64,000 nucleotides of DNA. Origin: Verrucomicrobiota bacterium (GTDB lineage: Bacteria; Verrucomicrobiota; Verrucomicrobiia; Limisphaerales; UBA8199). Position numbers and translations under genes: made by a program. How positions within the stretch are numbered: position 1 is the stretch's first letter; each line of letters opens with the position of its first letter. Of the stretch, positions 1 through 64,000 are shown piece by piece. Location: positions 1 to 64,000 of the forward strand of contig PSRM01000346.1 of the NCBI GenBank assembly GCA_003176045.1, written 5' to 3'. The notes under the pieces are model-generated. The model had not been told where the DNA came from, ran no database searches, and was given only the letters and a program-made list of their open reading frames with translations.

Positions 1-604
1 TGACGCCATTGTTTGCGGCTGTATTGTTCGCGGCGGCCTCCCAACCGGTCCAGTTGCATAAGCCGGTGCTCGTATAAGGAATCGTGAAGGGACCAAAAAC
101 ACTGCCCGAGAAGGTCAGATTCCCGTAGGAAGCTTCCTGATAGAGCCCGGCTACCGATGACTGGGAGCCGAACATCAAGTCGTTAATGCTCGATTTAGTG
201 CAACTGAGGGAAGCATCAGTGAAATTCAAAAGAATAACGGCTACTTTGTGATTAGCTGTGAGAGGTGCTGCCGGAGCCGTCTGGAGCACCACAAAATTTG
301 TCTCGGCCAGGGAAACGCCGATCCCATCCGCTGTCGAGGAACCGCTCAGGGCAACCTTGTCACCCGTGTGGAGTTTCGGCGGGGCCTTGCCTTTGAAGTG
401 CAATTGATGCCTCATGCCTGTGCGCTCATCCTCGACCGAGTAGAAGACCTTCGAGGAATGATTCACAAAATCATCGGCAACCGTCACTCTGAGTATGCCT
501 GTGACCGCGACATTGGACGAACTATTGGTAGGGATTTGGGCCGCCGCATACCGCGTGAGCGATAGGTACAGGCCGCAGAGCAGGAGCGACAGTTTGTTCT
601 TCAT
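1..604 (-). CDS. Secreted M11/M6-like metallopeptidase, 5' part only (runs off window start)
   Basis: Reverse strand from ATG at 604 translates MKNKLSLLLCGLYLSLTRYAAAQIPTNSS...VAVILLNFTDASLSCTKSSINDLMFGSQSSVAGLYQEASYGNLTFSGSVFGPF; signal peptide plus gametolysin-like N-terminal pattern; absent from ORF track because it is open at the edge. Confidence 0.65.
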   Translation of the reverse strand, partial: MKNKLSLLLCGLYLSLTRYAAAQIPTNSSSNVAVTGILRVTVADDFVNHSSKVFYSVEDERTGMRHQLHFKGKAPPKLHTGDKVALSGSSTADGIGVSLAETNFVVLQTAPAAPLTANHKVAVILLNFTDASLSCTKSSINDLMFGSQSSVAGLYQEASYGNLTFSGSVFGPFTIPYTSTGLCNWTGWEAAANNTAANNGV

Positions 605-661
605 ATTTCGAATCTAATGGTTGACGGTTGGTTTGTTTCGGCTTCGTGCCGTTGGGGGTTA

Positions 662-688
662 CTTAAGCAAGCGGGCGCAAAGGGTTAC
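662..688 (-). promoter_or_regulatory. GTAACC-N15-CTTAAG element, site C, upstream of the M11-like gene
   Basis: Reverse strand GTAACCCTTTGCGCCCGCTTGCTTAAG; spacing one nt longer than sites A/B. Confidence 0.4.
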
Positions 689-833
689 AAAGCAGCGGGC
701 GGGCATCGGTGACATGAACCAGCCAAAACCCGCCCCAATCCACACCCGAAGATCGAGCCGCTACAGCCTGATTAACCGTGCGACATTTGCCACAAGGAGC
801 GGTGGGAGCAAAAGGGTTACAGGCCTTGCCACG

Positions 834-3800
834 CTACGGCGCCACCAGCAAGCTGTTGAAATAGGCGTCGTGCGCGGAGCCGAAACCGGCACTGGAATTG
901 AAGAGCCGCACTACCCCGATGCTCCCGCTGTTGGAAAGCGTGCCGGTGAGCGTCGTAGTGGCTCCGCCGTTGGGTGTAATAGTAACCGTGTAAGTATCCG
1001 GGCCCAGGAGCTTCAACTCGATGTGGAGTCCGCCGTCAGTGAAAGGAATGCCCGTGGCGCGACCGCTCGACGAGTCATTAATACGATACTGGGTGTCGCC
1101 CCCCTGAAAGTAGAACACGAACCGGTCGCTGTTGCCGTTGCGTAAGCTGACACCAACAATGCCGGGCCCCTTACTGCCGCCGTTTTGGCTGGCGTTATTG
1201 ATGTAGCCGTTGTCCATGTCCACCTTAAAGGTCTGGCCTACCGCAAGCGGCATGTTGAAGGAGCGGAGTGCTTCACTGAGCTTGCCACTATTGGCAAACA
1301 TGCCCCAGGATTTGTTGCCTGCTGTGTTGATATTTCCGGAGCTGCCGCTGCCATTGGTCGAGGAATCATACACAAAGAATCCGCCGCTGCCGCTCGTGGT
1401 GTTCAGGGTCCACGGTCCCAGGCCAAAGCCGGCGACCGCGCTGGCCCAACCGGCGTTGTAGGCGGGGTCGCTGGCGTTATCCGAGGCCAGCACCAGGTGC
1501 AGCCGATAGAACTGATTGCTGCTGATCGGTCCGTCAGTGATCACATAGTTTCCATAGTTTCCACCCACAATCACCGGCGCGGCCGGCACCACCTTCCAAA
1601 CCGGCGGCTTTAGCGTTGGAGTGGATTCGAGCACGTAGCCGGGCTGGTTCGCCGGCCAACTGAGCACAGCGTTCGGCCCGGCCTTAATCATTCTTAAGGC
1701 GGGCGGGTTGAGTTCGTAAGCGCCGATGTCGCTCCCGTCGCCGCCAGGGGGAACGGCGATAGCCGGATTCCTGTAAGGCCGTGGGTACCCGCGCTGGTCA
1801 CAGGGCGAAAACACGGAGTTCGAGCCGCGGTCTATTGCGGGACTCCCCGGCAGCAGCGCGATCGTGGGCGTATAACCTCCATTGTTTTTTAACCCTGCAG
1901 GGTCCAACATCGGGTTGGTATTGCGCTGGTCACCCGGACGATTAAGGAACCCTGCCGGAGTTGTGCCAGGCCCCCCGGCGGCTGAGTCGCTGCTAAGGTT
2001 GTAGCCGCTTGAACTGAAAATGCCTTGGCCATTGCTGCCAAGATTCGCTCCCATCCCGGTTCCTTGATTCAAAAGCGTGTTTCCGATCACAACGGTTGTG
2101 CTCGAACCGCTGACGCCATCGTTTTCGATGCCGCCTCCATTCGAGGCGGAATTGCCACTCAAGGTCGAGTTGAGGATCTCGAAATATGTGCTGCCCCCGT
2201 TAACGCCATAGTTATAGACTGCGCCGCCAGCCGGGGCTGAGTTGAAGCAGAAGGTGCAGTTCATCACCGACAGCGAAGCCCAGTCCCAGGAGCTGCCGCC
2301 GTTGTTCATAATGCCTCCCCCGCCGTAACCAGTAGCTGAATTCCCCACGAAAGTGCTGACGTTAACATCAAGAATTCCCAAATCAGCCTGCACTCCTCCT
2401 CCGCCGGAGCCCGCCGAATTACTTGAAATGACGCTGTTGGCGATATACGCCGTGGCGCTGGTGCCATAATTGCGCAAGCCTCCACCAAAACCACTGGCCG
2501 TGTAGTTGTTTGCGAGCGTGCTCCAAATGAGTTGCAGCGACCCGGTCCCTGTCTGGCCATTATTGAAGATGCCGCCGCCACCGTAACCACTGACTTCCGA
2601 ATTGCCCGCCACAATACAGTGGTAAACCGTTACTATCCCGCGATCATTGTAGATGCCTCCGCCTCCCAGGCCGTTGTCGTAGCCATTGGTGATGGTTAGG
2701 CCCGCAATGTAGGCAGTTACCGATGGCATGACGTGAAAAATGCGGCTGGCGGCATTTCCATTAATTGCCAGAGTGGTTGGGCCGGGCCCAAGGATCGTTA
2801 GATTCGTCCTGATCAACAGCTCTCCGCTGGTGAGCGTGATGGTTCCAGCTAGATTTGAGGGGATGCTGATGCTGCTCCCAGGCGGCGCCCAGGCAATGGT
2901 GTCCCGCAGCGAGCCCGGCCCGCTATCGTTGAGGTTAGCGACACTGATCGGGTTCGGTTCTATGGCGCCGATGCCCGAATGGCTCGGAATCCCGTTGACG
3001 AATACCGTCACCAGTGCATAGCCCTGCGACAGGCCAGTGACGGGAGCTGCCGTAAAGGAAATCGTCTGCCAGTTCGTGCAAAGCAGGAACGCCGTTTGCC
3101 CGCTCTCGATGCTGCGCACTTGAACCAGTGGGTAATCGGTCGCCGAGTCCTGGCCGTTATTGCCGCCTGAGGCCCCGGACGTGCCCCGCAAACCTGTGCC
3201 GGTCAGTTGGAACGCGCCCACGTTGAGCGTCGAATTCAACGCGGTAATCTGTGGCTGCCAGGCCGGGCTGAAGCCCAGTCCGGCATCGTAAAGCTCGGCG
3301 TTGGCGAGGAAGGGGCCGACATTATTGGCGCCGCCTGTCACCAGCACTTTAGCGTTGGGGAGCAGGGTCGCGGCGTGGTAAAAGCGGGCGTTGGTCAGCG
3401 CGCCGCTGGCGGTCCACGTCCCAGTGGCCAGGTCGTATAACTCTGTGCTGGAAAGCGCAGCCGTGGACCAGCCGCCGGCCACCACCACTTTGCCATTGAT
3501 CAATAACGTCGCAGTATGGTCATAGCGCGCAGTGTTCAGGCCGCTGGAAATCGTCCAGGCCCCGGAAACCGGATCGTACAGCTCAACGCTTGATAGTGCA
3601 CCGCCCGCACCCAGGCCGCCCGCGACCAGCACCCTCCCATTGGGCAACAAAGTAGCGGTGTGACTGCGTCGGGGGAAATTCAAGGGGCCGGTGCTGGTCC
3701 AGGTTCCGGAGGCCGGATCGAACAGTTCGGCGCTTCCCATCACAACCCCCTGGGACTGTCCGCCGGCCACGAGTACCTTTCCGTTTGGCAGTAGCGTGGC

Positions 3801-5363
3801 TGTGTGCCGGGAACGTCCGGTGTTCAGCGCGCCACTGGTGGTCCAGATCCCCGTGGCAGGATCGTAAAGCTCGGTGCTGGATAGCTGGGCGCCGTTGTTG
3901 TCGCCTCCGGCAACCAGAACCTTTCCATTCACCAATAAAGTCGCCGTGTGAAAGTAGCGAGGGGTGCTCAACGTCCCGGTCATCGTCCAGGTTCCTGCGG
4001 CAGGATCGTACGATTCCGCGCTCGAGAGATTATTGCCGTTCGGATCGGCTCCACCGGCTACCAACACTCTCCCAGTGGGCAGTAGAGTTGCGGAGTGACG
4101 CGATCGGTAATTATTGAGTGGGCCGCTGGCCGCCCAAGTGCCCGCCGCCGGGTCGTACAGCTCGCTATTGGGCGGAGTGCTGCTGGTGTAGTAGCCCCCG
4201 GCCACAATCACTTTGCCGTTCGGCAGCAGCGTCGCAGTGTGTTCATTAAGCCCGGTATTGAGCGCGCCGGTCCCGCTCCAGGCGCCAATGGCTGGGTCGT
4301 ATAATTCAGCGCTCGATAGATAACCACCGCTCCCGTATCCGCCTATGACGAGCACCTTGCCGTTGGCCAGCAACGTAGCCGCGTGGTCCCAGCGTGAAGT
4401 ATTCATCTGGCTAAAGGTGGTTGTGGCGGTGCCATTGCCATAGTTCTGCGAGCCACCGGCCACCAGCGTCCTGCCACTGGGCAGCAGCGTGGCTGTGTGC
4501 CATGCCCGTGCCGTCATCGAGCCGGTGCCTGTCCAGGTTCCTGTCGTAGGGTCAAAGAGCTCCGCGGATGACAGCATAAAGCCAGCAGCCTCTCCTCCCA
4601 TCACGTACACCTTCCCCCCGGGCAGGCAGGTAGCCGTATGCCCATAACGCGCATCGCTCATTTGGCCGCTTCCTGTCCAAGTCCCAGTGGCTGGATCGTA
4701 GATCTCCGTCGTCGCCAGCGCACCGGTGAAATATCCACCTGAAACCAGCACCTTTCCATTCGGCAGCAACGTTGCGGTGTGGCTATGGCGCGGGGTGCCC
4801 AGCGATCCAGTGGTTGTCCAGACGCCGGTTGAAGGGTCATACAACTCCGCGCTGGACAAAACGCTGTCGTCCGCGCCTCCCACAACCAGCACCTTCCCAT
4901 TCGGAAGCAACGTCGCCGTATGCGAGGCGCGTGGGGAGTTCATTTGGCCCGTCGCTGTCCATTGCCCGGTGGCCGGATCGTAGAGCTCCGCTGCTGCCGG
5001 GTACCCGGCCACGCTTGGATAGTTGTAGCCCCCCGCGACCAGCACTTTACCGTTAGGCAGCATTGTCGCCGTGTGGGCGTAGCGGGGCGTGCTCAGTGAA
5101 CCCGTCAGCGTCCATATGCCAGTGGCCGGATCGTAGAGCTCAGCGCTCTGCAAAGTCGGAGCCTCACCATTATTGCCGCCGGCGACAAGAACCTTGCCAT
5201 CCGAGAGCAAAGTGGCGGTGAAACCAGCGCGCGCGGTGTTGAGTGAGCCCGTGTAAACCCAGGGAGCGGGGGCGACCTGGCCCATGGTGGATAGATCTAG
5301 CGCCAGCAAGGCCAAAGTCGCCGCTGATGTTCGTCTTAGCGTCCTGATGAGTTGCGTTTTCAT
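834..5363 (-). CDS. Secreted Kelch-repeat protein with beta-helix region and C-terminal domain
   Basis: 1509 aa; signal peptide; 14 copies of xGKVLVAGG/ELYDPATGTWT Kelch motifs; then TITNGYDNGLGGGGIYND-type beta-helix repeats. Confidence 0.9.
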   Translation of the reverse strand: MKTQLIRTLRRTSAATLALLALDLSTMGQVAPAPWVYTGSLNTARAGFTATLLSDGKVLVAGGNNGEAPTLQSAELYDPATGIWTLTGSLSTPRYAHTATMLPNGKVLVAGGYNYPSVAGYPAAAELYDPATGQWTATGQMNSPRASHTATLLPNGKVLVVGGADDSVLSSAELYDPSTGVWTTTGSLGTPRHSHTATLLPNGKVLVSGGYFTGALATTEIYDPATGTWTGSGQMSDARYGHTATCLPGGKVYVMGGEAAGFMLSSAELFDPTTGTWTGTGSMTARAWHTATLLPSGRTLVAGGSQNYGNGTATTTFSQMNTSRWDHAATLLANGKVLVIGGYGSGGYLSSAELYDPAIGAWSGTGALNTGLNEHTATLLPNGKVIVAGGYYTSSTPPNSELYDPAAGTWAASGPLNNYRSRHSATLLPTGRVLVAGGADPNGNNLSSAESYDPAAGTWTMTGTLSTPRYFHTATLLVNGKVLVAGGDNNGAQLSSTELYDPATGIWTTSGALNTGRSRHTATLLPNGKVLVAGGQSQGVVMGSAELFDPASGTWTSTGPLNFPRRSHTATLLPNGRVLVAGGLGAGGALSSVELYDPVSGAWTISSGLNTARYDHTATLLINGKVVVAGGWSTAALSSTELYDLATGTWTASGALTNARFYHAATLLPNAKVLVTGGANNVGPFLANAELYDAGLGFSPAWQPQITALNSTLNVGAFQLTGTGLRGTSGASGGNNGQDSATDYPLVQVRSIESGQTAFLLCTNWQTISFTAAPVTGLSQGYALVTVFVNGIPSHSGIGAIEPNPISVANLNDSGPGSLRDTIAWAPPGSSISIPSNLAGTITLTSGELLIRTNLTILGPGPTTLAINGNAASRIFHVMPSVTAYIAGLTITNGYDNGLGGGGIYNDRGIVTVYHCIVAGNSEVSGYGGGGIFNNGQTGTGSLQLIWSTLANNYTASGFGGGLRNYGTSATAYIANSVISSNSAGSGGGGVQADLGILDVNVSTFVGNSATGYGGGGIMNNGGSSWDWASLSVMNCTFCFNSAPAGGAVYNYGVNGGSTYFEILNSTLSGNSASNGGGIENDGVSGSSTTVVIGNTLLNQGTGMGANLGSNGQGIFSSSGYNLSSDSAAGGPGTTPAGFLNRPGDQRNTNPMLDPAGLKNNGGYTPTIALLPGSPAIDRGSNSVFSPCDQRGYPRPYRNPAIAVPPGGDGSDIGAYELNPPALRMIKAGPNAVLSWPANQPGYVLESTPTLKPPVWKVVPAAPVIVGGNYGNYVITDGPISSNQFYRLHLVLASDNASDPAYNAGWASAVAGFGLGPWTLNTTSGSGGFFVYDSSTNGSGSSGNINTAGNKSWGMFANSGKLSEALRSFNMPLAVGQTFKVDMDNGYINNASQNGGSKGPGIVGVSLRNGNSDRFVFYFQGGDTQYRINDSSSGRATGIPFTDGGLHIELKLLGPDTYTVTITPNGGATTTLTGTLSNSGSIGVVRLFNSSAGFGSAHDAYFNSLLVAP

Positions 5364-5371
5364 GTGTGTTT

Positions 5372-5399
5372 TACATAAGCGACATCAGGAAAAGGTTAC
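5372..5399 (-). promoter_or_regulatory. GTAACC-N12-CGCTTATG element, site D, upstream of the Kelch gene
   Basis: Reverse strand GTAACCTTTTCCTGATGTCGCTTATGTA. Confidence 0.5.
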
Positions 5400-5604
5400 A
5401 GACGTAGAGGATGGAAAGTGGGATTCTTGGAATTGTGGATTAATGGACTATCGGTCATCGCATCAGTTGGTGGCGGCGCTTGCGCGATCCTGAGGCTGCT
5501 CGCGGGCAACAAATCCCGGGTAACAACTGTGGGGCGAGCTTCGCTGAAAATTCCGGCGCGTCGAAGGGCCGGCTCGATCCCTGAAACCTCGAACCGCGAC
5601 CCGC

Positions 5605-6390
5605 TTAGGGCGTCTGATCCATTCGGTAGAACTGGACCGGCCCCGCGCCATTGACCATCAGACTGGTTGGGCCGTCGGACGAGACCGTGGTTTGGGCTAT
5701 CACGGCGTAAGGTCCCTGTGCAACCTGGCTAGAGTAAAGGTGATAAGTTTTGCCGGCCAACCCATACCAACTCACGGTGACGTTGTTGCCAGTTTTTTGA
5801 ATGCCCGAAATGCGGAAAATCTGACTCAGCCTGGAGCCGCCTGCGTTCCGGGTCATGTCCCAAAAAGCTTGAACTGTGGCGATTGGCTTGCCCCAACTAT
5901 CCAGCAAAGTGTAGGCCCAGGATACGGACCCGAAATTCAACGAGATGGTTTCGGAAGGCGCCGCATTCGTGAAATTGCGGTCGAAGGACGGAGCGATCCC
6001 CGTGACGATCACGTTGGTCAGCCCCAGTTCCAACACGGCGCTCTGGCCCTCGTCCAGATTGACGATTTGAAGCCGGGCACTGGCAACAGGCTTGCCCAGC
6101 GCACAGTTCTGCATGAGTACCGGCGAGGTCCTGTCCACACATTTCGCCAGCCTCAAGTCGGAAAAGTGTGCTCGCCCAGCTACTGGCGATGCCGCGGGAC
6201 TCTGATCCAGTGTCAGAATGTCAATCCAGTTCGTGCGTCCGGCATCGTGTGACTCGCCGGGAATACCTGGCAAGAACAGGTATGCTTTAAATGCCCCATG
6301 CGCTTGAACGACGAGCGATAACGCGGTAAACAGCGCGGCAAGCCGTCTGCTGATGGGTAACAAAGGGGGGATCATGCTGGATCGGCTCAT
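5605..6390 (-). CDS. Secreted Hcp-fold protein
   Basis: Signal-like N-terminus, then AYLFLPGIPGESHDAGRTNWIDILTLDQS...AHFSDLRLAKCVDRTSPVLMQNCALGK...VIVTGIAPS...ETISLNFGSVSWAY, the Hcp family pattern. Confidence 0.8.
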   Translation of the reverse strand: MSRSSMIPPLLPISRRLAALFTALSLVVQAHGAFKAYLFLPGIPGESHDAGRTNWIDILTLDQSPAASPVAGRAHFSDLRLAKCVDRTSPVLMQNCALGKPVASARLQIVNLDEGQSAVLELGLTNVIVTGIAPSFDRNFTNAAPSETISLNFGSVSWAYTLLDSWGKPIATVQAFWDMTRNAGGSRLSQIFRISGIQKTGNNVTVSWYGLAGKTYHLYSSQVAQGPYAVIAQTTVSSDGPTSLMVNGAGPVQFYRMDQTP

Positions 6391-6420
6391 GCAGATACTT
6401 TCGTTACCAGGTCAACAGTG

Positions 6421-7065
6421 TTACCAACTTGTGCCGCAACTCTGGTTCGCCGCCATGTTCCAGCAGGAGTTGACTGAGGAACCCGTGGAGCCGTCCGAGT
6501 TGACCGCAACGTATTGCATCTGAATTTGCCCAAAAGTGAAATTGACCACCTCAGCAGGCCGGGCATTGAGCCCTTCACTCGCGCTTAGGCCGGTCACTAT
6601 CACTGTGCTCAGCGTGATGATGTAAAAATCCACGGATTTGCCATTGTTCATGGATTGCACATAAAGCGTCACCGTTGGCAGGATACGGCCTGTTGCCAGG
6701 TTGTACATCAACGCTGGAGAAGCCTTATCCACAAACTTACTGACTGAGAGCTCCGAAAAGGCAACACGGCCTACCGTTGGCACCCCAGCATCGCCCATCC
6801 CCGTGATCGGCATAGTTCCAGCAAACGAAAAAGATGTGGCCACGATGTCTCCAACATGGTTCGTAGCTGTAGCCTCACCCGATATGCCGCTGACTCTTAA
6901 AAAGACATTGTATTGCTGCGCCTGACAAGCCGGCGCGATCAGCAGCATGATGAGAGTCAGGCCAGCCAGCATGAGAATTTTCGCAGTTTTGGTTTTATCG
7001 GCTGCGGCCCGCAGCGCGAGGAACTCCGGTTTGGAGCCATCCGTCTTTAATAATTTTGCTTTCAT
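6421..7065 (-). CDS. Secreted Hcp-fold protein (second copy)
   Basis: MKAKLLK start; YNVFLRVSGISGEATATNHVGDIVATSFSF...RVAFSELSVSKFVDKASPALMYNLATGR...VIVTGLSAS...VVNFTFGQIQMQYV. Confidence 0.8.
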   Translation of the reverse strand: MKAKLLKTDGSKPEFLALRAAADKTKTAKILMLAGLTLIMLLIAPACQAQQYNVFLRVSGISGEATATNHVGDIVATSFSFAGTMPITGMGDAGVPTVGRVAFSELSVSKFVDKASPALMYNLATGRILPTVTLYVQSMNNGKSVDFYIITLSTVIVTGLSASEGLNARPAEVVNFTFGQIQMQYVAVNSDGSTGSSVNSCWNMAANQSCGTSW

Positions 7066-7120
7066 AGTTGCCGTTTCGTTGCGCCCACCGGGTTTATCCA
7101 CTGGGCAGTCATGTTAAAAT

Positions 7121-7144
7121 TAAGCTTTTTGTCCGAATGGTTAC
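7121..7144 (-). promoter_or_regulatory. GTAACC-N12-AGCTTA element, site F, upstream of Hcp-like gene
   Basis: Reverse strand GTAACCATTCGGACAAAAAGCTTA. Confidence 0.4.
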
Positions 7145-7319
7145 GCAGGTTTACAACGAAGCTGCCCCCTGCTTGCCCAGGGTGACGCTCCCGCGATATG
7201 CCTGGACGGTCATGGGTTTGCTGATCGTGAGTGTTTGCGGTGACCACGATTCCGCAAATCCATGATTCCATTACTCCATCATTCCATCTCCCATCTTCCA
7301 TCTTCCACCTTGCACCTCC

Positions 7320-7350
7320 GTAACCTTTTTCCGGTTCCGCTTAAGTAGCT
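7320..7350 (+). promoter_or_regulatory. GTAACC-N12-CGCTTAAG element, site A
   Basis: GTAACCTTTTTCCGGTTCCGCTTAAGTAGCT. Confidence 0.5.
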
Positions 7351-7678
7351 CGTAACGGCTCCACGCCGCTCGTGGCTTGGTCAGGTGAAAACGGCTTGCA
7401 GCGAAAAATTTACTGTGTGTGGTTGCAGGCTACCTGAATCCGGTCTTCGTGTGAGGAACCGGACGCTGCCTCCAGGCAACGATTGTGGCGCGACGGCGCG
7501 GGCCGGTTTGGAATGCAGAAGTCAGAGCTCAGAGGTCAGTAATCAGAGCCGCGACCGTGAGGGAGCGTCCGAGCAGCAGCCAAAGTTCGAGGTTCAAAGT
7601 TCGACGTTCAAGGTTCGCCGTTTGCCCCCGTCCGATCAGTAGTCAGTGGTCCGTGGTCAGTGGTCAGTGGTCTCTTCT

Positions 7679-7709
7679 GTAACCTTTCCCCTCCCCCGCT
7701 TAAGTAGCT
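7679..7709 (+). promoter_or_regulatory. GTAACC-N12-CGCTTAAG element, site B
   Basis: GTAACCTTTCCCCTCCCCCGCTTAAGTAGCT. Confidence 0.5.
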
Positions 7710-7780
7710 CCACGTCGGCCATTGTGGGCCGGCAAGCGCGAAACTAAAACAGTAAACCAAATCAAACAGTGCTCAGCTAT

Positions 7781-9358
7781 ATGAACAACACATCATCCAT
7801 CATCCACCATCCATCATCCATCCATCCACCAATCCAGCAATCCAACAATCCGATAATCCCTCGGCCCTCGTCGTTCCTCCGCCGCTCCCTGCTGATCTGC
7901 GGCCTGGTGCTGTCTCTGGCGCGGCACGGGCATGCCCAATCAACGGCCTTCACCTACCAAGGCAAACTGAATGACGGTTCGAATCCAGCGTCGGGCCTCT
8001 ACGACATGACCTTCACATTGTTCGATTCCGCCACGGGTTTGAACCAGATCGGCCTTCCGGTCTCGGCCTTCGCCACGCCGGTTACCAACGGTCTGTTCAC
8101 TACTTCGCTCGATTTCGGGAGCGGTCCATTCACCGGACCGGCCCGCTGGCTGGAGATCCAGGTCAAAACGAACACCAGCGCTACTTATAACAAGCTCACC
8201 CCGCGCACTGCCCTCTCTCCCACCCCTTATGCCATCTACGCGCAAACGGCGGGCACGGTTACCAACAGCGCGATCACCAGCTCGAAGATTGCCTCCGGCC
8301 AGGTGGTCAAGAGCCTGAATGGGCTGACCGACGCTGTTAGCTTGGCACCGGGAACAAACGTAAGCCTGGTGCAAAGCGGCAACACGCTCACGATCAACTC
8401 CAGCGGCAGCGGTGCGTTTTCGCTCAACGGCACGAACGCCTACTACAACCGAGGTTATGTGGGCATCGGCACAACCAGCCCTGCGCATCCTTTTGAGGTG
8501 CAGGCACCGGCGGCAGGATACGACGCTTTCTCGTGGGGTATCCTGGGAACCGAAATCGGGCGACTCGGCTGCGCTGGCGGCCTCAACGTCGGTTGGCTCG
8601 GCCTGTACAACAACGGGACGCGAAATGTGGACATTCGGGCCAGCGGCCCCAGCTATCTCTTGGGTGGCAATTTCGGCATCGGCACCGCCAATCCAAGCAG
8701 CCAGCTCGATCTATTTGACGGGTCAGAAGACCTGCTTTTGAATGGAGACGGGATCGTCTTCACCCGTAGCACGGGACCGGGTTATATACAGGCCAATAAT
8801 CGCATTGATTTTGTGGTGGGTAATGGGGTCAACAACCAGGGCGGCGATGCCGGCTCGATACTTACCCTCAATAGTGATCCGAGCTTGGGTGGCCAGTGTG
8901 CAATTTTTCGCGGCCCGGTTACCGTCCCTGTACTGACGATCACCGGCGGATCCGACGTGGCCGAACCTTTCCGCATGCCTGAATGCACCCCCAAAGGCGC
9001 GGTCGTAGTGATTGATGAGAAAAATCCCGGCAATCTCAAGATCAGTGAGACCGCGTATGACACTCACGTCGCCGGCATCGTCAGCGGCGCCGACGGCATC
9101 AACCCCGGCCTCAGTCTGCATCAGGAAGGCGTGCTTGAAGGTGGCCAAAACGTCGCGCTCTCCGGCCGCGTGAAGGTGCTGGCCGACGCCTCCAACGGCG
9201 CCATCAAACCCGGCGACCTCCTGACCACTTCCGAGGTGCCTGGCCACTGTATGAAGGTCACTAACCATGGCCGCGCCCAGGGTGCCATTATTGGCAAGGC
9301 CATGAGTTCACTGGCCAGCGGCAAAGGCTATGTGCTGGTGCTGGTTTCGCTGCAGTGA
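7781..9358 (+). CDS. Secreted tail-fibre/autotransporter-stalk-like protein
   Basis: QSTAFTYQGKLNDGSNPASGLYDMTFTLFDS...LSPTPYAIYAQTAGTV; C-terminal GAIIGKAMSSLASGKGYVLVLVSLQ; paralogous N-terminus to 56719-58287. Confidence 0.75.
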   Translation: MNNTSSIIHHPSSIHPPIQQSNNPIIPRPSSFLRRSLLICGLVLSLARHGHAQSTAFTYQGKLNDGSNPASGLYDMTFTLFDSATGLNQIGLPVSAFATPVTNGLFTTSLDFGSGPFTGPARWLEIQVKTNTSATYNKLTPRTALSPTPYAIYAQTAGTVTNSAITSSKIASGQVVKSLNGLTDAVSLAPGTNVSLVQSGNTLTINSSGSGAFSLNGTNAYYNRGYVGIGTTSPAHPFEVQAPAAGYDAFSWGILGTEIGRLGCAGGLNVGWLGLYNNGTRNVDIRASGPSYLLGGNFGIGTANPSSQLDLFDGSEDLLLNGDGIVFTRSTGPGYIQANNRIDFVVGNGVNNQGGDAGSILTLNSDPSLGGQCAIFRGPVTVPVLTITGGSDVAEPFRMPECTPKGAVVVIDEKNPGNLKISETAYDTHVAGIVSGADGINPGLSLHQEGVLEGGQNVALSGRVKVLADASNGAIKPGDLLTTSEVPGHCMKVTNHGRAQGAIIGKAMSSLASGKGYVLVLVSLQ

Positions 9359-9408
9359 AGCGCAGTGATTGAAACCAAGTCTGTAAACAACTCTCAAATA
9401 CAATACTT

Positions 9409-11004
9409 ATGAACACGAAACTTATCACGGCTGCTCTGCTGCTCCTGGCGACCGGAAGCCCCTCCCTGGCATCGCCTCGAACTGAGGCGAATGTCAGGAA
9501 AGCTGTTGAAACCTGGGTGCGCGGTGTCACCGCGGATAAACGCGCTGCCGCGGTCGTCGAAGAAATGAAACCCTACAGCCAAAACGGAACCAACGCAGCC
9601 TATATTGTGAGGTTGAAAGGTGGTGGGTACTGTCTGGCCGGGGCCGATTCGCTGGTGCTGCCGGTTTATTGGTACTCGCCTAAAGGCGCGTATGACCCTA
9701 AGAACCCGGGCTGTAAGTTCATTCTCCACGAGATCGCCGACCGCCTTAGCTACGTTCAAGCTCTACAGGCGAAGGGCGACCTGGCGCTCAAACAGCAGAA
9801 AGCCGCCCTGGATGAGCGGGCAGTACAGTGGGACGCACTGGCCGCCGGGCAGACGATCACTACCTCGGCCACGAGTTCGACTCTTTTGACCAAGAGCGCT
9901 CCAGGCATGCTCGTGCTCCCGCTCACATGCCAATGGGGCCAGGACTATCCTTTCAATGATTATTGCCCGGAACTGCCCGGATGGGGTCCAAACGGTACCC
10001 CGGGCTCCACTTTGGTCGGTTGTGTGGCTACGGCCATGGCCCAGGTAATGGATTACTGGAAGTGGCCGAATACAGGGGCCGGCCCTCCGGCCAGCGTTAC
10101 CTACAATTACCGTGGGACGAGCGGCACTTTTTCTGCACCCGTGCCCACAGATCCGGGCATTCCCTCCTTTTGGGCTGGAAAGCTAAGCTGGTCGTCAGGC
10201 TTCCTGACGATGAGCGGCTATTGGGATGCGTCGTTGCTGGGGTACGCGATGGGCATCACTGTGGACCCAACGTTTCAGAGTGCGCTCCAAAGCCTTTATG
10301 CTGAACTGACGGCTTGGAGCAGCATTTGGGCGGCGGACTTTGGCGCGACCACCTACAATTGGAGTCAAATGCTCGACCAGTATTCAGGCGATGCCGACCC
10401 GGGCGCGCTCACCGCGGCGAAGATTTCTTTTCATGCCGGGGTGGCCGTTGGCATGGACTATGGACTCAAAGGATCCGGAATCCCGGAGTCAGCCGCGGGA
10501 AGAATATCCGGCGCACTCGCCTTGCATTTCCGTTATGACCCGTCGGCCACCTGGGGCATTTTAAACATCAACATGCTCGTGAACGAGATCCAGTGGCGAC
10601 GCCCTGTGATCCTGGTTGGAGATAGCGGCAGCGTGGCCCACTGTTGGGTCGTTCTCGGCTACAACCAGCGAACCAGCCCATGGCAATTTGCCATGAATAT
10701 GGGGTGGAATGGGAGCGCCAATGGCTGGTATTCGGTAGATCAAGTGCCCCTCGGCCTGGATTACAACCAAACCGAAACAGTTCAAATTGCGCCGTTCAGT
10801 GCGGTTGGTTTTGTTGGCTCGAGCAGTTCCGGAAACGGCTCGCCCAGTTCTCCTTACTCGAACATCGAACAAGCTCTCGCGAACGCAGCCAATGGAACGA
10901 CGCTTATATTCAAAGCTGGCAGCTATAATACGTTCTCGGCCTCTCAACTGGTGCTCAACCGGCCTCTTACGCTCAAAGGAATGAACGCAACAATCGGCAA
11001 ATAG
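9409..11004 (+). CDS. Secreted C10-family (streptopain-like) cysteine peptidase
   Basis: Signal peptide; propeptide-like region; TLVGCVATAMAQVMDYWKWP (Cys motif) and AHCWVVLGYN (His motif). Confidence 0.88.
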   Translation: MNTKLITAALLLLATGSPSLASPRTEANVRKAVETWVRGVTADKRAAAVVEEMKPYSQNGTNAAYIVRLKGGGYCLAGADSLVLPVYWYSPKGAYDPKNPGCKFILHEIADRLSYVQALQAKGDLALKQQKAALDERAVQWDALAAGQTITTSATSSTLLTKSAPGMLVLPLTCQWGQDYPFNDYCPELPGWGPNGTPGSTLVGCVATAMAQVMDYWKWPNTGAGPPASVTYNYRGTSGTFSAPVPTDPGIPSFWAGKLSWSSGFLTMSGYWDASLLGYAMGITVDPTFQSALQSLYAELTAWSSIWAADFGATTYNWSQMLDQYSGDADPGALTAAKISFHAGVAVGMDYGLKGSGIPESAAGRISGALALHFRYDPSATWGILNINMLVNEIQWRRPVILVGDSGSVAHCWVVLGYNQRTSPWQFAMNMGWNGSANGWYSVDQVPLGLDYNQTETVQIAPFSAVGFVGSSSSGNGSPSSPYSNIEQALANAANGTTLIFKAGSYNTFSASQLVLNRPLTLKGMNATIGK

Positions 11005-11043
11005 AACGCCAAACCAAAAATCCCAAAATTGAAAGGAAAGAAT

Positions 11044-11490
11044 ATGAACCAATATCTCCATAAAGTTCTCCGAACGACTGGCCTTATCCTGATCAACCTC
11101 TGCGCGGCAGCACATGCAGGCACCTCGATTACGTGGTCGGCTATCGCTGGCGGCAGCGCAACAAGCTCCGGTGGCAGCTTCTCCCTCACCGGCACTGCCG
11201 GACAGCCCGCAACCTCTCCTTCGGCGGCCGCCAACTGTTCACTTGTGCCGGGCTTCTGGGCGGCCGACACAATCAGCTCTCCATGGCTCACGCTGACTCG
11301 TTCGGGCGCGAACCTTGTCATCTCCTGGCCGTCGTCGCTGACCGGGTTTACCCTTCAGCAAACCAAGGACCTGACTGGCAAGCCGGTTTGGTCAACCGTG
11401 TCCCAGACCACGAGCCTGGTTGGAAGCCAATACCAAGTCACTATTCCCGCAACACAAATTAAACAATTCTTCCGCCTGGTGCATCCGTAG
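11044..11490 (+). CDS. Small secreted protein of unknown function
   Basis: ATG at 11044; signal peptide; SITWSAIAGGSATSSGGSFSLTGTAGQP ... FTLQQTKDLTGKPVWSTV. Confidence 0.7.
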   Translation: MNQYLHKVLRTTGLILINLCAAAHAGTSITWSAIAGGSATSSGGSFSLTGTAGQPATSPSAAANCSLVPGFWAADTISSPWLTLTRSGANLVISWPSSLTGFTLQQTKDLTGKPVWSTVSQTTSLVGSQYQVTIPATQIKQFFRLVHP

Positions 11491-11522
11491 AGGGGTGATG
11501 CTTCAAATGCGGAAGGGGTAAG

Positions 11523-11561
11523 GGCGGGTTTTGGAAGGCTCTCAGACCGCCAAAACCCGCC
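11523..11561. terminator. Stem-loop downstream of 11044-11490 (no U-tract)
   Basis: GGCGGGTTTTGG (11523-11534) and CCAAAACCCGCC (11550-11561), perfect 12-bp arms. Confidence 0.4.
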
Positions 11562-11594
11562 TCATGTTCTTTGGGACATCCGTTCAGAGGTGGC

Positions 11595-11706
11595 GGAGCG
11601 CGGGTGTCCCCACCCGCAGCAGCCACGTTCGCATTCACGCGTCCGGACTGGCTGGCCGTCTCGTCCATTTCGGACGTGCAGCCGCTGGGGACAGCCGCGC
11701 TCCGTC
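11595..11706. repeat. Palindromic interspersed repeat, family R4
   Basis: GGAGCGCGGGTGTCCCCACCCGCAGC ... GCTGGGGACAGCCGCGCTCCG; second copy at 24325-24432. Confidence 0.7.
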
Positions 11707-11840
11707 GTTTCCACCGTCAGTGACCGATTACTCTTTGGGGTTCTTTCGTGCTTTGAGGCTGCTTCGAATCGCACCGAATTACCTCCTCCGACCCGGCAGG
11801 CGGCAACCAGGATTGGCGAGTCCTGGAACCGGGAAAGACA

Positions 11841-12104
11841 TTGGTGGTCGCCGATATTAAAGGTCTCGGTTGCATTGTCCACCTGCGCGACAATATCACC
11901 AGTCCTGAGCCGCATCATTTGCAGTTGCACGTGTTGCAAATGCACTGGGACCACGAGAAGGACCCTAGCGTCGAGTCGCCAATTGGCGACCTTTTCGGAA
12001 TTGGTTTCGGTTTTTCTGAGAAGATGAATTCCGCCTTCCATATTGGTATCGGACCGAGCCGCACGCGCCCTTTGCAAAGATGCCTGAGGTACGCGAGCGT
12101 CTGA
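11841..12104 (+). pseudogene. Remnant of DUF2961 (GH172-type) gene
   Basis: IKGLGCIVHLRDNITSPEPHHLQLHVLQMHWDHEKDPSVESPIGDLFGIGFG matches the family core; no N- or C-terminal remainder. Confidence 0.6.
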
Positions 12105-12277
12105 GTTGGGCGGAGAAAACGAACCGCTAATCTTCGCTAATCTTCGCTAATCAGAATCCGGGTGTTCAAGAATTAGCGTAGATTAGCGGAAATTAGCGGT
12201 TTAAAACCTCCCCTCTACCCAATTCCTGTTTCCATGCCCGACGTAATCCCTTACATTCTGCGGCCTTCTTGCTGAGC

Positions 12278-14077
12278 ATGATGCGTATTCACTTTCTACT
12301 TCTCACCGGATTTGTTTTGTTGCCGATCCAACGGATTGGGGCGCAGGCTGCCGAAGATGCCAAGCTTCAGCGCTTCATCAAAAATTATCTGGAGCAGCAT
12401 TTTCGGCAGCAGCCCTTGGCGGCCACCGCCCTGGGCGATCACCGATTCGACTCTCGCTTGGACGATATTTCGCCCGCGGCCCGCGAACAGTGGCTCAAGC
12501 TGGCTCAGTTCACGCTCAGGGATCTACCCAGCCAGGTGGATTACAAGAGACTCACCCGCGATGGCCAAATTGATTTTGAAATCCTCCAGCACGATTTGAA
12601 GCGCGAATTGTGGGTCTTCAACAATACTCGCCCTTTCGACGAGGACGCGCGCTCTTATGGACGGTACTTGAGCGACAGCGTCTATTTGCTCCTGACGGAG
12701 TCAACCCAACCCAAAGAGACAAACATTGCCAATGCCATCATGCGAATGGCCGAGTTTCCGCGCATCATCGCCGAAGCAAAACGTTCGCTCAAAAATCCCG
12801 CCAAGCCAATCCTGGAAACCGCCATCCGCCAGAATTCCGGCGCCATCGGTTTCTATGAAAAGGATATATTCAATTATGCCGGCGAAACACCGCAACTAGC
12901 GAAGCTGAAAGCAGCGACCGCCAAAGCCGCAGTTGCGTTAAAAGAATATCAGCAATTCCTCGAAGGCCCCGCGCGCAAACGGGCGAAGGAAAACTGGCGT
13001 CTCGGGCGGGCCAAGTTCGATCAGAAATTCGAATTGGAAATGGATGCCGGTGTCAGCGCCGAGGAGAACCTGGCCATTGCTAAAGTTGAGTTCGCGCGGG
13101 TCCATAACGAATTATATGTGGTCGCGCGCCAACTTTGGCCGAATTATTTTCCAGGCAAGCTCTTTCCACCCGATGATTCACCCGGACGGCGTGAGGCGAT
13201 CCTGAAGGTCGTCGAGTCGGTCAGTCAGGAACATGGTGAGGCAACAAACCTTGTGCGCGATGCCAGGGCCACGGTGGACAGCCTTAAAACATTCATTCGC
13301 CAGCACCATTATCTGCGACTACCTGACCCTGACCACTGTGCCGTGCTTGAAATGCCCGAGTTTCGCCGTGGCAATTCCCTGGCCTATCTCGAAAACGCGC
13401 CGCCGCTGGATCCAAAAGCGCAGAGCATTTACGCCGTCAGCCCGCCGCCTGCCGATTGGGCACCCAAGCAGGCGCGGAGCTTTCTCGAGGAATACAACAG
13501 CCACATGCTGAAAATTCTCACCATCCACGAGGCGTATCCAGGCCATTACGTCCAATTGGAACATGCAAACCGCCAGTCCTCGCTCGTTCGCCGCGTCCTG
13601 CAATCCGGTCCATTCGTCGAAGGCTGGGCGGTGTATGGGGAGGTCACCATGTTGAACGAAGGGTTCGGCGAAGGCGACCTGCGTCTCCGGTTAATGCAAC
13701 TCAAGTTCTACTTGCGCACAGTGGCTAACTCGATTCTCGATTATCAAATGCATTGCAGCGGAATGACCGATGCGGACGCGATGAGATTCTTGACCGAAGA
13801 CGCCTTTCAATCTGAAGGCGAGGCGAGGTTAAAAATCATTCGCGCCAAACAATCGTCGGTCCAATTGAGCACGTATTTCGTCGGGGGCACGGCCCACTAT
13901 CGCCTCCATCAGGCCATCGAGCGCCAACTGGGCAATAATTTTGATTTAGGCCGCTACCATGAAGCCGTCCTGGCCAACGGTTCCATCCCATTGAAATACT
14001 TGCCGGAATTGGTACGCCGCCAATTGAGCGCGGACGTGAAAAAGCTGCAGCCTTCAGGAAAGCCGCCATCTCATTAA
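12278..14077 (+). CDS. DUF885 family protein, secreted
   Basis: Signal peptide; LTIHEAYPGHYVQLEHAN and LTEDAFQSEGEARLKIIRA motifs. Confidence 0.88.
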   Translation: MMRIHFLLLTGFVLLPIQRIGAQAAEDAKLQRFIKNYLEQHFRQQPLAATALGDHRFDSRLDDISPAAREQWLKLAQFTLRDLPSQVDYKRLTRDGQIDFEILQHDLKRELWVFNNTRPFDEDARSYGRYLSDSVYLLLTESTQPKETNIANAIMRMAEFPRIIAEAKRSLKNPAKPILETAIRQNSGAIGFYEKDIFNYAGETPQLAKLKAATAKAAVALKEYQQFLEGPARKRAKENWRLGRAKFDQKFELEMDAGVSAEENLAIAKVEFARVHNELYVVARQLWPNYFPGKLFPPDDSPGRREAILKVVESVSQEHGEATNLVRDARATVDSLKTFIRQHHYLRLPDPDHCAVLEMPEFRRGNSLAYLENAPPLDPKAQSIYAVSPPPADWAPKQARSFLEEYNSHMLKILTIHEAYPGHYVQLEHANRQSSLVRRVLQSGPFVEGWAVYGEVTMLNEGFGEGDLRLRLMQLKFYLRTVANSILDYQMHCSGMTDADAMRFLTEDAFQSEGEARLKIIRAKQSSVQLSTYFVGGTAHYRLHQAIERQLGNNFDLGRYHEAVLANGSIPLKYLPELVRRQLSADVKKLQPSGKPPSH

Positions 14078-14216
14078 CACCTGGCTTCAGTAAGCCAAAT
14101 CTCTCCTTTTCCTGCTTGACCTGTTTCGCTCACTTGCCAATGCTCCCTCCAATCACCCGCGCTAAATAGCGTTGGCCGGTTTTGCCGACGTTCCTTTGCG
14201 CTCTCGGGGAGAAACT

Positions 14217-14882
14217 ATGAAAATCAAAAATCTGCTTCTCATCATTACCACTATTCTCACCCTTCTGGCTGCACCCTGCTCCCGCTCGGAGTTGTTTTAT
14301 TATCTGACGGCGACCATTACGTCGGTTCAACAAAAGGACAGCACGGACGACGGACTAAACACAACCTACCCGCTCCCAAAAGTCAGGACCTATGCAACCA
14401 TTGATCTTTTGAACCTCCTGGCACGGGCCAAATATGCCCAGGGCCTTTGGCCTGCCACAAACTTCCCAGCCAATGCCAAGCTGGGCATCTCTGGGGGCCG
14501 CCCGTTTTCCGTCATTACCGGCACGAACATCATAGACGTGTCGGACATTTTCACCCTGACCACCAGCACCAATGAAATCACTTCAGGTAAGACGAGCGAC
14601 AGCACTGGGCTCTCCAATCCAACTTCAAAAACATTGCAGATCGCCAAGTACAGCTTTGATGATACAGCTATTCCCGGCAGTAATGGTCTCCAATTCTATA
14701 TCCAGGGCATCGCTGCATCCACCAAGACCGACACGGTCCCAGCCGGCGGCGTTTACACCCGATCGTTCACCAGTAAACTAGTCGGCGCTGGCGAAGGCAC
14801 CTCCTCCAGCGGACACGCGTTTGTCCTCACGGGTTCAGTGACGCTGTCAGCGCACGGCCAGGAAACAATCATAGGCCTATAA
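14217..14882 (+). CDS. Secreted hypothetical protein
   Basis: ATG at 14217; MKIKNLLLIITTILTLLAAPCSRSE signal peptide; no recognised domain. Confidence 0.65.
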   Translation: MKIKNLLLIITTILTLLAAPCSRSELFYYLTATITSVQQKDSTDDGLNTTYPLPKVRTYATIDLLNLLARAKYAQGLWPATNFPANAKLGISGGRPFSVITGTNIIDVSDIFTLTTSTNEITSGKTSDSTGLSNPTSKTLQIAKYSFDDTAIPGSNGLQFYIQGIAASTKTDTVPAGGVYTRSFTSKLVGAGEGTSSSGHAFVLTGSVTLSAHGQETIIGL

Positions 14883-15040
14883 GACCCTGTAGGCCGCGTG
14901 CCCTCACGCGGCGTTCCGCATAGAGCCGAACACCTCAGACGTACCGAACAGAGCCGCGCGCGTGAGCAAGCGGCCAGCACCCATGCTTCAACCAGCTCCA
15001 TTTTATCCGATCCCTGATCTCTGACCTCTGACCTCTATTC

Positions 15041-16651
15041 TCATTTAGCGGCCCGGATCCGAATATCCCCCGAACTCGCTCGCAGTATGAGCGGTGGCCC
15101 TCCGCCGTTAAGCTTGGCTTGCAGGGAGCCGGTGTTTGGCTCACTTCGCGCTTGGGCCGTCGGCAATTCCGTAATCACTTGCCCACCGCTTGTGCGCGCA
15201 TCCAGATCCAGAGCGGCGTTCGCCGGCACCGCTACCTTAATTCCGCCGCCGGACACATGGAGCCGGCTCTGAACGTTCGGCGGCTTGGAATAGACAACCT
15301 CGATATCGCCGCTGGAAGTCTCAGCTTGAACAGCTCCTTTGGCATCTCCAACCTGGATCGGCCCCCCCGAGTTCTTCACTTGCACCGCTGCCTTCGCCGC
15401 GCCAATGCGAACTGATCCGCTGGATGTCCTCACAACCGTTTCGCCTCCGGCCTCTTCAATGGTTACATCGCCACCAGTGTCATTCGCTTCAATCTTGCTT
15501 TTGGCCCGCCGGACACTGATGGAGCCGCTGGAAGTCTGCGCAAAGACGAAGCCCCCTGCTTCCCCGACTGAGATGGTCCCGCCTGAATTCTTTGCGTCGA
15601 GGTCGCCGCCCACCTTTCTCACCTCGATCGAGGCGCTCGAGGTCTGAGCCGAAACAGCTCCTGCAGCTTGCTTCACGGTGATGTTGCCGCCCGAGTTGTT
15701 CAAGGTCACGTTCTTGCCCCTGCTTGTTCCCAACTCGATTGACCCGCTGGAAGTTTGGGCAGTCACATCGCCTCCTGCCGAGCCAATCCCGATATTGCCC
15801 CCGGCGTTCTTGACCTGAACAGATCCCTGAGCCGTGCCGATAGACACCGATCCGCTTGAGGTTTCGGCAGTAACCGCACCGCCGGCCGATCCAACGGCAA
15901 TATCCCCACCCGCGCTTCGTGCCTGGACTGAACCTCGCGCCTTACCGATGCCTACAGACCCGCTGGAAGTTGTGGCCACCACGTCGCCGCCTGCTTCTTC
16001 GATGCGGACGTTACCACCCGCATCTGTCGCTGTAACCTTGCCGCCGCCCTTCTTGAGGTGAATCGAGCCGCTTGAGGTCTGCGCCTTCACATCGCCTGCC
16101 GCTGCCTCGATGGAAATATCCCCGCCGGAATCTGCGGCCTCCACGGGCCCCTCCACCTTGGCCACCTTTATCGAGCCACTCGAGGTTCTGGTCCTAACAG
16201 AGCCCACAAGGTCGCCCACTCGAATGTCTCCACCCGCAGTTTTCAAATCGGCGTCGAATTTGCCCGGGATGCTGATACGCCAGTGGATCTCAAGGTGCGG
16301 CTGGCCACTCCTCCAGTTCGACAACTGCCGCCTTTTGCTCTTCCCAACGACGGAGACGTTATTCCCATCCTGTTGGAAAATGACTTCATAGTCAGCGAAC
16401 AATTCATCCGCCTGCGACTTGCTGGCATCCTTCACCGTCCGCGTGACGGTGACCGCGACCTGGCCGATCGCGCCCGTATCCACTTCGATGCTCCCGCGGT
16501 CCGCTTGCACAGTCAGCTTGCCTGTGCCATGGACGACGAAACCTTTATTAATGTTCGATTCGTATTCCCCAGCCAATACGGGCAATTGGCCCACCACACC
16601 GAGCACCGCCAGGACACGGGCGGCTCCTTTAAGCGAAATCATAGTTTTCAT
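15041..16651 (-). CDS. DUF4097-type repetitive beta-strand protein, secreted
   Basis: Tandem units like AGGDVTAQTSSGSIELGTSRGKNVTLNNSGGNITVKQ across most of the protein. Confidence 0.8.
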   Translation of the reverse strand: MKTMISLKGAARVLAVLGVVGQLPVLAGEYESNINKGFVVHGTGKLTVQADRGSIEVDTGAIGQVAVTVTRTVKDASKSQADELFADYEVIFQQDGNNVSVVGKSKRRQLSNWRSGQPHLEIHWRISIPGKFDADLKTAGGDIRVGDLVGSVRTRTSSGSIKVAKVEGPVEAADSGGDISIEAAAGDVKAQTSSGSIHLKKGGGKVTATDAGGNVRIEEAGGDVVATTSSGSVGIGKARGSVQARSAGGDIAVGSAGGAVTAETSSGSVSIGTAQGSVQVKNAGGNIGIGSAGGDVTAQTSSGSIELGTSRGKNVTLNNSGGNITVKQAAGAVSAQTSSASIEVRKVGGDLDAKNSGGTISVGEAGGFVFAQTSSGSISVRRAKSKIEANDTGGDVTIEEAGGETVVRTSSGSVRIGAAKAAVQVKNSGGPIQVGDAKGAVQAETSSGDIEVVYSKPPNVQSRLHVSGGGIKVAVPANAALDLDARTSGGQVITELPTAQARSEPNTGSLQAKLNGGGPPLILRASSGDIRIRAAK

Positions 16652-16732
16652 GGCATTGAGTCTCTCGAGCAATCGTGCACTCTAATGTGGTTACATAGCA
16701 ATCGTTTTACGATCACCGACGGTTTGTCTTAG

Positions 16733-16962
16733 TCCCACAGGGACGGCAGATAATAGCCCAGCGTTTCAATTTCAACGCTGGGTTTATAACGTCCGAATGA
16801 AATTAGTCCCGTAGGGACGGCAGAAAAAGAACGGTTTCTGTCGTCCCTACGAAGTTGTGAAGAAATCCAAAACCCACGTAGCAGCCGAGGTAACGAGGCT
16901 CTGAAATCCTTACGCACGAGCAGGTTACAAAATGATTAGAGCCTCGTCACCTCGGCTGCTAC
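16733..16962. repeat. Cluster of palindromic repeats
   Basis: AGTCCCACAGGGACGGCAGA / AGTCCCGTAGGGACGGCAGA, and inverted repeat 16878-16903 / 16936-16962 (GTAGCAGCCGAGGTAACGAGGCTCTGA). Confidence 0.8.
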
Positions 16963-17054
16963 AATTATTTCACACCTTCTACGGGAGTCCACGCACTTGC
17001 GATGTATGTCCCCAGCCCCGAGAGGTTTTGCATAGGCATTAAGAAGTTCGAATC

Positions 17055-18086
17055 CTAGTGACATTGGACCAGCTCCGTAAAAAACAATTTAGCCCTCTCC
17101 AACGCAGGCCGAATTCTCAGCACTCGATGATTCCACGCCAGGCAAATCTCCCTCGCCAAACTTCCTAACTCCGCAACTTTTACCTCCTGAACCCCTCTAA
17201 GCCCCAACTCCACTCTAGCAATACTCGGCAGAATCGCCGCCATCCCACCGCTCTCGACCGCCGCCGCAACTAGCGGAAAGGACGAGCATTCCAACTGAAT
17301 ATCCAATTTCAATTTGTGCCTGCGCTCGATCGCCGCCAATTCCCTGCGGAAACTTCCTTCCCCCTCCAGTGTCGCCAAGCCGAAGTGTTCCGAGGCCCCC
17401 AGACCGCCGCTCCGGCTTCTTAATCTTAATCTTTCTCCTAATCTTAATCCCTCTCGCAGAACTATTCCGCCTTGAGACTCTCCGCTGGCGACAATAGGCA
17501 GTGGACTTTGGACCTTGGACTTTGGACTTTGGACTTGCCCCGGACTTTGGACTGCCTTCGGAACAAACACGGAATACTCCACGTTGCCCAGCGCAACGCT
17601 CCGCAGCGGCCTCCTAACCACGTCCTTTCTTACCACCCCAAAATCCATCATCCCATCCGCTAATCGCGCCACAATGTCCGCCGAAGTCAAATTCAGCAAC
17701 TTGAACCGCACATTCGGCAACCGCCGCCTGATCTCCCCCAACCTCGGCATCAACAACCATCGAATGAGGCTCTCCCCTGCCCCGACCACAATCTCAATCG
17801 GCAATCCTTTGCACCCGCTCTTAAAGTCCCACAACGCCGCGAAACTTTCCCGCGCCATCTTGTTCAACCGAACCCCCGCTTCCGTGAGCGCTATCCCCCT
17901 GCCCTTCCGCCGCACCAACTCCGTCCCAAAAAACTCCTCCAACTCCTTAATCTGCCTGCTATACAAACTCTGCCGTACCGGGTCGCCTTTTGCGGCCTTG
18001 GTCACCCCTCCCGCCTCGGCCACCAGGCAGAAGCTTTCCAAGCGTTCCAGCGACAGCCCTCCTTCTTGCAGAAGTTCAGAAATCAT
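17055..18086 (-). CDS. LysR-family transcriptional regulator with low-complexity insertion
   Basis: LSLERLESFCLVAEAGGVTKAAKGDPVRQSLYSRQIKELEEFFGTELVRRKGRGIALTEAG (wHTH); insertion VQSPGQVQSPKSKVQSP. Confidence 0.88.
   Translation of the reverse strand: MISELLQEGGLSLERLESFCLVAEAGGVTKAAKGDPVRQSLYSRQIKELEEFFGTELVRRKGRGIALTEAGVRLNKMARESFAALWDFKSGCKGLPIEIVVGAGESLIRWLLMPRLGEIRRRLPNVRFKLLNLTSADIVARLADGMMDFGVVRKDVVRRPLRSVALGNVEYSVFVPKAVQSPGQVQSPKSKVQSPLPIVASGESQGGIVLREGLRLGERLRLRSRSGGLGASEHFGLATLEGEGSFRRELAAIERRHKLKLDIQLECSSFPLVAAAVESGGMAAILPSIARVELGLRGVQEVKVAELGSLAREICLAWNHRVLRIRPALERAKLFFTELVQCH
17505..17551. repeat. Heptamer array (GGACTTT) inside LysR-family gene
   Basis: GGACTTTGGACCTTGGACTTTGGACTTTGGACTTGCCCCGGACTTTGGACT. 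Confidence 0.9.
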
Positions 18087-18298
18087 ACCGGAAAAAAGCT
18101 TCCACCGATATTTCGACGCAACTTCTCAGGTGAAATCCCAAAGGGATTTCGTCTCAAAGCCCAGGGTTGCTCGGAACGAGCTACCCTGGGTTCGTGTGCG
18201 CGAGCATTGGCAACCCTGAAAGGGTTGTGTCTTCTTTTGAGACCAAGTCCCCAACCTGCGGGGTACAACACGTTAGCGGTACAGCTCTTCAGCGCCCC

Positions 18299-18411
18299 TG
18301 AAAACGAAAGCGCGGGAATGCCGCGCACTCCAAACGCTTCGCGAGGCACCAAGCGTTCCCGAACTCGCAAAGCGTTTGGAGTGCGGCGCATTCCGCCGCT
18401 TTGGATGCGCG
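18299..18411. repeat. Palindromic interspersed repeat, family R1
   Basis: GGGAATGCCGCGCACTCCAAACGCTTCGCGA ... CGCAAAGCGTTTGGAGTGCGGCGCATTCCGCCGCTTTGGA; half copy at 18640-18692. Confidence 0.8.
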
Positions 18412-18802
18412 ATCCCCACGGTGCACTAAAGGGATACTTCGGGAGTGCGTTTGCCCGTACACGCAAACCGAGGATAGCGACTCCGCTCTTTCGGAACACC
18501 TCACTTTGACTCATGCGACCACCGTAAACACGCGTGCGGCAGAACCATCCTAAACAGGGCCTGGCGTAAGGGCTGGGCTGGAGGACACAATCCCGTTGCC
18601 ATTGAGCACTGGTCCTGCGTTCCGTCTCGTCGCCGCCATCCAAAGCGGCGGAATACGCCGCACTCCAAACGCTCCGCGCGATTCGTAAGCCCTCGGGTTC
18701 ATTCTGGCGCCACTGGATTATGGTGCGAAACATGACTCTAAAGTTATCATCTTTATGAATTTTCGCCTAGCACAACTCTCCATCCCGGAACATACTCCTC
18801 CC

Positions 18803-20515
18803 ATGATTACGGAACTGGGAATCGCCAATTTCAAAGCCTTCGGCGAAATGCAGCGGGTGCCCATTAAACCCCTCACGCTCATCTTTGGCCCAAATGCCTC
18901 GGGGAAGTCGAGCATCATCCAGACCCTGCTCCTCGCGCGCCATGGAATGTACGCCGACGAGAAGGAAAGCAGCTTGGGGCCTGGTCTTGACGGCGGTGTC
19001 CATCTCGGCGGTTTTCCCAACTTCGTGCATAAACAGGACAGGAGCCGAAACGTTGTCGTGAGATTGGAAACTGCCAAAAAAGAGGGTGCATACTTGGATT
19101 TAGATGGGGATTCCCGAGAATCCAATCCGCTGCAACAGTGTTCGCGCTTTGCGATCGAACTCCAGTTCGGGCTGCCCGAGGAGGGGAAAGTGCCGAAGGC
19201 CATGGCGGCTCTTCCCCACGTAAGGCTTCTGGACATATTCATGGATGGCCGTCGGGCGGTTAGCCTTCACGGTTGCTATGGCTCGTGCAACTGTCGGATG
19301 GTAGATTCAGACCATCCGCTCCTGGAGGCATCCCTTGCAACTATCTTGAAGTGGTCTCTCTCAAGCTCGAAGGAGCCTTTGGAACAGCAATTAAGAGAGC
19401 TTGCTCGACGGCGGCTTGCAGCTCGCTTGAGTGAGGCAAATTTTCGAGCCGAAATTCTCGGAGAAGGAGCCAGTGTAAGCGCTGCAGATCTGCTGAAAGA
19501 TGAACCTAGCCTCGGGGAGGTTTCCATTGAGAGTGAACTAGCCGTTTTGAAACAGGTTTTTTCTAAGGCCATGGTTGGGCGCCTTTTCTTGCTTCTCGCA
19601 ACCAGATTGCAAGATCTTGGGCCGTACAATGGTCACAACCGCCAAATTTGGGACGAGTGGCTCAATCGGGGAGACGGCACAGAAGGGTTTGATGACCGGC
19701 CCGATGGAAGCTTGACTACATTCTTCAAGTATCATCGAGAAGAAGAGGAAGATGCGGAAAATTGGTGGCCAGAAGCGCAGGCGATCTGTCACAATCTCGG
19801 AAGGCTTATCGAGGAGTTCACTGACCAGATCACTCGGAGCCTTTCATCGGTGCACCACCTCGGCCCAGTTCGTCGCGTTCCTGGCCGACACGACTGGAGA
19901 ATCGGCGCTTATGAACCCCGAGAAGATGAGAAAGTTAACGAGTGGCTTGGCAAGCTCGGAACATGTTACCTCCGAAAAACACGTAGATGGATCGCCGAGC
20001 AAGATCCCGCTGTCGATCAGGCAGTCAACCCTCCACCCACATTGTTTGAGCCTCTTCTACATGACACCGGGACTAATACCGTCCTGAGTGTACACGATGT
20101 CGGCTTCGGCATCGGACAAGTTCTGCCCATCCTGGAAAGTGCGGCCGCACTCCGAGAACGCCTCATCGCGATCGAACAACCCGAAGCTCAATTGCACCCA
20201 GCACAACAAGCCGAACTTGGCGACATTTTCATCGAATCAGCCTTGGGAGAACGCAAGAACACGTTCATTCTGGAAACCCATAGCGAGCACCTTATTCTAC
20301 GGATCATGCGAAGAATTCGTGATACAACGAAGGGCGGCGACGCTTTACCAAAAGGCTTGCCAAGTGTTCGGCCGCGCGATGTAGCCGTTCTTTACGTCGA
20401 GCGCCAGGGCGATCACAGTATCGTTCGGGAGATGCCATTGAACGAGAGTGGGGAACTCGTAAAGGCCTGGCCAGGTGGATTTTTTGAGGAGTCCTTCAAC
20501 GAGATGTTCGCCTGA
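18803..20515 (+). CDS. AAA-family ATPase, DUF3696 type
   Basis: Walker A GPNASGKSS; IEQPEAQLHP Walker B; ETHSEHLILRIMRRI; C-terminal VAVLYVERQGDHSIVREMPLNESGELVKAWPGGFFEESFNEMF. Confidence 0.88.
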   Translation: MITELGIANFKAFGEMQRVPIKPLTLIFGPNASGKSSIIQTLLLARHGMYADEKESSLGPGLDGGVHLGGFPNFVHKQDRSRNVVVRLETAKKEGAYLDLDGDSRESNPLQQCSRFAIELQFGLPEEGKVPKAMAALPHVRLLDIFMDGRRAVSLHGCYGSCNCRMVDSDHPLLEASLATILKWSLSSSKEPLEQQLRELARRRLAARLSEANFRAEILGEGASVSAADLLKDEPSLGEVSIESELAVLKQVFSKAMVGRLFLLLATRLQDLGPYNGHNRQIWDEWLNRGDGTEGFDDRPDGSLTTFFKYHREEEEDAENWWPEAQAICHNLGRLIEEFTDQITRSLSSVHHLGPVRRVPGRHDWRIGAYEPREDEKVNEWLGKLGTCYLRKTRRWIAEQDPAVDQAVNPPPTLFEPLLHDTGTNTVLSVHDVGFGIGQVLPILESAAALRERLIAIEQPEAQLHPAQQAELGDIFIESALGERKNTFILETHSEHLILRIMRRIRDTTKGGDALPKGLPSVRPRDVAVLYVERQGDHSIVREMPLNESGELVKAWPGGFFEESFNEMFA

Positions 20516-20518
20516 AAA

Positions 20519-21472
20519 ATGGTGTTCTACGTTTATCTGGATCCGCCGGTCTTTGAGGCAGCGGCTGCAGGTGGCCAGATGGCACTGCAGTTACTCACAG
20601 CAATCCTTCGCGGTTTCCTTCAAAATTGCGTGCTTCTGGAATTCGACGACTATCGCTGGGACACTGCAGTTCGCCGCGCTGTAAACTCTCAGGAGAAAAC
20701 TTTCGATCGGTCGGCTATCAAGAAACTTCTTGTTCAACTCCAGAGGCGCAATCGGATAGTTCCCTTTTTCAAGGATGACTACTCGGGCCTGCCTGACCTC
20801 GAATTTGTGGTGCAGCAGGCCTCTGCGGCTGGGCTCGACCTTATCTTGAGTGTCCAAACCGTTTCACTTCCGTCCAATTGCTCCTGCGAAGCAGCCATCT
20901 TGGGCACGTACCAGGAGAGCGAATTTGAGGACCAACGCGCGGAAACAGCCGCGAATGGCCGTGAGTATAAGCACGGGGAAATGGGGGAGGAACAGTTCCT
21001 ACTGACAACTTTTCAGAAGTTCATTCGTCACGCTAGGCGGATTGAGGTTTGTGATGCTGTCTGTGGCCGTTATTTCGGCGATAATTTCAAATACACGCTC
21101 AAGAAATTCTTGGCGTTTCTCGATTCCGCCTTGGTCGACCCGGCCGTATGCGAACTGATCCTCCATTGCGAGAAATCTGAGCGCGATCAGTATCTACTGA
21201 GCGAGCTCACCTCATTTCGGACAGCGCGCCTTGCGCAGATGCCGATTTCCGTCTGCTTTTACGACCCCATCAACGGTCAACAATGCTTGCCGCACGAGCG
21301 TTACATCTGCACCGATCAGTTTGGGTTACAAATCGGGCGCGGGATGGACTTCCTTGATCGAGCAACCGCCCGGAACCGCGATATCAGCGTGAGCTTCAAG
21401 CCTTGGAATGTTCTGAGCACTAAATTAACACCCTACCAGTGTTTCAAGCTGGCCCCGGTCCAGATTCCATGA
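20519..21472 (+). CDS. Protein with C-terminal MIT_C/PLD-like domain
   Basis: RRIEVCDAVCGRYFGDNFKYTLKKFLAFLD ... LPHERYICTDQFGLQIGRGMDFLD resembles the MITD1 C-terminal HDRxI..NGWxIxIGRGLDYF pattern; 3 bp after upstream stop. Confidence 0.6.
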   Translation: MVFYVYLDPPVFEAAAAGGQMALQLLTAILRGFLQNCVLLEFDDYRWDTAVRRAVNSQEKTFDRSAIKKLLVQLQRRNRIVPFFKDDYSGLPDLEFVVQQASAAGLDLILSVQTVSLPSNCSCEAAILGTYQESEFEDQRAETAANGREYKHGEMGEEQFLLTTFQKFIRHARRIEVCDAVCGRYFGDNFKYTLKKFLAFLDSALVDPAVCELILHCEKSERDQYLLSELTSFRTARLAQMPISVCFYDPINGQQCLPHERYICTDQFGLQIGRGMDFLDRATARNRDISVSFKPWNVLSTKLTPYQCFKLAPVQIP

Positions 21473-21754
21473 GATCCAGGCAGGACGCAACTCTGCGCCG
21501 GAGATGACTTGCACTTCTCAGCCGAGCAGTCTGGTCACGGCTCCGTCACCCTTTGGCACGGCAAATGTCACGGTAAACCACTCAAAAAACCCCAGTAAAA
21601 TGCGCGTTGTCACGGTGTCACGGCTAAAAACCCCCAAGGGCCTATGTTTCTTAATCTTAATCTTTCTCTTAATCTTAATCCCTCGTTCCCTCTCCTCCCC
21701 GCGCGGACGAGGCCGTCCGCAGCTCCTCCCATATAACCATGTAACCCATTTAAC

Positions 21755-23320
21755 TCATTTAACCTCTTCTTTGCGGTAACTCGCTACCACCCACTCGCTC
21801 AGCACCTTGTCGGGCGCCTGGACGGCGTCGGTGTCTATGACGAATTCCTGGCGGCCGGAGTTGCGGGCGATGAGTTTGAGGCCGAACTGGAAATCCTTGA
21901 AACGCCCGGCACACAGGTCGCGGACGGATTGAGATTTTTCAAGGGCTTCGTTGACCAGCATCTCGGCGGCGGCAGGCGTAAAGGTGATTTTCATGCCGTG
22001 GTTTTCTCCGAAACGAGTGGCGAACTCCTCGACCACCTGGCGCGCCACAATTCGTTCCTCCTGACGAGGGTCGGCCAGAATCTTCTGCAGCTCGGCCATC
22101 GGCTTATCAACCAGTTCGCTCGTCACGACGAAGCGCTTCACGTCGGTGGATGGGAGTTCGAATTTCAGGTCGCGAAAGACACGCTCGCACACGGTCATGA
22201 GGCCGCGGGCGCCGGTCTGCTCGTCGCCGGCTTGCTCGGCGATTCGGCGCAGGCCGGCATCGGAAAAGAGCACCTCGATGCCGTAAGCAGCAAAGTCCTG
22301 CTCGTATTGGCGAATGATGCTGGCTTCGGAGTTCTTCAGGATAAGAAACAGGTCATCCACATTCAACGAGTGGCAGACCACGCGCACGGGCAGGCGTCCG
22401 ATGAACTCCGGCTCGAAACCGAATTCGATGAAATCTTTGGTCTGCGCTCGATTCAGAACTTCTTCGGAGGTGTCCAACGGACTTTCTTTTGCGGCAAAGC
22501 CGATCGTAGCCTCGCGCAGGCGCTTGCGCACAATCTTCTCCAAGCCGCCGAACGCGCCGCTGACGATGAATAGGATGTGCTTCGTGTTGATGGTCGCAGG
22601 AGCTTTCTTTCCGCGCTGGGTGAAGTCCATCATGGCCTGGATTTGGCCGGCGATATCATTCGGGGACCGCGCCGGGACTTCGGTTTCCTCCATCAGCTTG
22701 AGCAAATTCGTTTGCACACCGCGGCCGCTTACATCGCGCCCGCCCACGTTATTCGCGGCGGCGATCTTGTCTATCTCGTCAATGTAGATGATCCCGTACT
22801 GCGCCCGCGTGGCATCGTTGTCCGCGAGCCGCAAGAGGTCGCGAACCATGTCCTCGACATCACCGCCCACATAACCCGTCTCGGAGAACTTTGTGGCATC
22901 TGCTTTGACGAAAGGCACACCAATCAAATCAGCGGCATTGCGGATCAGGAAGGTTTTGCCTACACCGGTGGGCCCGATCAGGATGACGTTCTGTTTGGCG
23001 TAATTTGGCGATTCCTTGCCCTCCAGCGCTAGCCGAACGTGGTGATAGTGGTCGCATAAGGCCACGCTCAGGACCTTTTTGGCTTCGTCCTGCTTGATGA
23101 CGAACCGATCCAGATGACTTTTGATTTCGCGCGGTTTGTAATCGAATTTGAATTCGTCCGCGGAGGGTTTTCTTTGGCCGTCTTCGGCGGCGCCTGAGAC
23201 TTCTGCTTTTGCGGAGGCAGGTGCGCGCCCGCTATGAAACTGCTGGCGCATGAAATCGGCCAATTGCTTTTGAAACTCTTCGATGGAAGGGTTGTTGGCG
23301 TTTACAATAGGTTTGTGCAT
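21755..23320 (-). CDS. ClpX-like AAA+ ATPase without N-terminal zinc-binding domain
   Basis: NVILIGPTGVGKTFLIRNAADLIGVPFVKADATKFSETGYVGGDVEDMVRDLL; IIYIDEIDK; FGFEPEFIGRLPV. Confidence 0.85.
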   Translation of the reverse strand: MHKPIVNANNPSIEEFQKQLADFMRQQFHSGRAPASAKAEVSGAAEDGQRKPSADEFKFDYKPREIKSHLDRFVIKQDEAKKVLSVALCDHYHHVRLALEGKESPNYAKQNVILIGPTGVGKTFLIRNAADLIGVPFVKADATKFSETGYVGGDVEDMVRDLLRLADNDATRAQYGIIYIDEIDKIAAANNVGGRDVSGRGVQTNLLKLMEETEVPARSPNDIAGQIQAMMDFTQRGKKAPATINTKHILFIVSGAFGGLEKIVRKRLREATIGFAAKESPLDTSEEVLNRAQTKDFIEFGFEPEFIGRLPVRVVCHSLNVDDLFLILKNSEASIIRQYEQDFAAYGIEVLFSDAGLRRIAEQAGDEQTGARGLMTVCERVFRDLKFELPSTDVKRFVVTSELVDKPMAELQKILADPRQEERIVARQVVEEFATRFGENHGMKITFTPAAAEMLVNEALEKSQSVRDLCAGRFKDFQFGLKLIARNSGRQEFVIDTDAVQAPDKVLSEWVVASYRKEEVK

Positions 23321-23372
23321 ACGTAATCTTCCTAACACCGGATACTATACATATTTCCGCAACTCGGAACGG

Positions 23373-23522
23373 AGCGCCGCGTGAGGGCACGCGGCCTACA
23401 AGATCGCGATACATTGCTCCTGTAGGCCGGGTTCCCTCACCCGGCGCCTGGGGAGAGTGAAAAACCGCTAAAGCGGTTCTTCGCCTCAGGGTCCACCGCT
23501 CACCTCGCTAAAGCGAGGTGTT
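23373..23522. repeat. Palindromic repeats (R2 copy plus CGCTAAAGCG palindromes)
   Basis: GCGCCGCGTGAGGGCACGCGGCCTAC; GTAGGCCGGGTTCCCTCACCCGGCGC; AACCGCTAAAGCGGTT; CACCTCGCTAAAGCGAGGTG. Confidence 0.8.
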
Positions 23523-23582
23523 AATGAGAGTTCCAATCTACAACGTGAGCATTATACTTCGGATTCGAAACAAAACCAAATA

Positions 23583-24215
23583 ATGTCCCCTTCGTTCCAT
23601 TCCGCTGATCCCGCGCGTTTCGAAGCAGCAATCAAGCGCTTCGATGAGGAGAACGCGAGAGATCCAAATCTGGAGGAGACTCCCCAAGGCCCGAAGCCAC
23701 GCGAGTTGGTTTATGCGCAGTGGTTGACGGACTGGGTTCTGAAGCTTTGCCCGGATGCTTCCGAAGAGCTTCGCCTGGCAGCTCGTTGCCAGCACATCTG
23801 CCGATGGCAGGTCCCGCGGGCATCGTATCCCATGACTCGCGCGGGCTATTTGAAATGGCGCGAGGACATCAAGAAGTTTCACGCGCAGAAGGCGGGGGAG
23901 ATTTTGCGAGAAGTGGGGTATCCGGCAGAGGTTATCTCCACGGTGCAAAGCCTTAACTTGAAGAAAGGCTTCCCTGGCGACCCTGAAACCCGGTTGCTGG
24001 AGGACGCATTGTGCCTGGTTTTTCTCGAGCACCAATTCGCCGCCCTGGCGAGTAAGACCACCGATGAGAAAATGATCAACGCGCTGCAAAAGGCGTGGAA
24101 GAAAATGACACCTGCAGCGCAGCAGACAGCCATGACGCTTTCTTATGGCCAACGGGAGAAGGCGCTCATCGAGCGGGCATTTGCTGGCGGCGACCGCAAA
24201 AACGCCGGGGCCTAG
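23583..24215 (+). CDS. DUF4202 family protein
   Basis: RFEAAIKRFDEENARDPN ... RCQHICRWQVPRASYPMTRAGYLKWR ... LEDALCLVFLEHQF. Confidence 0.9.
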   Translation: MSPSFHSADPARFEAAIKRFDEENARDPNLEETPQGPKPRELVYAQWLTDWVLKLCPDASEELRLAARCQHICRWQVPRASYPMTRAGYLKWREDIKKFHAQKAGEILREVGYPAEVISTVQSLNLKKGFPGDPETRLLEDALCLVFLEHQFAALASKTTDEKMINALQKAWKKMTPAAQQTAMTLSYGQREKALIERAFAGGDRKNAGA

Positions 24216-24229
24216 CCGAATATTCCGCA

Positions 24230-24432
24230 CCCGCTGTGTGGGACGACGTCAGGAGTTCCTTTCTTGCGGTGTGTTCGCGAAGAGGACTCCTCACGTCGTC
24301 CCCTACAAGCGGCTACGTCGGAGCGCGGCTGTCCCCAGCCGCAGCGGGTCCGCACCTGAAGAGGCCGCCCGTCAGTCCGGACGCGCCAATGCAAGCGGAC
24401 CCGCTGCGGGTGAGGACACCCGCGCTCCGCCA
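24230..24432. repeat. Palindromic repeats R3 (24230-24306) and R4 (24325-24432)
   Basis: GGGACGACGTCAGGAGT ... GACTCCTCACGTCGTCCCCTACAA; GGAGCGCGGCTGTCCCCAGCCGCAGCGGGTCCG ... CGGACCCGCTGCGGGTGAGGACACCCGCGCTCCG. Confidence 0.8.
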
Positions 24433-24584
24433 GTTTGTTTCGGAACCGGGTAGTTAACCATCGCTCGCCCCGGTGGACCCCTTGGAGGTATCCGTAATAG
24501 TCGCCCAAAAATCGCCTTGAGAATTTAGCTCTCTTACGCCAAACTCAACCCCGAACGCCAGCGCGATTGCTGGCAGGCAAGAAT

Positions 24585-25412
24585 ATGAAGTTAGCAAGGA
24601 GAATCGGTTGTTATCTGGCGCTGAGTCTGGCGTCGGTGGGCGGTCTGTCGTCCGCATCGGCCGACACCATTTTCGACGATTCGGAGAATGATTTGCTGAT
24701 CCGTTTCAACCCCGGCACGCTGGAGATAGGCGACGAAATCGTGCTGGCCGGCACCGCGCGATACCTCACGAATATGTCATTCGAATTTTGGGGCACCACC
24801 TATGGAACCAATGGAGCGGCTTTTGCAGGCGCGGTACAGGCCCGGGTGCGGTTCTACATCAATGATGGGGCGCCCTTTAACGGCTATTCAACACCAGGCA
24901 CCGTGTTCTTCGACAGCGGCTGGTTTGGCGGCCTCTTCCCCACTCCTCGGTGCACAGCCATTTTTAGCGCCGGGATGGATTTTCCTAGCAGCGGCCTGTT
25001 CATTCCGACCAATGACATCACCTGGAGCGTTCAGTTCCAAAATCTCGGACCGGGCGATGCGCTCGGCGTGGACATTTATTCGCCTGCGACAGTGGGGGCG
25101 GATTATCCGGATTATTGGGAAAACAACGGCCACTGGGCCCTAAGAACCAATTCAGTGACCTCTGCTATGAATTTTGCCTCGGTTTGGCAGGCCAGTCAGC
25201 TACCGATTCCGATACCCTACATAACTCATTCGGCGAACGGCGTCACCGTCTATTGGGCGGACGCACCCGGTTGGATCTTGCAGCAAAACCCTGACCTCAC
25301 CTTGCCTGGCAACTGGTCGGACAGCACGGGCGTCATCAATTCAAACGGCACGAATTACTTGAGCGTTGTTGAGCCGACAGGAAATATGTTCTTCCGGCTG
25401 AAGCACCCCTAA
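24585..25412 (+). CDS. Secreted protein, paralogue of the following PEP-CTERM protein
   Basis: RYLTNMSFEFWGTTYGTNGAAFAG ... FFDSGWFGGLFPTPR ... shared with 25662-26381; different C-terminus (YWADAPGWILQQNPDLTLPGNWSD). Confidence 0.8.
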   Translation: MKLARRIGCYLALSLASVGGLSSASADTIFDDSENDLLIRFNPGTLEIGDEIVLAGTARYLTNMSFEFWGTTYGTNGAAFAGAVQARVRFYINDGAPFNGYSTPGTVFFDSGWFGGLFPTPRCTAIFSAGMDFPSSGLFIPTNDITWSVQFQNLGPGDALGVDIYSPATVGADYPDYWENNGHWALRTNSVTSAMNFASVWQASQLPIPIPYITHSANGVTVYWADAPGWILQQNPDLTLPGNWSDSTGVINSNGTNYLSVVEPTGNMFFRLKHP

Positions 25413-25421
25413 CTTAAACCA

Positions 25422-25479
25422 GGGGCGGGGACAGCCTTGTCCCCACATTAAAAACGCGGGGACGAGGCCGTCCCCGCCC
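25422..25479. repeat. Palindromic interspersed repeat, family R5
   Basis: GGGGCGGGGACAGCCTTGTCCCC ... GCGGGGACGAGGCCGTCCCCGCCC. Confidence 0.8.
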
Positions 25480-25661
25480 GATGCCCCAAAGGGACTCCTT
25501 ACGTCCTCCCCTTACAATCTGCCGCCCAGGAGAACCCCGGGAGTTGGTTCGGTAAAACAACGGAAAATTTACCCTTGACAGAATCCTCGATTTTTATGAA
25601 AATCATGCCCGAAACCAGCAATATGCTGGTTGATGTATAGTCTTTGCCACACAAGACAACT

Positions 25662-26381
25662 ATGAAACCAACCTCAAAGCTCAGTTTCTGCCTCGCCCTC
25701 GGACTGACCCTCGCCGCCGGCCAACTGGCCACCCGCGCGGACACAATTTTTAACAATTCCACTAACGACCAGCATGTTCGGTTTCAGCCGGGCACGTTGG
25801 AAGTAGGGGATGAGATCATTCTGGCGGGTTCAGCGCGGTACCTTACGAATATGTCCTTCGAATACTGGGGCACAACCTACGGCACTAATGGAGCGGCGAA
25901 CTTTGCGGGTTTGGTCCAGGCAGATGTAAAGTTCTATTTGAATGACGGGACGAATTTTAACGGCTATCCGACTCCCGGGACTAGATTCTTCGACAGCGGC
26001 TGGTTCGATGGCCTGGTACCAACCTCTCGAAGCACGGTAGATTTTGTATCCGGGTTGGACTTCGCCAGCTCGGGATTATTCATCCCGGCCACATCCAACC
26101 TGACCTGGACGGTGCAATTTCGAGGCATGGGCGCAGGCGATGCACTGGGGGTGGACGTCTATTCGCCGCCTGTCGTTGGGGGCGATTATGCGGACTACTG
26201 GGAATGCGATCCAGCAAGCTGGCAACTGAGAACTAACTCCATCACGGCAAATATGGATTTCGCCACAGTCTGGCAAGCCAGCCAGCAACCGGTGCCCGAG
26301 CCTGCCGCAGGCGCGCTGCTGCTGATGGGGTGCGGATTGGTCGGCGCCACCGCCGGATGGGTGAAGCGGAAACAGAAGTAG
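25662..26381 (+). CDS. PEP-CTERM sorting-domain protein
   Basis: Signal peptide; C-terminal PVPEPAAGALLLMGCGLVGATAGWVKRKQK. Confidence 0.9.
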   Translation: MKPTSKLSFCLALGLTLAAGQLATRADTIFNNSTNDQHVRFQPGTLEVGDEIILAGSARYLTNMSFEYWGTTYGTNGAANFAGLVQADVKFYLNDGTNFNGYPTPGTRFFDSGWFDGLVPTSRSTVDFVSGLDFASSGLFIPATSNLTWTVQFRGMGAGDALGVDVYSPPVVGGDYADYWECDPASWQLRTNSITANMDFATVWQASQQPVPEPAAGALLLMGCGLVGATAGWVKRKQK

Positions 26382-26472
26382 CTGCGAGAATCTACGTCGT
26401 CTCCTACAGGAGCCAGAACAACCAAGAGGAAAAAGATTCGACTAAGTTTTCGATTAAGTTTTCGATTAAGAT

Positions 26473-26509
26473 AAAAAAAAGAGGCGCGACCGGTTGGTCG
26501 CGCCTTTTT
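26473..26509. terminator. Bidirectional rho-independent terminator between convergent genes
   Basis: A-run 26473-26480, GGCGCGACC-GGTT-GGTCGCGCC (26483-26504), T5 26505-26509. Confidence 0.88.
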
Positions 26510-26529
26510 GGTTGAAAATGATCGTCTGC

Positions 26530-28752
26530 TTACTCGCCTACGAACTTCATAAAGCCACTTAGATTTGTGGACGTAAAATAGCCTCGGCCTTCGTTCGAAT
26601 TCGTAAGGACTACCCCACTAAGGACAAAGGTTTTGCTCGCTCCATTTGGAACTTTACCGCTGAAAGTGCCGGCGCTTGAGTTCAACGTCATGCTGACTTT
26701 ATTGGTGCTGCTGATCGTGTTGTTAGCTCCGAGCAGCAGGTGATTCGTGACAGGCTGTGCCAGCCCAGCGCCTTCGAGGATGAGGGCGGCATTGGAAAAC
26801 TGGAATAACTGGCTGCCTCGGGCGGGTGGGCTGTAGCGCGAGCCTGAAGCATAACCGGAATTTGTAACACCACCCGGATAATAAACGGCTTTCGGCAAAG
26901 CGGGTTTGATCCAGTTGATACTCCCACCCAGATCGTTTGTGCCGGTATTGGCAAAGGCGATCCAACTCTGCAGCGAACCTTGTCCTCCATAGAGCGGTAT
27001 GTACAAAGGCCAGTTGCCTTCCTTGGAAACCACGGACGACTCAGTCATTCGAGTACCGTCTGGCAGCGAGCCTGAGCAGCGAATTCGACCTGAAATATCC
27101 ACGGATACCGATGCCCATCCGTCGCCAATCGGCTGAGTGAACGCGGCGTCGGCAGGAATGATCAGCGTGTACTGACCGCTTTGAGGAGCGATGCTCGTCC
27201 TCCCATCGAACACATTGCGATGCGCGTCTAAATCTGCACTCCAGTTTGGTGAAGAGATGCTGCCTGCCACGTGGTCAGTGTCCATCGGATCGAGATGGAA
27301 ATTCATCGTGATGCCCGAAGTCTGATTCCGCGGCACAATTCCCGTAGCCCTCCCGATGGCATCCATTTGGCCAGTGAAAGAATAGCGAGTTGCGCCAATT
27401 TGCAGCCTGCCGCTGAACTGGCCGTTTACGCTGGTGGCCAATGTAAAAGCTCCGGAACCTTGCTGCGTTCTGCCATTGGTATCAGAAAACAGACCTGCAT
27501 AAGTCCCCTTCCTCGCTGGAATCGTGGGCATAACGGTCCAACTGATCAGTTCAGACAAGAGATTGCTCGGATCGTTGCGCACAAGCGAGGTAGGATCGGT
27601 CACCTGCACGCTGACCTGTTGAGCAGCCGTGCCGTTGATCATCGTCAGCGCTGGCAGGGTGAATGTCAGATTTGTTTCTCCCGGAATTGCCACACCATTG
27701 GTGAGCCATTGGACCTGGAGGCTCTGGGTTGCAGGTTGCAGGACTGTCACGGCGAAGTTTTGTGCATCCAGCGGTGAAATGCGAATTACGTTCGCTGCAG
27801 GTGAAATCGCGTCCACCGGCCGCGCTTTCGCGTAGAGCGCCAACACCAGCGTTTCGCTGCAAACTTCGCAAAAAGGGTATCCCAGCACGCTCATCAGACA
27901 GTTCAGTTTCGGGCGATACCAGCCATTCGTGTGGTAGTGCGCTCCCTCAAAAAGCCCGACCACATCTGCGGTCGAACTGTTCGTCGGCGTCGGAATGGGG
28001 GTGCCCCCAGGAATCCAGGCGTTCCATTTGATGTTGGCGAGGTTTGTTGTCTGTGTAGTGTTCGGCTCCTCGGTATCTGGAAACCCAGAGCGAAACCGGG
28101 CGTATTCATCGCCCAAGCTGCCAATTACATGCCCGGTTTCGTGTGTGAGGATTTCGGGCATGGAAACTGGCTCGGTCGCAGAGATTGCGGTCTTATCGAA
28201 ACCATCTGAGCCTCCAGGATTGATGTCGTTAACCAGCAGGATAGGCAAGTCGCATTGCGGCATCAACTTCTTCGATAGCGCGTCCACTTTCCCCTGCCCG
28301 TTTGCGTAACTGCTGTCGAACGCGTTCGGCGGGATGGTGATGAGATAGTCCGAAACGGCATCGTAGGAGCTATTGAAGTACGTGTTTCTCCTGGTGCTCG
28401 AGACCGGATGGGAAGAGCCGGATTGCAGCGATGCAACCGGAATAAACCAGGCATTAAAGTAATTGCTGTATTCCGCGTAAGGCTCGTGCGCCAGCAAGGC
28501 GTTTACGGCGTTGGTCGCATCCACCGCGAATTGCGAAAGTTGATTGCTCGTGTAGCCTTCTGAAAAGATGACGATGTTGAGACGGTTCGAGGCAGGGCCG
28601 TTAACGAGAATGGGGTGGAGAGAGGATTGGGCAGAAGCGGCGCGACAGAGCGCGAGCAGAATAATCAGGAGCAACGACCGAGCTGATGCCCTGAACCAAA
28701 ATCGAAACGCGCGCGGACAAGGCTGTCCGCGCTCCTGAACTGACTCACTCAA
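26530..28752 (-). CDS. M64-family metallopeptidase, secreted
   Basis: NRLNIVIFSEGYTSNQLSQF; HETGHVIGSLGDEY; TTG start overlaps upstream stop, start uncertain. Confidence 0.85.
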   Translation of the reverse strand: MSESVQERGQPCPRAFRFWFRASARSLLLIILLALCRAASAQSSLHPILVNGPASNRLNIVIFSEGYTSNQLSQFAVDATNAVNALLAHEPYAEYSNYFNAWFIPVASLQSGSSHPVSSTRRNTYFNSSYDAVSDYLITIPPNAFDSSYANGQGKVDALSKKLMPQCDLPILLVNDINPGGSDGFDKTAISATEPVSMPEILTHETGHVIGSLGDEYARFRSGFPDTEEPNTTQTTNLANIKWNAWIPGGTPIPTPTNSSTADVVGLFEGAHYHTNGWYRPKLNCLMSVLGYPFCEVCSETLVLALYAKARPVDAISPAANVIRISPLDAQNFAVTVLQPATQSLQVQWLTNGVAIPGETNLTFTLPALTMINGTAAQQVSVQVTDPTSLVRNDPSNLLSELISWTVMPTIPARKGTYAGLFSDTNGRTQQGSGAFTLATSVNGQFSGRLQIGATRYSFTGQMDAIGRATGIVPRNQTSGITMNFHLDPMDTDHVAGSISSPNWSADLDAHRNVFDGRTSIAPQSGQYTLIIPADAAFTQPIGDGWASVSVDISGRIRCSGSLPDGTRMTESSVVSKEGNWPLYIPLYGGQGSLQSWIAFANTGTNDLGGSINWIKPALPKAVYYPGGVTNSGYASGSRYSPPARGSQLFQFSNAALILEGAGLAQPVTNHLLLGANNTISSTNKVSMTLNSSAGTFSGKVPNGASKTFVLSGVVLTNSNEGRGYFTSTNLSGFMKFVGE

Positions 28753-31468
28753 AACTCAGCCTGTAAAAAACGTTCGTTGTGGGAGACGGCAGGGTGACGA
28801 AGTATTTTCCTCCCGAGAGCATCTGGGTGCTTGTCATGGAGCTCCAATGAACGGGAGGCATGAGGCTGCCCGTTTTTTCGAGCGCAAACGTCACGCCCGT
28901 GTTGGTCCAGGAAAGCGTGAATTGATGGTTGGTTGGGTAGGAGATCAGCACGAGCGGCACCGGTGTCACCGCGGCTCCTGAAACGCAATAAGAGAATTCA
29001 GATGTGTTGTTGTTGGGATCGGTGGCGGTCGCCGCGATCGAGTAGCCGGCCGGGACTGACACCGGCAACACCGCCGCAAAGCTTGCGTTGCAGTTACCGG
29101 CTGTGGTGACATTCGTGCTCCCGAGGAAGTATTGGCCCTGGCCATAACCAGCCGGGTCGCATGAAGGATTGGCAAAGAACTGGAGCTGATTGGCCGTGTT
29201 CGCCTTCCCATTGAAAGTTCCCTTAATGATTATGCCCGCTCCTGAAACGGCTTGCGTTACCACAGGATAATTCTGGCCCAGGTTGGCGTTGGCCGTGGTG
29301 CCGCCACAGGAAACATTTGCCGTTGGACCGGTAGCGCCAAGATCAATGCCGAGGCCACCATTCCCGAAAATCGAGTTGCCCAAAATCGCAACGTTGGTGA
29401 CGCCGTCGCGGATGCGCACGCCGGCAAACTGGGCGGTCTGCGAGTAAGCAATGGTGTTCCCCAGCCCGGCGGCGCCGCCAATGGTGTTGTTGCCTGCGCC
29501 CGAGGCACATTCAACCCCTTGCGCCACATTTCCCAGCCCAGCACTGCCCGCGAGATTGGTGCCGATCATATTCCGCTGAATCACATTGAACGAAGCGTTC
29601 GAAAGCCAAATACCGCGCGTGGCGTTGGCCGCGATCAGGTTGCCCGCGCCAGAAGCTGCGCCTCCGATGGTGTTGTTATTCGCGGAGGTAGCGATAAAAA
29701 TGCCTTCAAGCCCGTTCCCTAACCTCTGAGTACCGGTAAAATCCGTGCCAATATAATTGCCCTGGATCTGGTTGCCCGTCGTGCCTGCTCCGAGCAAATA
29801 GATGCCGGCATCAACATTCGTGGAAATGATGTTGCGTTGGCCGGCAGAGGTACCGCCGACCAGATTGCCCGCGGCCCCGGAAATGCCCACGCCAGCCCGC
29901 CCATTGGGCAATGCGGCGGTGCCATTGGCGTCCAGACCTACATAATTGCCCTGAACGATATTATTGGACGCGGGGGCGCCGAAGACGTAAATCCCGTCAT
30001 CAGCATTGCCAGAAATGATGTTTCGGGCGGTCGAAGCCATGCCTCCTATAGTGTTTGCGGCCGATTCGATGCGCACGCCTTTGATCGAGTTGCCTTTTGC
30101 ATGTGAGCCCAGAGCGTCGGTGCCGACATAATTGCCTTGCAGAGAATTGCCGGTAGCGCCCGACACGATCTGCACGCCATGGTTGGCATTGCCGGAAATA
30201 ATGTTCCGCGCACCGCCGATAGTGTTTGAGTTCGCGCTGCTGATCGTGACTCCATTGAAAGCGTTCCCGAGCGCGTTCGCTCCGGCGACATCCAAACCAA
30301 TGTAATTGCCTTCGATGACGTTGCCCGTGCTGTTGGTTGAGATAAATACGCCATCTTTCTTGTTGGCGGAAATGATATTCCCGGAGCCCGGCAGCGAACC
30401 ACCTATGCTGTTGCTATTCGCGGACATCAAAGTAATTCCGGCGTAACTGTTGCCCAGTGCGGTCAACCCGGATGCGGACGTTCCAACGTAGTTTCCCAGG
30501 ATGTTGTTATTCGATGCACCGGGGCCGCTTATAGAGATACCACCCTGCCCGTTGCCAGAAATTACATTGCAGGCGCCCGTGATTGAGCCACCGATCGTGT
30601 TGCCGGAAGCCCCGGAGATTGTGATGCCATCTCCAATGTTGCTGATGGAGAGGCTGCCGGACACATCGGTGCCGATGTAGTTGCCTTGAATAAGGTTAAG
30701 CGTGGCTCCCGAGTTGTTGAGATAGATGCCGCTGCCGCTGTTGCCCGAAATCAAGTTGCGTTGGCTCACGTTCGTGCCGCCGATCTGGTTCAGTTGCGAG
30801 CTGACAAGAGCAATGCCGTTGTTCCCGTTCGCTAATCCGTTGGTGCCGCCCGCGCTGGTGCCGATGTAATTCCCGATAATGGTGTTGCCTCCTCCATTCT
30901 GGATGTAAACTCCTGCATCTCCGTTGCCCGAAATGACGTTGCGATCGGCGGTATTGGTTCCGCCGATCGTATTGGATGAAGATCCATTCAACCAGATGCC
31001 CTGGCTCCCATTGCCCCGAGCAATGGCGCCAGTGGCATCGGTGCCGATGAAATTCCCTTTAATAGTGTGGCCAGAGGCGCCTTGCAGGAGCATTCCCTGG
31101 GCGGCGAAACGATTGATCACCAGGCCACGCACGGTGCAGTTGGTAGTGAATAACCGCAAGCCGATGCTTGCAGCGCCGGCGCTAGCGCCATTGATCTCTA
31201 TTAACGGGCTGCCGAGAAAGCCAGGCTGGGTCGTGCCATCTATGACGACCGCGGTCGTGATCGAAGGCAGCGCCGACAGCGGCGAAATCGTTTGTCCGCC
31301 CGCACCGATCGCGAAGGTAATCAAGTTGGTGCCCGAACCATTGTTGGAATCAATAATGGCCTGCCGAAGCGAACCGACGCCGCTATCGCTTGTGTTCAAA
31401 ACCGCCAGGACCGCGCCGCGAGCCGTCAAGGAGAAAAGGCCACCCGACAGCGCAAGTACAATGCGCAT
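28745..31468 (-). CDS. NosD-like right-handed beta-helix protein, secreted
   Basis: Many tandem NxIxGNYIGTDxxG..LGN..GI.I..A..NTIGG....NIISGN units. Confidence 0.88.
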   Translation of the reverse strand: MRIVLALSGGLFSLTARGAVLAVLNTSDSGVGSLRQAIIDSNNGSGTNLITFAIGAGGQTISPLSALPSITTAVVIDGTTQPGFLGSPLIEINGASAGAASIGLRLFTTNCTVRGLVINRFAAQGMLLQGASGHTIKGNFIGTDATGAIARGNGSQGIWLNGSSSNTIGGTNTADRNVISGNGDAGVYIQNGGGNTIIGNYIGTSAGGTNGLANGNNGIALVSSQLNQIGGTNVSQRNLISGNSGSGIYLNNSGATLNLIQGNYIGTDVSGSLSISNIGDGITISGASGNTIGGSITGACNVISGNGQGGISISGPGASNNNILGNYVGTSASGLTALGNSYAGITLMSANSNSIGGSLPGSGNIISANKKDGVFISTNSTGNVIEGNYIGLDVAGANALGNAFNGVTISSANSNTIGGARNIISGNANHGVQIVSGATGNSLQGNYVGTDALGSHAKGNSIKGVRIESAANTIGGMASTARNIISGNADDGIYVFGAPASNNIVQGNYVGLDANGTAALPNGRAGVGISGAAGNLVGGTSAGQRNIISTNVDAGIYLLGAGTTGNQIQGNYIGTDFTGTQRLGNGLEGIFIATSANNNTIGGAASGAGNLIAANATRGIWLSNASFNVIQRNMIGTNLAGSAGLGNVAQGVECASGAGNNTIGGAAGLGNTIAYSQTAQFAGVRIRDGVTNVAILGNSIFGNGGLGIDLGATGPTANVSCGGTTANANLGQNYPVVTQAVSGAGIIIKGTFNGKANTANQLQFFANPSCDPAGYGQGQYFLGSTNVTTAGNCNASFAAVLPVSVPAGYSIAATATDPNNNTSEFSYCVSGAAVTPVPLVLISYPTNHQFTLSWTNTGVTFALEKTGSLMPPVHWSSMTSTQMLSGGKYFVTLPSPTTNVFYRLSFE

Positions 31469-31702
31469 GGAAGTCGCCGTAAAGACACGATAAGTCATAC
31501 GTGGCAGCCGAATCTCAGACTCTTTTTAGCAATTTTTCTACCAAAAATCAATTTTATTTCAAAAGCGGAAGGGCGAAGCGGTAGGAGCGCGACCTTCAGG
31601 TCGCTTCACCGCCCGTAGCGACATTGGCTTGGAAAATATCAAGACTGTGGTCGCTGAGAACGGTGAAGCGGCATAAATGCCGCGCTCCTGTGCCGTGGTA
31701 TT

Positions 31703-33055
31703 TCATGAGGACGTCTGCGGGAATGAGTCAGGCGAGCGACGGTCGAGGGTCGAGTGGGCAGGCCGCTCCAACTCGGCTATAAGTCTGGGTAAAACGGCGC
31801 TTTTTGAGAACGGAAGCTGCTCTCCTGACACAGCGTCGCGCCTGGTAGCCGCCCTTCGCTCAAGCATCGCCTGTATCTGAAGAACCGCTTGCTCAACCTC
31901 GCCATGCCGCGCGGTTGCCCAGCAACAAGCGCCATTCATCGAGGCCAGCGTCTCAGACACATGGCTGGGGCTTGGTCCAATGTAGAGCACAGGAGCGCCG
32001 GTGTTGAGAATGTTGTAAATCTTGCAGGGGTGAATGATACCGATAAACGGATCGCCCATCACTACGACTTGAAGATCAGCCGCCGAAAGAGAGCCCGCCA
32101 ATTCGTTCAAAGGCTGGTAAGGAAGGCAGAGGATGTTGGATGGACGTGAAACGTGAAACGTGAAACGTGAAAGCCCTTCGTTGCCCTTATTTGTCTTCCT
32201 GGATTTGTTTTCCTGCGTGCGATTACCGGCTTCCGCCGCGTGGCCTTCGAGCATCTGTTGAATTCGGCGGAATTCGCTGCCGCCGCCTACGAAGCAAAAC
32301 ACAATGCGCGGATCGTGGGCCAATCGCTCAGCCGCGCCGAGAAGGGTATCGAGCGGATGGCAGGGGCTGTGGTTGCCGGAATACATGATCACGAATTTAT
32401 CCTCCAACCCATGTTTCTTGCGGAACGCATCTCTACCGACAGGATCGAATCGAACGTGATCATCATGGGACCACGGCGCCAGGATTTCTATTTTTTCGGG
32501 CGCGATACCTTTGGATGCGATTCTGTCGCGCATGAACCTGTCCAGGGCGATGATGCGATGGGCGCCGCGAAAACTGAATAAGGACATTCGAGCCAGGAGC
32601 CGGGCAGCAAAAGAGCCCTCCCGAAGCCATCCGGCTGCAATGGCTTCGTCGGGGTTCAGATCCATCACCCAATAGTAAAAGCGGGCGCGCCAGAATTTGG
32701 ACAGGCAGGCGCCAATAACAGAAATGAGTGGGGGCGAGGTTAAAGCAACTACCACATCATGTCTCGGCAGGAGTAAGGCGCGAACTGAGCAAAAGAGGTT
32801 GAACGAAGCAAAATCAATCGCCCGCCGCCATTTGGCGGACTTTCCGAATCCGGTTGACCCGATGCGAATGATGCGCACACCGCGCCAGGTTTCACGTCTT
32901 GTAAAACGCTTCTCGGGATCGTCGTAGGCCCGGCGGCTGCTCAATACCGTCACCTGATGTCCACGATCAACGAGGCGCAGCGCAAGGTCTGATAGGTGCT
33001 GGGCCGTCGAAACGTGGTCGGGATAGAACGTTTGATTGAGGAGAAGGATTCTCAA
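31703..33055 (-). CDS. Glycosyltransferase family 4 (WcaI-like)
   Basis: MRILLLNQTFYPDHVSTAQHLSDLALRLVDRGHQVTVLSSRRAYDDPEKRF; contains insertion LSRFTFHVSRPSN. Confidence 0.88.
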   Translation of the reverse strand: MRILLLNQTFYPDHVSTAQHLSDLALRLVDRGHQVTVLSSRRAYDDPEKRFTRRETWRGVRIIRIGSTGFGKSAKWRRAIDFASFNLFCSVRALLLPRHDVVVALTSPPLISVIGACLSKFWRARFYYWVMDLNPDEAIAAGWLREGSFAARLLARMSLFSFRGAHRIIALDRFMRDRIASKGIAPEKIEILAPWSHDDHVRFDPVGRDAFRKKHGLEDKFVIMYSGNHSPCHPLDTLLGAAERLAHDPRIVFCFVGGGSEFRRIQQMLEGHAAEAGNRTQENKSRKTNKGNEGLSRFTFHVSRPSNILCLPYQPLNELAGSLSAADLQVVVMGDPFIGIIHPCKIYNILNTGAPVLYIGPSPSHVSETLASMNGACCWATARHGEVEQAVLQIQAMLERRAATRRDAVSGEQLPFSKSAVLPRLIAELERPAHSTLDRRSPDSFPQTSS

Positions 33056-33199
33056 AGGAAGATGGGAGATGGAAGATGGGAGATTCAGTGGGCTGGCACG
33101 CGGGAATGTGAGGGTTCAGGGTTCAGGGTTCAGGAGGAGCCCGAGGCTCCACTTTCAAGATGTTGAGTATTAAACGGCCGGAGGGTCAGAGGTCAGGAG

Positions 33200-35149
33200 T
33201 CAGAGGCCAGACTGAATCGAGGACGAGGACGAGAACGAGGACGATTGAGGGAGTCGAATCAGGCGTTGAAGTTGGTTTTCGAAAGCGGCCTCGGCTCGCC
33301 CTTCGTCGGGGATTCCCCACACAGCCACTTCTAAAGAACGTTGGCCGGAGTTACGCCTACCCTCAAGCACTGGTCCGAGGCGCCGGGCGTATGAAAGTTC
33401 GAGTGCGCTCACCGCCTGGTTTTCGGCCCGATCATCCCACAGACAGTAAAAGACATAGAACGGACCGGACTCATCTTTGACGCGATAGACATTGAACGGC
33501 AAACGCAGACCGCACGCGGAAAAGATGTGGCCATTGGATTGTGAGAGAATGCGGCGCCCGGAAGCAGCCAGACAGATGTCGGGTGTGTGATTCCTGGCCA
33601 AATGGACTGCCACACGACCGGGTTTCCAGCGTAGAAAAATTACCTGCCAGGCCGAATGATCGGCTTCCCGCCACGAAGCATTAATCGCATCGTCAAAGTG
33701 CAGAAATTGTTTGCTGGTTTGGGAAGGAGGCAGCATACGAAAACCAGCGTTTCCCCGCGGCAAGTTCACGTCCCAGCAGACTGGTGCAGAAAGTCGCGCT
33801 TCGTGCAGCCGATACCAAAGTTCGGTGCCGATTTCGGCGAAGGCCAGCCAGAGAGCCAGGCAGGCGGTGGTGAGCGGGACGATGGTGAAGGATGGATCGT
33901 GGATGGTGGATGGTGGATGCTGATCGCTGGATGATGGATGATAGATGATGGCTGACGGATGATTACCTCTGTCCTCTGTCCTCTGTTCTCTGTTCTCTGT
34001 CTTCTCTTCTCTGTCCACTAGCCCCAGGCCTTCGACTTTGGACTTTGGACTTTGGACTTTGGACTTTGGAGCTTGGACTTTCGCCACCAGCCACAAGCAA
34101 ATGAAGCAACCAACCAGAATGGTTGCTCCTGCGGGATCGTGCCACTGATCAATGGCGGCCATTCCCTTTCGCGCGGCGACCAACGTGAGGAGCGTGGTGC
34201 GGCCGATATTGAAGAGAAAGGCGAGCCCGAAACCTGCCACCACACAAAATATCCGGCGAAAAACTGCTAGAGAATAGAGCTCCCCAAAGAACAGCGATAA
34301 CATCAGCGTTGCCTGGACCGATCGAATCCCGCTGCAAGCTTCGTCAATGCCCACCACACCCGTTCCCACCTCGATTAGGTTGCCGTGCTGGAGCGCCGGG
34401 AAACCCAGAAAGCCAAGGATTTCGATCGTGCTCGCGGCATTGGCGCGCGCCAGCCATTGAATTATGGGAACTTCCACCAGCGTAGGCCAAGGGACGGCAA
34501 CGAGGAAGAACAGCAGGGGGAAGAGGAGCGAACGAGGGGTGATGCGTGATGCGTGAAACGTGAAACGTAGGAAGTGAAACGTGAAACGTGAAACGTGAGA
34601 AGACGGTGTCGGTTGGCCCTGCGTCCTGGAGACACTCGAATCCTGACTTAATCGCAGGAGCAAAGCAACGAGTCCGAACGTTATTCCGATCACTTCCAAA
34701 GCCAATGCCCAACTTACCAGCCGCCATTCCGGATTTGCCTCTTGAATTAAGCGGGTCGGTAAATACGTCAAAGCGCATGCCAGGAGGAGTGCCAGGACGA
34801 TAACGCCAGAGTGCGCGCCTGAAGTACTGCAGTCTTGTAGTCTTGTGGTCCTGTGGTCTGTGGTCTTGTGGTCCGTGGTCTGTGGTCCGTGGTCCGTGGT
34901 CTCGCGATCTGTGATCGGTGGTCTCTGGTCTGTGGTTTTTTCCCCCCGGACCCTGCGAATCAGCAAATACAATGCGAGGAAAGGCACAGCCCAGCCATAG
35001 GCGTATTGCGGATTAACGGCCCACTCGGCACCCAGTTGATTGATTAGCGTGAACCAAAGGAAGCCAAGCACGCAGGCGGCCAGGACCCAGTGGCGCAACG
35101 GGACCGCGGACGCATCGGTCCGAATTTCTGCTTGTGAACTCGGCACCAT
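33200..35149 (-). CDS. Exosortase with C-terminal EpsI-like region
   Basis: DEACSGIRSVQATLMLSLFFGELYSL, GRTTLLTLVA, IDQWHDPAGA; C-terminal HTPDICLAASGRRIL; three low-complexity insertions. Confidence 0.88.
   Translation of the reverse strand: MVPSSQAEIRTDASAVPLRHWVLAACVLGFLWFTLINQLGAEWAVNPQYAYGWAVPFLALYLLIRRVRGEKTTDQRPPITDRETTDHGPQTTDHKTTDHRTTRLQDCSTSGAHSGVIVLALLLACALTYLPTRLIQEANPEWRLVSWALALEVIGITFGLVALLLRLSQDSSVSRTQGQPTPSSHVSRFTFHFLRFTFHASRITPRSLLFPLLFFLVAVPWPTLVEVPIIQWLARANAASTIEILGFLGFPALQHGNLIEVGTGVVGIDEACSGIRSVQATLMLSLFFGELYSLAVFRRIFCVVAGFGLAFLFNIGRTTLLTLVAARKGMAAIDQWHDPAGATILVGCFICLWLVAKVQAPKSKVQSPKSKVEGLGLVDREEKTENREQRTEDRGNHPSAIIYHPSSSDQHPPSTIHDPSFTIVPLTTACLALWLAFAEIGTELWYRLHEARLSAPVCWDVNLPRGNAGFRMLPPSQTSKQFLHFDDAINASWREADHSAWQVIFLRWKPGRVAVHLARNHTPDICLAASGRRILSQSNGHIFSACGLRLPFNVYRVKDESGPFYVFYCLWDDRAENQAVSALELSYARRLGPVLEGRRNSGQRSLEVAVWGIPDEGRAEAAFENQLQRLIRLPQSSSFSSSSSIQSGL
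33895..34082. repeat. Degenerate short tandem repeat arrays inside exosortase gene (heptamer GGACTTT and related)
   Basis: GGACTTTGGACTTTGGACTTTGGACTTTGGA; CCTCTGTCCTCTGTTCTCTGTTCTCTG; CATCCACCATCC-type units. Confidence 0.92.
34830..34940. repeat. Heptamer array (CTGTGGT/CCGTGGT) inside exosortase gene
   Basis: GGTCTGTGGTCTTGTGGTCCGTGGTCTGTGGTCCGTGGTCCGTGGTC. Confidence 0.92.
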
Positions 35150-35760
35150 TATTGAAGAACTCGCTTTTTTATCCGTTGCGCCGGATTGCCCTGATAAACT
35201 CCGTAGGCTTCAAGCTCTTGCGTTGCTACCGACCCGGCAGCCAGCACCGCATGTGAACCGACCCGGACCCCGGGCCCTACCCAGGCAGCGGCACCGATCC
35301 AGGCCCCCTCCTCTATCGTGACCGGCCGAGTAATCAGATCGAAGGTGGTTCGAGTGTAATCATGGTTGCCGGTGCATAGAAAGGCGCGCTGGGAAATGCA
35401 GACGTCGTCGCCAATAGTAATCGGAGCCAGGTTCAGCAACCAGCATTCCTCGCCGAGCCATACATTATTTCCAAGTGTGAGTTTCCAGGGGAAGGTGATC
35501 TTGACCTGTGGTTTGACGACAACGCCCTGGCCGACACGCGCGCCAAACCGCCGCAATACCCAGCACTTCAGCGCCGATAATTTCACCGGGCACCATTGGA
35601 AGAGAAGCTGATTCGTCAGAATCCAAAGCACCTCTTTCACTCGGCCTGCGCCCCGGTCAAAGCTCGCAGCAGAGTACGAGGAAAGGGCTACGGTAGATGG
35701 AACAAGGGGCGCCACTGGTCGAGCGTTATCGTTCGCCAGTTGTTCTTGAGTCATTTCCAT
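35149..35760 (-). CDS. WcaF-like colanic acid biosynthesis acetyltransferase
   Basis: QLLFQWCPVKLSALKCWVLRRFGARVGQGVVVKPQVKITFPWKLTLGNNVWLGEECWLLNL; TAATG overlap with exosortase. Confidence 0.88.
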   Translation of the reverse strand: MEMTQEQLANDNARPVAPLVPSTVALSSYSAASFDRGAGRVKEVLWILTNQLLFQWCPVKLSALKCWVLRRFGARVGQGVVVKPQVKITFPWKLTLGNNVWLGEECWLLNLAPITIGDDVCISQRAFLCTGNHDYTRTTFDLITRPVTIEEGAWIGAAAWVGPGVRVGSHAVLAAGSVATQELEAYGVYQGNPAQRIKKRVLQ

Positions 35761-35802
35761 CAGTGAACGGGGTAGGGGTATTTCATGCGATTTTTAGCCA
35801 CG

Positions 35803-37083
35803 TCAGCTCAAAACAACCGATCCGGGCCTCGGCCCTTCGCCAGCCACCCACTCGAACACGCCGCGCATCTCGCTAGAGATGGCGCTCCAACTAAATCGGT
35901 TTTGAACGAGGTCCCTGCCTGCGGCACCCATACTCCTTAAATTTGTGGTGGCAGCCTCGGTCAGTTCTCGCAAGCCTTGCGCGATGCTTTTCCGTTCCGC
36001 TCGAATTTGCAATGCGGCGCCCCGAGCGAAACCCTCGGGCAGATTACATTCAGGCGTCATCAGAACTGGTTTCGCATAACTCCACGCCTCCAACACAGCC
36101 ATAGGCAAACCTTCACTCAGAGATGGAAGGACAAATGCATCGCAACGGCGGTAGCAGGCAATCTTAGCCGCTCCAAATTGTGGTCCGAGGAAAACAAGAG
36201 AATGGGATTCGTCGAGGGTCGAGAGTCCAGGGTCGAGGGACGAGAGAGCCGGACGAGCATTGAACTTTGAACTGCCAGGGTCCGCCCAGCGGAGTTTCAA
36301 TCGGTCGGCCAGAGACTTGAGGCTTTTTTCGTGTCCGCCGTCGTCCCAACCCGCAATGGCTAAAATCCACTCCTGCATCAGACTCTTTCCGGCAGTTTCC
36401 TTCTGCATTTGTGCCCAGCCTTCGATGAGATTTGCGAGACCTTTCTTTGAATGGATTCGGCCCAGATAGAGCAGCACCTTGCGATCAGCACAGAGCGCAC
36501 CGGCAGGAGGCGATTGGCTCACGTTAGCTTGCGCTCCATTTAGTTCCGGCAGATCCACCCCGTTTGGGATAATACATACCGGGTTCTTAAGACCGTATTG
36601 GCGAATCGCCTGAACCTCCGCCTCACACAGAGCGCGGAGGCAGGTGGCGGCGCGCAGGTGGGCGCTTTCATAAAACATGGATGCCAATCTTTTTTTCCAG
36701 GCGGAGCGTTTGATCGCCCAGGGATCAAGCATGCCGTGTGGGGCGATGATCAAGGGCTTCCGATGACGTTTGCTCCACTTCAGCACTGAACGCGAAACAC
36801 CCGTCCACAGGCCGGCGCGGTAGACCACGTCCGGGTTGGATTCCTCGAGCGCGGCTGCCAGGGCCGGAGAGAAGCCAAGCGACCGGGGGCCAACGGTTTC
36901 CATGGCCTCGGGGACAAGGGGCTGCCAAAGCGCCTTGTCGGCATCGCTAAATTCGTCTCGCAAACCCAGGACGCGGGTCTGAAGCTGCTGCTCGCAGGCC
37001 AACGTCTGCAACAGGCGCCGCTCAGCCTCGAAGATTCCGCCGTTGGAGCGGGAGACCGAATCGAAGACAGCGCTAATCTTCAT
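35803..37083 (-). CDS. Glycosyltransferase family 4
   Basis: IIAPHGMLDPWAIKRSAWKKRLASMFYE; LLYLGRIHSKKGLANLIEGW; FVLPSLSEGLPMAVLEAWSYAKPVLMT. Confidence 0.88.
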   Translation of the reverse strand: MKISAVFDSVSRSNGGIFEAERRLLQTLACEQQLQTRVLGLRDEFSDADKALWQPLVPEAMETVGPRSLGFSPALAAALEESNPDVVYRAGLWTGVSRSVLKWSKRHRKPLIIAPHGMLDPWAIKRSAWKKRLASMFYESAHLRAATCLRALCEAEVQAIRQYGLKNPVCIIPNGVDLPELNGAQANVSQSPPAGALCADRKVLLYLGRIHSKKGLANLIEGWAQMQKETAGKSLMQEWILAIAGWDDGGHEKSLKSLADRLKLRWADPGSSKFNARPALSSLDPGLSTLDESHSLVFLGPQFGAAKIACYRRCDAFVLPSLSEGLPMAVLEAWSYAKPVLMTPECNLPEGFARGAALQIRAERKSIAQGLRELTEAATTNLRSMGAAGRDLVQNRFSWSAISSEMRGVFEWVAGEGPRPGSVVLS

Positions 37084-37835
37084 TGCGAGCGCACCAGAAC
37101 ATAGATCTGATTAATCGCCAGCTTCTGAAAGATCCCGACTCGCAAAAGCTTTTGTTCGATGCGCAATGCGCGCTTATACGGCAGGCGATGACAGACCGTC
37201 CCTCCGAGCACTCCGTAGCCGATTCTTTTTACGATCTGCAAACCTGCTTTCGCGGCCAGAAGGCAGACCTCCCGGTGGCTCATGTAATTGCCTCTCGGTT
37301 GCCAGCCTTTGCCCAAGGAACGCAGGCGATGGTAAGGCCAGGCAGCCAGTTTCACGCTAAGCAGGTTGCCGTGGTTATTCAGGACAAGCCAACTGGTTTG
37401 GTCCTTCAACCTCCTGGCAAGCGCTTGAAGCGCGGCGATCCGCAAGGCCGATTCGGCATTGAGAAGGAAACGAAACGCAGTGATCAAGTCGAAGGCTCCT
37501 TCCACAGACATCTCCTCAGCCGTGATGTCGGAACAGACCACCCTGCCCTTTTTCAATCGCCTTGCCGCTCGAGCAGCCATATCGGCCGAAATTTCGATTC
37601 CCAGAGCGCTTTCCACGGAGTCTTCCAGAAATCCGATTACGCGGCCCGTACCCGCAGCAAAATCCAGATAGTCAACTCGCTGATGCTTGCGCCGGAATTC
37701 ATCCAGAAGTCCTTGTAAGATGGGTTTTTCCAACTCCCAAAGAAGTGCTGAATAGGATGAATCTGCGTACTCCAGTGAATCGTAATCCGCAGCAGCCGAG
37801 GAGCTGGTAAAGTGCTCTTTGTAGGTTGTAGTCAT
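37080..37835 (-). CDS. Class I SAM-dependent methyltransferase
   Basis: VDYLDFAAGTGRVIGFLEDSVESALGIEIS; likely start MTTTYKEHFTS after low-complexity leader. Confidence 0.85.
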   Translation of the reverse strand: MTTTYKEHFTSSSAAADYDSLEYADSSYSALLWELEKPILQGLLDEFRRKHQRVDYLDFAAGTGRVIGFLEDSVESALGIEISADMAARAARRLKKGRVVCSDITAEEMSVEGAFDLITAFRFLLNAESALRIAALQALARRLKDQTSWLVLNNHGNLLSVKLAAWPYHRLRSLGKGWQPRGNYMSHREVCLLAAKAGLQIVKRIGYGVLGGTVCHRLPYKRALRIEQKLLRVGIFQKLAINQIYVLVRSQ

Positions 37836-37999
37836 GGGGCGTTGAGCGTGGAGAGCGTGCCGAGCGTGGCGCGCTTGAGAGCCGACTGAAGTCTCGCAAT
37901 TCGGTCGTCCTCTACTCTGCTGAGACAAAGTGAAAGACAAAGTATCAGAGTCCTCTCAGTCCCGTCGCCCGGTAGTCCAGTAGTCCAGTAGTCCTGAGC

Positions 38000-40417
38000 T
38001 CATGTCGGCCAATTGCAGATAAAGGCGCTTGCATCCGGGATGCCTGCGGCATGGCGAAAAGCCAGCGCCAGCATCACATCCATCCGGCGCTCCTTCCCGG
38101 CGCCTTTTAGAAATTGCTCCCGGAGCCTCCCCAGGTATCGAGAGGGTGAACGAGGCGCCTTGCCGACTGAGAAGGACATGAAAAAGCCGACCTCGTCGGT
38201 CAGCACTGGCGCATGAGGATGACTCATTTCCCAGTCGAATATCCACCAAAACGAATCTGCGGCCACGACGTTCGATAATCCGAAGTCTCCGTGAGCGCGG
38301 CGGACTCGGGCTCCTTCGGACAGCAAGTGCGTCAGTTCAGTATGAAAGGCCATTGCCTTGCGTGAGAGTCTGGTTGCGTATTGCGTCCACCAATCGGTTG
38401 CGATCACCTGCTCCGAGGACAGGCGCGTCGGTTCGCCGGCATATTCGCGAATGATTTCCCGCGCGTCAGCCGACCGTTGGAGCCGCAAAGGCCGGGCCTC
38501 CTCGGGCAGAGCCTCAAATAACAGGAAACGCGCCTGGGCGAAGCGATCTCGAGCCAGCAGCCGAGGAACCCGCACGCGTGTGAATGATTTCGCGCCAAGT
38601 TCCGCGTATGTCGAAGCCGCACCCTCGAAATACCTGGCATCATCGGAACTGAGCAGAATTTTGGCAAATGCCACGGCCTTGAGATCCTGCCCGAAGAGGT
38701 GAACGTAAAGGCGCCGGCGGTTTGGCTCTGAAGGCCAGGTTACGACGCCATATAGCTCGCGCCCTAAGCGGACGCGCATTTCCGCCAGCCAGCCCTGGTA
38801 ATCGAAACCCTCCTCGAGAGGCACCGGAGTCGCGGAGAGAGTCCCTACCCATTCCGGGCGCTTAAGCCGGATGGCGGCGTTCATCAAACCGCGGTAAGCA
38901 CGGCGCTTACTCGTAAAGGGCTGATACCTCGCCAAAGCGGGCCGGTGCAGTGCGCGCGGTTCGTGCGGCATGGTCAAAACGTTCCGTCCACGAAACCGGA
39001 GCCTGATGTAAATCGGTTCGATACCAGGCGGTTTGCCATCAGCCTCCTGAGGATCGGCCTTTTTTCGGAACGGCCGCGGTCTCAGACCTTTTTCGCTGGC
39101 GCCCCTCAGAGCCCATGTCAGGCCAATCAGCAAGGCCTCTCGCCGGCCTGTCAGACGCGCGGGACCAGCCTCTCGAGCTGCTTCCACTGCTTGGTGCAAG
39201 CCCTTAGCAAATGCTTCCGGCCCCCAACGCGAAATGATCTCCTTGCTTGCTGCGCCACAAAAGTTCAGTTGGTCCTCGCCCATCCTGCTGAGTTCTGACA
39301 TCCGACCGGCAAGCATGCCACTGTCGTAGGGATCGAACCGAAATCCATTACGACCCTCTTCCAGTAAATCGGCGGTGCAGCCGCAATGGTCGGACAGCAG
39401 CACCGGCAGACCGGAAGCCATCGCTTCATTCACCACCAGTCCCCATTGCTCCACTGTGCTGGCATGAACAAAGGCCGATGCCAGCGCGTAATACATCGGC
39501 AGGTCCGGATATTGCTTGAATCCCGGCAGATGCACTTGGCCGCGAAGGCCAAGTGTAGAGACTCGGAGCTGAATCTTGTCGCGCAGCGGTCCGTCTCCAA
39601 GCAGGACAAGGGACCAGGGACTTGTGGAAGGGGCGAGGGAAGAGGAGGAACCTTGAACATTGAATTTTGAACTTTGGACTTCGAACTGGCCCTCGCACAA
39701 CTTTAGATACTCCGAGTATGCTTCCAGGAGGCGCAGCAGGTTTTTCTTTTCGACGAAACGTGCCGAGGCGAGGAAGTACTTTTTGGGCAGCCCGTGCTTC
39801 TTTCTTAAATCGTCGTTGCCGGCCACGTCGTCACGCATTGCGTCGGCTTTTTGGTTGAAGAAAGCATTGTCCACCGCGTCATAACCTAAAAAGATTCGCT
39901 CTGGGGACATGCCAAGCTGAGCCAGATAGTCGCGGTGAGCGCGCCCTCCGACCAGCGCCGCACCGCATAAGCTGACAATGCTCCGCTTAATGGCTTCCTT
40001 CCACCAGCGCCGCTTTTCGTCCCAGGCTGTTGTTTCGGACATCAGCACCACGGGTACGGAGCCCTTTAGCGCCCATCGCAGTGCGGCCAGAGAACAACGA
40101 TCGTGCCAGCCCGCTACTACAACCACATCCGGCTGTACCTGATCGAGCACCTCTGCCATCCGCCGAAAAATCTCGGCGGCGGACTGCGACTCCACCGACA
40201 CATCGCGATAAAGGGTGACTCGCTGAAACCCCTCCTCCCCCTTTACTTCATCCCAGGCATAAGTCGGATCCACGTTGGAGAATTCAATCGCGGTGACATC
40301 CGCCACGGTCCCAGCCGCGCGGAGCCTCGCATAGTGGTATGGACCAATGCGATAGAACAGCACCGCGACGCGGGCGAGCGTCGAGCGTCGAGGGTCTAGC
40401 GTCGCGGGCTCGGCCAC
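38000..40417 (-). CDS. Fusion of family 4 glycosyltransferase with APH/kinase-like domain
   Basis: FASARFVEKKNLLRLLEAY and SAFVHASTVEQWGLVVNEAMASGLPVLLSDHCG; C-terminal RRAHGDFGLSNVVAADSFWWIFDWEMS. Confidence 0.82.
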   Translation of the reverse strand: MAEPATLDPRRSTLARVAVLFYRIGPYHYARLRAAGTVADVTAIEFSNVDPTYAWDEVKGEEGFQRVTLYRDVSVESQSAAEIFRRMAEVLDQVQPDVVVVAGWHDRCSLAALRWALKGSVPVVLMSETTAWDEKRRWWKEAIKRSIVSLCGAALVGGRAHRDYLAQLGMSPERIFLGYDAVDNAFFNQKADAMRDDVAGNDDLRKKHGLPKKYFLASARFVEKKNLLRLLEAYSEYLKLCEGQFEVQSSKFNVQGSSSSLAPSTSPWSLVLLGDGPLRDKIQLRVSTLGLRGQVHLPGFKQYPDLPMYYALASAFVHASTVEQWGLVVNEAMASGLPVLLSDHCGCTADLLEEGRNGFRFDPYDSGMLAGRMSELSRMGEDQLNFCGAASKEIISRWGPEAFAKGLHQAVEAAREAGPARLTGRREALLIGLTWALRGASEKGLRPRPFRKKADPQEADGKPPGIEPIYIRLRFRGRNVLTMPHEPRALHRPALARYQPFTSKRRAYRGLMNAAIRLKRPEWVGTLSATPVPLEEGFDYQGWLAEMRVRLGRELYGVVTWPSEPNRRRLYVHLFGQDLKAVAFAKILLSSDDARYFEGAASTYAELGAKSFTRVRVPRLLARDRFAQARFLLFEALPEEARPLRLQRSADAREIIREYAGEPTRLSSEQVIATDWWTQYATRLSRKAMAFHTELTHLLSEGARVRRAHGDFGLSNVVAADSFWWIFDWEMSHPHAPVLTDEVGFFMSFSVGKAPRSPSRYLGRLREQFLKGAGKERRMDVMLALAFRHAAGIPDASAFICNWPT

Positions 40418-40539
40418 CGCAGCAGAGGATCGAGGGAGCAGGATGGAGGGTTCAGGGTTCAGGGTTGTTCAAAGTTCAAGGTTCAAAGTTCAAGATTCAA
40501 AGTTCGAAACAGTCTAGAAACCCAGGGTCCGCAGGACCT

Positions 40540-40650
40540 AAATCCAAAGCGGCGGAATGCGCCGCACTCCAAACGCTTCGCGACCTCCAAGCGCGGCCGG
40601 CCTCGCGAAGCGTTTGGAGTGCGTGGCATTCCCGCGCTTTCGTTTTCATA
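40540..40650. repeat. Palindromic interspersed repeat, family R1
   Basis: CCAAAGCGGCGGAATGCGCCGCACTCCAAACGCTTCGCGA ... TCGCGAAGCGTTTGGAGTGCGTGGCATTCCCGCGCTTTCG. Confidence 0.85.
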
Positions 40651-40743
40651 CCACGTACGGATGCGCACGAATATCTTGCATCCGCCATCCAGCATCCAGT
40701 ATCCAGCATCATGCATCACGTTTCCCCCGAAAGCTTTCGGGGT

Positions 40744-42003
40744 TCACATCCGCTTCTCGATCACTTCGGCCAACTTTCGACCATAGGCCTCAATCGAAAA
40801 TGCTTTCGCTGCGGCGCGGCATGCGGGCGCCATGGATAAGGCCAGGTCACGATTTCGAACGAATTTAATAATCGCATCCGCCAATGCTCCGGAATTCCGC
40901 GCAGGCACGATAAACCCGGTTTTGCCTTCCTCGACGACCCGCCCGCAATTTGTCGTGGTGATCACAGGCAACCCATGCGCCAGTGCCTCAAGCTGTGTAA
41001 TCGCGAATCCGTCCGATAAGGTCGGCAGAACGAAAAGGTCACATTCCTGATAAAGGCGGGAAACCTGGCTTCGAGGAATCGGCCCCAGCCAACGCACGGA
41101 GGACGCGGCGCGTTGCGTCACCTCGGGCCGAATGTGGCAAGGCCCAGCCACCTGGAACTCGACACACTCATCTTTCAGCAACCTTGCGGCTTCGAGCAGG
41201 TAATGGATGCCCTTTCGGACATTCACCTGGCCGAGCCACAGAACACGAAGCCCTCTCGATAGCCTGCGCTCTTTTCCTGAACCCTGAACCCTGAACCCTT
41301 CCCCTGCTCCCCCGACCCCCGACCCCCGACCCTCAGCCTCATAAGCTAGCGGGACGACCTCGATCTTTGCCGGATCGGCGCCTTCGGCAATGATCGCTTC
41401 CCGCGTCCAGTCCGAGTTGACCAGGATGACGTCAGCGAACTCCCATTCGCGCTTCGCACGACCAAAATAGGATGCAGGAAACTCCAGGGGTAGGCCGGAC
41501 AACTCGGGCCAGCGCTGCATTTCCTCAGCAACCAACCGGAATTCTGCCGGTCCGGGATCAATTTGATCTACGATAGTGAGGCGCCCCGAGCGCCTGGCAG
41601 CTTCGAGAGCTTCGAGGCTTGCGTAAGAATAACCGAAGAAAACATCATGCTCGGGCAGCCTTAGCCTGGCCACGCTACGCCCGAAGGCGGCGTCTGTTCG
41701 AGTGAAACCGCGGTAAACGCCGCCATTGCAACTCGCTCTTCGCTCGACCCATTTGCTCCAGACCCCAAGCCCTCGCATGGGCCGGACAAATTCGGCAGGG
41801 ATCTCAGCGCACTGGGCGCTAAGTGCAGATGCCGCTCGCTGACCCCCAAGCCCGCTTAATACGCAGCGGAGCGCGCGAGATTCGGGGGCGTACCAATCTA
41901 CGACGAGCTTGCGGAGCATCCCCAGGCGGTGAAACGCGCGCGCGGCAAGGAAATGCTCGCGTGCGCCTTTCTGGGCTACGACAACCTCGGGGAGAGGATG
42001 CAT
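40744..42003 (-). CDS. Glycosyltransferase family 4
   Basis: LRVLWLGQVNVRKGIHYLLEAARLL; DLFVLPTLSDGFAITQLEALAHGLPVITT. Confidence 0.88.
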   Translation of the reverse strand: MHPLPEVVVAQKGAREHFLAARAFHRLGMLRKLVVDWYAPESRALRCVLSGLGGQRAASALSAQCAEIPAEFVRPMRGLGVWSKWVERRASCNGGVYRGFTRTDAAFGRSVARLRLPEHDVFFGYSYASLEALEAARRSGRLTIVDQIDPGPAEFRLVAEEMQRWPELSGLPLEFPASYFGRAKREWEFADVILVNSDWTREAIIAEGADPAKIEVVPLAYEAEGRGSGVGGAGEGFRVQGSGKERRLSRGLRVLWLGQVNVRKGIHYLLEAARLLKDECVEFQVAGPCHIRPEVTQRAASSVRWLGPIPRSQVSRLYQECDLFVLPTLSDGFAITQLEALAHGLPVITTTNCGRVVEEGKTGFIVPARNSGALADAIIKFVRNRDLALSMAPACRAAAKAFSIEAYGRKLAEVIEKRM

Positions 42004-42059
42004 GGGGAAACGGAATTAACGCAAAGGCGCAAAGATGCAAAGACGCAAAGTGGAATTAA

Positions 42060-42200
42060 AATCTAAACACCAAACACCAAGCCCCAGGGAAGCTCCAAAC
42101 TTCAAATTCCAAATTGTGTCTGGAACGGAATTGGCTCTTGGATCTTGGTGTTTCTCTGGTGTTTGGAGTTTGGTGTTTGGTGTTTGCACTGCTCTTTGCG
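42060..42200. repeat. Intergenic heptamer-type arrays
   Basis: CACCAAACACCAAGCC...CTCCAAACTTCAAATTCCAAATT...TCTGGTGTTTGGAGTTTGGTGTTTGGTGTTTG. Confidence 0.85.
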
Positions 42201-42225
42201 TCTTTGCGTTAAGGTCGTCCGCCGT

Positions 42226-43551
42226 TCAAGCCTCCACCGGAGCTGCTGTTGCCACTGTCCGAACGACATTCCTCACCTTCTGCGGTTTCATTCGGGAAAA
42301 CTTAAAGGCGGCCCAGTAGGCAGCCTGGAAAAAGCAGAACGGGACAAACGATTCGGGGAAGTTCTGAGCGACAAACCAATGGCTGGCGCTTAGCAGGCCC
42401 AAGTAGTGCAGTTTCCAGCGCAAATCATTGGTTTCGTAAGTTTTTGCGAAGAAGCAGGCGGTCCCGTATCCTATGATCAGCCAGAAGAACGGGAAAAAGT
42501 ACCCGTATTCATCAAAGGTATCTTCCACGCACGCGATCGCGCCGCCGTAGCCGACGTTGTGGTGATACTCGGTTTCTACTGCATATAGGGCAGTCGGAAA
42601 AAAGCCTCTGCCCCGCATCGGCTTGCCCGGCCAAAATGAGCGCGGAACCCAATGGACCAGCATTGCCAGGTGAGCAGTCCCGTACTGATAGAGGCCGGTC
42701 CTCAGGTTGGCCTCGAGCGCAAGGCAGTGATTGAAGAATTCATTATCGCTGGTTTTGGCTGCGCGGTCCACAATCACCTCCTCGACGGTGACCGTATCCA
42801 GGAATTCTTCCCATGTGCCCTCAGAATAGACGGAACGGCGGGCGGTATAGATGAACATGATGAGAAGACCTGCGGCCACAAACACCCCCAGGATGACACC
42901 TGGCTTCGGCAACCGCGGTCGCACGAGGAACCAAGCCATGGTGACGGAGATGATTGTGACAAACGTGGGCCCGCGGCGCGCGCAGATCAAAAAAGGAAAG
43001 ACCACCAGGTAAACCAGAATCGCCAGTATGGCGAAATTCAAAACTGTGCGGTGGCGCGGCGATAAAGCCAGGACTGTCACACAGATCGCCATTCCGGGGT
43101 AAGCCAATGTGATCAGCAAATACCAATACGCTGAGGTATCATCGGCATCCCTGCCGGAGGCCAGGAACGATTTCCAACCCACCAGGCCAATGACCATTAA
43201 TGCAACCCCTGCCCACCAGAGCTTGGTAAAGTCAAACCGTGGCGGTTCCTGCTGCACCGCGGGTCTTCGGCGCACTGACAGCAGGCGCCAGTGCCATCCC
43301 GCCAGAAAGGCGGCCAGTGCCACCAGTGAGATGAATTGGCCGATGGTCCAAATTTTAATCGGAAAGGCGTCTGGGAAGCTGCGAACACATTCATACGGCA
43401 AATAGCCGTAAAAATAAAGCCACATCAAGCACACGATCGCGGCGAAACCCGTAGCTTCCCGAGGCTTAAACCAAAGGCGGACCAATTGCCAGCCTGCCAG
43501 AAGGACGGTGGCGATCCAACAAAGCCAAAACTGACCTAGGTCATTGCGCAT
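42226..43551 (-). CDS. O-antigen/oligosaccharide polymerase-like membrane protein
   Basis: Multiple hydrophobic segments; location inside glycosyltransferase cluster. Confidence 0.6.
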   Translation of the reverse strand: MRNDLGQFWLCWIATVLLAGWQLVRLWFKPREATGFAAIVCLMWLYFYGYLPYECVRSFPDAFPIKIWTIGQFISLVALAAFLAGWHWRLLSVRRRPAVQQEPPRFDFTKLWWAGVALMVIGLVGWKSFLASGRDADDTSAYWYLLITLAYPGMAICVTVLALSPRHRTVLNFAILAILVYLVVFPFLICARRGPTFVTIISVTMAWFLVRPRLPKPGVILGVFVAAGLLIMFIYTARRSVYSEGTWEEFLDTVTVEEVIVDRAAKTSDNEFFNHCLALEANLRTGLYQYGTAHLAMLVHWVPRSFWPGKPMRGRGFFPTALYAVETEYHHNVGYGGAIACVEDTFDEYGYFFPFFWLIIGYGTACFFAKTYETNDLRWKLHYLGLLSASHWFVAQNFPESFVPFCFFQAAYWAAFKFSRMKPQKVRNVVRTVATAAPVEA

Positions 43552-43556
43552 TGCTA

Positions 43557-44096
43557 CTATCCCAAAAACGGGGCGTATTCGAGTTCATATTTTAAATCCA
43601 ATCGGCGGGTGCCAATTTCCCGGGCCGGGGCTCCGGCCACAATCTTGAACGGCGGCACATCGCGGCTCACCACGGCGCCAGCGCCAACCACCGCCCCTTG
43701 TCCAATGGTCACCCCAGGCAGAATGATGGCCCGGTAGCAAATCCAGGCATGATCACCGATAATGACCTCGCCGCCCCGATCATCAAAATTCTCAGATTGC
43801 GTGTCATGGCCCAAAGTGAGGATCGCGGCCTCAGGCCCAATGGAAACGTCGCTTCCGATTCGGATCGGGAACTCACGCCCATCCAACAGGCAGCCGAAAT
43901 TTACTACATTTCGCTGGCCGAGGAAAATCTTTCGCCCGTTCAGGAAGCGGCAGCCCAGTTGCACTCCGGTGCCTTTTCCAAAGCCACCAAGCCAGGCGCG
44001 CAAGAATAAATGCCGCAAGGACCTGACTGGCACGTGGCCGACCCAATAGTTATAAGCATAGGCGATCACCTGACCTGCTCGAAGGCGGAGGTTCAT
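43557..44096 (-). CDS. Hexapeptide-repeat acyltransferase
   Basis: LGQRNVVNFGCLLDGREFPIRIGSDVSIGPEAAILTLGHD ... GDHAWICYRAIILPGVTIGQGAVVGAGAVVSRDVPPFKIVAG. Confidence 0.9.
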   Translation of the reverse strand: MNLRLRAGQVIAYAYNYWVGHVPVRSLRHLFLRAWLGGFGKGTGVQLGCRFLNGRKIFLGQRNVVNFGCLLDGREFPIRIGSDVSIGPEAAILTLGHDTQSENFDDRGGEVIIGDHAWICYRAIILPGVTIGQGAVVGAGAVVSRDVPPFKIVAGAPAREIGTRRLDLKYELEYAPFLG

Positions 44097-45277
44097 ACGG
44101 CGTCGAACATCCGCTCAATCACCAACTGGGCATTTTTTGCCCAGCTATGCTCTTGCTCGTAACGCTCCCAGTCGGGCCTTGAAGGATTTTTCTGCCACTG
44201 ACGAATGCCGCCCACCAATGCCTCAACGGAATCGGGTTCAACCCACACGCCGAGACCGTATTGCTTGATTACAGTCTGCAGATTGCCCGACCCCGACGAA
44301 GCCACGCACGGTTTTCTGTAGCCTGCAGCGATGTTCAGCACGCCGCTCGCCGATCGAAATTTCCGCTCATAGGTAACCAGCGCGAGATCCGCCACGCCGA
44401 AAAGATCACCAACCTCACTGCCGGGTATGTATCCACTGCGCCAACGGCACCGCTCTGAGACGCCCTCCAACTCGGCCAACTCTTGGTAGTCGCGCAAAGG
44501 TTTCTGTCCATTGCCTTCCTCCTGGCCGGCGACAACCAGATAGCAATCAGGCAATTGCCTTATCGCGCGAATCGCCAGATCGAGGTTTTTCCTATCGCGG
44601 ATGAGCCCAAACGCCAGCAGCAGTGTCCCTGAGAGCGGCACAGAAAGCTCTTGCCTCACGAGGTTCGGCCTCTTCCGTGGCGGATCAAATTCGTAAATGC
44701 CATGAGGTATTACCGTCGTGCGAAAGCGTGATGGTGAGCTTCCACTATCCAATTCAACAGGCTCGTGAACGAAGGCTTCGCTCAAGAAGGAGTAAGCCGC
44801 CGCTACAGACATTTTGTGCCACCACTTGGGTCCGATCACAATATCGCGGATCGGATCATGGACAACCGCGCCAAATCTAACTCCTCCCCGGGCCAGCTTT
44901 CGCAATGGACCAGACCAGAGCGGGGCCAAATACTCGGAGTAGGCTCCCATCAAGACGTGATTGCAACTGGACCGTGAGATGCAACGCGTAAGTGCGCGCG
45001 TGTTGTTCAGGATGCGGCGGGCCGTCCGCATTCGCGACGCAATCCTGGAACCCGGCCGGCTCCCGTTTGTGTTTGGCGAGAGCTGCGGCAGAATGTGGCA
45101 GCTCTTTTTATTCGCCGGATCAAAGTCGGGCGTAGTCAGGAGTAACACAGCAACGCCCGCACCGGCGATAGCATTCGCCTGTTCCCGCGCATAATCGGCA
45201 AGACCTCCACGATCGGCTGGGCTGAACATCAACAACTGGCGGGTCATGGTTGTGGACAACTTGACCGGGAACCTCAT
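44093..45277 (-). CDS. Glycosyltransferase
   Basis: LLLAFGLIRDRKNLDLAIRAIRQLPDCYLVVAGQEE; start may be ATG at 45247. Confidence 0.8.
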   Translation of the reverse strand: MRFPVKLSTTMTRQLLMFSPADRGGLADYAREQANAIAGAGVAVLLLTTPDFDPANKKSCHILPQLSPNTNGSRPGSRIASRMRTARRILNNTRALTRCISRSSCNHVLMGAYSEYLAPLWSGPLRKLARGGVRFGAVVHDPIRDIVIGPKWWHKMSVAAAYSFLSEAFVHEPVELDSGSSPSRFRTTVIPHGIYEFDPPRKRPNLVRQELSVPLSGTLLLAFGLIRDRKNLDLAIRAIRQLPDCYLVVAGQEEGNGQKPLRDYQELAELEGVSERCRWRSGYIPGSEVGDLFGVADLALVTYERKFRSASGVLNIAAGYRKPCVASSGSGNLQTVIKQYGLGVWVEPDSVEALVGGIRQWQKNPSRPDWERYEQEHSWAKNAQLVIERMFDAV

Positions 45278-45299
45278 GCCAGGCTAGTTGCGCCAAACT

Positions 45300-45373
45300 G
45301 TAGGGGACGACGTAAGGAGTCCCTTAGTTGGAGCCGACATTGCAAAGGGACTCCTCACGTCCTCCCCTACAGG
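45300..45373. repeat. Palindromic interspersed repeat, family R3
   Basis: GTAGGGGACGACGTAAGGAGTCCCTTAG ... AAGGGACTCCTCACGTCCTCCCCTAC. Confidence 0.85.
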
Positions 45374-46649
45374 AACCTTCCAGATGGGCGAGCAAAACTT
45401 GACGGAACCGCGACACAGAAAACTCCTCCTGCGCGGCGGATTTGCGAGCCATGGCTTTGGCCTTCAATGCCTCAAACTGCAATTCCATCTGCCGGATCGC
45501 AGCGGTGAGACTGGCCACGTCACCATCCTCTGAGCAGAGCCCGGCTCCGAAATTTTCCATCTGACCGGCAAATGAAGATCCGCCCGTAACCACGAGCGGT
45601 ATCCCCATCGTCATTCCCTCCAATGCCACGCGCGATCCGCGCAAGCGATAGGAGGACAGACGATAAGGAAGGAGCAAAACGTCAGTGTGCTTGAGTTGCT
45701 CGGGGTATTCGCCATTTTTGAAGTAATTCGTGACGTATTCGACGCGCGAATCTGAAACTAGCGCTGCGTCCTTTTGTACCCTCTGTCCGCGTTCGTTTTC
45801 AAAATCTTCGATCCACTGCAGCGCGAAGCGCGCACGGGAATCCGGAAATTCCTGTAAATATCTGCCGATGGCCTCCTGCAGGATATCGCTGCCCTTCTCA
45901 CCTCTGGCAGCGCCGTAGCAGGCCATCAGAAGACCGTTTTCGATTTTAGATTTTAGATTATGGATTTTAGATTTCTGGTCGGATGCAAATGTGTCCATGC
46001 ATGGATTTTGGGCGCCGCAAACGGCAGACTCGCAGTCGGGCACGGGTTGCGGCAGGTAGATGACTTTCTGACCTGTTAATTCAGCCAGCGCCGATTGCAT
46101 CGCAGGCGGCTCGGCGCCTAGAACGACTCGCCCTGACCGGATGGCAGGCGCCATCCGCTGGAGAAGCCTATTCATCAGCTTCGCCGTCGGTGAGCTAATC
46201 CAGGCCGGACGACCGCTCCCCGGGTCATGCCGAACCGGCAAGTTGATGAAGAAAAGAAGCACCTTCGCCTCCGTTGTCCGGAGCAGACGCCCAAGCAGCA
46301 AGGTCCATCCGAGCAGGTGGTGAACAGTCACTGTAGGTACAAAAATGATATCGCCAGGACTGTTTTTGCGGAGGTAGCGCGACATGGCCCACCACGTGGC
46401 CAGGGCGTGAATCGGAACACGACCGTAACGAACAAATCGGGACTTCTCCTGCCCCATTCTGTGCCAGATGGATTTGGGCAGGATGGGTTTAGCCCTCAGA
46501 CGTTCGACTACGAATGGCTCAGCTTTCCGATCGGCGAGGACGGTTACCTCATCACCTAGGGCCCTTAGGCCATCTGAAATCGTCGCCACGTACTCCAGCC
46601 AATGGCCTTTGCGGTCACGCAATGCATCCTCGACGATCAACCAGCGCAT
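45324..46649 (-). CDS. Glycosyltransferase
   Basis: DVLLLPYRLSSYRLRGSRVALEGMTMGIPLVVTGGSS; C-terminus runs into R3 repeat. Confidence 0.8.
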   Translation of the reverse strand: MRWLIVEDALRDRKGHWLEYVATISDGLRALGDEVTVLADRKAEPFVVERLRAKPILPKSIWHRMGQEKSRFVRYGRVPIHALATWWAMSRYLRKNSPGDIIFVPTVTVHHLLGWTLLLGRLLRTTEAKVLLFFINLPVRHDPGSGRPAWISSPTAKLMNRLLQRMAPAIRSGRVVLGAEPPAMQSALAELTGQKVIYLPQPVPDCESAVCGAQNPCMDTFASDQKSKIHNLKSKIENGLLMACYGAARGEKGSDILQEAIGRYLQEFPDSRARFALQWIEDFENERGQRVQKDAALVSDSRVEYVTNYFKNGEYPEQLKHTDVLLLPYRLSSYRLRGSRVALEGMTMGIPLVVTGGSSFAGQMENFGAGLCSEDGDVASLTAAIRQMELQFEALKAKAMARKSAAQEEFSVSRFRQVLLAHLEGSCRGGREESLCNVGSN

Positions 46650-46689
46650 GGGGTGAACAATTGCGCGAACTCAGGACGGTTTACCGAAA

Positions 46690-46805
46690 TTGCCAAAAAC
46701 GAAAGCGCGGGGATGCCGCGCACTCAAAACGCTTCGCGCAGCAGGACGCGCTTGAGAACTCGCGAAGCGTTTGGAGTGCGACGTATTCCGTCGCTTTGGC
46801 TTCTA
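46690..46805. repeat. Palindromic interspersed repeat, family R1
   Basis: GAAAGCGCGGGGATGCCGCGCACTCAAAACGCTTCGCG ... CTCGCGAAGCGTTTGGAGTGCGACGTATTCCGTCGCTTTGG. Confidence 0.85.
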
Positions 46806-46835
46806 ACCTACCGAACGATGCAAAACACATGCGGC

Positions 46836-47840
46836 TTAGCTAAGCCCTCGAATTGATTCCTTCAAACCGATGCTCCGGGGCACCGCTCGAGCGTTGGAGC
46901 GAAGGAGCACTCCAAGCGATCGAACTGAATTGAACAACCGCACCCCAAGAATCCTCCTGGCTTTCATTCCAACTCCTCGCGCAGGGCCCGCACGCAAATA
47001 CATCTCCGCTCGGTCCAGCGCCAGTTTCGCCGCCTCAGCTTGCCCTTTGCGCAGGGCCAGTAAATAGGCGGTTTCTGAAACCCTGACAATAGTCGCACGC
47101 TGGGCTGCACGCGGCTTTCGACCGGAGGCCGCCAGAAACTTCAAGTTACAGTCAATCACTTCGATGAGAGCGCGAATTCTTTTGTCCACATCGGAAACCT
47201 CATCGCGGGAACCTGCCACGCCCTTTCGGTAGAGAGCGCCAGCGTTTTGTGACCACGCGATGGATGCACCCGATATAACAGGAAACCAAAACGCTGCGTC
47301 CTCAGAAGGCACTCCATCCAACGCCTCAGGCCAGCGCCGTTCCGGGGTAATTCTGCTCCGCTTGACCAACGCCCCATGGAGGGTCCAGGGAGCGAACGCT
47401 ATCGCGGCGTCCTCCAAATCCTCCGTGCCACGACCCCACGCCGCTGGTTCGCGCCAGGTCCGCTGATAGGCCCGGCCATCCGGAAATTCTTCCCAGGGAC
47501 CAGCCAGCACATCTGCTGCGCTGTTCTTCTCCAGGAGTGACAATCTTTCTTTCAGATAGCCTGGCTCAATTAAATCGTCCGCATCAAGAAACAGAAGCCA
47601 TTCTCCCCGTGCCTGGTCCACGCCGACATTTCGCGCCCCTCCCGGACCGCTCTTCCGTGAAATGACCAGCCGAAGGCGGGGATCGGAAAAACGGCGCACA
47701 ACTTCCGGACCTTCATCTGTAGAGCCGTTCTCGACGACGATCATCTCCCAATCCGAGAAGGTTTGAGAGAGAACGGAGTGGATTGTATCAGCGATATACG
47801 CGCCCTTGTTATGAAGCGCGGTGATGATGCTGACGGTCAT
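46836..47840 (-). CDS. Glycosyltransferase family 2
   Basis: MTVSIITALHNKGAYIADTIHSVLSQTFSDWEMIVVENGSTDEGPEV ... GEWLLFLDADDLIEP. Confidence 0.92.
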   Translation of the reverse strand: MTVSIITALHNKGAYIADTIHSVLSQTFSDWEMIVVENGSTDEGPEVVRRFSDPRLRLVISRKSGPGGARNVGVDQARGEWLLFLDADDLIEPGYLKERLSLLEKNSAADVLAGPWEEFPDGRAYQRTWREPAAWGRGTEDLEDAAIAFAPWTLHGALVKRSRITPERRWPEALDGVPSEDAAFWFPVISGASIAWSQNAGALYRKGVAGSRDEVSDVDKRIRALIEVIDCNLKFLAASGRKPRAAQRATIVRVSETAYLLALRKGQAEAAKLALDRAEMYLRAGPARGVGMKARRILGVRLFNSVRSLGVLLRSNARAVPRSIGLKESIRGLS

Positions 47841-49026
47841 GGTTTTGCGGTGCACGGCGAAGTGCCGCCAGGAAGGTGTTTTGAAGCCTCTCTGCAGCGA
47901 AATCGGTTTCGTACGCGCGTCGTGCCAGAATCCCGAGTTGTTCCTGTTCTCGGGGATTCCCGGCCAATTTCCGGAGAGCCTCCAGGAGCGCCTCGGGATT
48001 CGGGTCCGTGACGCATAACGCGGCTTTGGTGCGCGTGGCCCATTGCACTACGGACGCAGATTCAGGTGCCCAAAGCACGATCGGCCTGCCCAACTTCGCG
48101 TATTCAACGAGCTTAGTCGCAAAACAGGTCTCGACTCGCCTTCTTTGCTCGGGCTCAAAAAACATTGCGACCAGATAGGCATGGAAACTCTCGAACCATT
48201 TCTGGTACTCCGGACCGTCTGCGAAACCGTGCAGCAGGCCTTCCTGGCGCATGGTCTGTTTGAGCGTATCCGGCCATCGCGGCTCAGGCCCCCGGAACTC
48301 TATCCGGATATCGCTCTGCGCCCGAGAGCGATCGGCCAGGCCCGCTAGCATCGGGCCATAATCGTACATGTTGCCCAGGTAACAAACTCGCAAGGGCGGC
48401 GCCGACGGAGGAGCAGTCGCGGCAATTGCTGCATTCGCGTCGGGAATCGGCAACACCACCACGGCATCCGGATGCGGACCCAACGCGGCTTTCATGCCCT
48501 CACTTACGCAAATACTCACTGTGGCCGACTTGTGAAGCTCGACAAATTTGCGCTGAAGGTATGGCCGCATCAGCTGATGTACGGCCGCGATATCCGGCCA
48601 CCAATCATCGAACCGAACCAGGAGTGGCAACCCGTGGCGGCGCGCATAATTGCGGGCGATCCAGCACCCGTTGCCATAGGCCAGCGTAAGAACAACGGTA
48701 TCGTGACGCTGAGATGAACCGTTTGGGCTTCCAGGACGAAGTTCGCCGTTGGAATTTCCAAAAAGCTCTGCCGGCTCCGGCAGGCGGCGGTGAAGTCGGC
48801 CTCTGGGGTGAGCCAGCAATTCCGCGTCCGCTATCCAACGATGGAAGCGTGTCTTGCGCAGGCGCGGAACTGTTTTCGTCCAAAACTGCCCCGTTTTTAG
48901 CTCGTGGGGCTCTCCGGGCAAAACGCTCAGCGCGATCTCTGGCTTGTCCACTAGATGGCGGTGCAGTGTAAGGGCGGCAGCCGTGGTCCGTTCCGGGCGA
49001 ATTGTGGAGATCAGGATGACGTTCAT
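47809..49026 (-). CDS. Glycosyltransferase (GT4-like)
   Basis: VCYLGNMYDYGPMLAGLADRS; ATKLVEYAKLGRPIVLWAPES; paralogue of 50060-51286. Confidence 0.75.
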   Translation of the reverse strand: MNVILISTIRPERTTAAALTLHRHLVDKPEIALSVLPGEPHELKTGQFWTKTVPRLRKTRFHRWIADAELLAHPRGRLHRRLPEPAELFGNSNGELRPGSPNGSSQRHDTVVLTLAYGNGCWIARNYARRHGLPLLVRFDDWWPDIAAVHQLMRPYLQRKFVELHKSATVSICVSEGMKAALGPHPDAVVVLPIPDANAAIAATAPPSAPPLRVCYLGNMYDYGPMLAGLADRSRAQSDIRIEFRGPEPRWPDTLKQTMRQEGLLHGFADGPEYQKWFESFHAYLVAMFFEPEQRRRVETCFATKLVEYAKLGRPIVLWAPESASVVQWATRTKAALCVTDPNPEALLEALRKLAGNPREQEQLGILARRAYETDFAAERLQNTFLAALRRAPQNHDRQHHHRAS

Positions 49027-49141
49027 CCAATTATGGTTACAAAGTTAATTTGTTAAATTTGTTACATTAGTTACATGGTGGAACGGTGGCTGGCCTATGT
49101 AACCGATGTAACTCATGTAACGCATTTAACCTCCTGCGGAA

Positions 49142-50056
49142 TTAGCAGAAGTGCTTTTGATAAAGTTGGAATGCCCATGCTGACCGGCCTGGTAGGAAGG
49201 CCAGGAGCGATTCAGCGTTGCCCGGAAGGCTTTCGACAAGCTGCAGGTTATGTTCATAGCCGAGATACTCCTGGCGCATGTCGCGGACCAGGTCATGCAC
49301 GTTGCGTTTCTGATAGACTGAGGCTTTGTTCCAAACAATTTGAGCGCCCTTTGCCTGCAAATAATAAGCCCCCCAGATGTCGTCCATACGGCCGATGTGG
49401 GGAAACATAAAGTAATCCTTGAGCATCGCCGCACGGAGAAAGGTATTCTGCGAATTGAAAGGGCCTAATTTATTTGCGGCAATTGGGAACCGGCTTGGGT
49501 CGAAATCACATTCCGGCGCGTGTTCCATGCGGCAGATAGCGTCTATGTCCGGGTCCCCGTTCCAGAAATCCGCCTGGACGTCCACTCGCACGGTTTTTGT
49601 GTGCCGCCGATCGTATTTTCTTTTCGGCAAAAGCTGGATCGGATAGCCGCGATGCCAAAGCTTAGAGTGATTGGTGGCTCCTACGGGGTCGAAGGCAGGC
49701 AGATCGGTTTCATAATAAGTCACCTCGACCTCGCGGCCCACCAGCAAATCCTGGCCCCAACCATTCAAGGGGATATTGTCATCGTCCACGACCGCGACGA
49801 TATCGGCTTTCATATCATTGGCCCACAGCAGTCCGAAGTTGCGCCGTTGGATGCAATTCCAACCGATGGCATCTGAAAGCGCTGGGTCGTACGTCTCCTG
49901 CTCCTCGGGCGTTACGTAAACGCCATGATCGAGATGGTAATCCCGGGGTGTCTTCTTATCTCCGATTACCACGAGGTCCCAATCCTTCATGGCTTGGAAC
50001 GCTTCGATGGCTTCGGTGGGTGCATTAATAGTTGTTGTAACGATGACTTTTTTCAT
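49142..50056 (-). CDS. STELLO/RGP-like glycosyltransferase family protein
   Basis: MKKVIVTTTINAPTEAIEAFQAMKDWDLVVIGDKKTPRDYHL ... CIQRRNFGLLWANDMKADIVAVVDDDNIP. Confidence 0.75.
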   Translation of the reverse strand: MKKVIVTTTINAPTEAIEAFQAMKDWDLVVIGDKKTPRDYHLDHGVYVTPEEQETYDPALSDAIGWNCIQRRNFGLLWANDMKADIVAVVDDDNIPLNGWGQDLLVGREVEVTYYETDLPAFDPVGATNHSKLWHRGYPIQLLPKRKYDRRHTKTVRVDVQADFWNGDPDIDAICRMEHAPECDFDPSRFPIAANKLGPFNSQNTFLRAAMLKDYFMFPHIGRMDDIWGAYYLQAKGAQIVWNKASVYQKRNVHDLVRDMRQEYLGYEHNLQLVESLPGNAESLLAFLPGRSAWAFQLYQKHFC

Positions 50057-50059
50057 AAA

Positions 50060-51286
50060 TCAATTTACTAACGCGCTGACTTCACGGACCAGAATTTCCT
50101 GAAGGCGCTCGGGATTGAACAGGCCTCGGTGCAAGCGGGTTGCTTCGTCTGATAATCTTTGCCGAAGGGACTGATCGCTGGCGATGCGTCGCGCCGCTTC
50201 CATCAACGACTCGACGCCGCTTTGATCCACTACAAGCGCGCCGCCATCCCGACGGGCGACTTTGACGGGAGTACAATAATCGGGCCCCCAGAGAATGATC
50301 GGTTTTCCATAGGCGCTGTAGTCGAGGAATTTCGTGGTGAAACTCGTTTGCATGAAGAGCCGGCTCTCGGACTCGAAGCTCATTACCACCAAAAGGCCAT
50401 CGGCCCCCGCAAGGACTTGCGCTGCCTCTTCGGCAGGCTTGAAGCCCAGGTAAACTCCTCGAGCTTTCGCCAGTTCGAGCAAGCGCGGCGGCCAGTCCGC
50501 GTTCGGGCCAACGACTATCAGTTCAATGTCCTGGTCTGCCTGCAGGCGCTCGATGACCGAGCAAAGCATCCGGCCATAGAAGTGCTCCACACAACCCACA
50601 TACACCAAGCGGAACTTTCCGTTGCGCTGAACGCTGGCCCTTGGCAGCGCTTCATTGGTTTTATGTCGCCCCGGCATGGGATAAACCACGTGCGAGTTCG
50701 GGTGCGGCCCCAGCACTTCCTGCATGCCATCGCTGGTACAGATGGCCAGATCGCAAGCAGAATAGAGGCGGCGGTAACGCGCGCTCAACAGAGGCCGTGT
50801 CCAACGATGCCCGCTGTAGCCGTCCATAATTGGAAACCAATCCAGAAACAGGCCCGCCAACGGGAGTTTGAAGCGCTTCGCAGTCTGCCAGGCCAGGCCG
50901 CATACTGCATTATCGCCGACGGTCAGGATTACTTCCGGACGGAACTTACCGACAAGGCGGGCGATCTGCCCGTTGGGAAGGTTGGGCCAAACCAGCGTCC
51001 GAAAGTCCTTTGCCCAGCGATGGAAGCGAGTTCGGCGCAATCGTTCTATGGCGCTCGGCAACTGAAGCTGTTCGTGCGGCAACTCCTGGGTCACGTACGT
51101 GGCATCGGTAACGACGAGCAACTCGAACGGATTACGCTCGATTAAATGCCGGTGCATCACCAGCCTGATGCCACAGTGATTCTCCGGCGGCGCCAATGTG
51201 ATGAACATGACGCGAGGCCGTGACTTCGCATTTTGCAGCTCGGTCATGCTTCGGCTAGGGGCGCGTTGCTCTGGAGCAGCTATCAT
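50060..51286 (-). CDS. Glycosyltransferase (GT4-like)
   Basis: FRLVYVGCVEHFYGRMLCSVIERL; TTKFLDYSAYGKPIILWGPDYCTP. Confidence 0.75.
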   Translation of the reverse strand: MIAAPEQRAPSRSMTELQNAKSRPRVMFITLAPPENHCGIRLVMHRHLIERNPFELLVVTDATYVTQELPHEQLQLPSAIERLRRTRFHRWAKDFRTLVWPNLPNGQIARLVGKFRPEVILTVGDNAVCGLAWQTAKRFKLPLAGLFLDWFPIMDGYSGHRWTRPLLSARYRRLYSACDLAICTSDGMQEVLGPHPNSHVVYPMPGRHKTNEALPRASVQRNGKFRLVYVGCVEHFYGRMLCSVIERLQADQDIELIVVGPNADWPPRLLELAKARGVYLGFKPAEEAAQVLAGADGLLVVMSFESESRLFMQTSFTTKFLDYSAYGKPIILWGPDYCTPVKVARRDGGALVVDQSGVESLMEAARRIASDQSLRQRLSDEATRLHRGLFNPERLQEILVREVSALVN

Positions 51287-51312
51287 TTAGCAGAACCGCA
51301 TTTCCCACTGAG

Positions 51313-52638
51313 CTATCTTGAAACTCCGGAACGCCGGGTGAGGGCACCCGGCCTGCACGAGAACTGGCCTGGACTTGTAGGCCGCGTGCTCTCACGCGGC
51401 GCGCCTCGATGACCAGAGCCCAAGAACCTCCTAACAAATCCCTTGGCTTGAAACGAGCGAAGAAACAATCTGCCTTCGAAAGTCAATCCGTGGGAGCCGC
51501 AGAAGTGAAGGAAGTCCTTGCGCTCTTTTATGCTGGCAGGTGAGTGCCGAAACAGTGCGCGACACCGCCTCCGGTAATGCACGAACGCGGCTCGAAATGC
51601 AGCAATGTTTTCCTCGCTGAAATCATATTCCCATCCGCTATGAGACCAGCCCACCTCTTTTTCCTGGACTTCGAGCAACAACTGCGCGTGCGCCTTGGCC
51701 AGCGTTTCCTCAGGTATCAGGCTAGGAAAAGCCTCAGCGAGCGCATCCATATAGAGGTCGAACGGCACACGGTAAAGGAACACCAAGTGAGTCGATCGGG
51801 CCGCGGAACTGCCGTCGCTCCCACTATAGGTCAATGAACGAAGGCCAACTCCGAAATCAATAGCACAAATCCCAAGCTCCTTGGCCAGCTCGTAACATAG
51901 AATCTTGGCAGCGCCGCCCAGACAAAGAAAGAGCGTGTCAATCTTCCAGCGCAAGATTGCTTCCTTAAGGTCCTGCTTAATAGAGTCGAGATTTTCTCCA
52001 AGGTTCCGGCCATTGTCTCGGGGCCGCAAGAAGAACGGGGCGCAGTCAGGCTGCCAGTAATCTCTGGCACATTCCAAAAACCGCTCCCGCTTTAGCATCG
52101 CTTCGAGTAGGGGAGCCTCAGCTCCGCAAAAAAGAATTCGCCGACCGGCGCAGAACGAACGGAATTCGGCGTCGAGCCAGGTCGCTAGAATGTATGAGGT
52201 GGTCCGGTCGGGGTTCCGAAAAAGCGACTCTTTGCGGCGCACGCCCAGGGCATCTATGAGCGAATTGTCCTTCCAAAGCAGTTCGTGAAAATCCAGGTAG
52301 GTGGCCCCTTCCAGGGCGGCTCGCAGCCGACCCGCCTGGCAGGGCAGAAGCCCAGGCGAGCCAAACGGGCGCGTGCCGGATATCGGCGCCGGGGCGGGGA
52401 CGGCCTCGTCCCCGCACTTGTTTGTGCAGCCCTCGAATTGCGGGGACGAGGCCGTCCCCGCCCCTTTCTGGAGTTGCTCATCGAGTAAATATCCCAAATC
52501 ATAATCTCCCAGCCGCACGAAAGAAAAGGCCTGGCCACGACGCATCAACGACGTAAGCCTCCTGGCTTCGTCCACCCGTTCTTTTGGCATTGGGTCAGGC
52601 TTCGGACCCAACGCGGCGCGATACTCAGTGGTGTCCAT
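51313..52638 (-). CDS. GT-D-fold-like glycosyltransferase with repeat-derived insertions
   Basis: AFSFVRLGDYDLGYLLDEQ; RRILFCGAEAPLLEAML; DTLFLCLGGAAKILCYELAKELGICAIDFG. Confidence 0.7.
   Translation of the reverse strand: MDTTEYRAALGPKPDPMPKERVDEARRLTSLMRRGQAFSFVRLGDYDLGYLLDEQLQKGAGTASSPQFEGCTNKCGDEAVPAPAPISGTRPFGSPGLLPCQAGRLRAALEGATYLDFHELLWKDNSLIDALGVRRKESLFRNPDRTTSYILATWLDAEFRSFCAGRRILFCGAEAPLLEAMLKRERFLECARDYWQPDCAPFFLRPRDNGRNLGENLDSIKQDLKEAILRWKIDTLFLCLGGAAKILCYELAKELGICAIDFGVGLRSLTYSGSDGSSAARSTHLVFLYRVPFDLYMDALAEAFPSLIPEETLAKAHAQLLLEVQEKEVGWSHSGWEYDFSEENIAAFRAAFVHYRRRCRALFRHSPASIKERKDFLHFCGSHGLTFEGRLFLRSFQAKGFVRRFLGSGHRGAPRESTRPTSPGQFSCRPGALTRRSGVSR
51329..51409. repeat. Palindromic interspersed repeat, family R2, inside 3' end of 51313-52638
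   Basis: GAACGCCGGGTGAGGGCACCCGGCCTGC ... GTAGGCCGCGTGCTCTCACGCGGCGCGCC. Confidence 0.85.
52391..52464. repeat. Palindromic repeat R5 inside 51313-52638
   Basis: Perfect 25-bp inverted repeat GGGGCGGGGACGGCCTCGTCCCCGC (52391-52415) / 52440-52464. Confidence 0.92.
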
Positions 52639-53521
52639 TACAGCACCTGGCCAGCAGTCTAACGCCGCGGTTCACGAAAGAGCGCCGCAAACGCCGGAAT
52701 CGGCTGGAACGGCGCTGACGCACCTCGCCCAAAATCTGCGGCAGGCGCTTGAAGATGCGCTCCAGCTCTGCCTTGATTTCGCAGACATTGTCCGGCGGGC
52801 TTTTGGCGGCATTGCGTATGTCTTTCATCGAGCAGTTGGATGTTGGCTCAAACCAATGCGGCGTGCGACCATAAGCAGAGTAGTAATCTTGAAACTTAAA
52901 CCCCGAGCCAAGCACGGCATCGCTCAACCGGAGCCACACGTTCGGTATGCCGAGCGAATCCGCAACGACCAATCCGTGCAAAGAAGAAGAGGCAATGACC
53001 TCACATTCAGAAATCTGCTCGAACACTTTTGCCGGCGTGCAGGTAACATCCACAACCAGAACGTTTTTTGAATCCTGGGACGCCAACTGCCGGATGATAG
53101 GCGCTTGCGCATCCACGTAATGCGGAACAAGACCCAGCGCAAACCGCGGTTCGCTCCGTTGATAAATTCGGTCAGCTAAAAGCCCAGGATCTCCCAGCAC
53201 CGGGCCCCAGCGCCTGCCAGTGCGCTCGCGGCTTAGCTTCCCCCGAACCGCATGCACGGCGGCCTGAAAAAAGGGATTCCAGCACGTGTCGCTTAAAAAA
53301 CCGGCTCCAAGAATCGCCCCATCGAACTGGCTGTCCACGAACCCCAAAATGCTTCCCACACCAACGAGTTCGGCCTGGTCAGGCTTGCTCGGCTCGCACG
53401 GGACTCCGTAATGGAAGAATAAATCCCGGTTAAGCTGGTCCCCAAAATTGGGGATGTCCATGAGGAACAGTTTTCCAGGTGGTTTAACGCTCAGGGCGCT
53501 TGAAGGCGGGACGGCCACCAT
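52625..53521 (-). CDS. Polysaccharide pyruvyl transferase family protein
   Basis: LFLMDIPNFGDQLNRDLFFHYG ... ECEVIASSSLHGLVVADSLGIPNVWLRLSD; start assigned to ATG at 53521, track ORF extends to 53674. Confidence 0.85.
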   Translation of the reverse strand: MVAVPPSSALSVKPPGKLFLMDIPNFGDQLNRDLFFHYGVPCEPSKPDQAELVGVGSILGFVDSQFDGAILGAGFLSDTCWNPFFQAAVHAVRGKLSRERTGRRWGPVLGDPGLLADRIYQRSEPRFALGLVPHYVDAQAPIIRQLASQDSKNVLVVDVTCTPAKVFEQISECEVIASSSLHGLVVADSLGIPNVWLRLSDAVLGSGFKFQDYYSAYGRTPHWFEPTSNCSMKDIRNAAKSPPDNVCEIKAELERIFKRLPQILGEVRQRRSSRFRRLRRSFVNRGVRLLARCCNGHH

Positions 53522-53583
53522 GTCTTTAATAACCCGAAGCCCGAAAACCGAAGCCCGAAAACCTTGGCAGAAAGCAAGGCATC

Positions 53584-54234
53584 TTATCCACTGTTCGGAC
53601 TCCGGACTTCGGACTTCGGATTTCTGATCTCGTATATTCTCTGAGCACAACCTTTCCCGTGAACGATCTTCCATTGCAACCCAACCTGTTCAAAAATCGC
53701 GTGCAACTCCGTTTCTGTGAAGTGATTGACCCAGTTCGAAACGAGCCTCGTCCATTTGGAATCCCCCTTACGGAACGGATGGTAGGAGAGGAGAGTGATC
53801 GAACCCAACGATGTCACTTGCTGCAAGAATTCCTGTGGAGCCCGCATATATTCGAAGATGCCGCTACACACAACATAATCGAAGTGTTTTGAGAGTCTCG
53901 GAAAGATGCCCGCATTGAAATCGCAAAGGACCACTTCGGGCGTGCTCTTCACCAAATCGCACGGTTGATAAAGACAGCGCTCCTTAAGATGTCCCTTCAA
54001 GGATTGAGCGCCACAGCCGATGTCCAGCACCGAGCTGCCTGCGGGAATCAGGCCAGCAATCGTGACATTGCGGTCGTCCCAGGGAGGAGCCCCCGCCCGC
54101 GCCACCCGCTCCCACCGGCGCCGGTGAGTGCGCACCAACAGCGTGGTACATCCCGACGCAAGCGCGTTGAGTTTGCGGCGGGTTATACTAACTATTTTCT
54201 TTACGGCCATTGTCGGAAACCCGATGCTGCGCAA
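53584..54234 (-). CDS. Class I SAM-dependent methyltransferase
   Basis: GLIPAGSSVLDIGCGAQSLKGHLKERCLYQPCDLVKSTPEVVLCDFNAGIFP. Confidence 0.85.
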   Translation of the reverse strand: MRSIGFPTMAVKKIVSITRRKLNALASGCTTLLVRTHRRRWERVARAGAPPWDDRNVTIAGLIPAGSSVLDIGCGAQSLKGHLKERCLYQPCDLVKSTPEVVLCDFNAGIFPRLSKHFDYVVCSGIFEYMRAPQEFLQQVTSLGSITLLSYHPFRKGDSKWTRLVSNWVNHFTETELHAIFEQVGLQWKIVHGKGCAQRIYEIRNPKSEVRSPNSG

Positions 54235-54244
54235 TTTATTCCGA

Positions 54245-54365
54245 GAGGCTTGGCGTGGCGGAGCTTTTGGAGTGCGCCAGTCCTCTGGCGCTTTGGATCC
54301 TCACCCCGCAAAAGCCAAAGCGGCAGAGGGCCGCCGCACTCCAAGACGCTTCGCGTGTGCGGAAC
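54245..54365. repeat. Diverged copy of palindromic repeat R1
   Basis: GAGCTTTTGGAGTGCGCCAGTCC ... GCAGAGGGCCGCCGCACTCCAAGACGCTTCGCG. Confidence 0.7.
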
Positions 54366-54419
54366 GTATGGAATGATCCACGTCCCTGGAAGCCTTTAAG
54401 CATCTGCCGAGCACGCGTG

Positions 54420-55808
54420 TCACTCGCCCTCCGCTCCTGCAATCTCCCATCTGAGATCCGGGCAAATAAAGCCCATTCGTCCGTCGGCCCGCGAGTCGAG
54501 CACACCTGCCTGGGGTTCGACTGAAAACGAAACGACATTGTCGCAGACAAAATTTGCCGGGCCTCCCAGGATATCTGAACCTACGGAAACCGAATAGTGG
54601 CCAGGGTTCAAAAACCGATCCGGAATTCGGCAGCGACTCTTATATACGCCTGGCGCGCGGACTTCTGACGCCTGGCCGTTGCGAGTCATGTCACGATCTG
54701 TGCTCGTGAAGATTACGGTGCCATCCGCGCTTGAAAGCCGAAAACCGACTCGGAGGCCCGGAGCAGGCTTGAGCAGGCGGTACGTGATATCAATTTGAAT
54801 CGCAGAATGAAACGCAAAGCTCGGACTGGAGTTGCTATCTGCTGCTTTCACGCTCACTCCCAGGAGTTGAATGAGATGGTTTCCGGCTTGCGGCTCTCCT
54901 GCCCCGTTCCCGAATTGTGACTGAAGCTGTTGATTGAGGCCAAGGTACTGCGAAACGATCCTCGCCGTCTCGCCGGAAAACGCCACTTCACCCCGATCCA
55001 GCAGATACGCCCTCTGGCACAAACGCGAAACAGCAGGCATGTTATGGCTCACAAAAAGCACCGTGCGACCTTCCCGGGCTGCCACACTCTCCATCTTGCC
55101 CAGGCATTTCCTTTGAAACTCGGCATCTCCCACAGCCAGCACTTCATCCACGATGAGTATCTCCGGCTCCAGGTGCGCCGCCACGGCGAACGCGAGGCGG
55201 ACATACATTCCAGAGGAGTAGCGCTTTACGGGTGTGTCCAGAAACTTTTCGATTTCGGCGAACGCGACAATTTCATCGAACTTTTTCCGTATCTCAGCGC
55301 GGCTCATGCCGAGAATCGCGCCGTTCAGAAAAACATTTTCCCTCCCTGTGAGTTCGGGATGAAAACCCGTTCCGACTTCCAGCAGGCTTGCCACCCGACC
55401 CTTGATACGCACCCGCCCCTCGGTAGGCTCCGTGATGCGACTGAGGATCTTAAGCAGCGTGCTCTTCCCCGCCCCGTTCCGGCCAATAATACCGATGACT
55501 TCGCCTTGCTTTACCTCGAAGCTAACGTTCTTCAGCGCCCAGAAATCCTCATGGGCAGGACGACTGACCACCGAGGACGGACCACTGACCGCTGACCACT
55601 GACCACTGACCTGCGAACTGCGGCCCGGTTGACCGTTTTGCTTCGCGTCAGCGACGGAGTGTCCGTTTCGCAGGGAATTGAAAGTCCGAAACGGCGCCGT
55701 GACCCAGCGATTGAGGACGTGGCGCAAGCCGTCCCGCGGGCCTGCCTGCTGGTGGCGGATGCAGTACTTCTTCCCCAGGCTTTCGACGGTTATGATAGTG
55801 GGAGGCAC
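54420..55808 (-). CDS. ABC transporter ATP-binding protein, polysaccharide export (Wzt type)
   Basis: [63 protein letters not shown]-terminal Wzt-like domain. Confidence 0.92.
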
Positions 55809-55847
55809 GGAATGGAAGATGGGAGATGGCGAGGCTCTGCGACCGGA

Positions 55848-56060
55848 TCAGTTCTTCCGCAGATACTCCTTGCAGCGCGTGACCATCTCGAACCGGAACC
55901 CGTCGTAGGCTACTCCTCTACCTTCGCGTTCGTAGGGCATTTCCAGGCGTGCAAAGAATTTTCGACGGGCTTGCAAACGATCTTTCGAGGTTCTCTCGAA
56001 CGCGTTAGCGAATCGGTCGTAGATCTCAGCAAGCCCAGCAATGTCGTCGCCTCCAATCAT
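55848..56060 (-). CDS. Small hypothetical protein
   Basis: 70 aa; overlaps next small ORF start by 4 nt. Confidence 0.45.
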   Translation of the reverse strand: MIGGDDIAGLAEIYDRFANAFERTSKDRLQARRKFFARLEMPYEREGRGVAYDGFRFEMVTRCKEYLRKN

Positions 56061-56407
56061 GGAGGCGAGTGTAGCGCGCGCAATTCCTCAGCTGAGGCTC
56101 GAATATCAAGGATATGATCGTACGTTGGGGTCAGAAGTGAGTATTGCTCGGACAACCGCAAAATCCCACCCGCGAAGGCATCGCAGGTTTTGACCAAATT
56201 GTTCCAAAGAGTCGTGGTGGCTGCGATATCAGGCTCGCGGCGAGCCATTGCAGCGGTGAGCGAATAGATCTGCTCCAATTGTGACTCCAATCTGAACGCC
56301 TCCCCCTCGATCTTCTGGCGGTCATCTCCCGCCGTGCTGATGCGCTCCTCGAATTCTTTCAAGGCGCCTTCTTTAATCGTGTCCAGATCGGATAACTCGA
56401 GCGTCAT
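56057..56407 (-). CDS. Small hypothetical protein, coiled-coil-like
   Basis: 116 aa MTLELSDLDTIKEGALKEFEERISTAGDDRQKIEGEAFRLESQLEQIYSL. Confidence 0.55.
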   Translation of the reverse strand: MTLELSDLDTIKEGALKEFEERISTAGDDRQKIEGEAFRLESQLEQIYSLTAAMARREPDIAATTTLWNNLVKTCDAFAGGILRLSEQYSLLTPTYDHILDIRASAEELRALHSPP

Positions 56408-56416
56408 ATCACTAAA

Positions 56417-56623
56417 TCACTGCCTCTGAATGACTTCAGCAATGTTTTCCGAATCGAGCATTGCCCATTCGGAATCGCCGAAAAAAAAGATAACCCGATA
56501 ATCCCTCGGCGCACCAAGGTTTCTCGGTTCGTTGAATGTGTACTGTGCGCCGTTTGTGAGGCGCACCGTAAAGGGCCGGAAGGGTTGACGTTCGGCGATA
56601 TCCTTGATATCGGCTGCTTTCAT
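56417..56623 (-). CDS. Small hypothetical protein
   Basis: 68 aa MKAADIKDIAERQPFRPFTVRLTNGAQYTFNEPRNLGAPRDYRVIFFFGDSEWAMLDSENIAEVIQRQ. Confidence 0.6.
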   Translation of the reverse strand: MKAADIKDIAERQPFRPFTVRLTNGAQYTFNEPRNLGAPRDYRVIFFFGDSEWAMLDSENIAEVIQRQ

Positions 56624-56718
56624 AATCTAAACACTAGGCTCGTGATCCCTTAGAGGCAACTGGATTGCTTGGTATCTTTGTAGTTTCCGCGTGCGTCGCC
56701 GTTAGCGGACGGGTCTCA

Positions 56719-58287
56719 TTACGGCCACCAGTTCGCCCCATCGCTTGTGAAAGTAGCGCTGTTGGTAGGCCCGATCCTCCAGAAAAGAGTCGTGCCGATA
56801 GTCTGCGCTCCATTTGCGTTAGTCACGGTTACACTGCCGGTAGCCGTTGCGCAAACCACACGGATCTGCTTGCCTGGCTGTGTGGCCGAGTTCGTAGCGT
56901 CCAGCAAGGTAATCAGTTGGTTGGTGCCAGTGCAGAATAAAACCGCATCAGAAATGGCGCATGCGTAGTTGGTGCTGAAGGCTGGTTTGGTTTGCGGGAT
57001 GAGGCCACCCAGCGTGGTGATCGGCCCGCTAAAGTTGCCGCTCCCATTGACATCGAGTGTCGCTGCGGGATTCGCGACACCGACGCCCACGCTTCCACCG
57101 GATTTCATCAAGATCACGCTGCCAAACGCCGCCGCATTGTTGCTGATCTCCAACGCCGACCGATACGCTCCATTACCGTAATAACCGATTTCCGTTTTTG
57201 TTCCCGTGCCAATGCTGAAAAACAGAAGATTATCAGACGTCGCCAACATTTCGCCGGACGGGTACTCGGAACCCGCGGACACGTTGTTGTAGATTGTCAG
57301 CGGGTTGATGTTGCCGATGATCGTGTTTCCACCGTAGGGCTGAATGGCCAGGTCGCGCACGACGCCGCTTCCAGCAGCGGAAGCGCCCACCACAGCCCTG
57401 CCGTTGAAAATTCCGGCAGGCGCCTTTTCCAGATGCAGAAACTCTCCGTTCAGGCTGTTGGTGACAAAGTCAGTTGAACATATATCCATCCACGTCTGAG
57501 CTGGCGCTCCGTTCGGCATCAAGTCAAACGCGATCCCGGAATTGCCGGTCGGCCTGAAAAACGGGATGGGTGTCGTCCACCAGGTGCCGTTGCCCAATTG
57601 GAACGGGTTGACTCCACCAACGCTCAAATTGCCGTTCGTATCACCATAAAAAGTCGTGTTGGTTAAGCCAGCACCTGGCCAGAGCGTGCCTGCTGTTAAA
57701 TTTGTGAGGCCGCTGCCATCGCCCGCGAACTGATTGCCGGAATTGGTGAACAGGACCGTGCTGCCATAGGTTCCCGAAATCTGGGTCGAGGGCACCGTTC
57801 CGCTCAATTGTGCAGCCGGTAGATTGCCGACCAAGTTGCTGGCGCTCCCAGCCACTATCGCATACGGAGTGGAGGTGAGCGGTTGAAACGGTCTTAGCAG
57901 CGAGTATTCGGTCGTATTATTCGTCCTCACCGCCACGCCCAGCCAAAGGTTCGATCCGCCGTAAACGTTGCCAAAGTCCAGTGTGGTAGTAAAGCGGCCG
58001 CTGGAGACCGGCACGGCGGTTGCCGCTATGGGGCCGGCAACCAGGTTGGAACCCAACGAATCTGCCGCGAGCCAAAACTCGAAATCATAGAACCCCTCGA
58101 CAAGGTTACCACTGGCTGCGAGTCGCCCCTGATACGTAAATGCTGTGCCCTGGGCGTGGATCCGGGATGGAGACATAGCCGCCAGGACGGCTGGAAGCAC
58201 TATCATCAAACAACGTTTCACAACTGCTTTTCTGTGGCGTATTGATCCGCGGCTGAACATTCTGCCAGATTGTTCTGAATAAGTCAC
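56719..58287 (-). CDS. Secreted tail-fibre/stalk-like protein, paralogue of 7781-9358
   Basis: AQGTAFTYQGRLAASGNLVEGFYDFEFWLAADS ... LTSTPYAIVAGSASNL; GTG start. Confidence 0.78.
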   Translation of the reverse strand: MTYSEQSGRMFSRGSIRHRKAVVKRCLMIVLPAVLAAMSPSRIHAQGTAFTYQGRLAASGNLVEGFYDFEFWLAADSLGSNLVAGPIAATAVPVSSGRFTTTLDFGNVYGGSNLWLGVAVRTNNTTEYSLLRPFQPLTSTPYAIVAGSASNLVGNLPAAQLSGTVPSTQISGTYGSTVLFTNSGNQFAGDGSGLTNLTAGTLWPGAGLTNTTFYGDTNGNLSVGGVNPFQLGNGTWWTTPIPFFRPTGNSGIAFDLMPNGAPAQTWMDICSTDFVTNSLNGEFLHLEKAPAGIFNGRAVVGASAAGSGVVRDLAIQPYGGNTIIGNINPLTIYNNVSAGSEYPSGEMLATSDNLLFFSIGTGTKTEIGYYGNGAYRSALEISNNAAAFGSVILMKSGGSVGVGVANPAATLDVNGSGNFSGPITTLGGLIPQTKPAFSTNYACAISDAVLFCTGTNQLITLLDATNSATQPGKQIRVVCATATGSVTVTNANGAQTIGTTLFWRIGPTNSATFTSDGANWWP

Positions 58288-58288
58288 G

Positions 58289-59113
58289 TTAAATCACGTC
58301 CGCAAAGCTCTTTTCAGCCCGACGGAAGTACCACGTGCCTGAGAGCAGTAGCACGACCACGACACAGCAGGCCATCCAGACTGCCGGCCAATCCAGGGCC
58401 GGACCGCCGGGCAGTATGGACCAACGAAAGCCCTCAATGACGCCCACCATCGGGTTTAGCTCGTACAGCCAATGCCATTTGGCCGGAACCACGCTGCTGC
58501 TGAAGCCGACCGGGGAAACGTAAAGCCCGAACTGGACGATGAATGGAATGATGTATCGGAAGTCCCGGTATTTGACCGTGAGCGCGCACAGCCAAAGCCC
58601 CGCGCCAAAGGCTGCGCCGAAGGCAATGACAACAAATAAGGGCAGCGCAATGATGCGTGAATCAGGCGCAAGGTGATACCACGTCATCACGAAGGCCATC
58701 AGGCCGAGCGTGATCAGAAAATCCACGAAGCTGGTGATGACCGCCCCTGCAGGAACGATGAGCCTGGGGAAATAAACCTTGGAAATCAAATTGGCGTTCC
58801 CCACCAGGCTGTTGCCGGATTCGGACAGGCTGGTTGCAAAGAACTGCCACGGCAGCATGGCCGCCATCACGAACGGCGCATATGGGCCGCCGCCGGGGGC
58901 GTTCAGTTTCGCAAACTGATTGAACACAACCGTGAGCACTACCATGGTCAAAAACGGGCGCACAATCGCCCACGAAACACCGATGACCGTCTGCTTGTAG
59001 CGGACCAGGATGTCGCGCCAGGCAAGAAAATAAAACAGCTCCCGGTAACGCCACAAATCGCGCCAGTAATTCCTTTCGGAACGCCCGGATTCGATGACTA
59101 GTTCCGGAGTCAT
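58289..59113 (-). CDS. ABC-2 type polysaccharide export permease (Wzm type)
   Basis: YRELFYFLAWRDILVRYKQTVIGVSWAIVRPFLTMVVLTVVFNQFAKL. Confidence 0.92.
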   Translation of the reverse strand: MTPELVIESGRSERNYWRDLWRYRELFYFLAWRDILVRYKQTVIGVSWAIVRPFLTMVVLTVVFNQFAKLNAPGGGPYAPFVMAAMLPWQFFATSLSESGNSLVGNANLISKVYFPRLIVPAGAVITSFVDFLITLGLMAFVMTWYHLAPDSRIIALPLFVVIAFGAAFGAGLWLCALTVKYRDFRYIIPFIVQFGLYVSPVGFSSSVVPAKWHWLYELNPMVGVIEGFRWSILPGGPALDWPAVWMACCVVVVLLLSGTWYFRRAEKSFADVI

Positions 59114-60168
59114 GCGTTTAGTTTAACCAACGCGCTTTCATTCGCCCGCGCCCACGCATGAATATCCTGCACGATTTCGCGCACTGATTTTTTTGGACGC
59201 CAATTGGTTTTGGCGAACAACCGTGAATTGTCGCCGATGAAAATCCGCAAGTCTGCCGGCCGATTCCCTGAATCAGACCCGATCTCCACTCGCCGGCCAA
59301 CAACTTCGCGGCACAAGTCTGTTAATTCATAGAGCGACACACTGTTGTCCGCTCCACCGGCAACGTTTCCCAGCCAGCCATTCCACGCATCAAAGTTCCG
59401 AATTTGCTCCAGAATTAGCGCGCACAGATCGCTGACGTGCAGAACGTCCCGCACCTGTTTGCCTTGCCCTCCATACCCGATGTAGCTGAGCCGCCGGCCA
59501 AAATGGTGTGCAAGGACCCACAGGGATGCGACGCCCTGGTCCACTTTGCCGAATTGCCACGGACCGGCGATCACTCCGCACCGGTTGATCACCGCCCGGA
59601 GCCCGAACGCGCTTCGATACTCCTCGATGAGTTGTTCGGCAGCCAATTTGGTGAAGCCATAAAGCGAGCGGGCGCCGGCCATCCTGACGTCCTCAGACAC
59701 TCCGCGCGAGCTGATTCCACAATTCCCATTGTCCTGCCACGAAAACCGTGTGGCCTCTTCCCGCCATGGATGCTTTTCAAGTGTGGCGATGGGATAGACC
59801 CTGCTGGTGGACAGGAATATAAATCCGGAGTTCCATTCACGGGCCTTTTCGAGGCAGTGGTAAGCCCCGCCGAGATTCGTTTCGAAAAGATAATCTGGTG
59901 AGCCATTCTGGCCGGCCAATACAGAGGGCTCGGCGGAGCACTCAATCAAGAAGTCGAACGGCCCGGCGGGGAACGTGTCCGCCTGGCGAACATCTCCGCG
60001 CGAAAAAGTAATTCCCGCTGCTTCCAAGCGAGGCACATTCAACTCCGAGCCGCACCGATACAGGTTATCCATGCACACGACCTCCGCCTCGGGCCATTCC
60101 CGCCTGAACGCCAGCGAGAGATTCGAGCCTACAAACCCGGCACCGCCTGTAATGAGAAAACGCATCAA
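59110..60168 (-). CDS. NAD-dependent epimerase/dehydratase (CDP-paratose 2-epimerase-like)
   Basis: MRFLITGGAGFVGSNLSLAFRREWPEAEVVCMDNLYRCGSELN; YGFTKLAAEQLIEEY. Confidence 0.88.
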   Translation of the reverse strand: MMRFLITGGAGFVGSNLSLAFRREWPEAEVVCMDNLYRCGSELNVPRLEAAGITFSRGDVRQADTFPAGPFDFLIECSAEPSVLAGQNGSPDYLFETNLGGAYHCLEKAREWNSGFIFLSTSRVYPIATLEKHPWREEATRFSWQDNGNCGISSRGVSEDVRMAGARSLYGFTKLAAEQLIEEYRSAFGLRAVINRCGVIAGPWQFGKVDQGVASLWVLAHHFGRRLSYIGYGGQGKQVRDVLHVSDLCALILEQIRNFDAWNGWLGNVAGGADNSVSLYELTDLCREVVGRRVEIGSDSGNRPADLRIFIGDNSRLFAKTNWRPKKSVREIVQDIHAWARANESALVKLNA

Positions 60169-60213
60169 GTGGGAGATAGGAGATGGAAGTTGGAAGATAG
60201 AAACCCTAAGACC

Positions 60214-61287
60214 TTAATTCCCATTTCCCATCTTCCATTTGCCATAGATCTCCTCGAACACCGCATCGAGATTCTTGCTGATATCCCAACCCGGGTAATG
60301 GGTCCGCATTTTCGTCAGGTCGCTGATGTAGCAGATGTGGTCGCCTTCGCGGTTTTTATCCACGTATTCAAAATTCATTTTCTTGCCGCTCAAAGTGGCC
60401 GCGCGATCAAATGCTTCGAGAATCGAAACGCTGTTGCCTCGCCCGCCTCCGATGTTGTACACCTCGCCGCAGCGGGGGTTTTCGTAAAATGCATGAATGA
60501 ACCGGGCCACATCGACCGAGTGAATGTTGTCCCGAACTTGCTTGCCTTTGTAGCCATACACTTTGTAGGCCTTGCCTTGGACATTGCATTTCACCAGATA
60601 GCTTAGGAAGCCATGCAGTTCCACACCGCTGTGGTTCGGGCCTGTCAGGCAGCCGCCCCGCAAACAGCAGCTCTTCAGCCCAAAATAGCGCCCGTACTCC
60701 TGCACCATGACATCTGCTGCGACCTTGGACGCGCCGAACAGGCTGTGCTTGCTTTGGTCTATAGGAAAATCCTCCCTGATCCCACCCGCGTAGGCTGGAT
60801 CTTCATAATCCCAGCGCGTTTGGGTTTCTTTTAGTCGAATGGTGTTGGGCCGGTCCCCATAGACCTTGTTTGTGCTCATGTGTACGAACACAGCCCCCGG
60901 CGCGTTGCGGCGGGTCGCCTCGAGCAGATTTAACGTCCCAACTGCGTTAACGTCGAAATCGTCGAATGGGCGCGAGGCTGCCAGGTCGTGGCTCGGCTGC
61001 GCTGCGGTGTGGACGATCAGCGAAGGCTTGAGCGTTTCGAGCAAACCTCCAACGCTCGCCCGATCGCGAATATCCAACTCGTGGTGCTTGAAACTTTTGT
61101 GCGTAGCCAGAAGCCTGTGTTGATTCCACCGCGTATCCCCTCCTGGCCCGAAAAACTCCGCCCGCATGTTGTTGTCCACACCATGCACCTGCCACCCCAA
61201 CCGGCTGAAATAATCCACTACTTCAGAACCAATTAGGCCGGAAGAGCCAGTGACTAATAGGGTGACCACAGGACTACAAGGCGACAC
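60214..61287 (-). CDS. NAD-dependent epimerase (CDP-paratose 2-epimerase-like)
   Basis: [100 protein letters not shown]. Confidence 0.88.
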
Positions 61288-61542
61288 CGTGCAAGCTGCC
61301 GCCCTTGGTTGAATTGCCGAATTTCAGCAAAACCAATGTTCGCGTTTGACACCAGTGGCGAGTCTCTCAACGCCTACAACCTGTTGTATATGTTGGCCTG
61401 AACACCCACAGCATTGAGTGTTGAAGCCTTCGAGACACAAGGGTTTGGATTCCTTGCTCTCACATCATCTAGCCAGCAACCCGCTAGCCAATCAGCCCCA
61501 AAATGTGCTAAAGACGACGGACTACGGACTACGGACCAGTGA

Positions 61543-62232
61543 CTACTTCCCCAGCACACGCTCGATCAAAGGCAGCACGCGTCGAACGTTTTTACCCCAG
61601 CTCCGCAACATCTTTACCCTGGCTGCGACATGGTCTTTCTGGTCCTTCGGCAGTGCGGGAATCATTGCTGAAACCCTGTCCAGTCGCTCGCCTCCACCCT
61701 CCAGGTGCGGAGCGATTTGATCCCGCAAAAAGCGACCCGCCAGCTTTCGCAGCTCAGCCACAGCCTCATAGTGCGTACGCCTGTCCCCGCCGATATAGAC
61801 CGTGCGAATCGCCCCAATCCCACGCAAAAACCGCAGTCCCTGGCTGGCCGAGCCTTTGCTGAGTCCTAACCGAAGGATCAGGTCGTCCATCGCCAACGGA
61901 CGCGCGGAAATGAAAAGAAGCCCGTAGATCTCGCCCAGAGATCTCGGTTGCCCTAAAATGCGCGAAACCTGCACAAACATCTCAATAATCTCGGTTTCCA
62001 AGGGACTTACTCCCGTGGACGGACGAGCCTCGCCTTCCAGGAGCGCCCAACTCTGTTGGGCGCGTCTCGCACTGACTCCCGTGGATGGGGCGACAACGGC
62101 TTCCAAATTGGTTTCAAGCGGCATCTTAATCGCCTCCGAGGCACTCCCAGCCCCTTCTGTCGCTTCCGTGGGCACGGGCAGTTTGTCTGGTTCCTGGGCG
62201 GGAGGTTCTGATTTTTCAACAATGAGTGGCAT
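61543..62232 (-). CDS. GbsR/MarR-family transcriptional regulator
   Basis: EIIEMFVQVSRILGQPRSLGEIYGLLFISARPLAMDDLILRLGLSKGSASQGLRFLRGIGAI. Confidence 0.88.
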   Translation of the reverse strand: MPLIVEKSEPPAQEPDKLPVPTEATEGAGSASEAIKMPLETNLEAVVAPSTGVSARRAQQSWALLEGEARPSTGVSPLETEIIEMFVQVSRILGQPRSLGEIYGLLFISARPLAMDDLILRLGLSKGSASQGLRFLRGIGAIRTVYIGGDRRTHYEAVAELRKLAGRFLRDQIAPHLEGGGERLDRVSAMIPALPKDQKDHVAARVKMLRSWGKNVRRVLPLIERVLGK

Positions 62233-62260
62233 AGTCAGCGCATTTTTATCAGAAGTGTCT

Positions 62261-62288
62261 ATTTTGTTCAATAAAAAATGAACAAAAT
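62261..62288. promoter_or_regulatory. Operator-like inverted repeat upstream of GbsR-type gene
   Basis: ATTTTGTTCA (62261-62270)-N8-TGAACAAAAT (62279-62288), perfect arms, about 29 bp upstream of ATG. Confidence 0.6.
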
Positions 62289-62560
62289 GTTCCCGGACTA
62301 CTCCCAATGTCACCCATTGTTACGGCCGCGTTACGGCCGCGTTATGGGTTTTGTAACGGGTGTTACCTCCGGTAAACACGGCCTTGTTACGCTGTTACGG
62401 GTTTTTCGGGGGGACACACTTCACACTTCACACTTCGGGGGGGATACACCGCTCATCAGGCCCTTCTACTCGTTCTTAGTTCTTAATCCTAATCTTTCAT
62501 CTTTCTCTTAATCTTAATCTCCGTTTACCACTATTTGATGTTTTTTACCGCTATTTACGG

Positions 62561-63712
62561 CTATTTGCCGGTTTTTTTAATAACCTCTTTCAGATTCACA
62601 GGCACCCCTCCCATTCGTTTGCTCTGGTCCGCAGCTTCCATGAACGCCAGAATCTCAATCGTTTCCTCAGGTTTCACCGGCGCCACTCCCGTTTTGAAAA
62701 AGTCCATGATCGCTACCACCAATTGCACGTAGCCTTCAAACGACCCCGCTTCTGCCTCGCCTTTTTCACCCCAGGCTAATCCCGCGAAGCCCTGGTCTTC
62801 ATGAAGGATACCCGTGCGCCCACCACTCCATTGGCCCACCACCTCGATTTTGCCCGTCAGATTCGTGCCGCGCTGAACGGTTTCACAGCCAGTTCCAAGC
62901 ACCGTAAAAAGGGCTTCAACGCCGTGAACACCGTACCAGAATAGGTCCGGATGATGCGGCTCCAGCTCGCAGGGTCCATGGGTTTCCATAAGGAATACCT
63001 TTCCGAGCGAGCCCTTTCGCAAAGCCTGCGAAGCCTTCGCGAACCGCAACCCCGACGAACTGAAGACCGGAACCTTTGCCGCTTTCGCCAACCTGAAGAT
63101 TTCAATGGCATCTCGAAGTGAGCCCGCCATCGGCTTGTCAATGAACACCGGTTTCCGCGCCTGCAACACTGGCCTTACCTGTTCCAGGTGCGGGCGACCA
63201 TCCACGCTCTCCAAAAGCACCGCATCCACATTCCGGCAAAGTTCATCAATCGTGTCGTAAATCTTGACTCCGTATTTATCCCGAAGCACGCTCGTGTACT
63301 CCTCCACCCGTGAGGCACTTGACGGAATGTCCGGACTTCCTCCCTTATAGGCTGCCACAATTTTCCCTCCCGAGACGTGTCCCTTGGCCTGCGGATTATT
63401 GAGCACCTCCGTAAACGCCGTGACATGCGAAGTGTCACATCCAATGATCCCCAGGCGCAGGTCGGCGCCAGATGCCAGGCTCAGCATTGAGCCGCACACA
63501 GCAAGAAACAAACACCTGCCGCAAACACCAAACACCAAACACCGCAGGCAAACACCAAACACCAAACACCAAACACCAGAGAAGCTCCAAACATCAAATT
63601 GCAATTCTTCAAAACCGCGGTGTTTGGTGTTTGAGTCTTGGTGTCGCTGTGGTGTTTGGAGCTTGGTGTCTGGTGTTTGGAGCTTGGTTTTAGGTGTTTT
63701 ATCCGTATTCAT
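62561..63712 (-). CDS. Gfo/Idh/MocA-family oxidoreductase
   Basis: LRLGIIGCDTSHVTAFTEVLN ... CRNVDAVLLESVDGRPHLEQVRPVLQARKPVFIDKPMAGSLRDAIEIFRLA. Confidence 0.85.
   Translation of the reverse strand: MNTDKTPKTKLQTPDTKLQTPQRHQDSNTKHRGFEELQFDVWSFSGVWCLVFGVCLRCLVFGVCGRCLFLAVCGSMLSLASGADLRLGIIGCDTSHVTAFTEVLNNPQAKGHVSGGKIVAAYKGGSPDIPSSASRVEEYTSVLRDKYGVKIYDTIDELCRNVDAVLLESVDGRPHLEQVRPVLQARKPVFIDKPMAGSLRDAIEIFRLAKAAKVPVFSSSGLRFAKASQALRKGSLGKVFLMETHGPCELEPHHPDLFWYGVHGVEALFTVLGTGCETVQRGTNLTGKIEVVGQWSGGRTGILHEDQGFAGLAWGEKGEAEAGSFEGYVQLVVAIMDFFKTGVAPVKPEETIEILAFMEAADQSKRMGGVPVNLKEVIKKTGK
63515..63705. repeat. Heptamer arrays (CAAACAC / GGTGTTT) inside 5' end of Gfo/Idh/MocA gene
   Basis: CAAACACCAAACACC...CAAACACCAAACACCAAACACCAAACACC and GGTGTTTGGAGCTTGGTGTCTGGTGTTTGGAGCTTGG. 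Confidence 0.92.
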
Positions 63713-63829
63713 CCGTTTTTATCCGTGGTTAAGATTCCGGTTTAAGGCAAAACGCTAACCAGCCGGGGGCACGATTTCAACGGCAATTCCCTTGAAGATT
63801 GACCTAAGCCTTGGTATAAATTAACGGCT

Positions 63830-64000
63830 ATGCAGATGATGGAAGACACTCAGAAGCCGGCAGCAACGGAAGATAGGCAGGGCCCCGCCCGGGGCGTCCG
63901 AGCGCCCATCACGCCGAAAGGCGCCATCGCTGAGTTGGAGGGGCACATCCTCGTGGATGGCTTCAAGATAGTGTTCGATGCTCAGAAAAGCCAGGGCTCG
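63830..64000 (+). CDS. Probable L-lysine 6-transaminase-like aminotransferase, 5' part only
   Basis: MQMMEDTQKPAATEDRQGPARGVRAPITPKGAIAELEGHILVDGFKIVFDAQKSQGS; runs off window end. Confidence 0.55.
   Translation, partial: MQMMEDTQKPAATEDRQGPARGVRAPITPKGAIAELEGHILVDGFKIVFDAQKSQGS

Follow-up and report, generated by a model that had tools for sequence, protein, structure and literature searches.

The window analysed here is the whole stretch of 64,000 nucleotides of a Verrucomicrobiota contig. It contains two intact open reading frames on the forward strand, gene A (18803..20515, 570 aa) and gene B (20519..21472, 317 aa), the second beginning 3 bp after the first. An alternative in-frame ATG at 18755 would extend gene A by 16 aa if used. 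Pfam analysis of gene A gave AAA_15 (6.4e-20), AAA_21 (2.8e-15), and, at residues 524-568, DUF3696 (PF12476; 20372..20506; 7.4e-7), all above the cut-off, and no Toprim domain. The Walker A sequence GPNASGKSS lies at 18887..18913, the Walker B/signature region IEQPEAQLHP at 20171..20200, and the ETHSEH motif at 20273..20290, all on the forward strand; EQPE...HP and ETHSE were each invariant in nine homologues. The Walker A, EQPE..HP, and THSE motifs together with the DUF3696 tail identify gene A as an OLD-like ABC ATPase. An earlier sequence-only reading of this DNA had described the two frames, their 3-bp spacing, the three motifs, and a DUF3696-like end, all of which were confirmed by the sequence and by Pfam.

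The window copy is surrounded by LysR, DUF885, ClpX-like AAA, and DUF4202 genes, and no recognised defence gene was found beside it or beside the G437 copy. The system had been described as flanked by palindromic repeats. These are present at 18307-18402 and 18637-18678, yet they belong to a REP-like element, often arranged in inverted pairs with a spacing of some 40 bp, which occurs 147 times in the genome; the element is therefore not part of the system and was ruled out as its boundary. An Acido-Lenti-1 RNA (Rfam RF01687, 48.5 bits) was found at 16731-16782 on the reverse strand.

Domains and conserved residues of gene B

No family match to gene B was obtained in Pfam, PADLOC, NCBIfam, or PHROGs. 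Its N-terminal domain (residues ~1-155; 20519..20983, +) has no known relatives in the family databases, in agreement with the earlier statement that the first ~160 residues matched nothing recognised. A mixed alpha/beta structure was predicted for it at low confidence, the AlphaFold2 pLDDT being mostly below 50. The order of predicted strands and helices had suggested a PIN-like N-terminus; this reading was dropped because hhalign against PIN-type partners was non-significant (E 0.08-0.2) and the AlphaFold2 confidence was below 50 across most of the region. Few positions of the N-terminal half are common to divergent partners, whereas two residues of the C-terminal half, H259 and R261, are invariant.

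The AlphaFold2 prediction, which was run on a 14-row alignment, was confident for the C-terminal half (residues ~150-305), with pLDDT mostly 75-91. When the model was compared with the PDB by Foldseek, the top three matches were MITD1 (2ymb, 4a5z; E 1.6e-4 to 4.3e-4), followed by phospholipases D. For a model of the divergent relative L026, a phospholipase D ranked first (E 1.6e-5), and MITD1 was absent among the matches listed. A PLD/MIT_C fold, on which the sequence-only reading depended, is thus what was found, with MITD1 at the top for the window protein and phospholipases D at the top for the divergent relative.

Profile comparisons gave the same assignment. A profile built from five gene B relatives matched the MIT_C domain of a BrxL protein (4.5e-5), and that BrxL fits MIT_C at 1.8e-38. 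By hhalign, the whole gene B family matched BrxL MIT_C with an E of about 1e-11 to 3e-12, and four separately aligned subgroups gave 4e-8 to 4e-5 each, whereas four unrelated partner families used as controls gave E values of at least 0.1. Against the curated 25-bit cut-off of Pfam MIT_C (PF16565), gene B of the window gave no match and the best relative (L002) reached 14.8 bits (E 0.028). Because of the BrxL MIT_C profile match, the hhalign results with their controls, and the three leading Foldseek matches, the likeness of gene B to MITD1 is not due to chance, and the resemblance to the C-terminal PLD-like domain of MITD1 noticed in the sequence-only reading was borne out. Gene B thus contains, at residues ~157-305 (20987..21433, +), the MITD1 C-terminal PLD-like fold with profile-level homology to MIT_C.

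Apart from the initial Met, four residues were invariant in the 21 sequences of the gene B family: D179, H259, R261, and G275. D179 (21053..21055, +) ends an hhhhD strand, and H259 and R261 belong to the HxRx4D half-motif HERYICTD (21293..21316, +), of which each chain carries one. The Lys of the HKD motif of phospholipases D is Arg in all 21 partners, and the motif Asp (D266 in gene B) is variable: some members have N, E, K, or A instead. Gene B therefore shares the PLD fold with the catalytic PLD/HKD superfamily but not its HxKx4D motif with Lys and Asp. Human MITD1 has the matching D (in DPYIR), HxR, and G, the invariant D...HxR...G pattern lying in HDREIRFNNGWMIKIGRG. The motif HERYICTDQFGLQIGRGMDFLD, with which gene B had been said to end, comprises residues 259-280 and is followed by 37 further residues, so it does not form the extreme C-terminus.

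Recurrence and surroundings of the pair

About 23 relatives of gene B were collected from Verrucomicrobiota, Pseudomonadota, Deinococcota, and viral contigs, and all of them come immediately after a DUF3696 ATPase gene. Iterated profiles started from five verrucomicrobial partners gathered 23 members of one family and then stopped. In the partner-led search, the partner occurred in 5 of 384 genomes of the class, in addition to further places; the verrucomicrobial carriers include two MAGs, one of an Akkermansia and one from groundwater. Every partner found by partner-led searches directly followed a DUF3696 ATPase, so the pair proved to be conserved. Since many relatives were reached via the ATPase, the overall count of pairings is biased; the partner-led searches agree with it and cover only about ten places.

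No match was obtained when the window protein was used to search plasmids and phages for partners, and the first viral and genome scans with partner peptide patterns returned nothing or only two loci already known, because the patterns were too strict; the partner alignment has no stretch conserved enough for scanning. The ATPase-led scan worked, and detected the ATPase on 80 IMG/VR contigs. The ATPase was also present on plasmids of Deinococcus, Methylocella, Azotobacter, Azospirillum, and Vibrio, and in both the plasmid and the IMG/VR sets the downstream gene overlaps or abuts it. DUF3696 ATPases of viral contigs (L037-L102, IMG/VR) were paired with at least 10 unrelated downstream gene families, three of them large (22, 13, and 12 members). 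In three copies (L029, 6001-7551; L004/L008 of G437; L015) the ATPase gene is divided between two ORFs or looks truncated or frameshifted, which may reflect decay or an assembly error.

The two genes are closely coupled. In the 20 pairs examined, the intergenic gap ranged from -14 to +14 bp, with a 1-bp overlap in eight. The pairwise divergence of the ATPases correlated with that of their partners (r = 0.77; none of 2000 permutations as high), as would be expected if the two genes travel as a unit. In a maximum-likelihood tree, 20 of the 22 ATPases with a gene B-type partner fell into one clade (100/97), and the remaining two (L039 and L040) grouped together elsewhere. ATPases with PIN-type partners formed a clade of their own, and both these and the ATPases with other partners were separate from the gene B-type clade.

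Mosaic operons (L018, L026, L027, L028, and L030) contain either swapped partners or similar partners with different N-terminal halves of the ATPase. The C-terminal halves of the L018, L026, and L028 ATPases are 90-94% identical, whereas their partners share only 31-56% identity, and the DNA identity drops from ~0.85 to 0.55 some 150 bp inside the partner gene. The reverse was seen between L028 and L030, whose partners are similar (82-83%) and whose ATPases are less so (57-73%). A mosaic of this kind is typical of conflict genes.

In the Akkermansia MAG and another Verrucomicrobium (L012 and L011), the pair comes after hsdR-hsdM-hsdS. It is also embedded in type I R-M operons on four viral contigs and on Methylocella, Azotobacter, and Vibrio plasmids. 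Among the viral loci, HsdM was encoded close to 4 of the 14 that have a gene B-type partner, the four being related to each other, as against 0 of the 66 with other partners. In L034 the pair adjoins a BREX BrxL, which has an MIT_C domain of its own, and PglZ; on a Deinococcus plasmid (L017) it adjoins an Argonaute-like (Piwi-domain) gene and a DUF2357 gene; and in Methylocella it is also beside SIR2 and DUF87 genes. In L010 the divergent neighbour is a CRISPR-associated Cas_NE0113 gene (9868-10983, +), followed by HsdM and, by eye, RmuC-like genes. Judging by the neighbouring ORFs, several of the loci seem to belong to prophages or phages. Two further genes were observed within the R-M operons. 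In L011 a second AAA_15 ATPase (4e-67; 6154-7956, +) separates hsdS from the DUF3696 ATPase, so that this operon holds two OLD-like genes. In L026 (5438-5995, +), and also in L028, a 186-aa ORF without a Pfam match lies between hsdS and the ATPase; it contains YVGRTG, reminiscent of GIY-YIG proteins.

Surroundings of this kind, with R-M, BREX, Argonaute, or prophage genes, were found for relatives and not for the window copy, which lies among ordinary genes. Likewise, many relatives are encoded within or beside R-M genes, as is characteristic of R-M guardians, and the window copy is not. With the window copy lying outside any defence island, it is the relatives that supply the evidence for defence.

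Proposed function and alternatives

The pair recurs on bacterial, phage, and plasmid DNA, often in restriction-enzyme operons, and it is therefore probably a defence module, namely a virus-defence module that has not yet been catalogued. It is most likely of the R-M guardian type, with a PLD-like effector. The analysis shows the pairing and coupling of the genes, the PLD/MIT_C fold, the invariant residues, the tie to one ATPase clade, and the R-M, BREX, and prophage surroundings of relatives; we infer a defence function for the pair, a sensor role for gene A, and dimerisation, catalysis, and a nucleic-acid substrate for gene B. On balance, we consider it somewhat likely that this two-gene module acts against phages or mobile DNA with the OLD-like ATPase as the sensor or switch and gene B as a nucleic-acid-cutting effector. 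The main proposal of the sequence-only reading, an ATPase sensor with a membrane- or nucleic-acid-targeting effector, was largely right: the pairing and the fold hold, and the sensor role is what we also infer.

Gene A belongs to the DUF3696 branch of OLD-like ABC ATPases and either lost a Toprim nuclease or never had one; it would most likely serve as a sensor and ATP-driven switch. On the model of PARIS and PrrC, it may be triggered by infection itself or when a restriction system next to it is inhibited. Once triggered, gene A would release or activate gene B, whose N-terminal domain is probably a part for docking to the ATPase or for control. Because there is one half-motif per chain, a dimer would be required if gene B is catalytic; two H259/R261 half-sites would then form a single phosphodiesterase site, and the dimer would cut nucleic acid, leading to restriction or abortive infection. 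The invariant His and Arg favour phosphate chemistry or binding, and the variable motif Asp weakens the case for catalysis.

The same module could instead act on membranes. In that case the MIT_C domain would bind acidic phospholipid like MITD1, or hydrolyse phospholipid, and perturb the envelope so that infection is aborted. The closest solved fold to gene B is indeed that of MITD1, whose PLD fold binds membranes according to the passages of PMC9776629 and PMC9477494 that refer to Hadders et al. 2012; furthermore, the D...HxR...G pattern is common to MITD1 and the gene B family, and the motif Asp is conserved in neither. However, the MIT_C domain of BrxL rides on a helicase-like ATPase acting on DNA, where it is regarded as a DNase (PMC12839542), and the surroundings of the relatives are those of DNA restriction. 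We therefore regard a membrane effector as possible but rather unlikely, and cutting of nucleic acid as the first choice.

Alternatively, the PLD-like domain may be a sensor binding a ligand or nucleotide, comparable to the inactive PLD folds of TrmB-like proteins, with the N-terminal domain as the effector. TrmBL2, a non-enzymatic DNA-binding protein, was among the fold matches of L026, the K-to-R replacement and the variable Asp suggest a possible loss of catalysis, and the first half of gene B is as big as a whole effector. Nevertheless, the invariance of H259 and R261 in very divergent partners speaks for the C-terminal half as the seat of an active or phosphate-binding site, which makes this arrangement distinctly improbable. 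That the pair has a housekeeping or DNA-repair role without conflict, its proximity to R-M genes reflecting hitch-hiking on mobile islands, would suit the ordinary neighbourhood of the window copy but is very improbable in view of the sporadic spread in the class, carriage on plasmids and viral contigs, embedding in hsd operons of unrelated phyla, adjacency to BREX, and near-identical ATPases with strongly differing partners.

Comparison with known systems

PADLOC 2.0 gave no match to a named system. Gene A merely resembles the models of PDC-M55A (2.9e-42), Menshen NsnB (2e-40), HEC-03B (1.8e-32), and AriA of PARIS (4.6e-21), and no partner model matched. The claim that the system was undescribed thus met no named system to contradict it. 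It stands for the pairing of the ATPase with an MIT_C/PLD partner, which was absent from PADLOC 2.0 and the examined literature, with an earlier mention in the 2020 ABC-ATPase classification being possible; it does not stand for the general layout of an OLD-like ATPase plus effector, which was already known. OLD-ABC ATPases with Toprim, HNH, PD-(D/E)XK, or PIN nucleases have been described as backup effectors (PMC12839542).

Despite the similarity of gene A to NsnB and PDC-M55A, the NsnA, NsnC, and PDC-M55 partner models of PADLOC were matched neither by gene B nor by its relatives. The PADLOC candidate HEC-03 (HEC-03B ATPase and HEC-03A) also combines a DUF3696 ATPase with a small downstream partner whose gene overlaps that of the ATPase; however, that partner starts PIN-like by our reading of its sequence, HEC-03 ATPases fall into another clade, and gene B did not match HEC-03A by PADLOC or hhalign. 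PARIS (AriA and AriB) likewise consists of an OLD-like ABC ATPase with a separate effector and shares the guardian logic, but AriB is a Toprim nuclease, and gene B gave no PADLOC match to the Toprim/DUF4435 effector and has the PLD fold instead. Unlike OLD nuclease and GajA of Gabija, gene A has no C-terminal Toprim domain, and the downstream gene B is not a GajB-type helicase. Together with PARIS, PrrC has been described as a guardian sensing inhibition of R-M enzymes (PMC12707154). The PrrC/RloC guardians resemble many relatives of the pair in their hsd-operon position and in the proposed trigger, whereas PrrC is a single protein with an anticodon nuclease; gene B is likened to it by operon position and not by effector homology.

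The C-terminal HKD/HRD domain of BrxL in type 1 BREX is Pfam MIT_C, with the PLD fold, HxR, and invariant D as in gene B. In BrxL, however, it is fused to an MCM-type AAA+ ATPase, whereas gene B is separate, has a novel N-terminus and an OLD-like ABC ATPase as its partner, and lacks the BrxL N-terminal and ATPase domains according to Pfam and PADLOC. A BREX survey (PMC12839542) read the HRD domain of BrxL as an endoDNase with a K-to-R substitution and placed HKD domains on BrxL and helicases, not beside OLD-ABC ATPases. Gene A/B falls outside PARIS, Gabija, HEC-03, Menshen, and BREX, since tests for the partners that define these systems came out negative.

Human MITD1, an ESCRT-III-binding protein, shares with gene B the C-terminal PLD-like domain, of which it is the top fold match, and the D, HxR, and G residues. 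It differs in its N-terminal MIT domain, to which the N-terminus of gene B is unrelated, in its role in cytokinesis, and in that gene B has an ATPase partner. A phmmer comparison matched the C-terminal domain of BrxL (L034:8650-10719, -; L016; L104) directly to human MITD1 (E 3.2e-15). The 'HKD endoDNase' of PMC12839542, in which MITD1 is unmentioned, is the MITD1 C-terminal domain.

These findings point to a new type of effector, an MIT_C/PLD domain with HxR, for the known layout of an OLD-like ATPase plus effector, one ATPase clade being tied to this partner in three phyla or more, as well as on plasmids and viral contigs. Since many copies sit within type I R-M operons, the guardian hypothesis is concrete and testable. 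The 'HKD endoDNase' of BrxL, the gene B effector, and the C-terminal part of human MITD1 belong to a single domain family, so that one may ask what role the domain plays in bacteria and how the eukaryotic version arose. In a wider and unlikely scenario, DUF3696 ATPases controlling MITD1-type PLD effectors would form a widespread unnamed guardian family, the domain having been exchanged between stand-alone guardians and BrxL of BREX. It would be the prokaryotic counterpart, and perhaps even the source, of the membrane-binding domain of eukaryotic MITD1, with at least some members acting on membranes rather than DNA.
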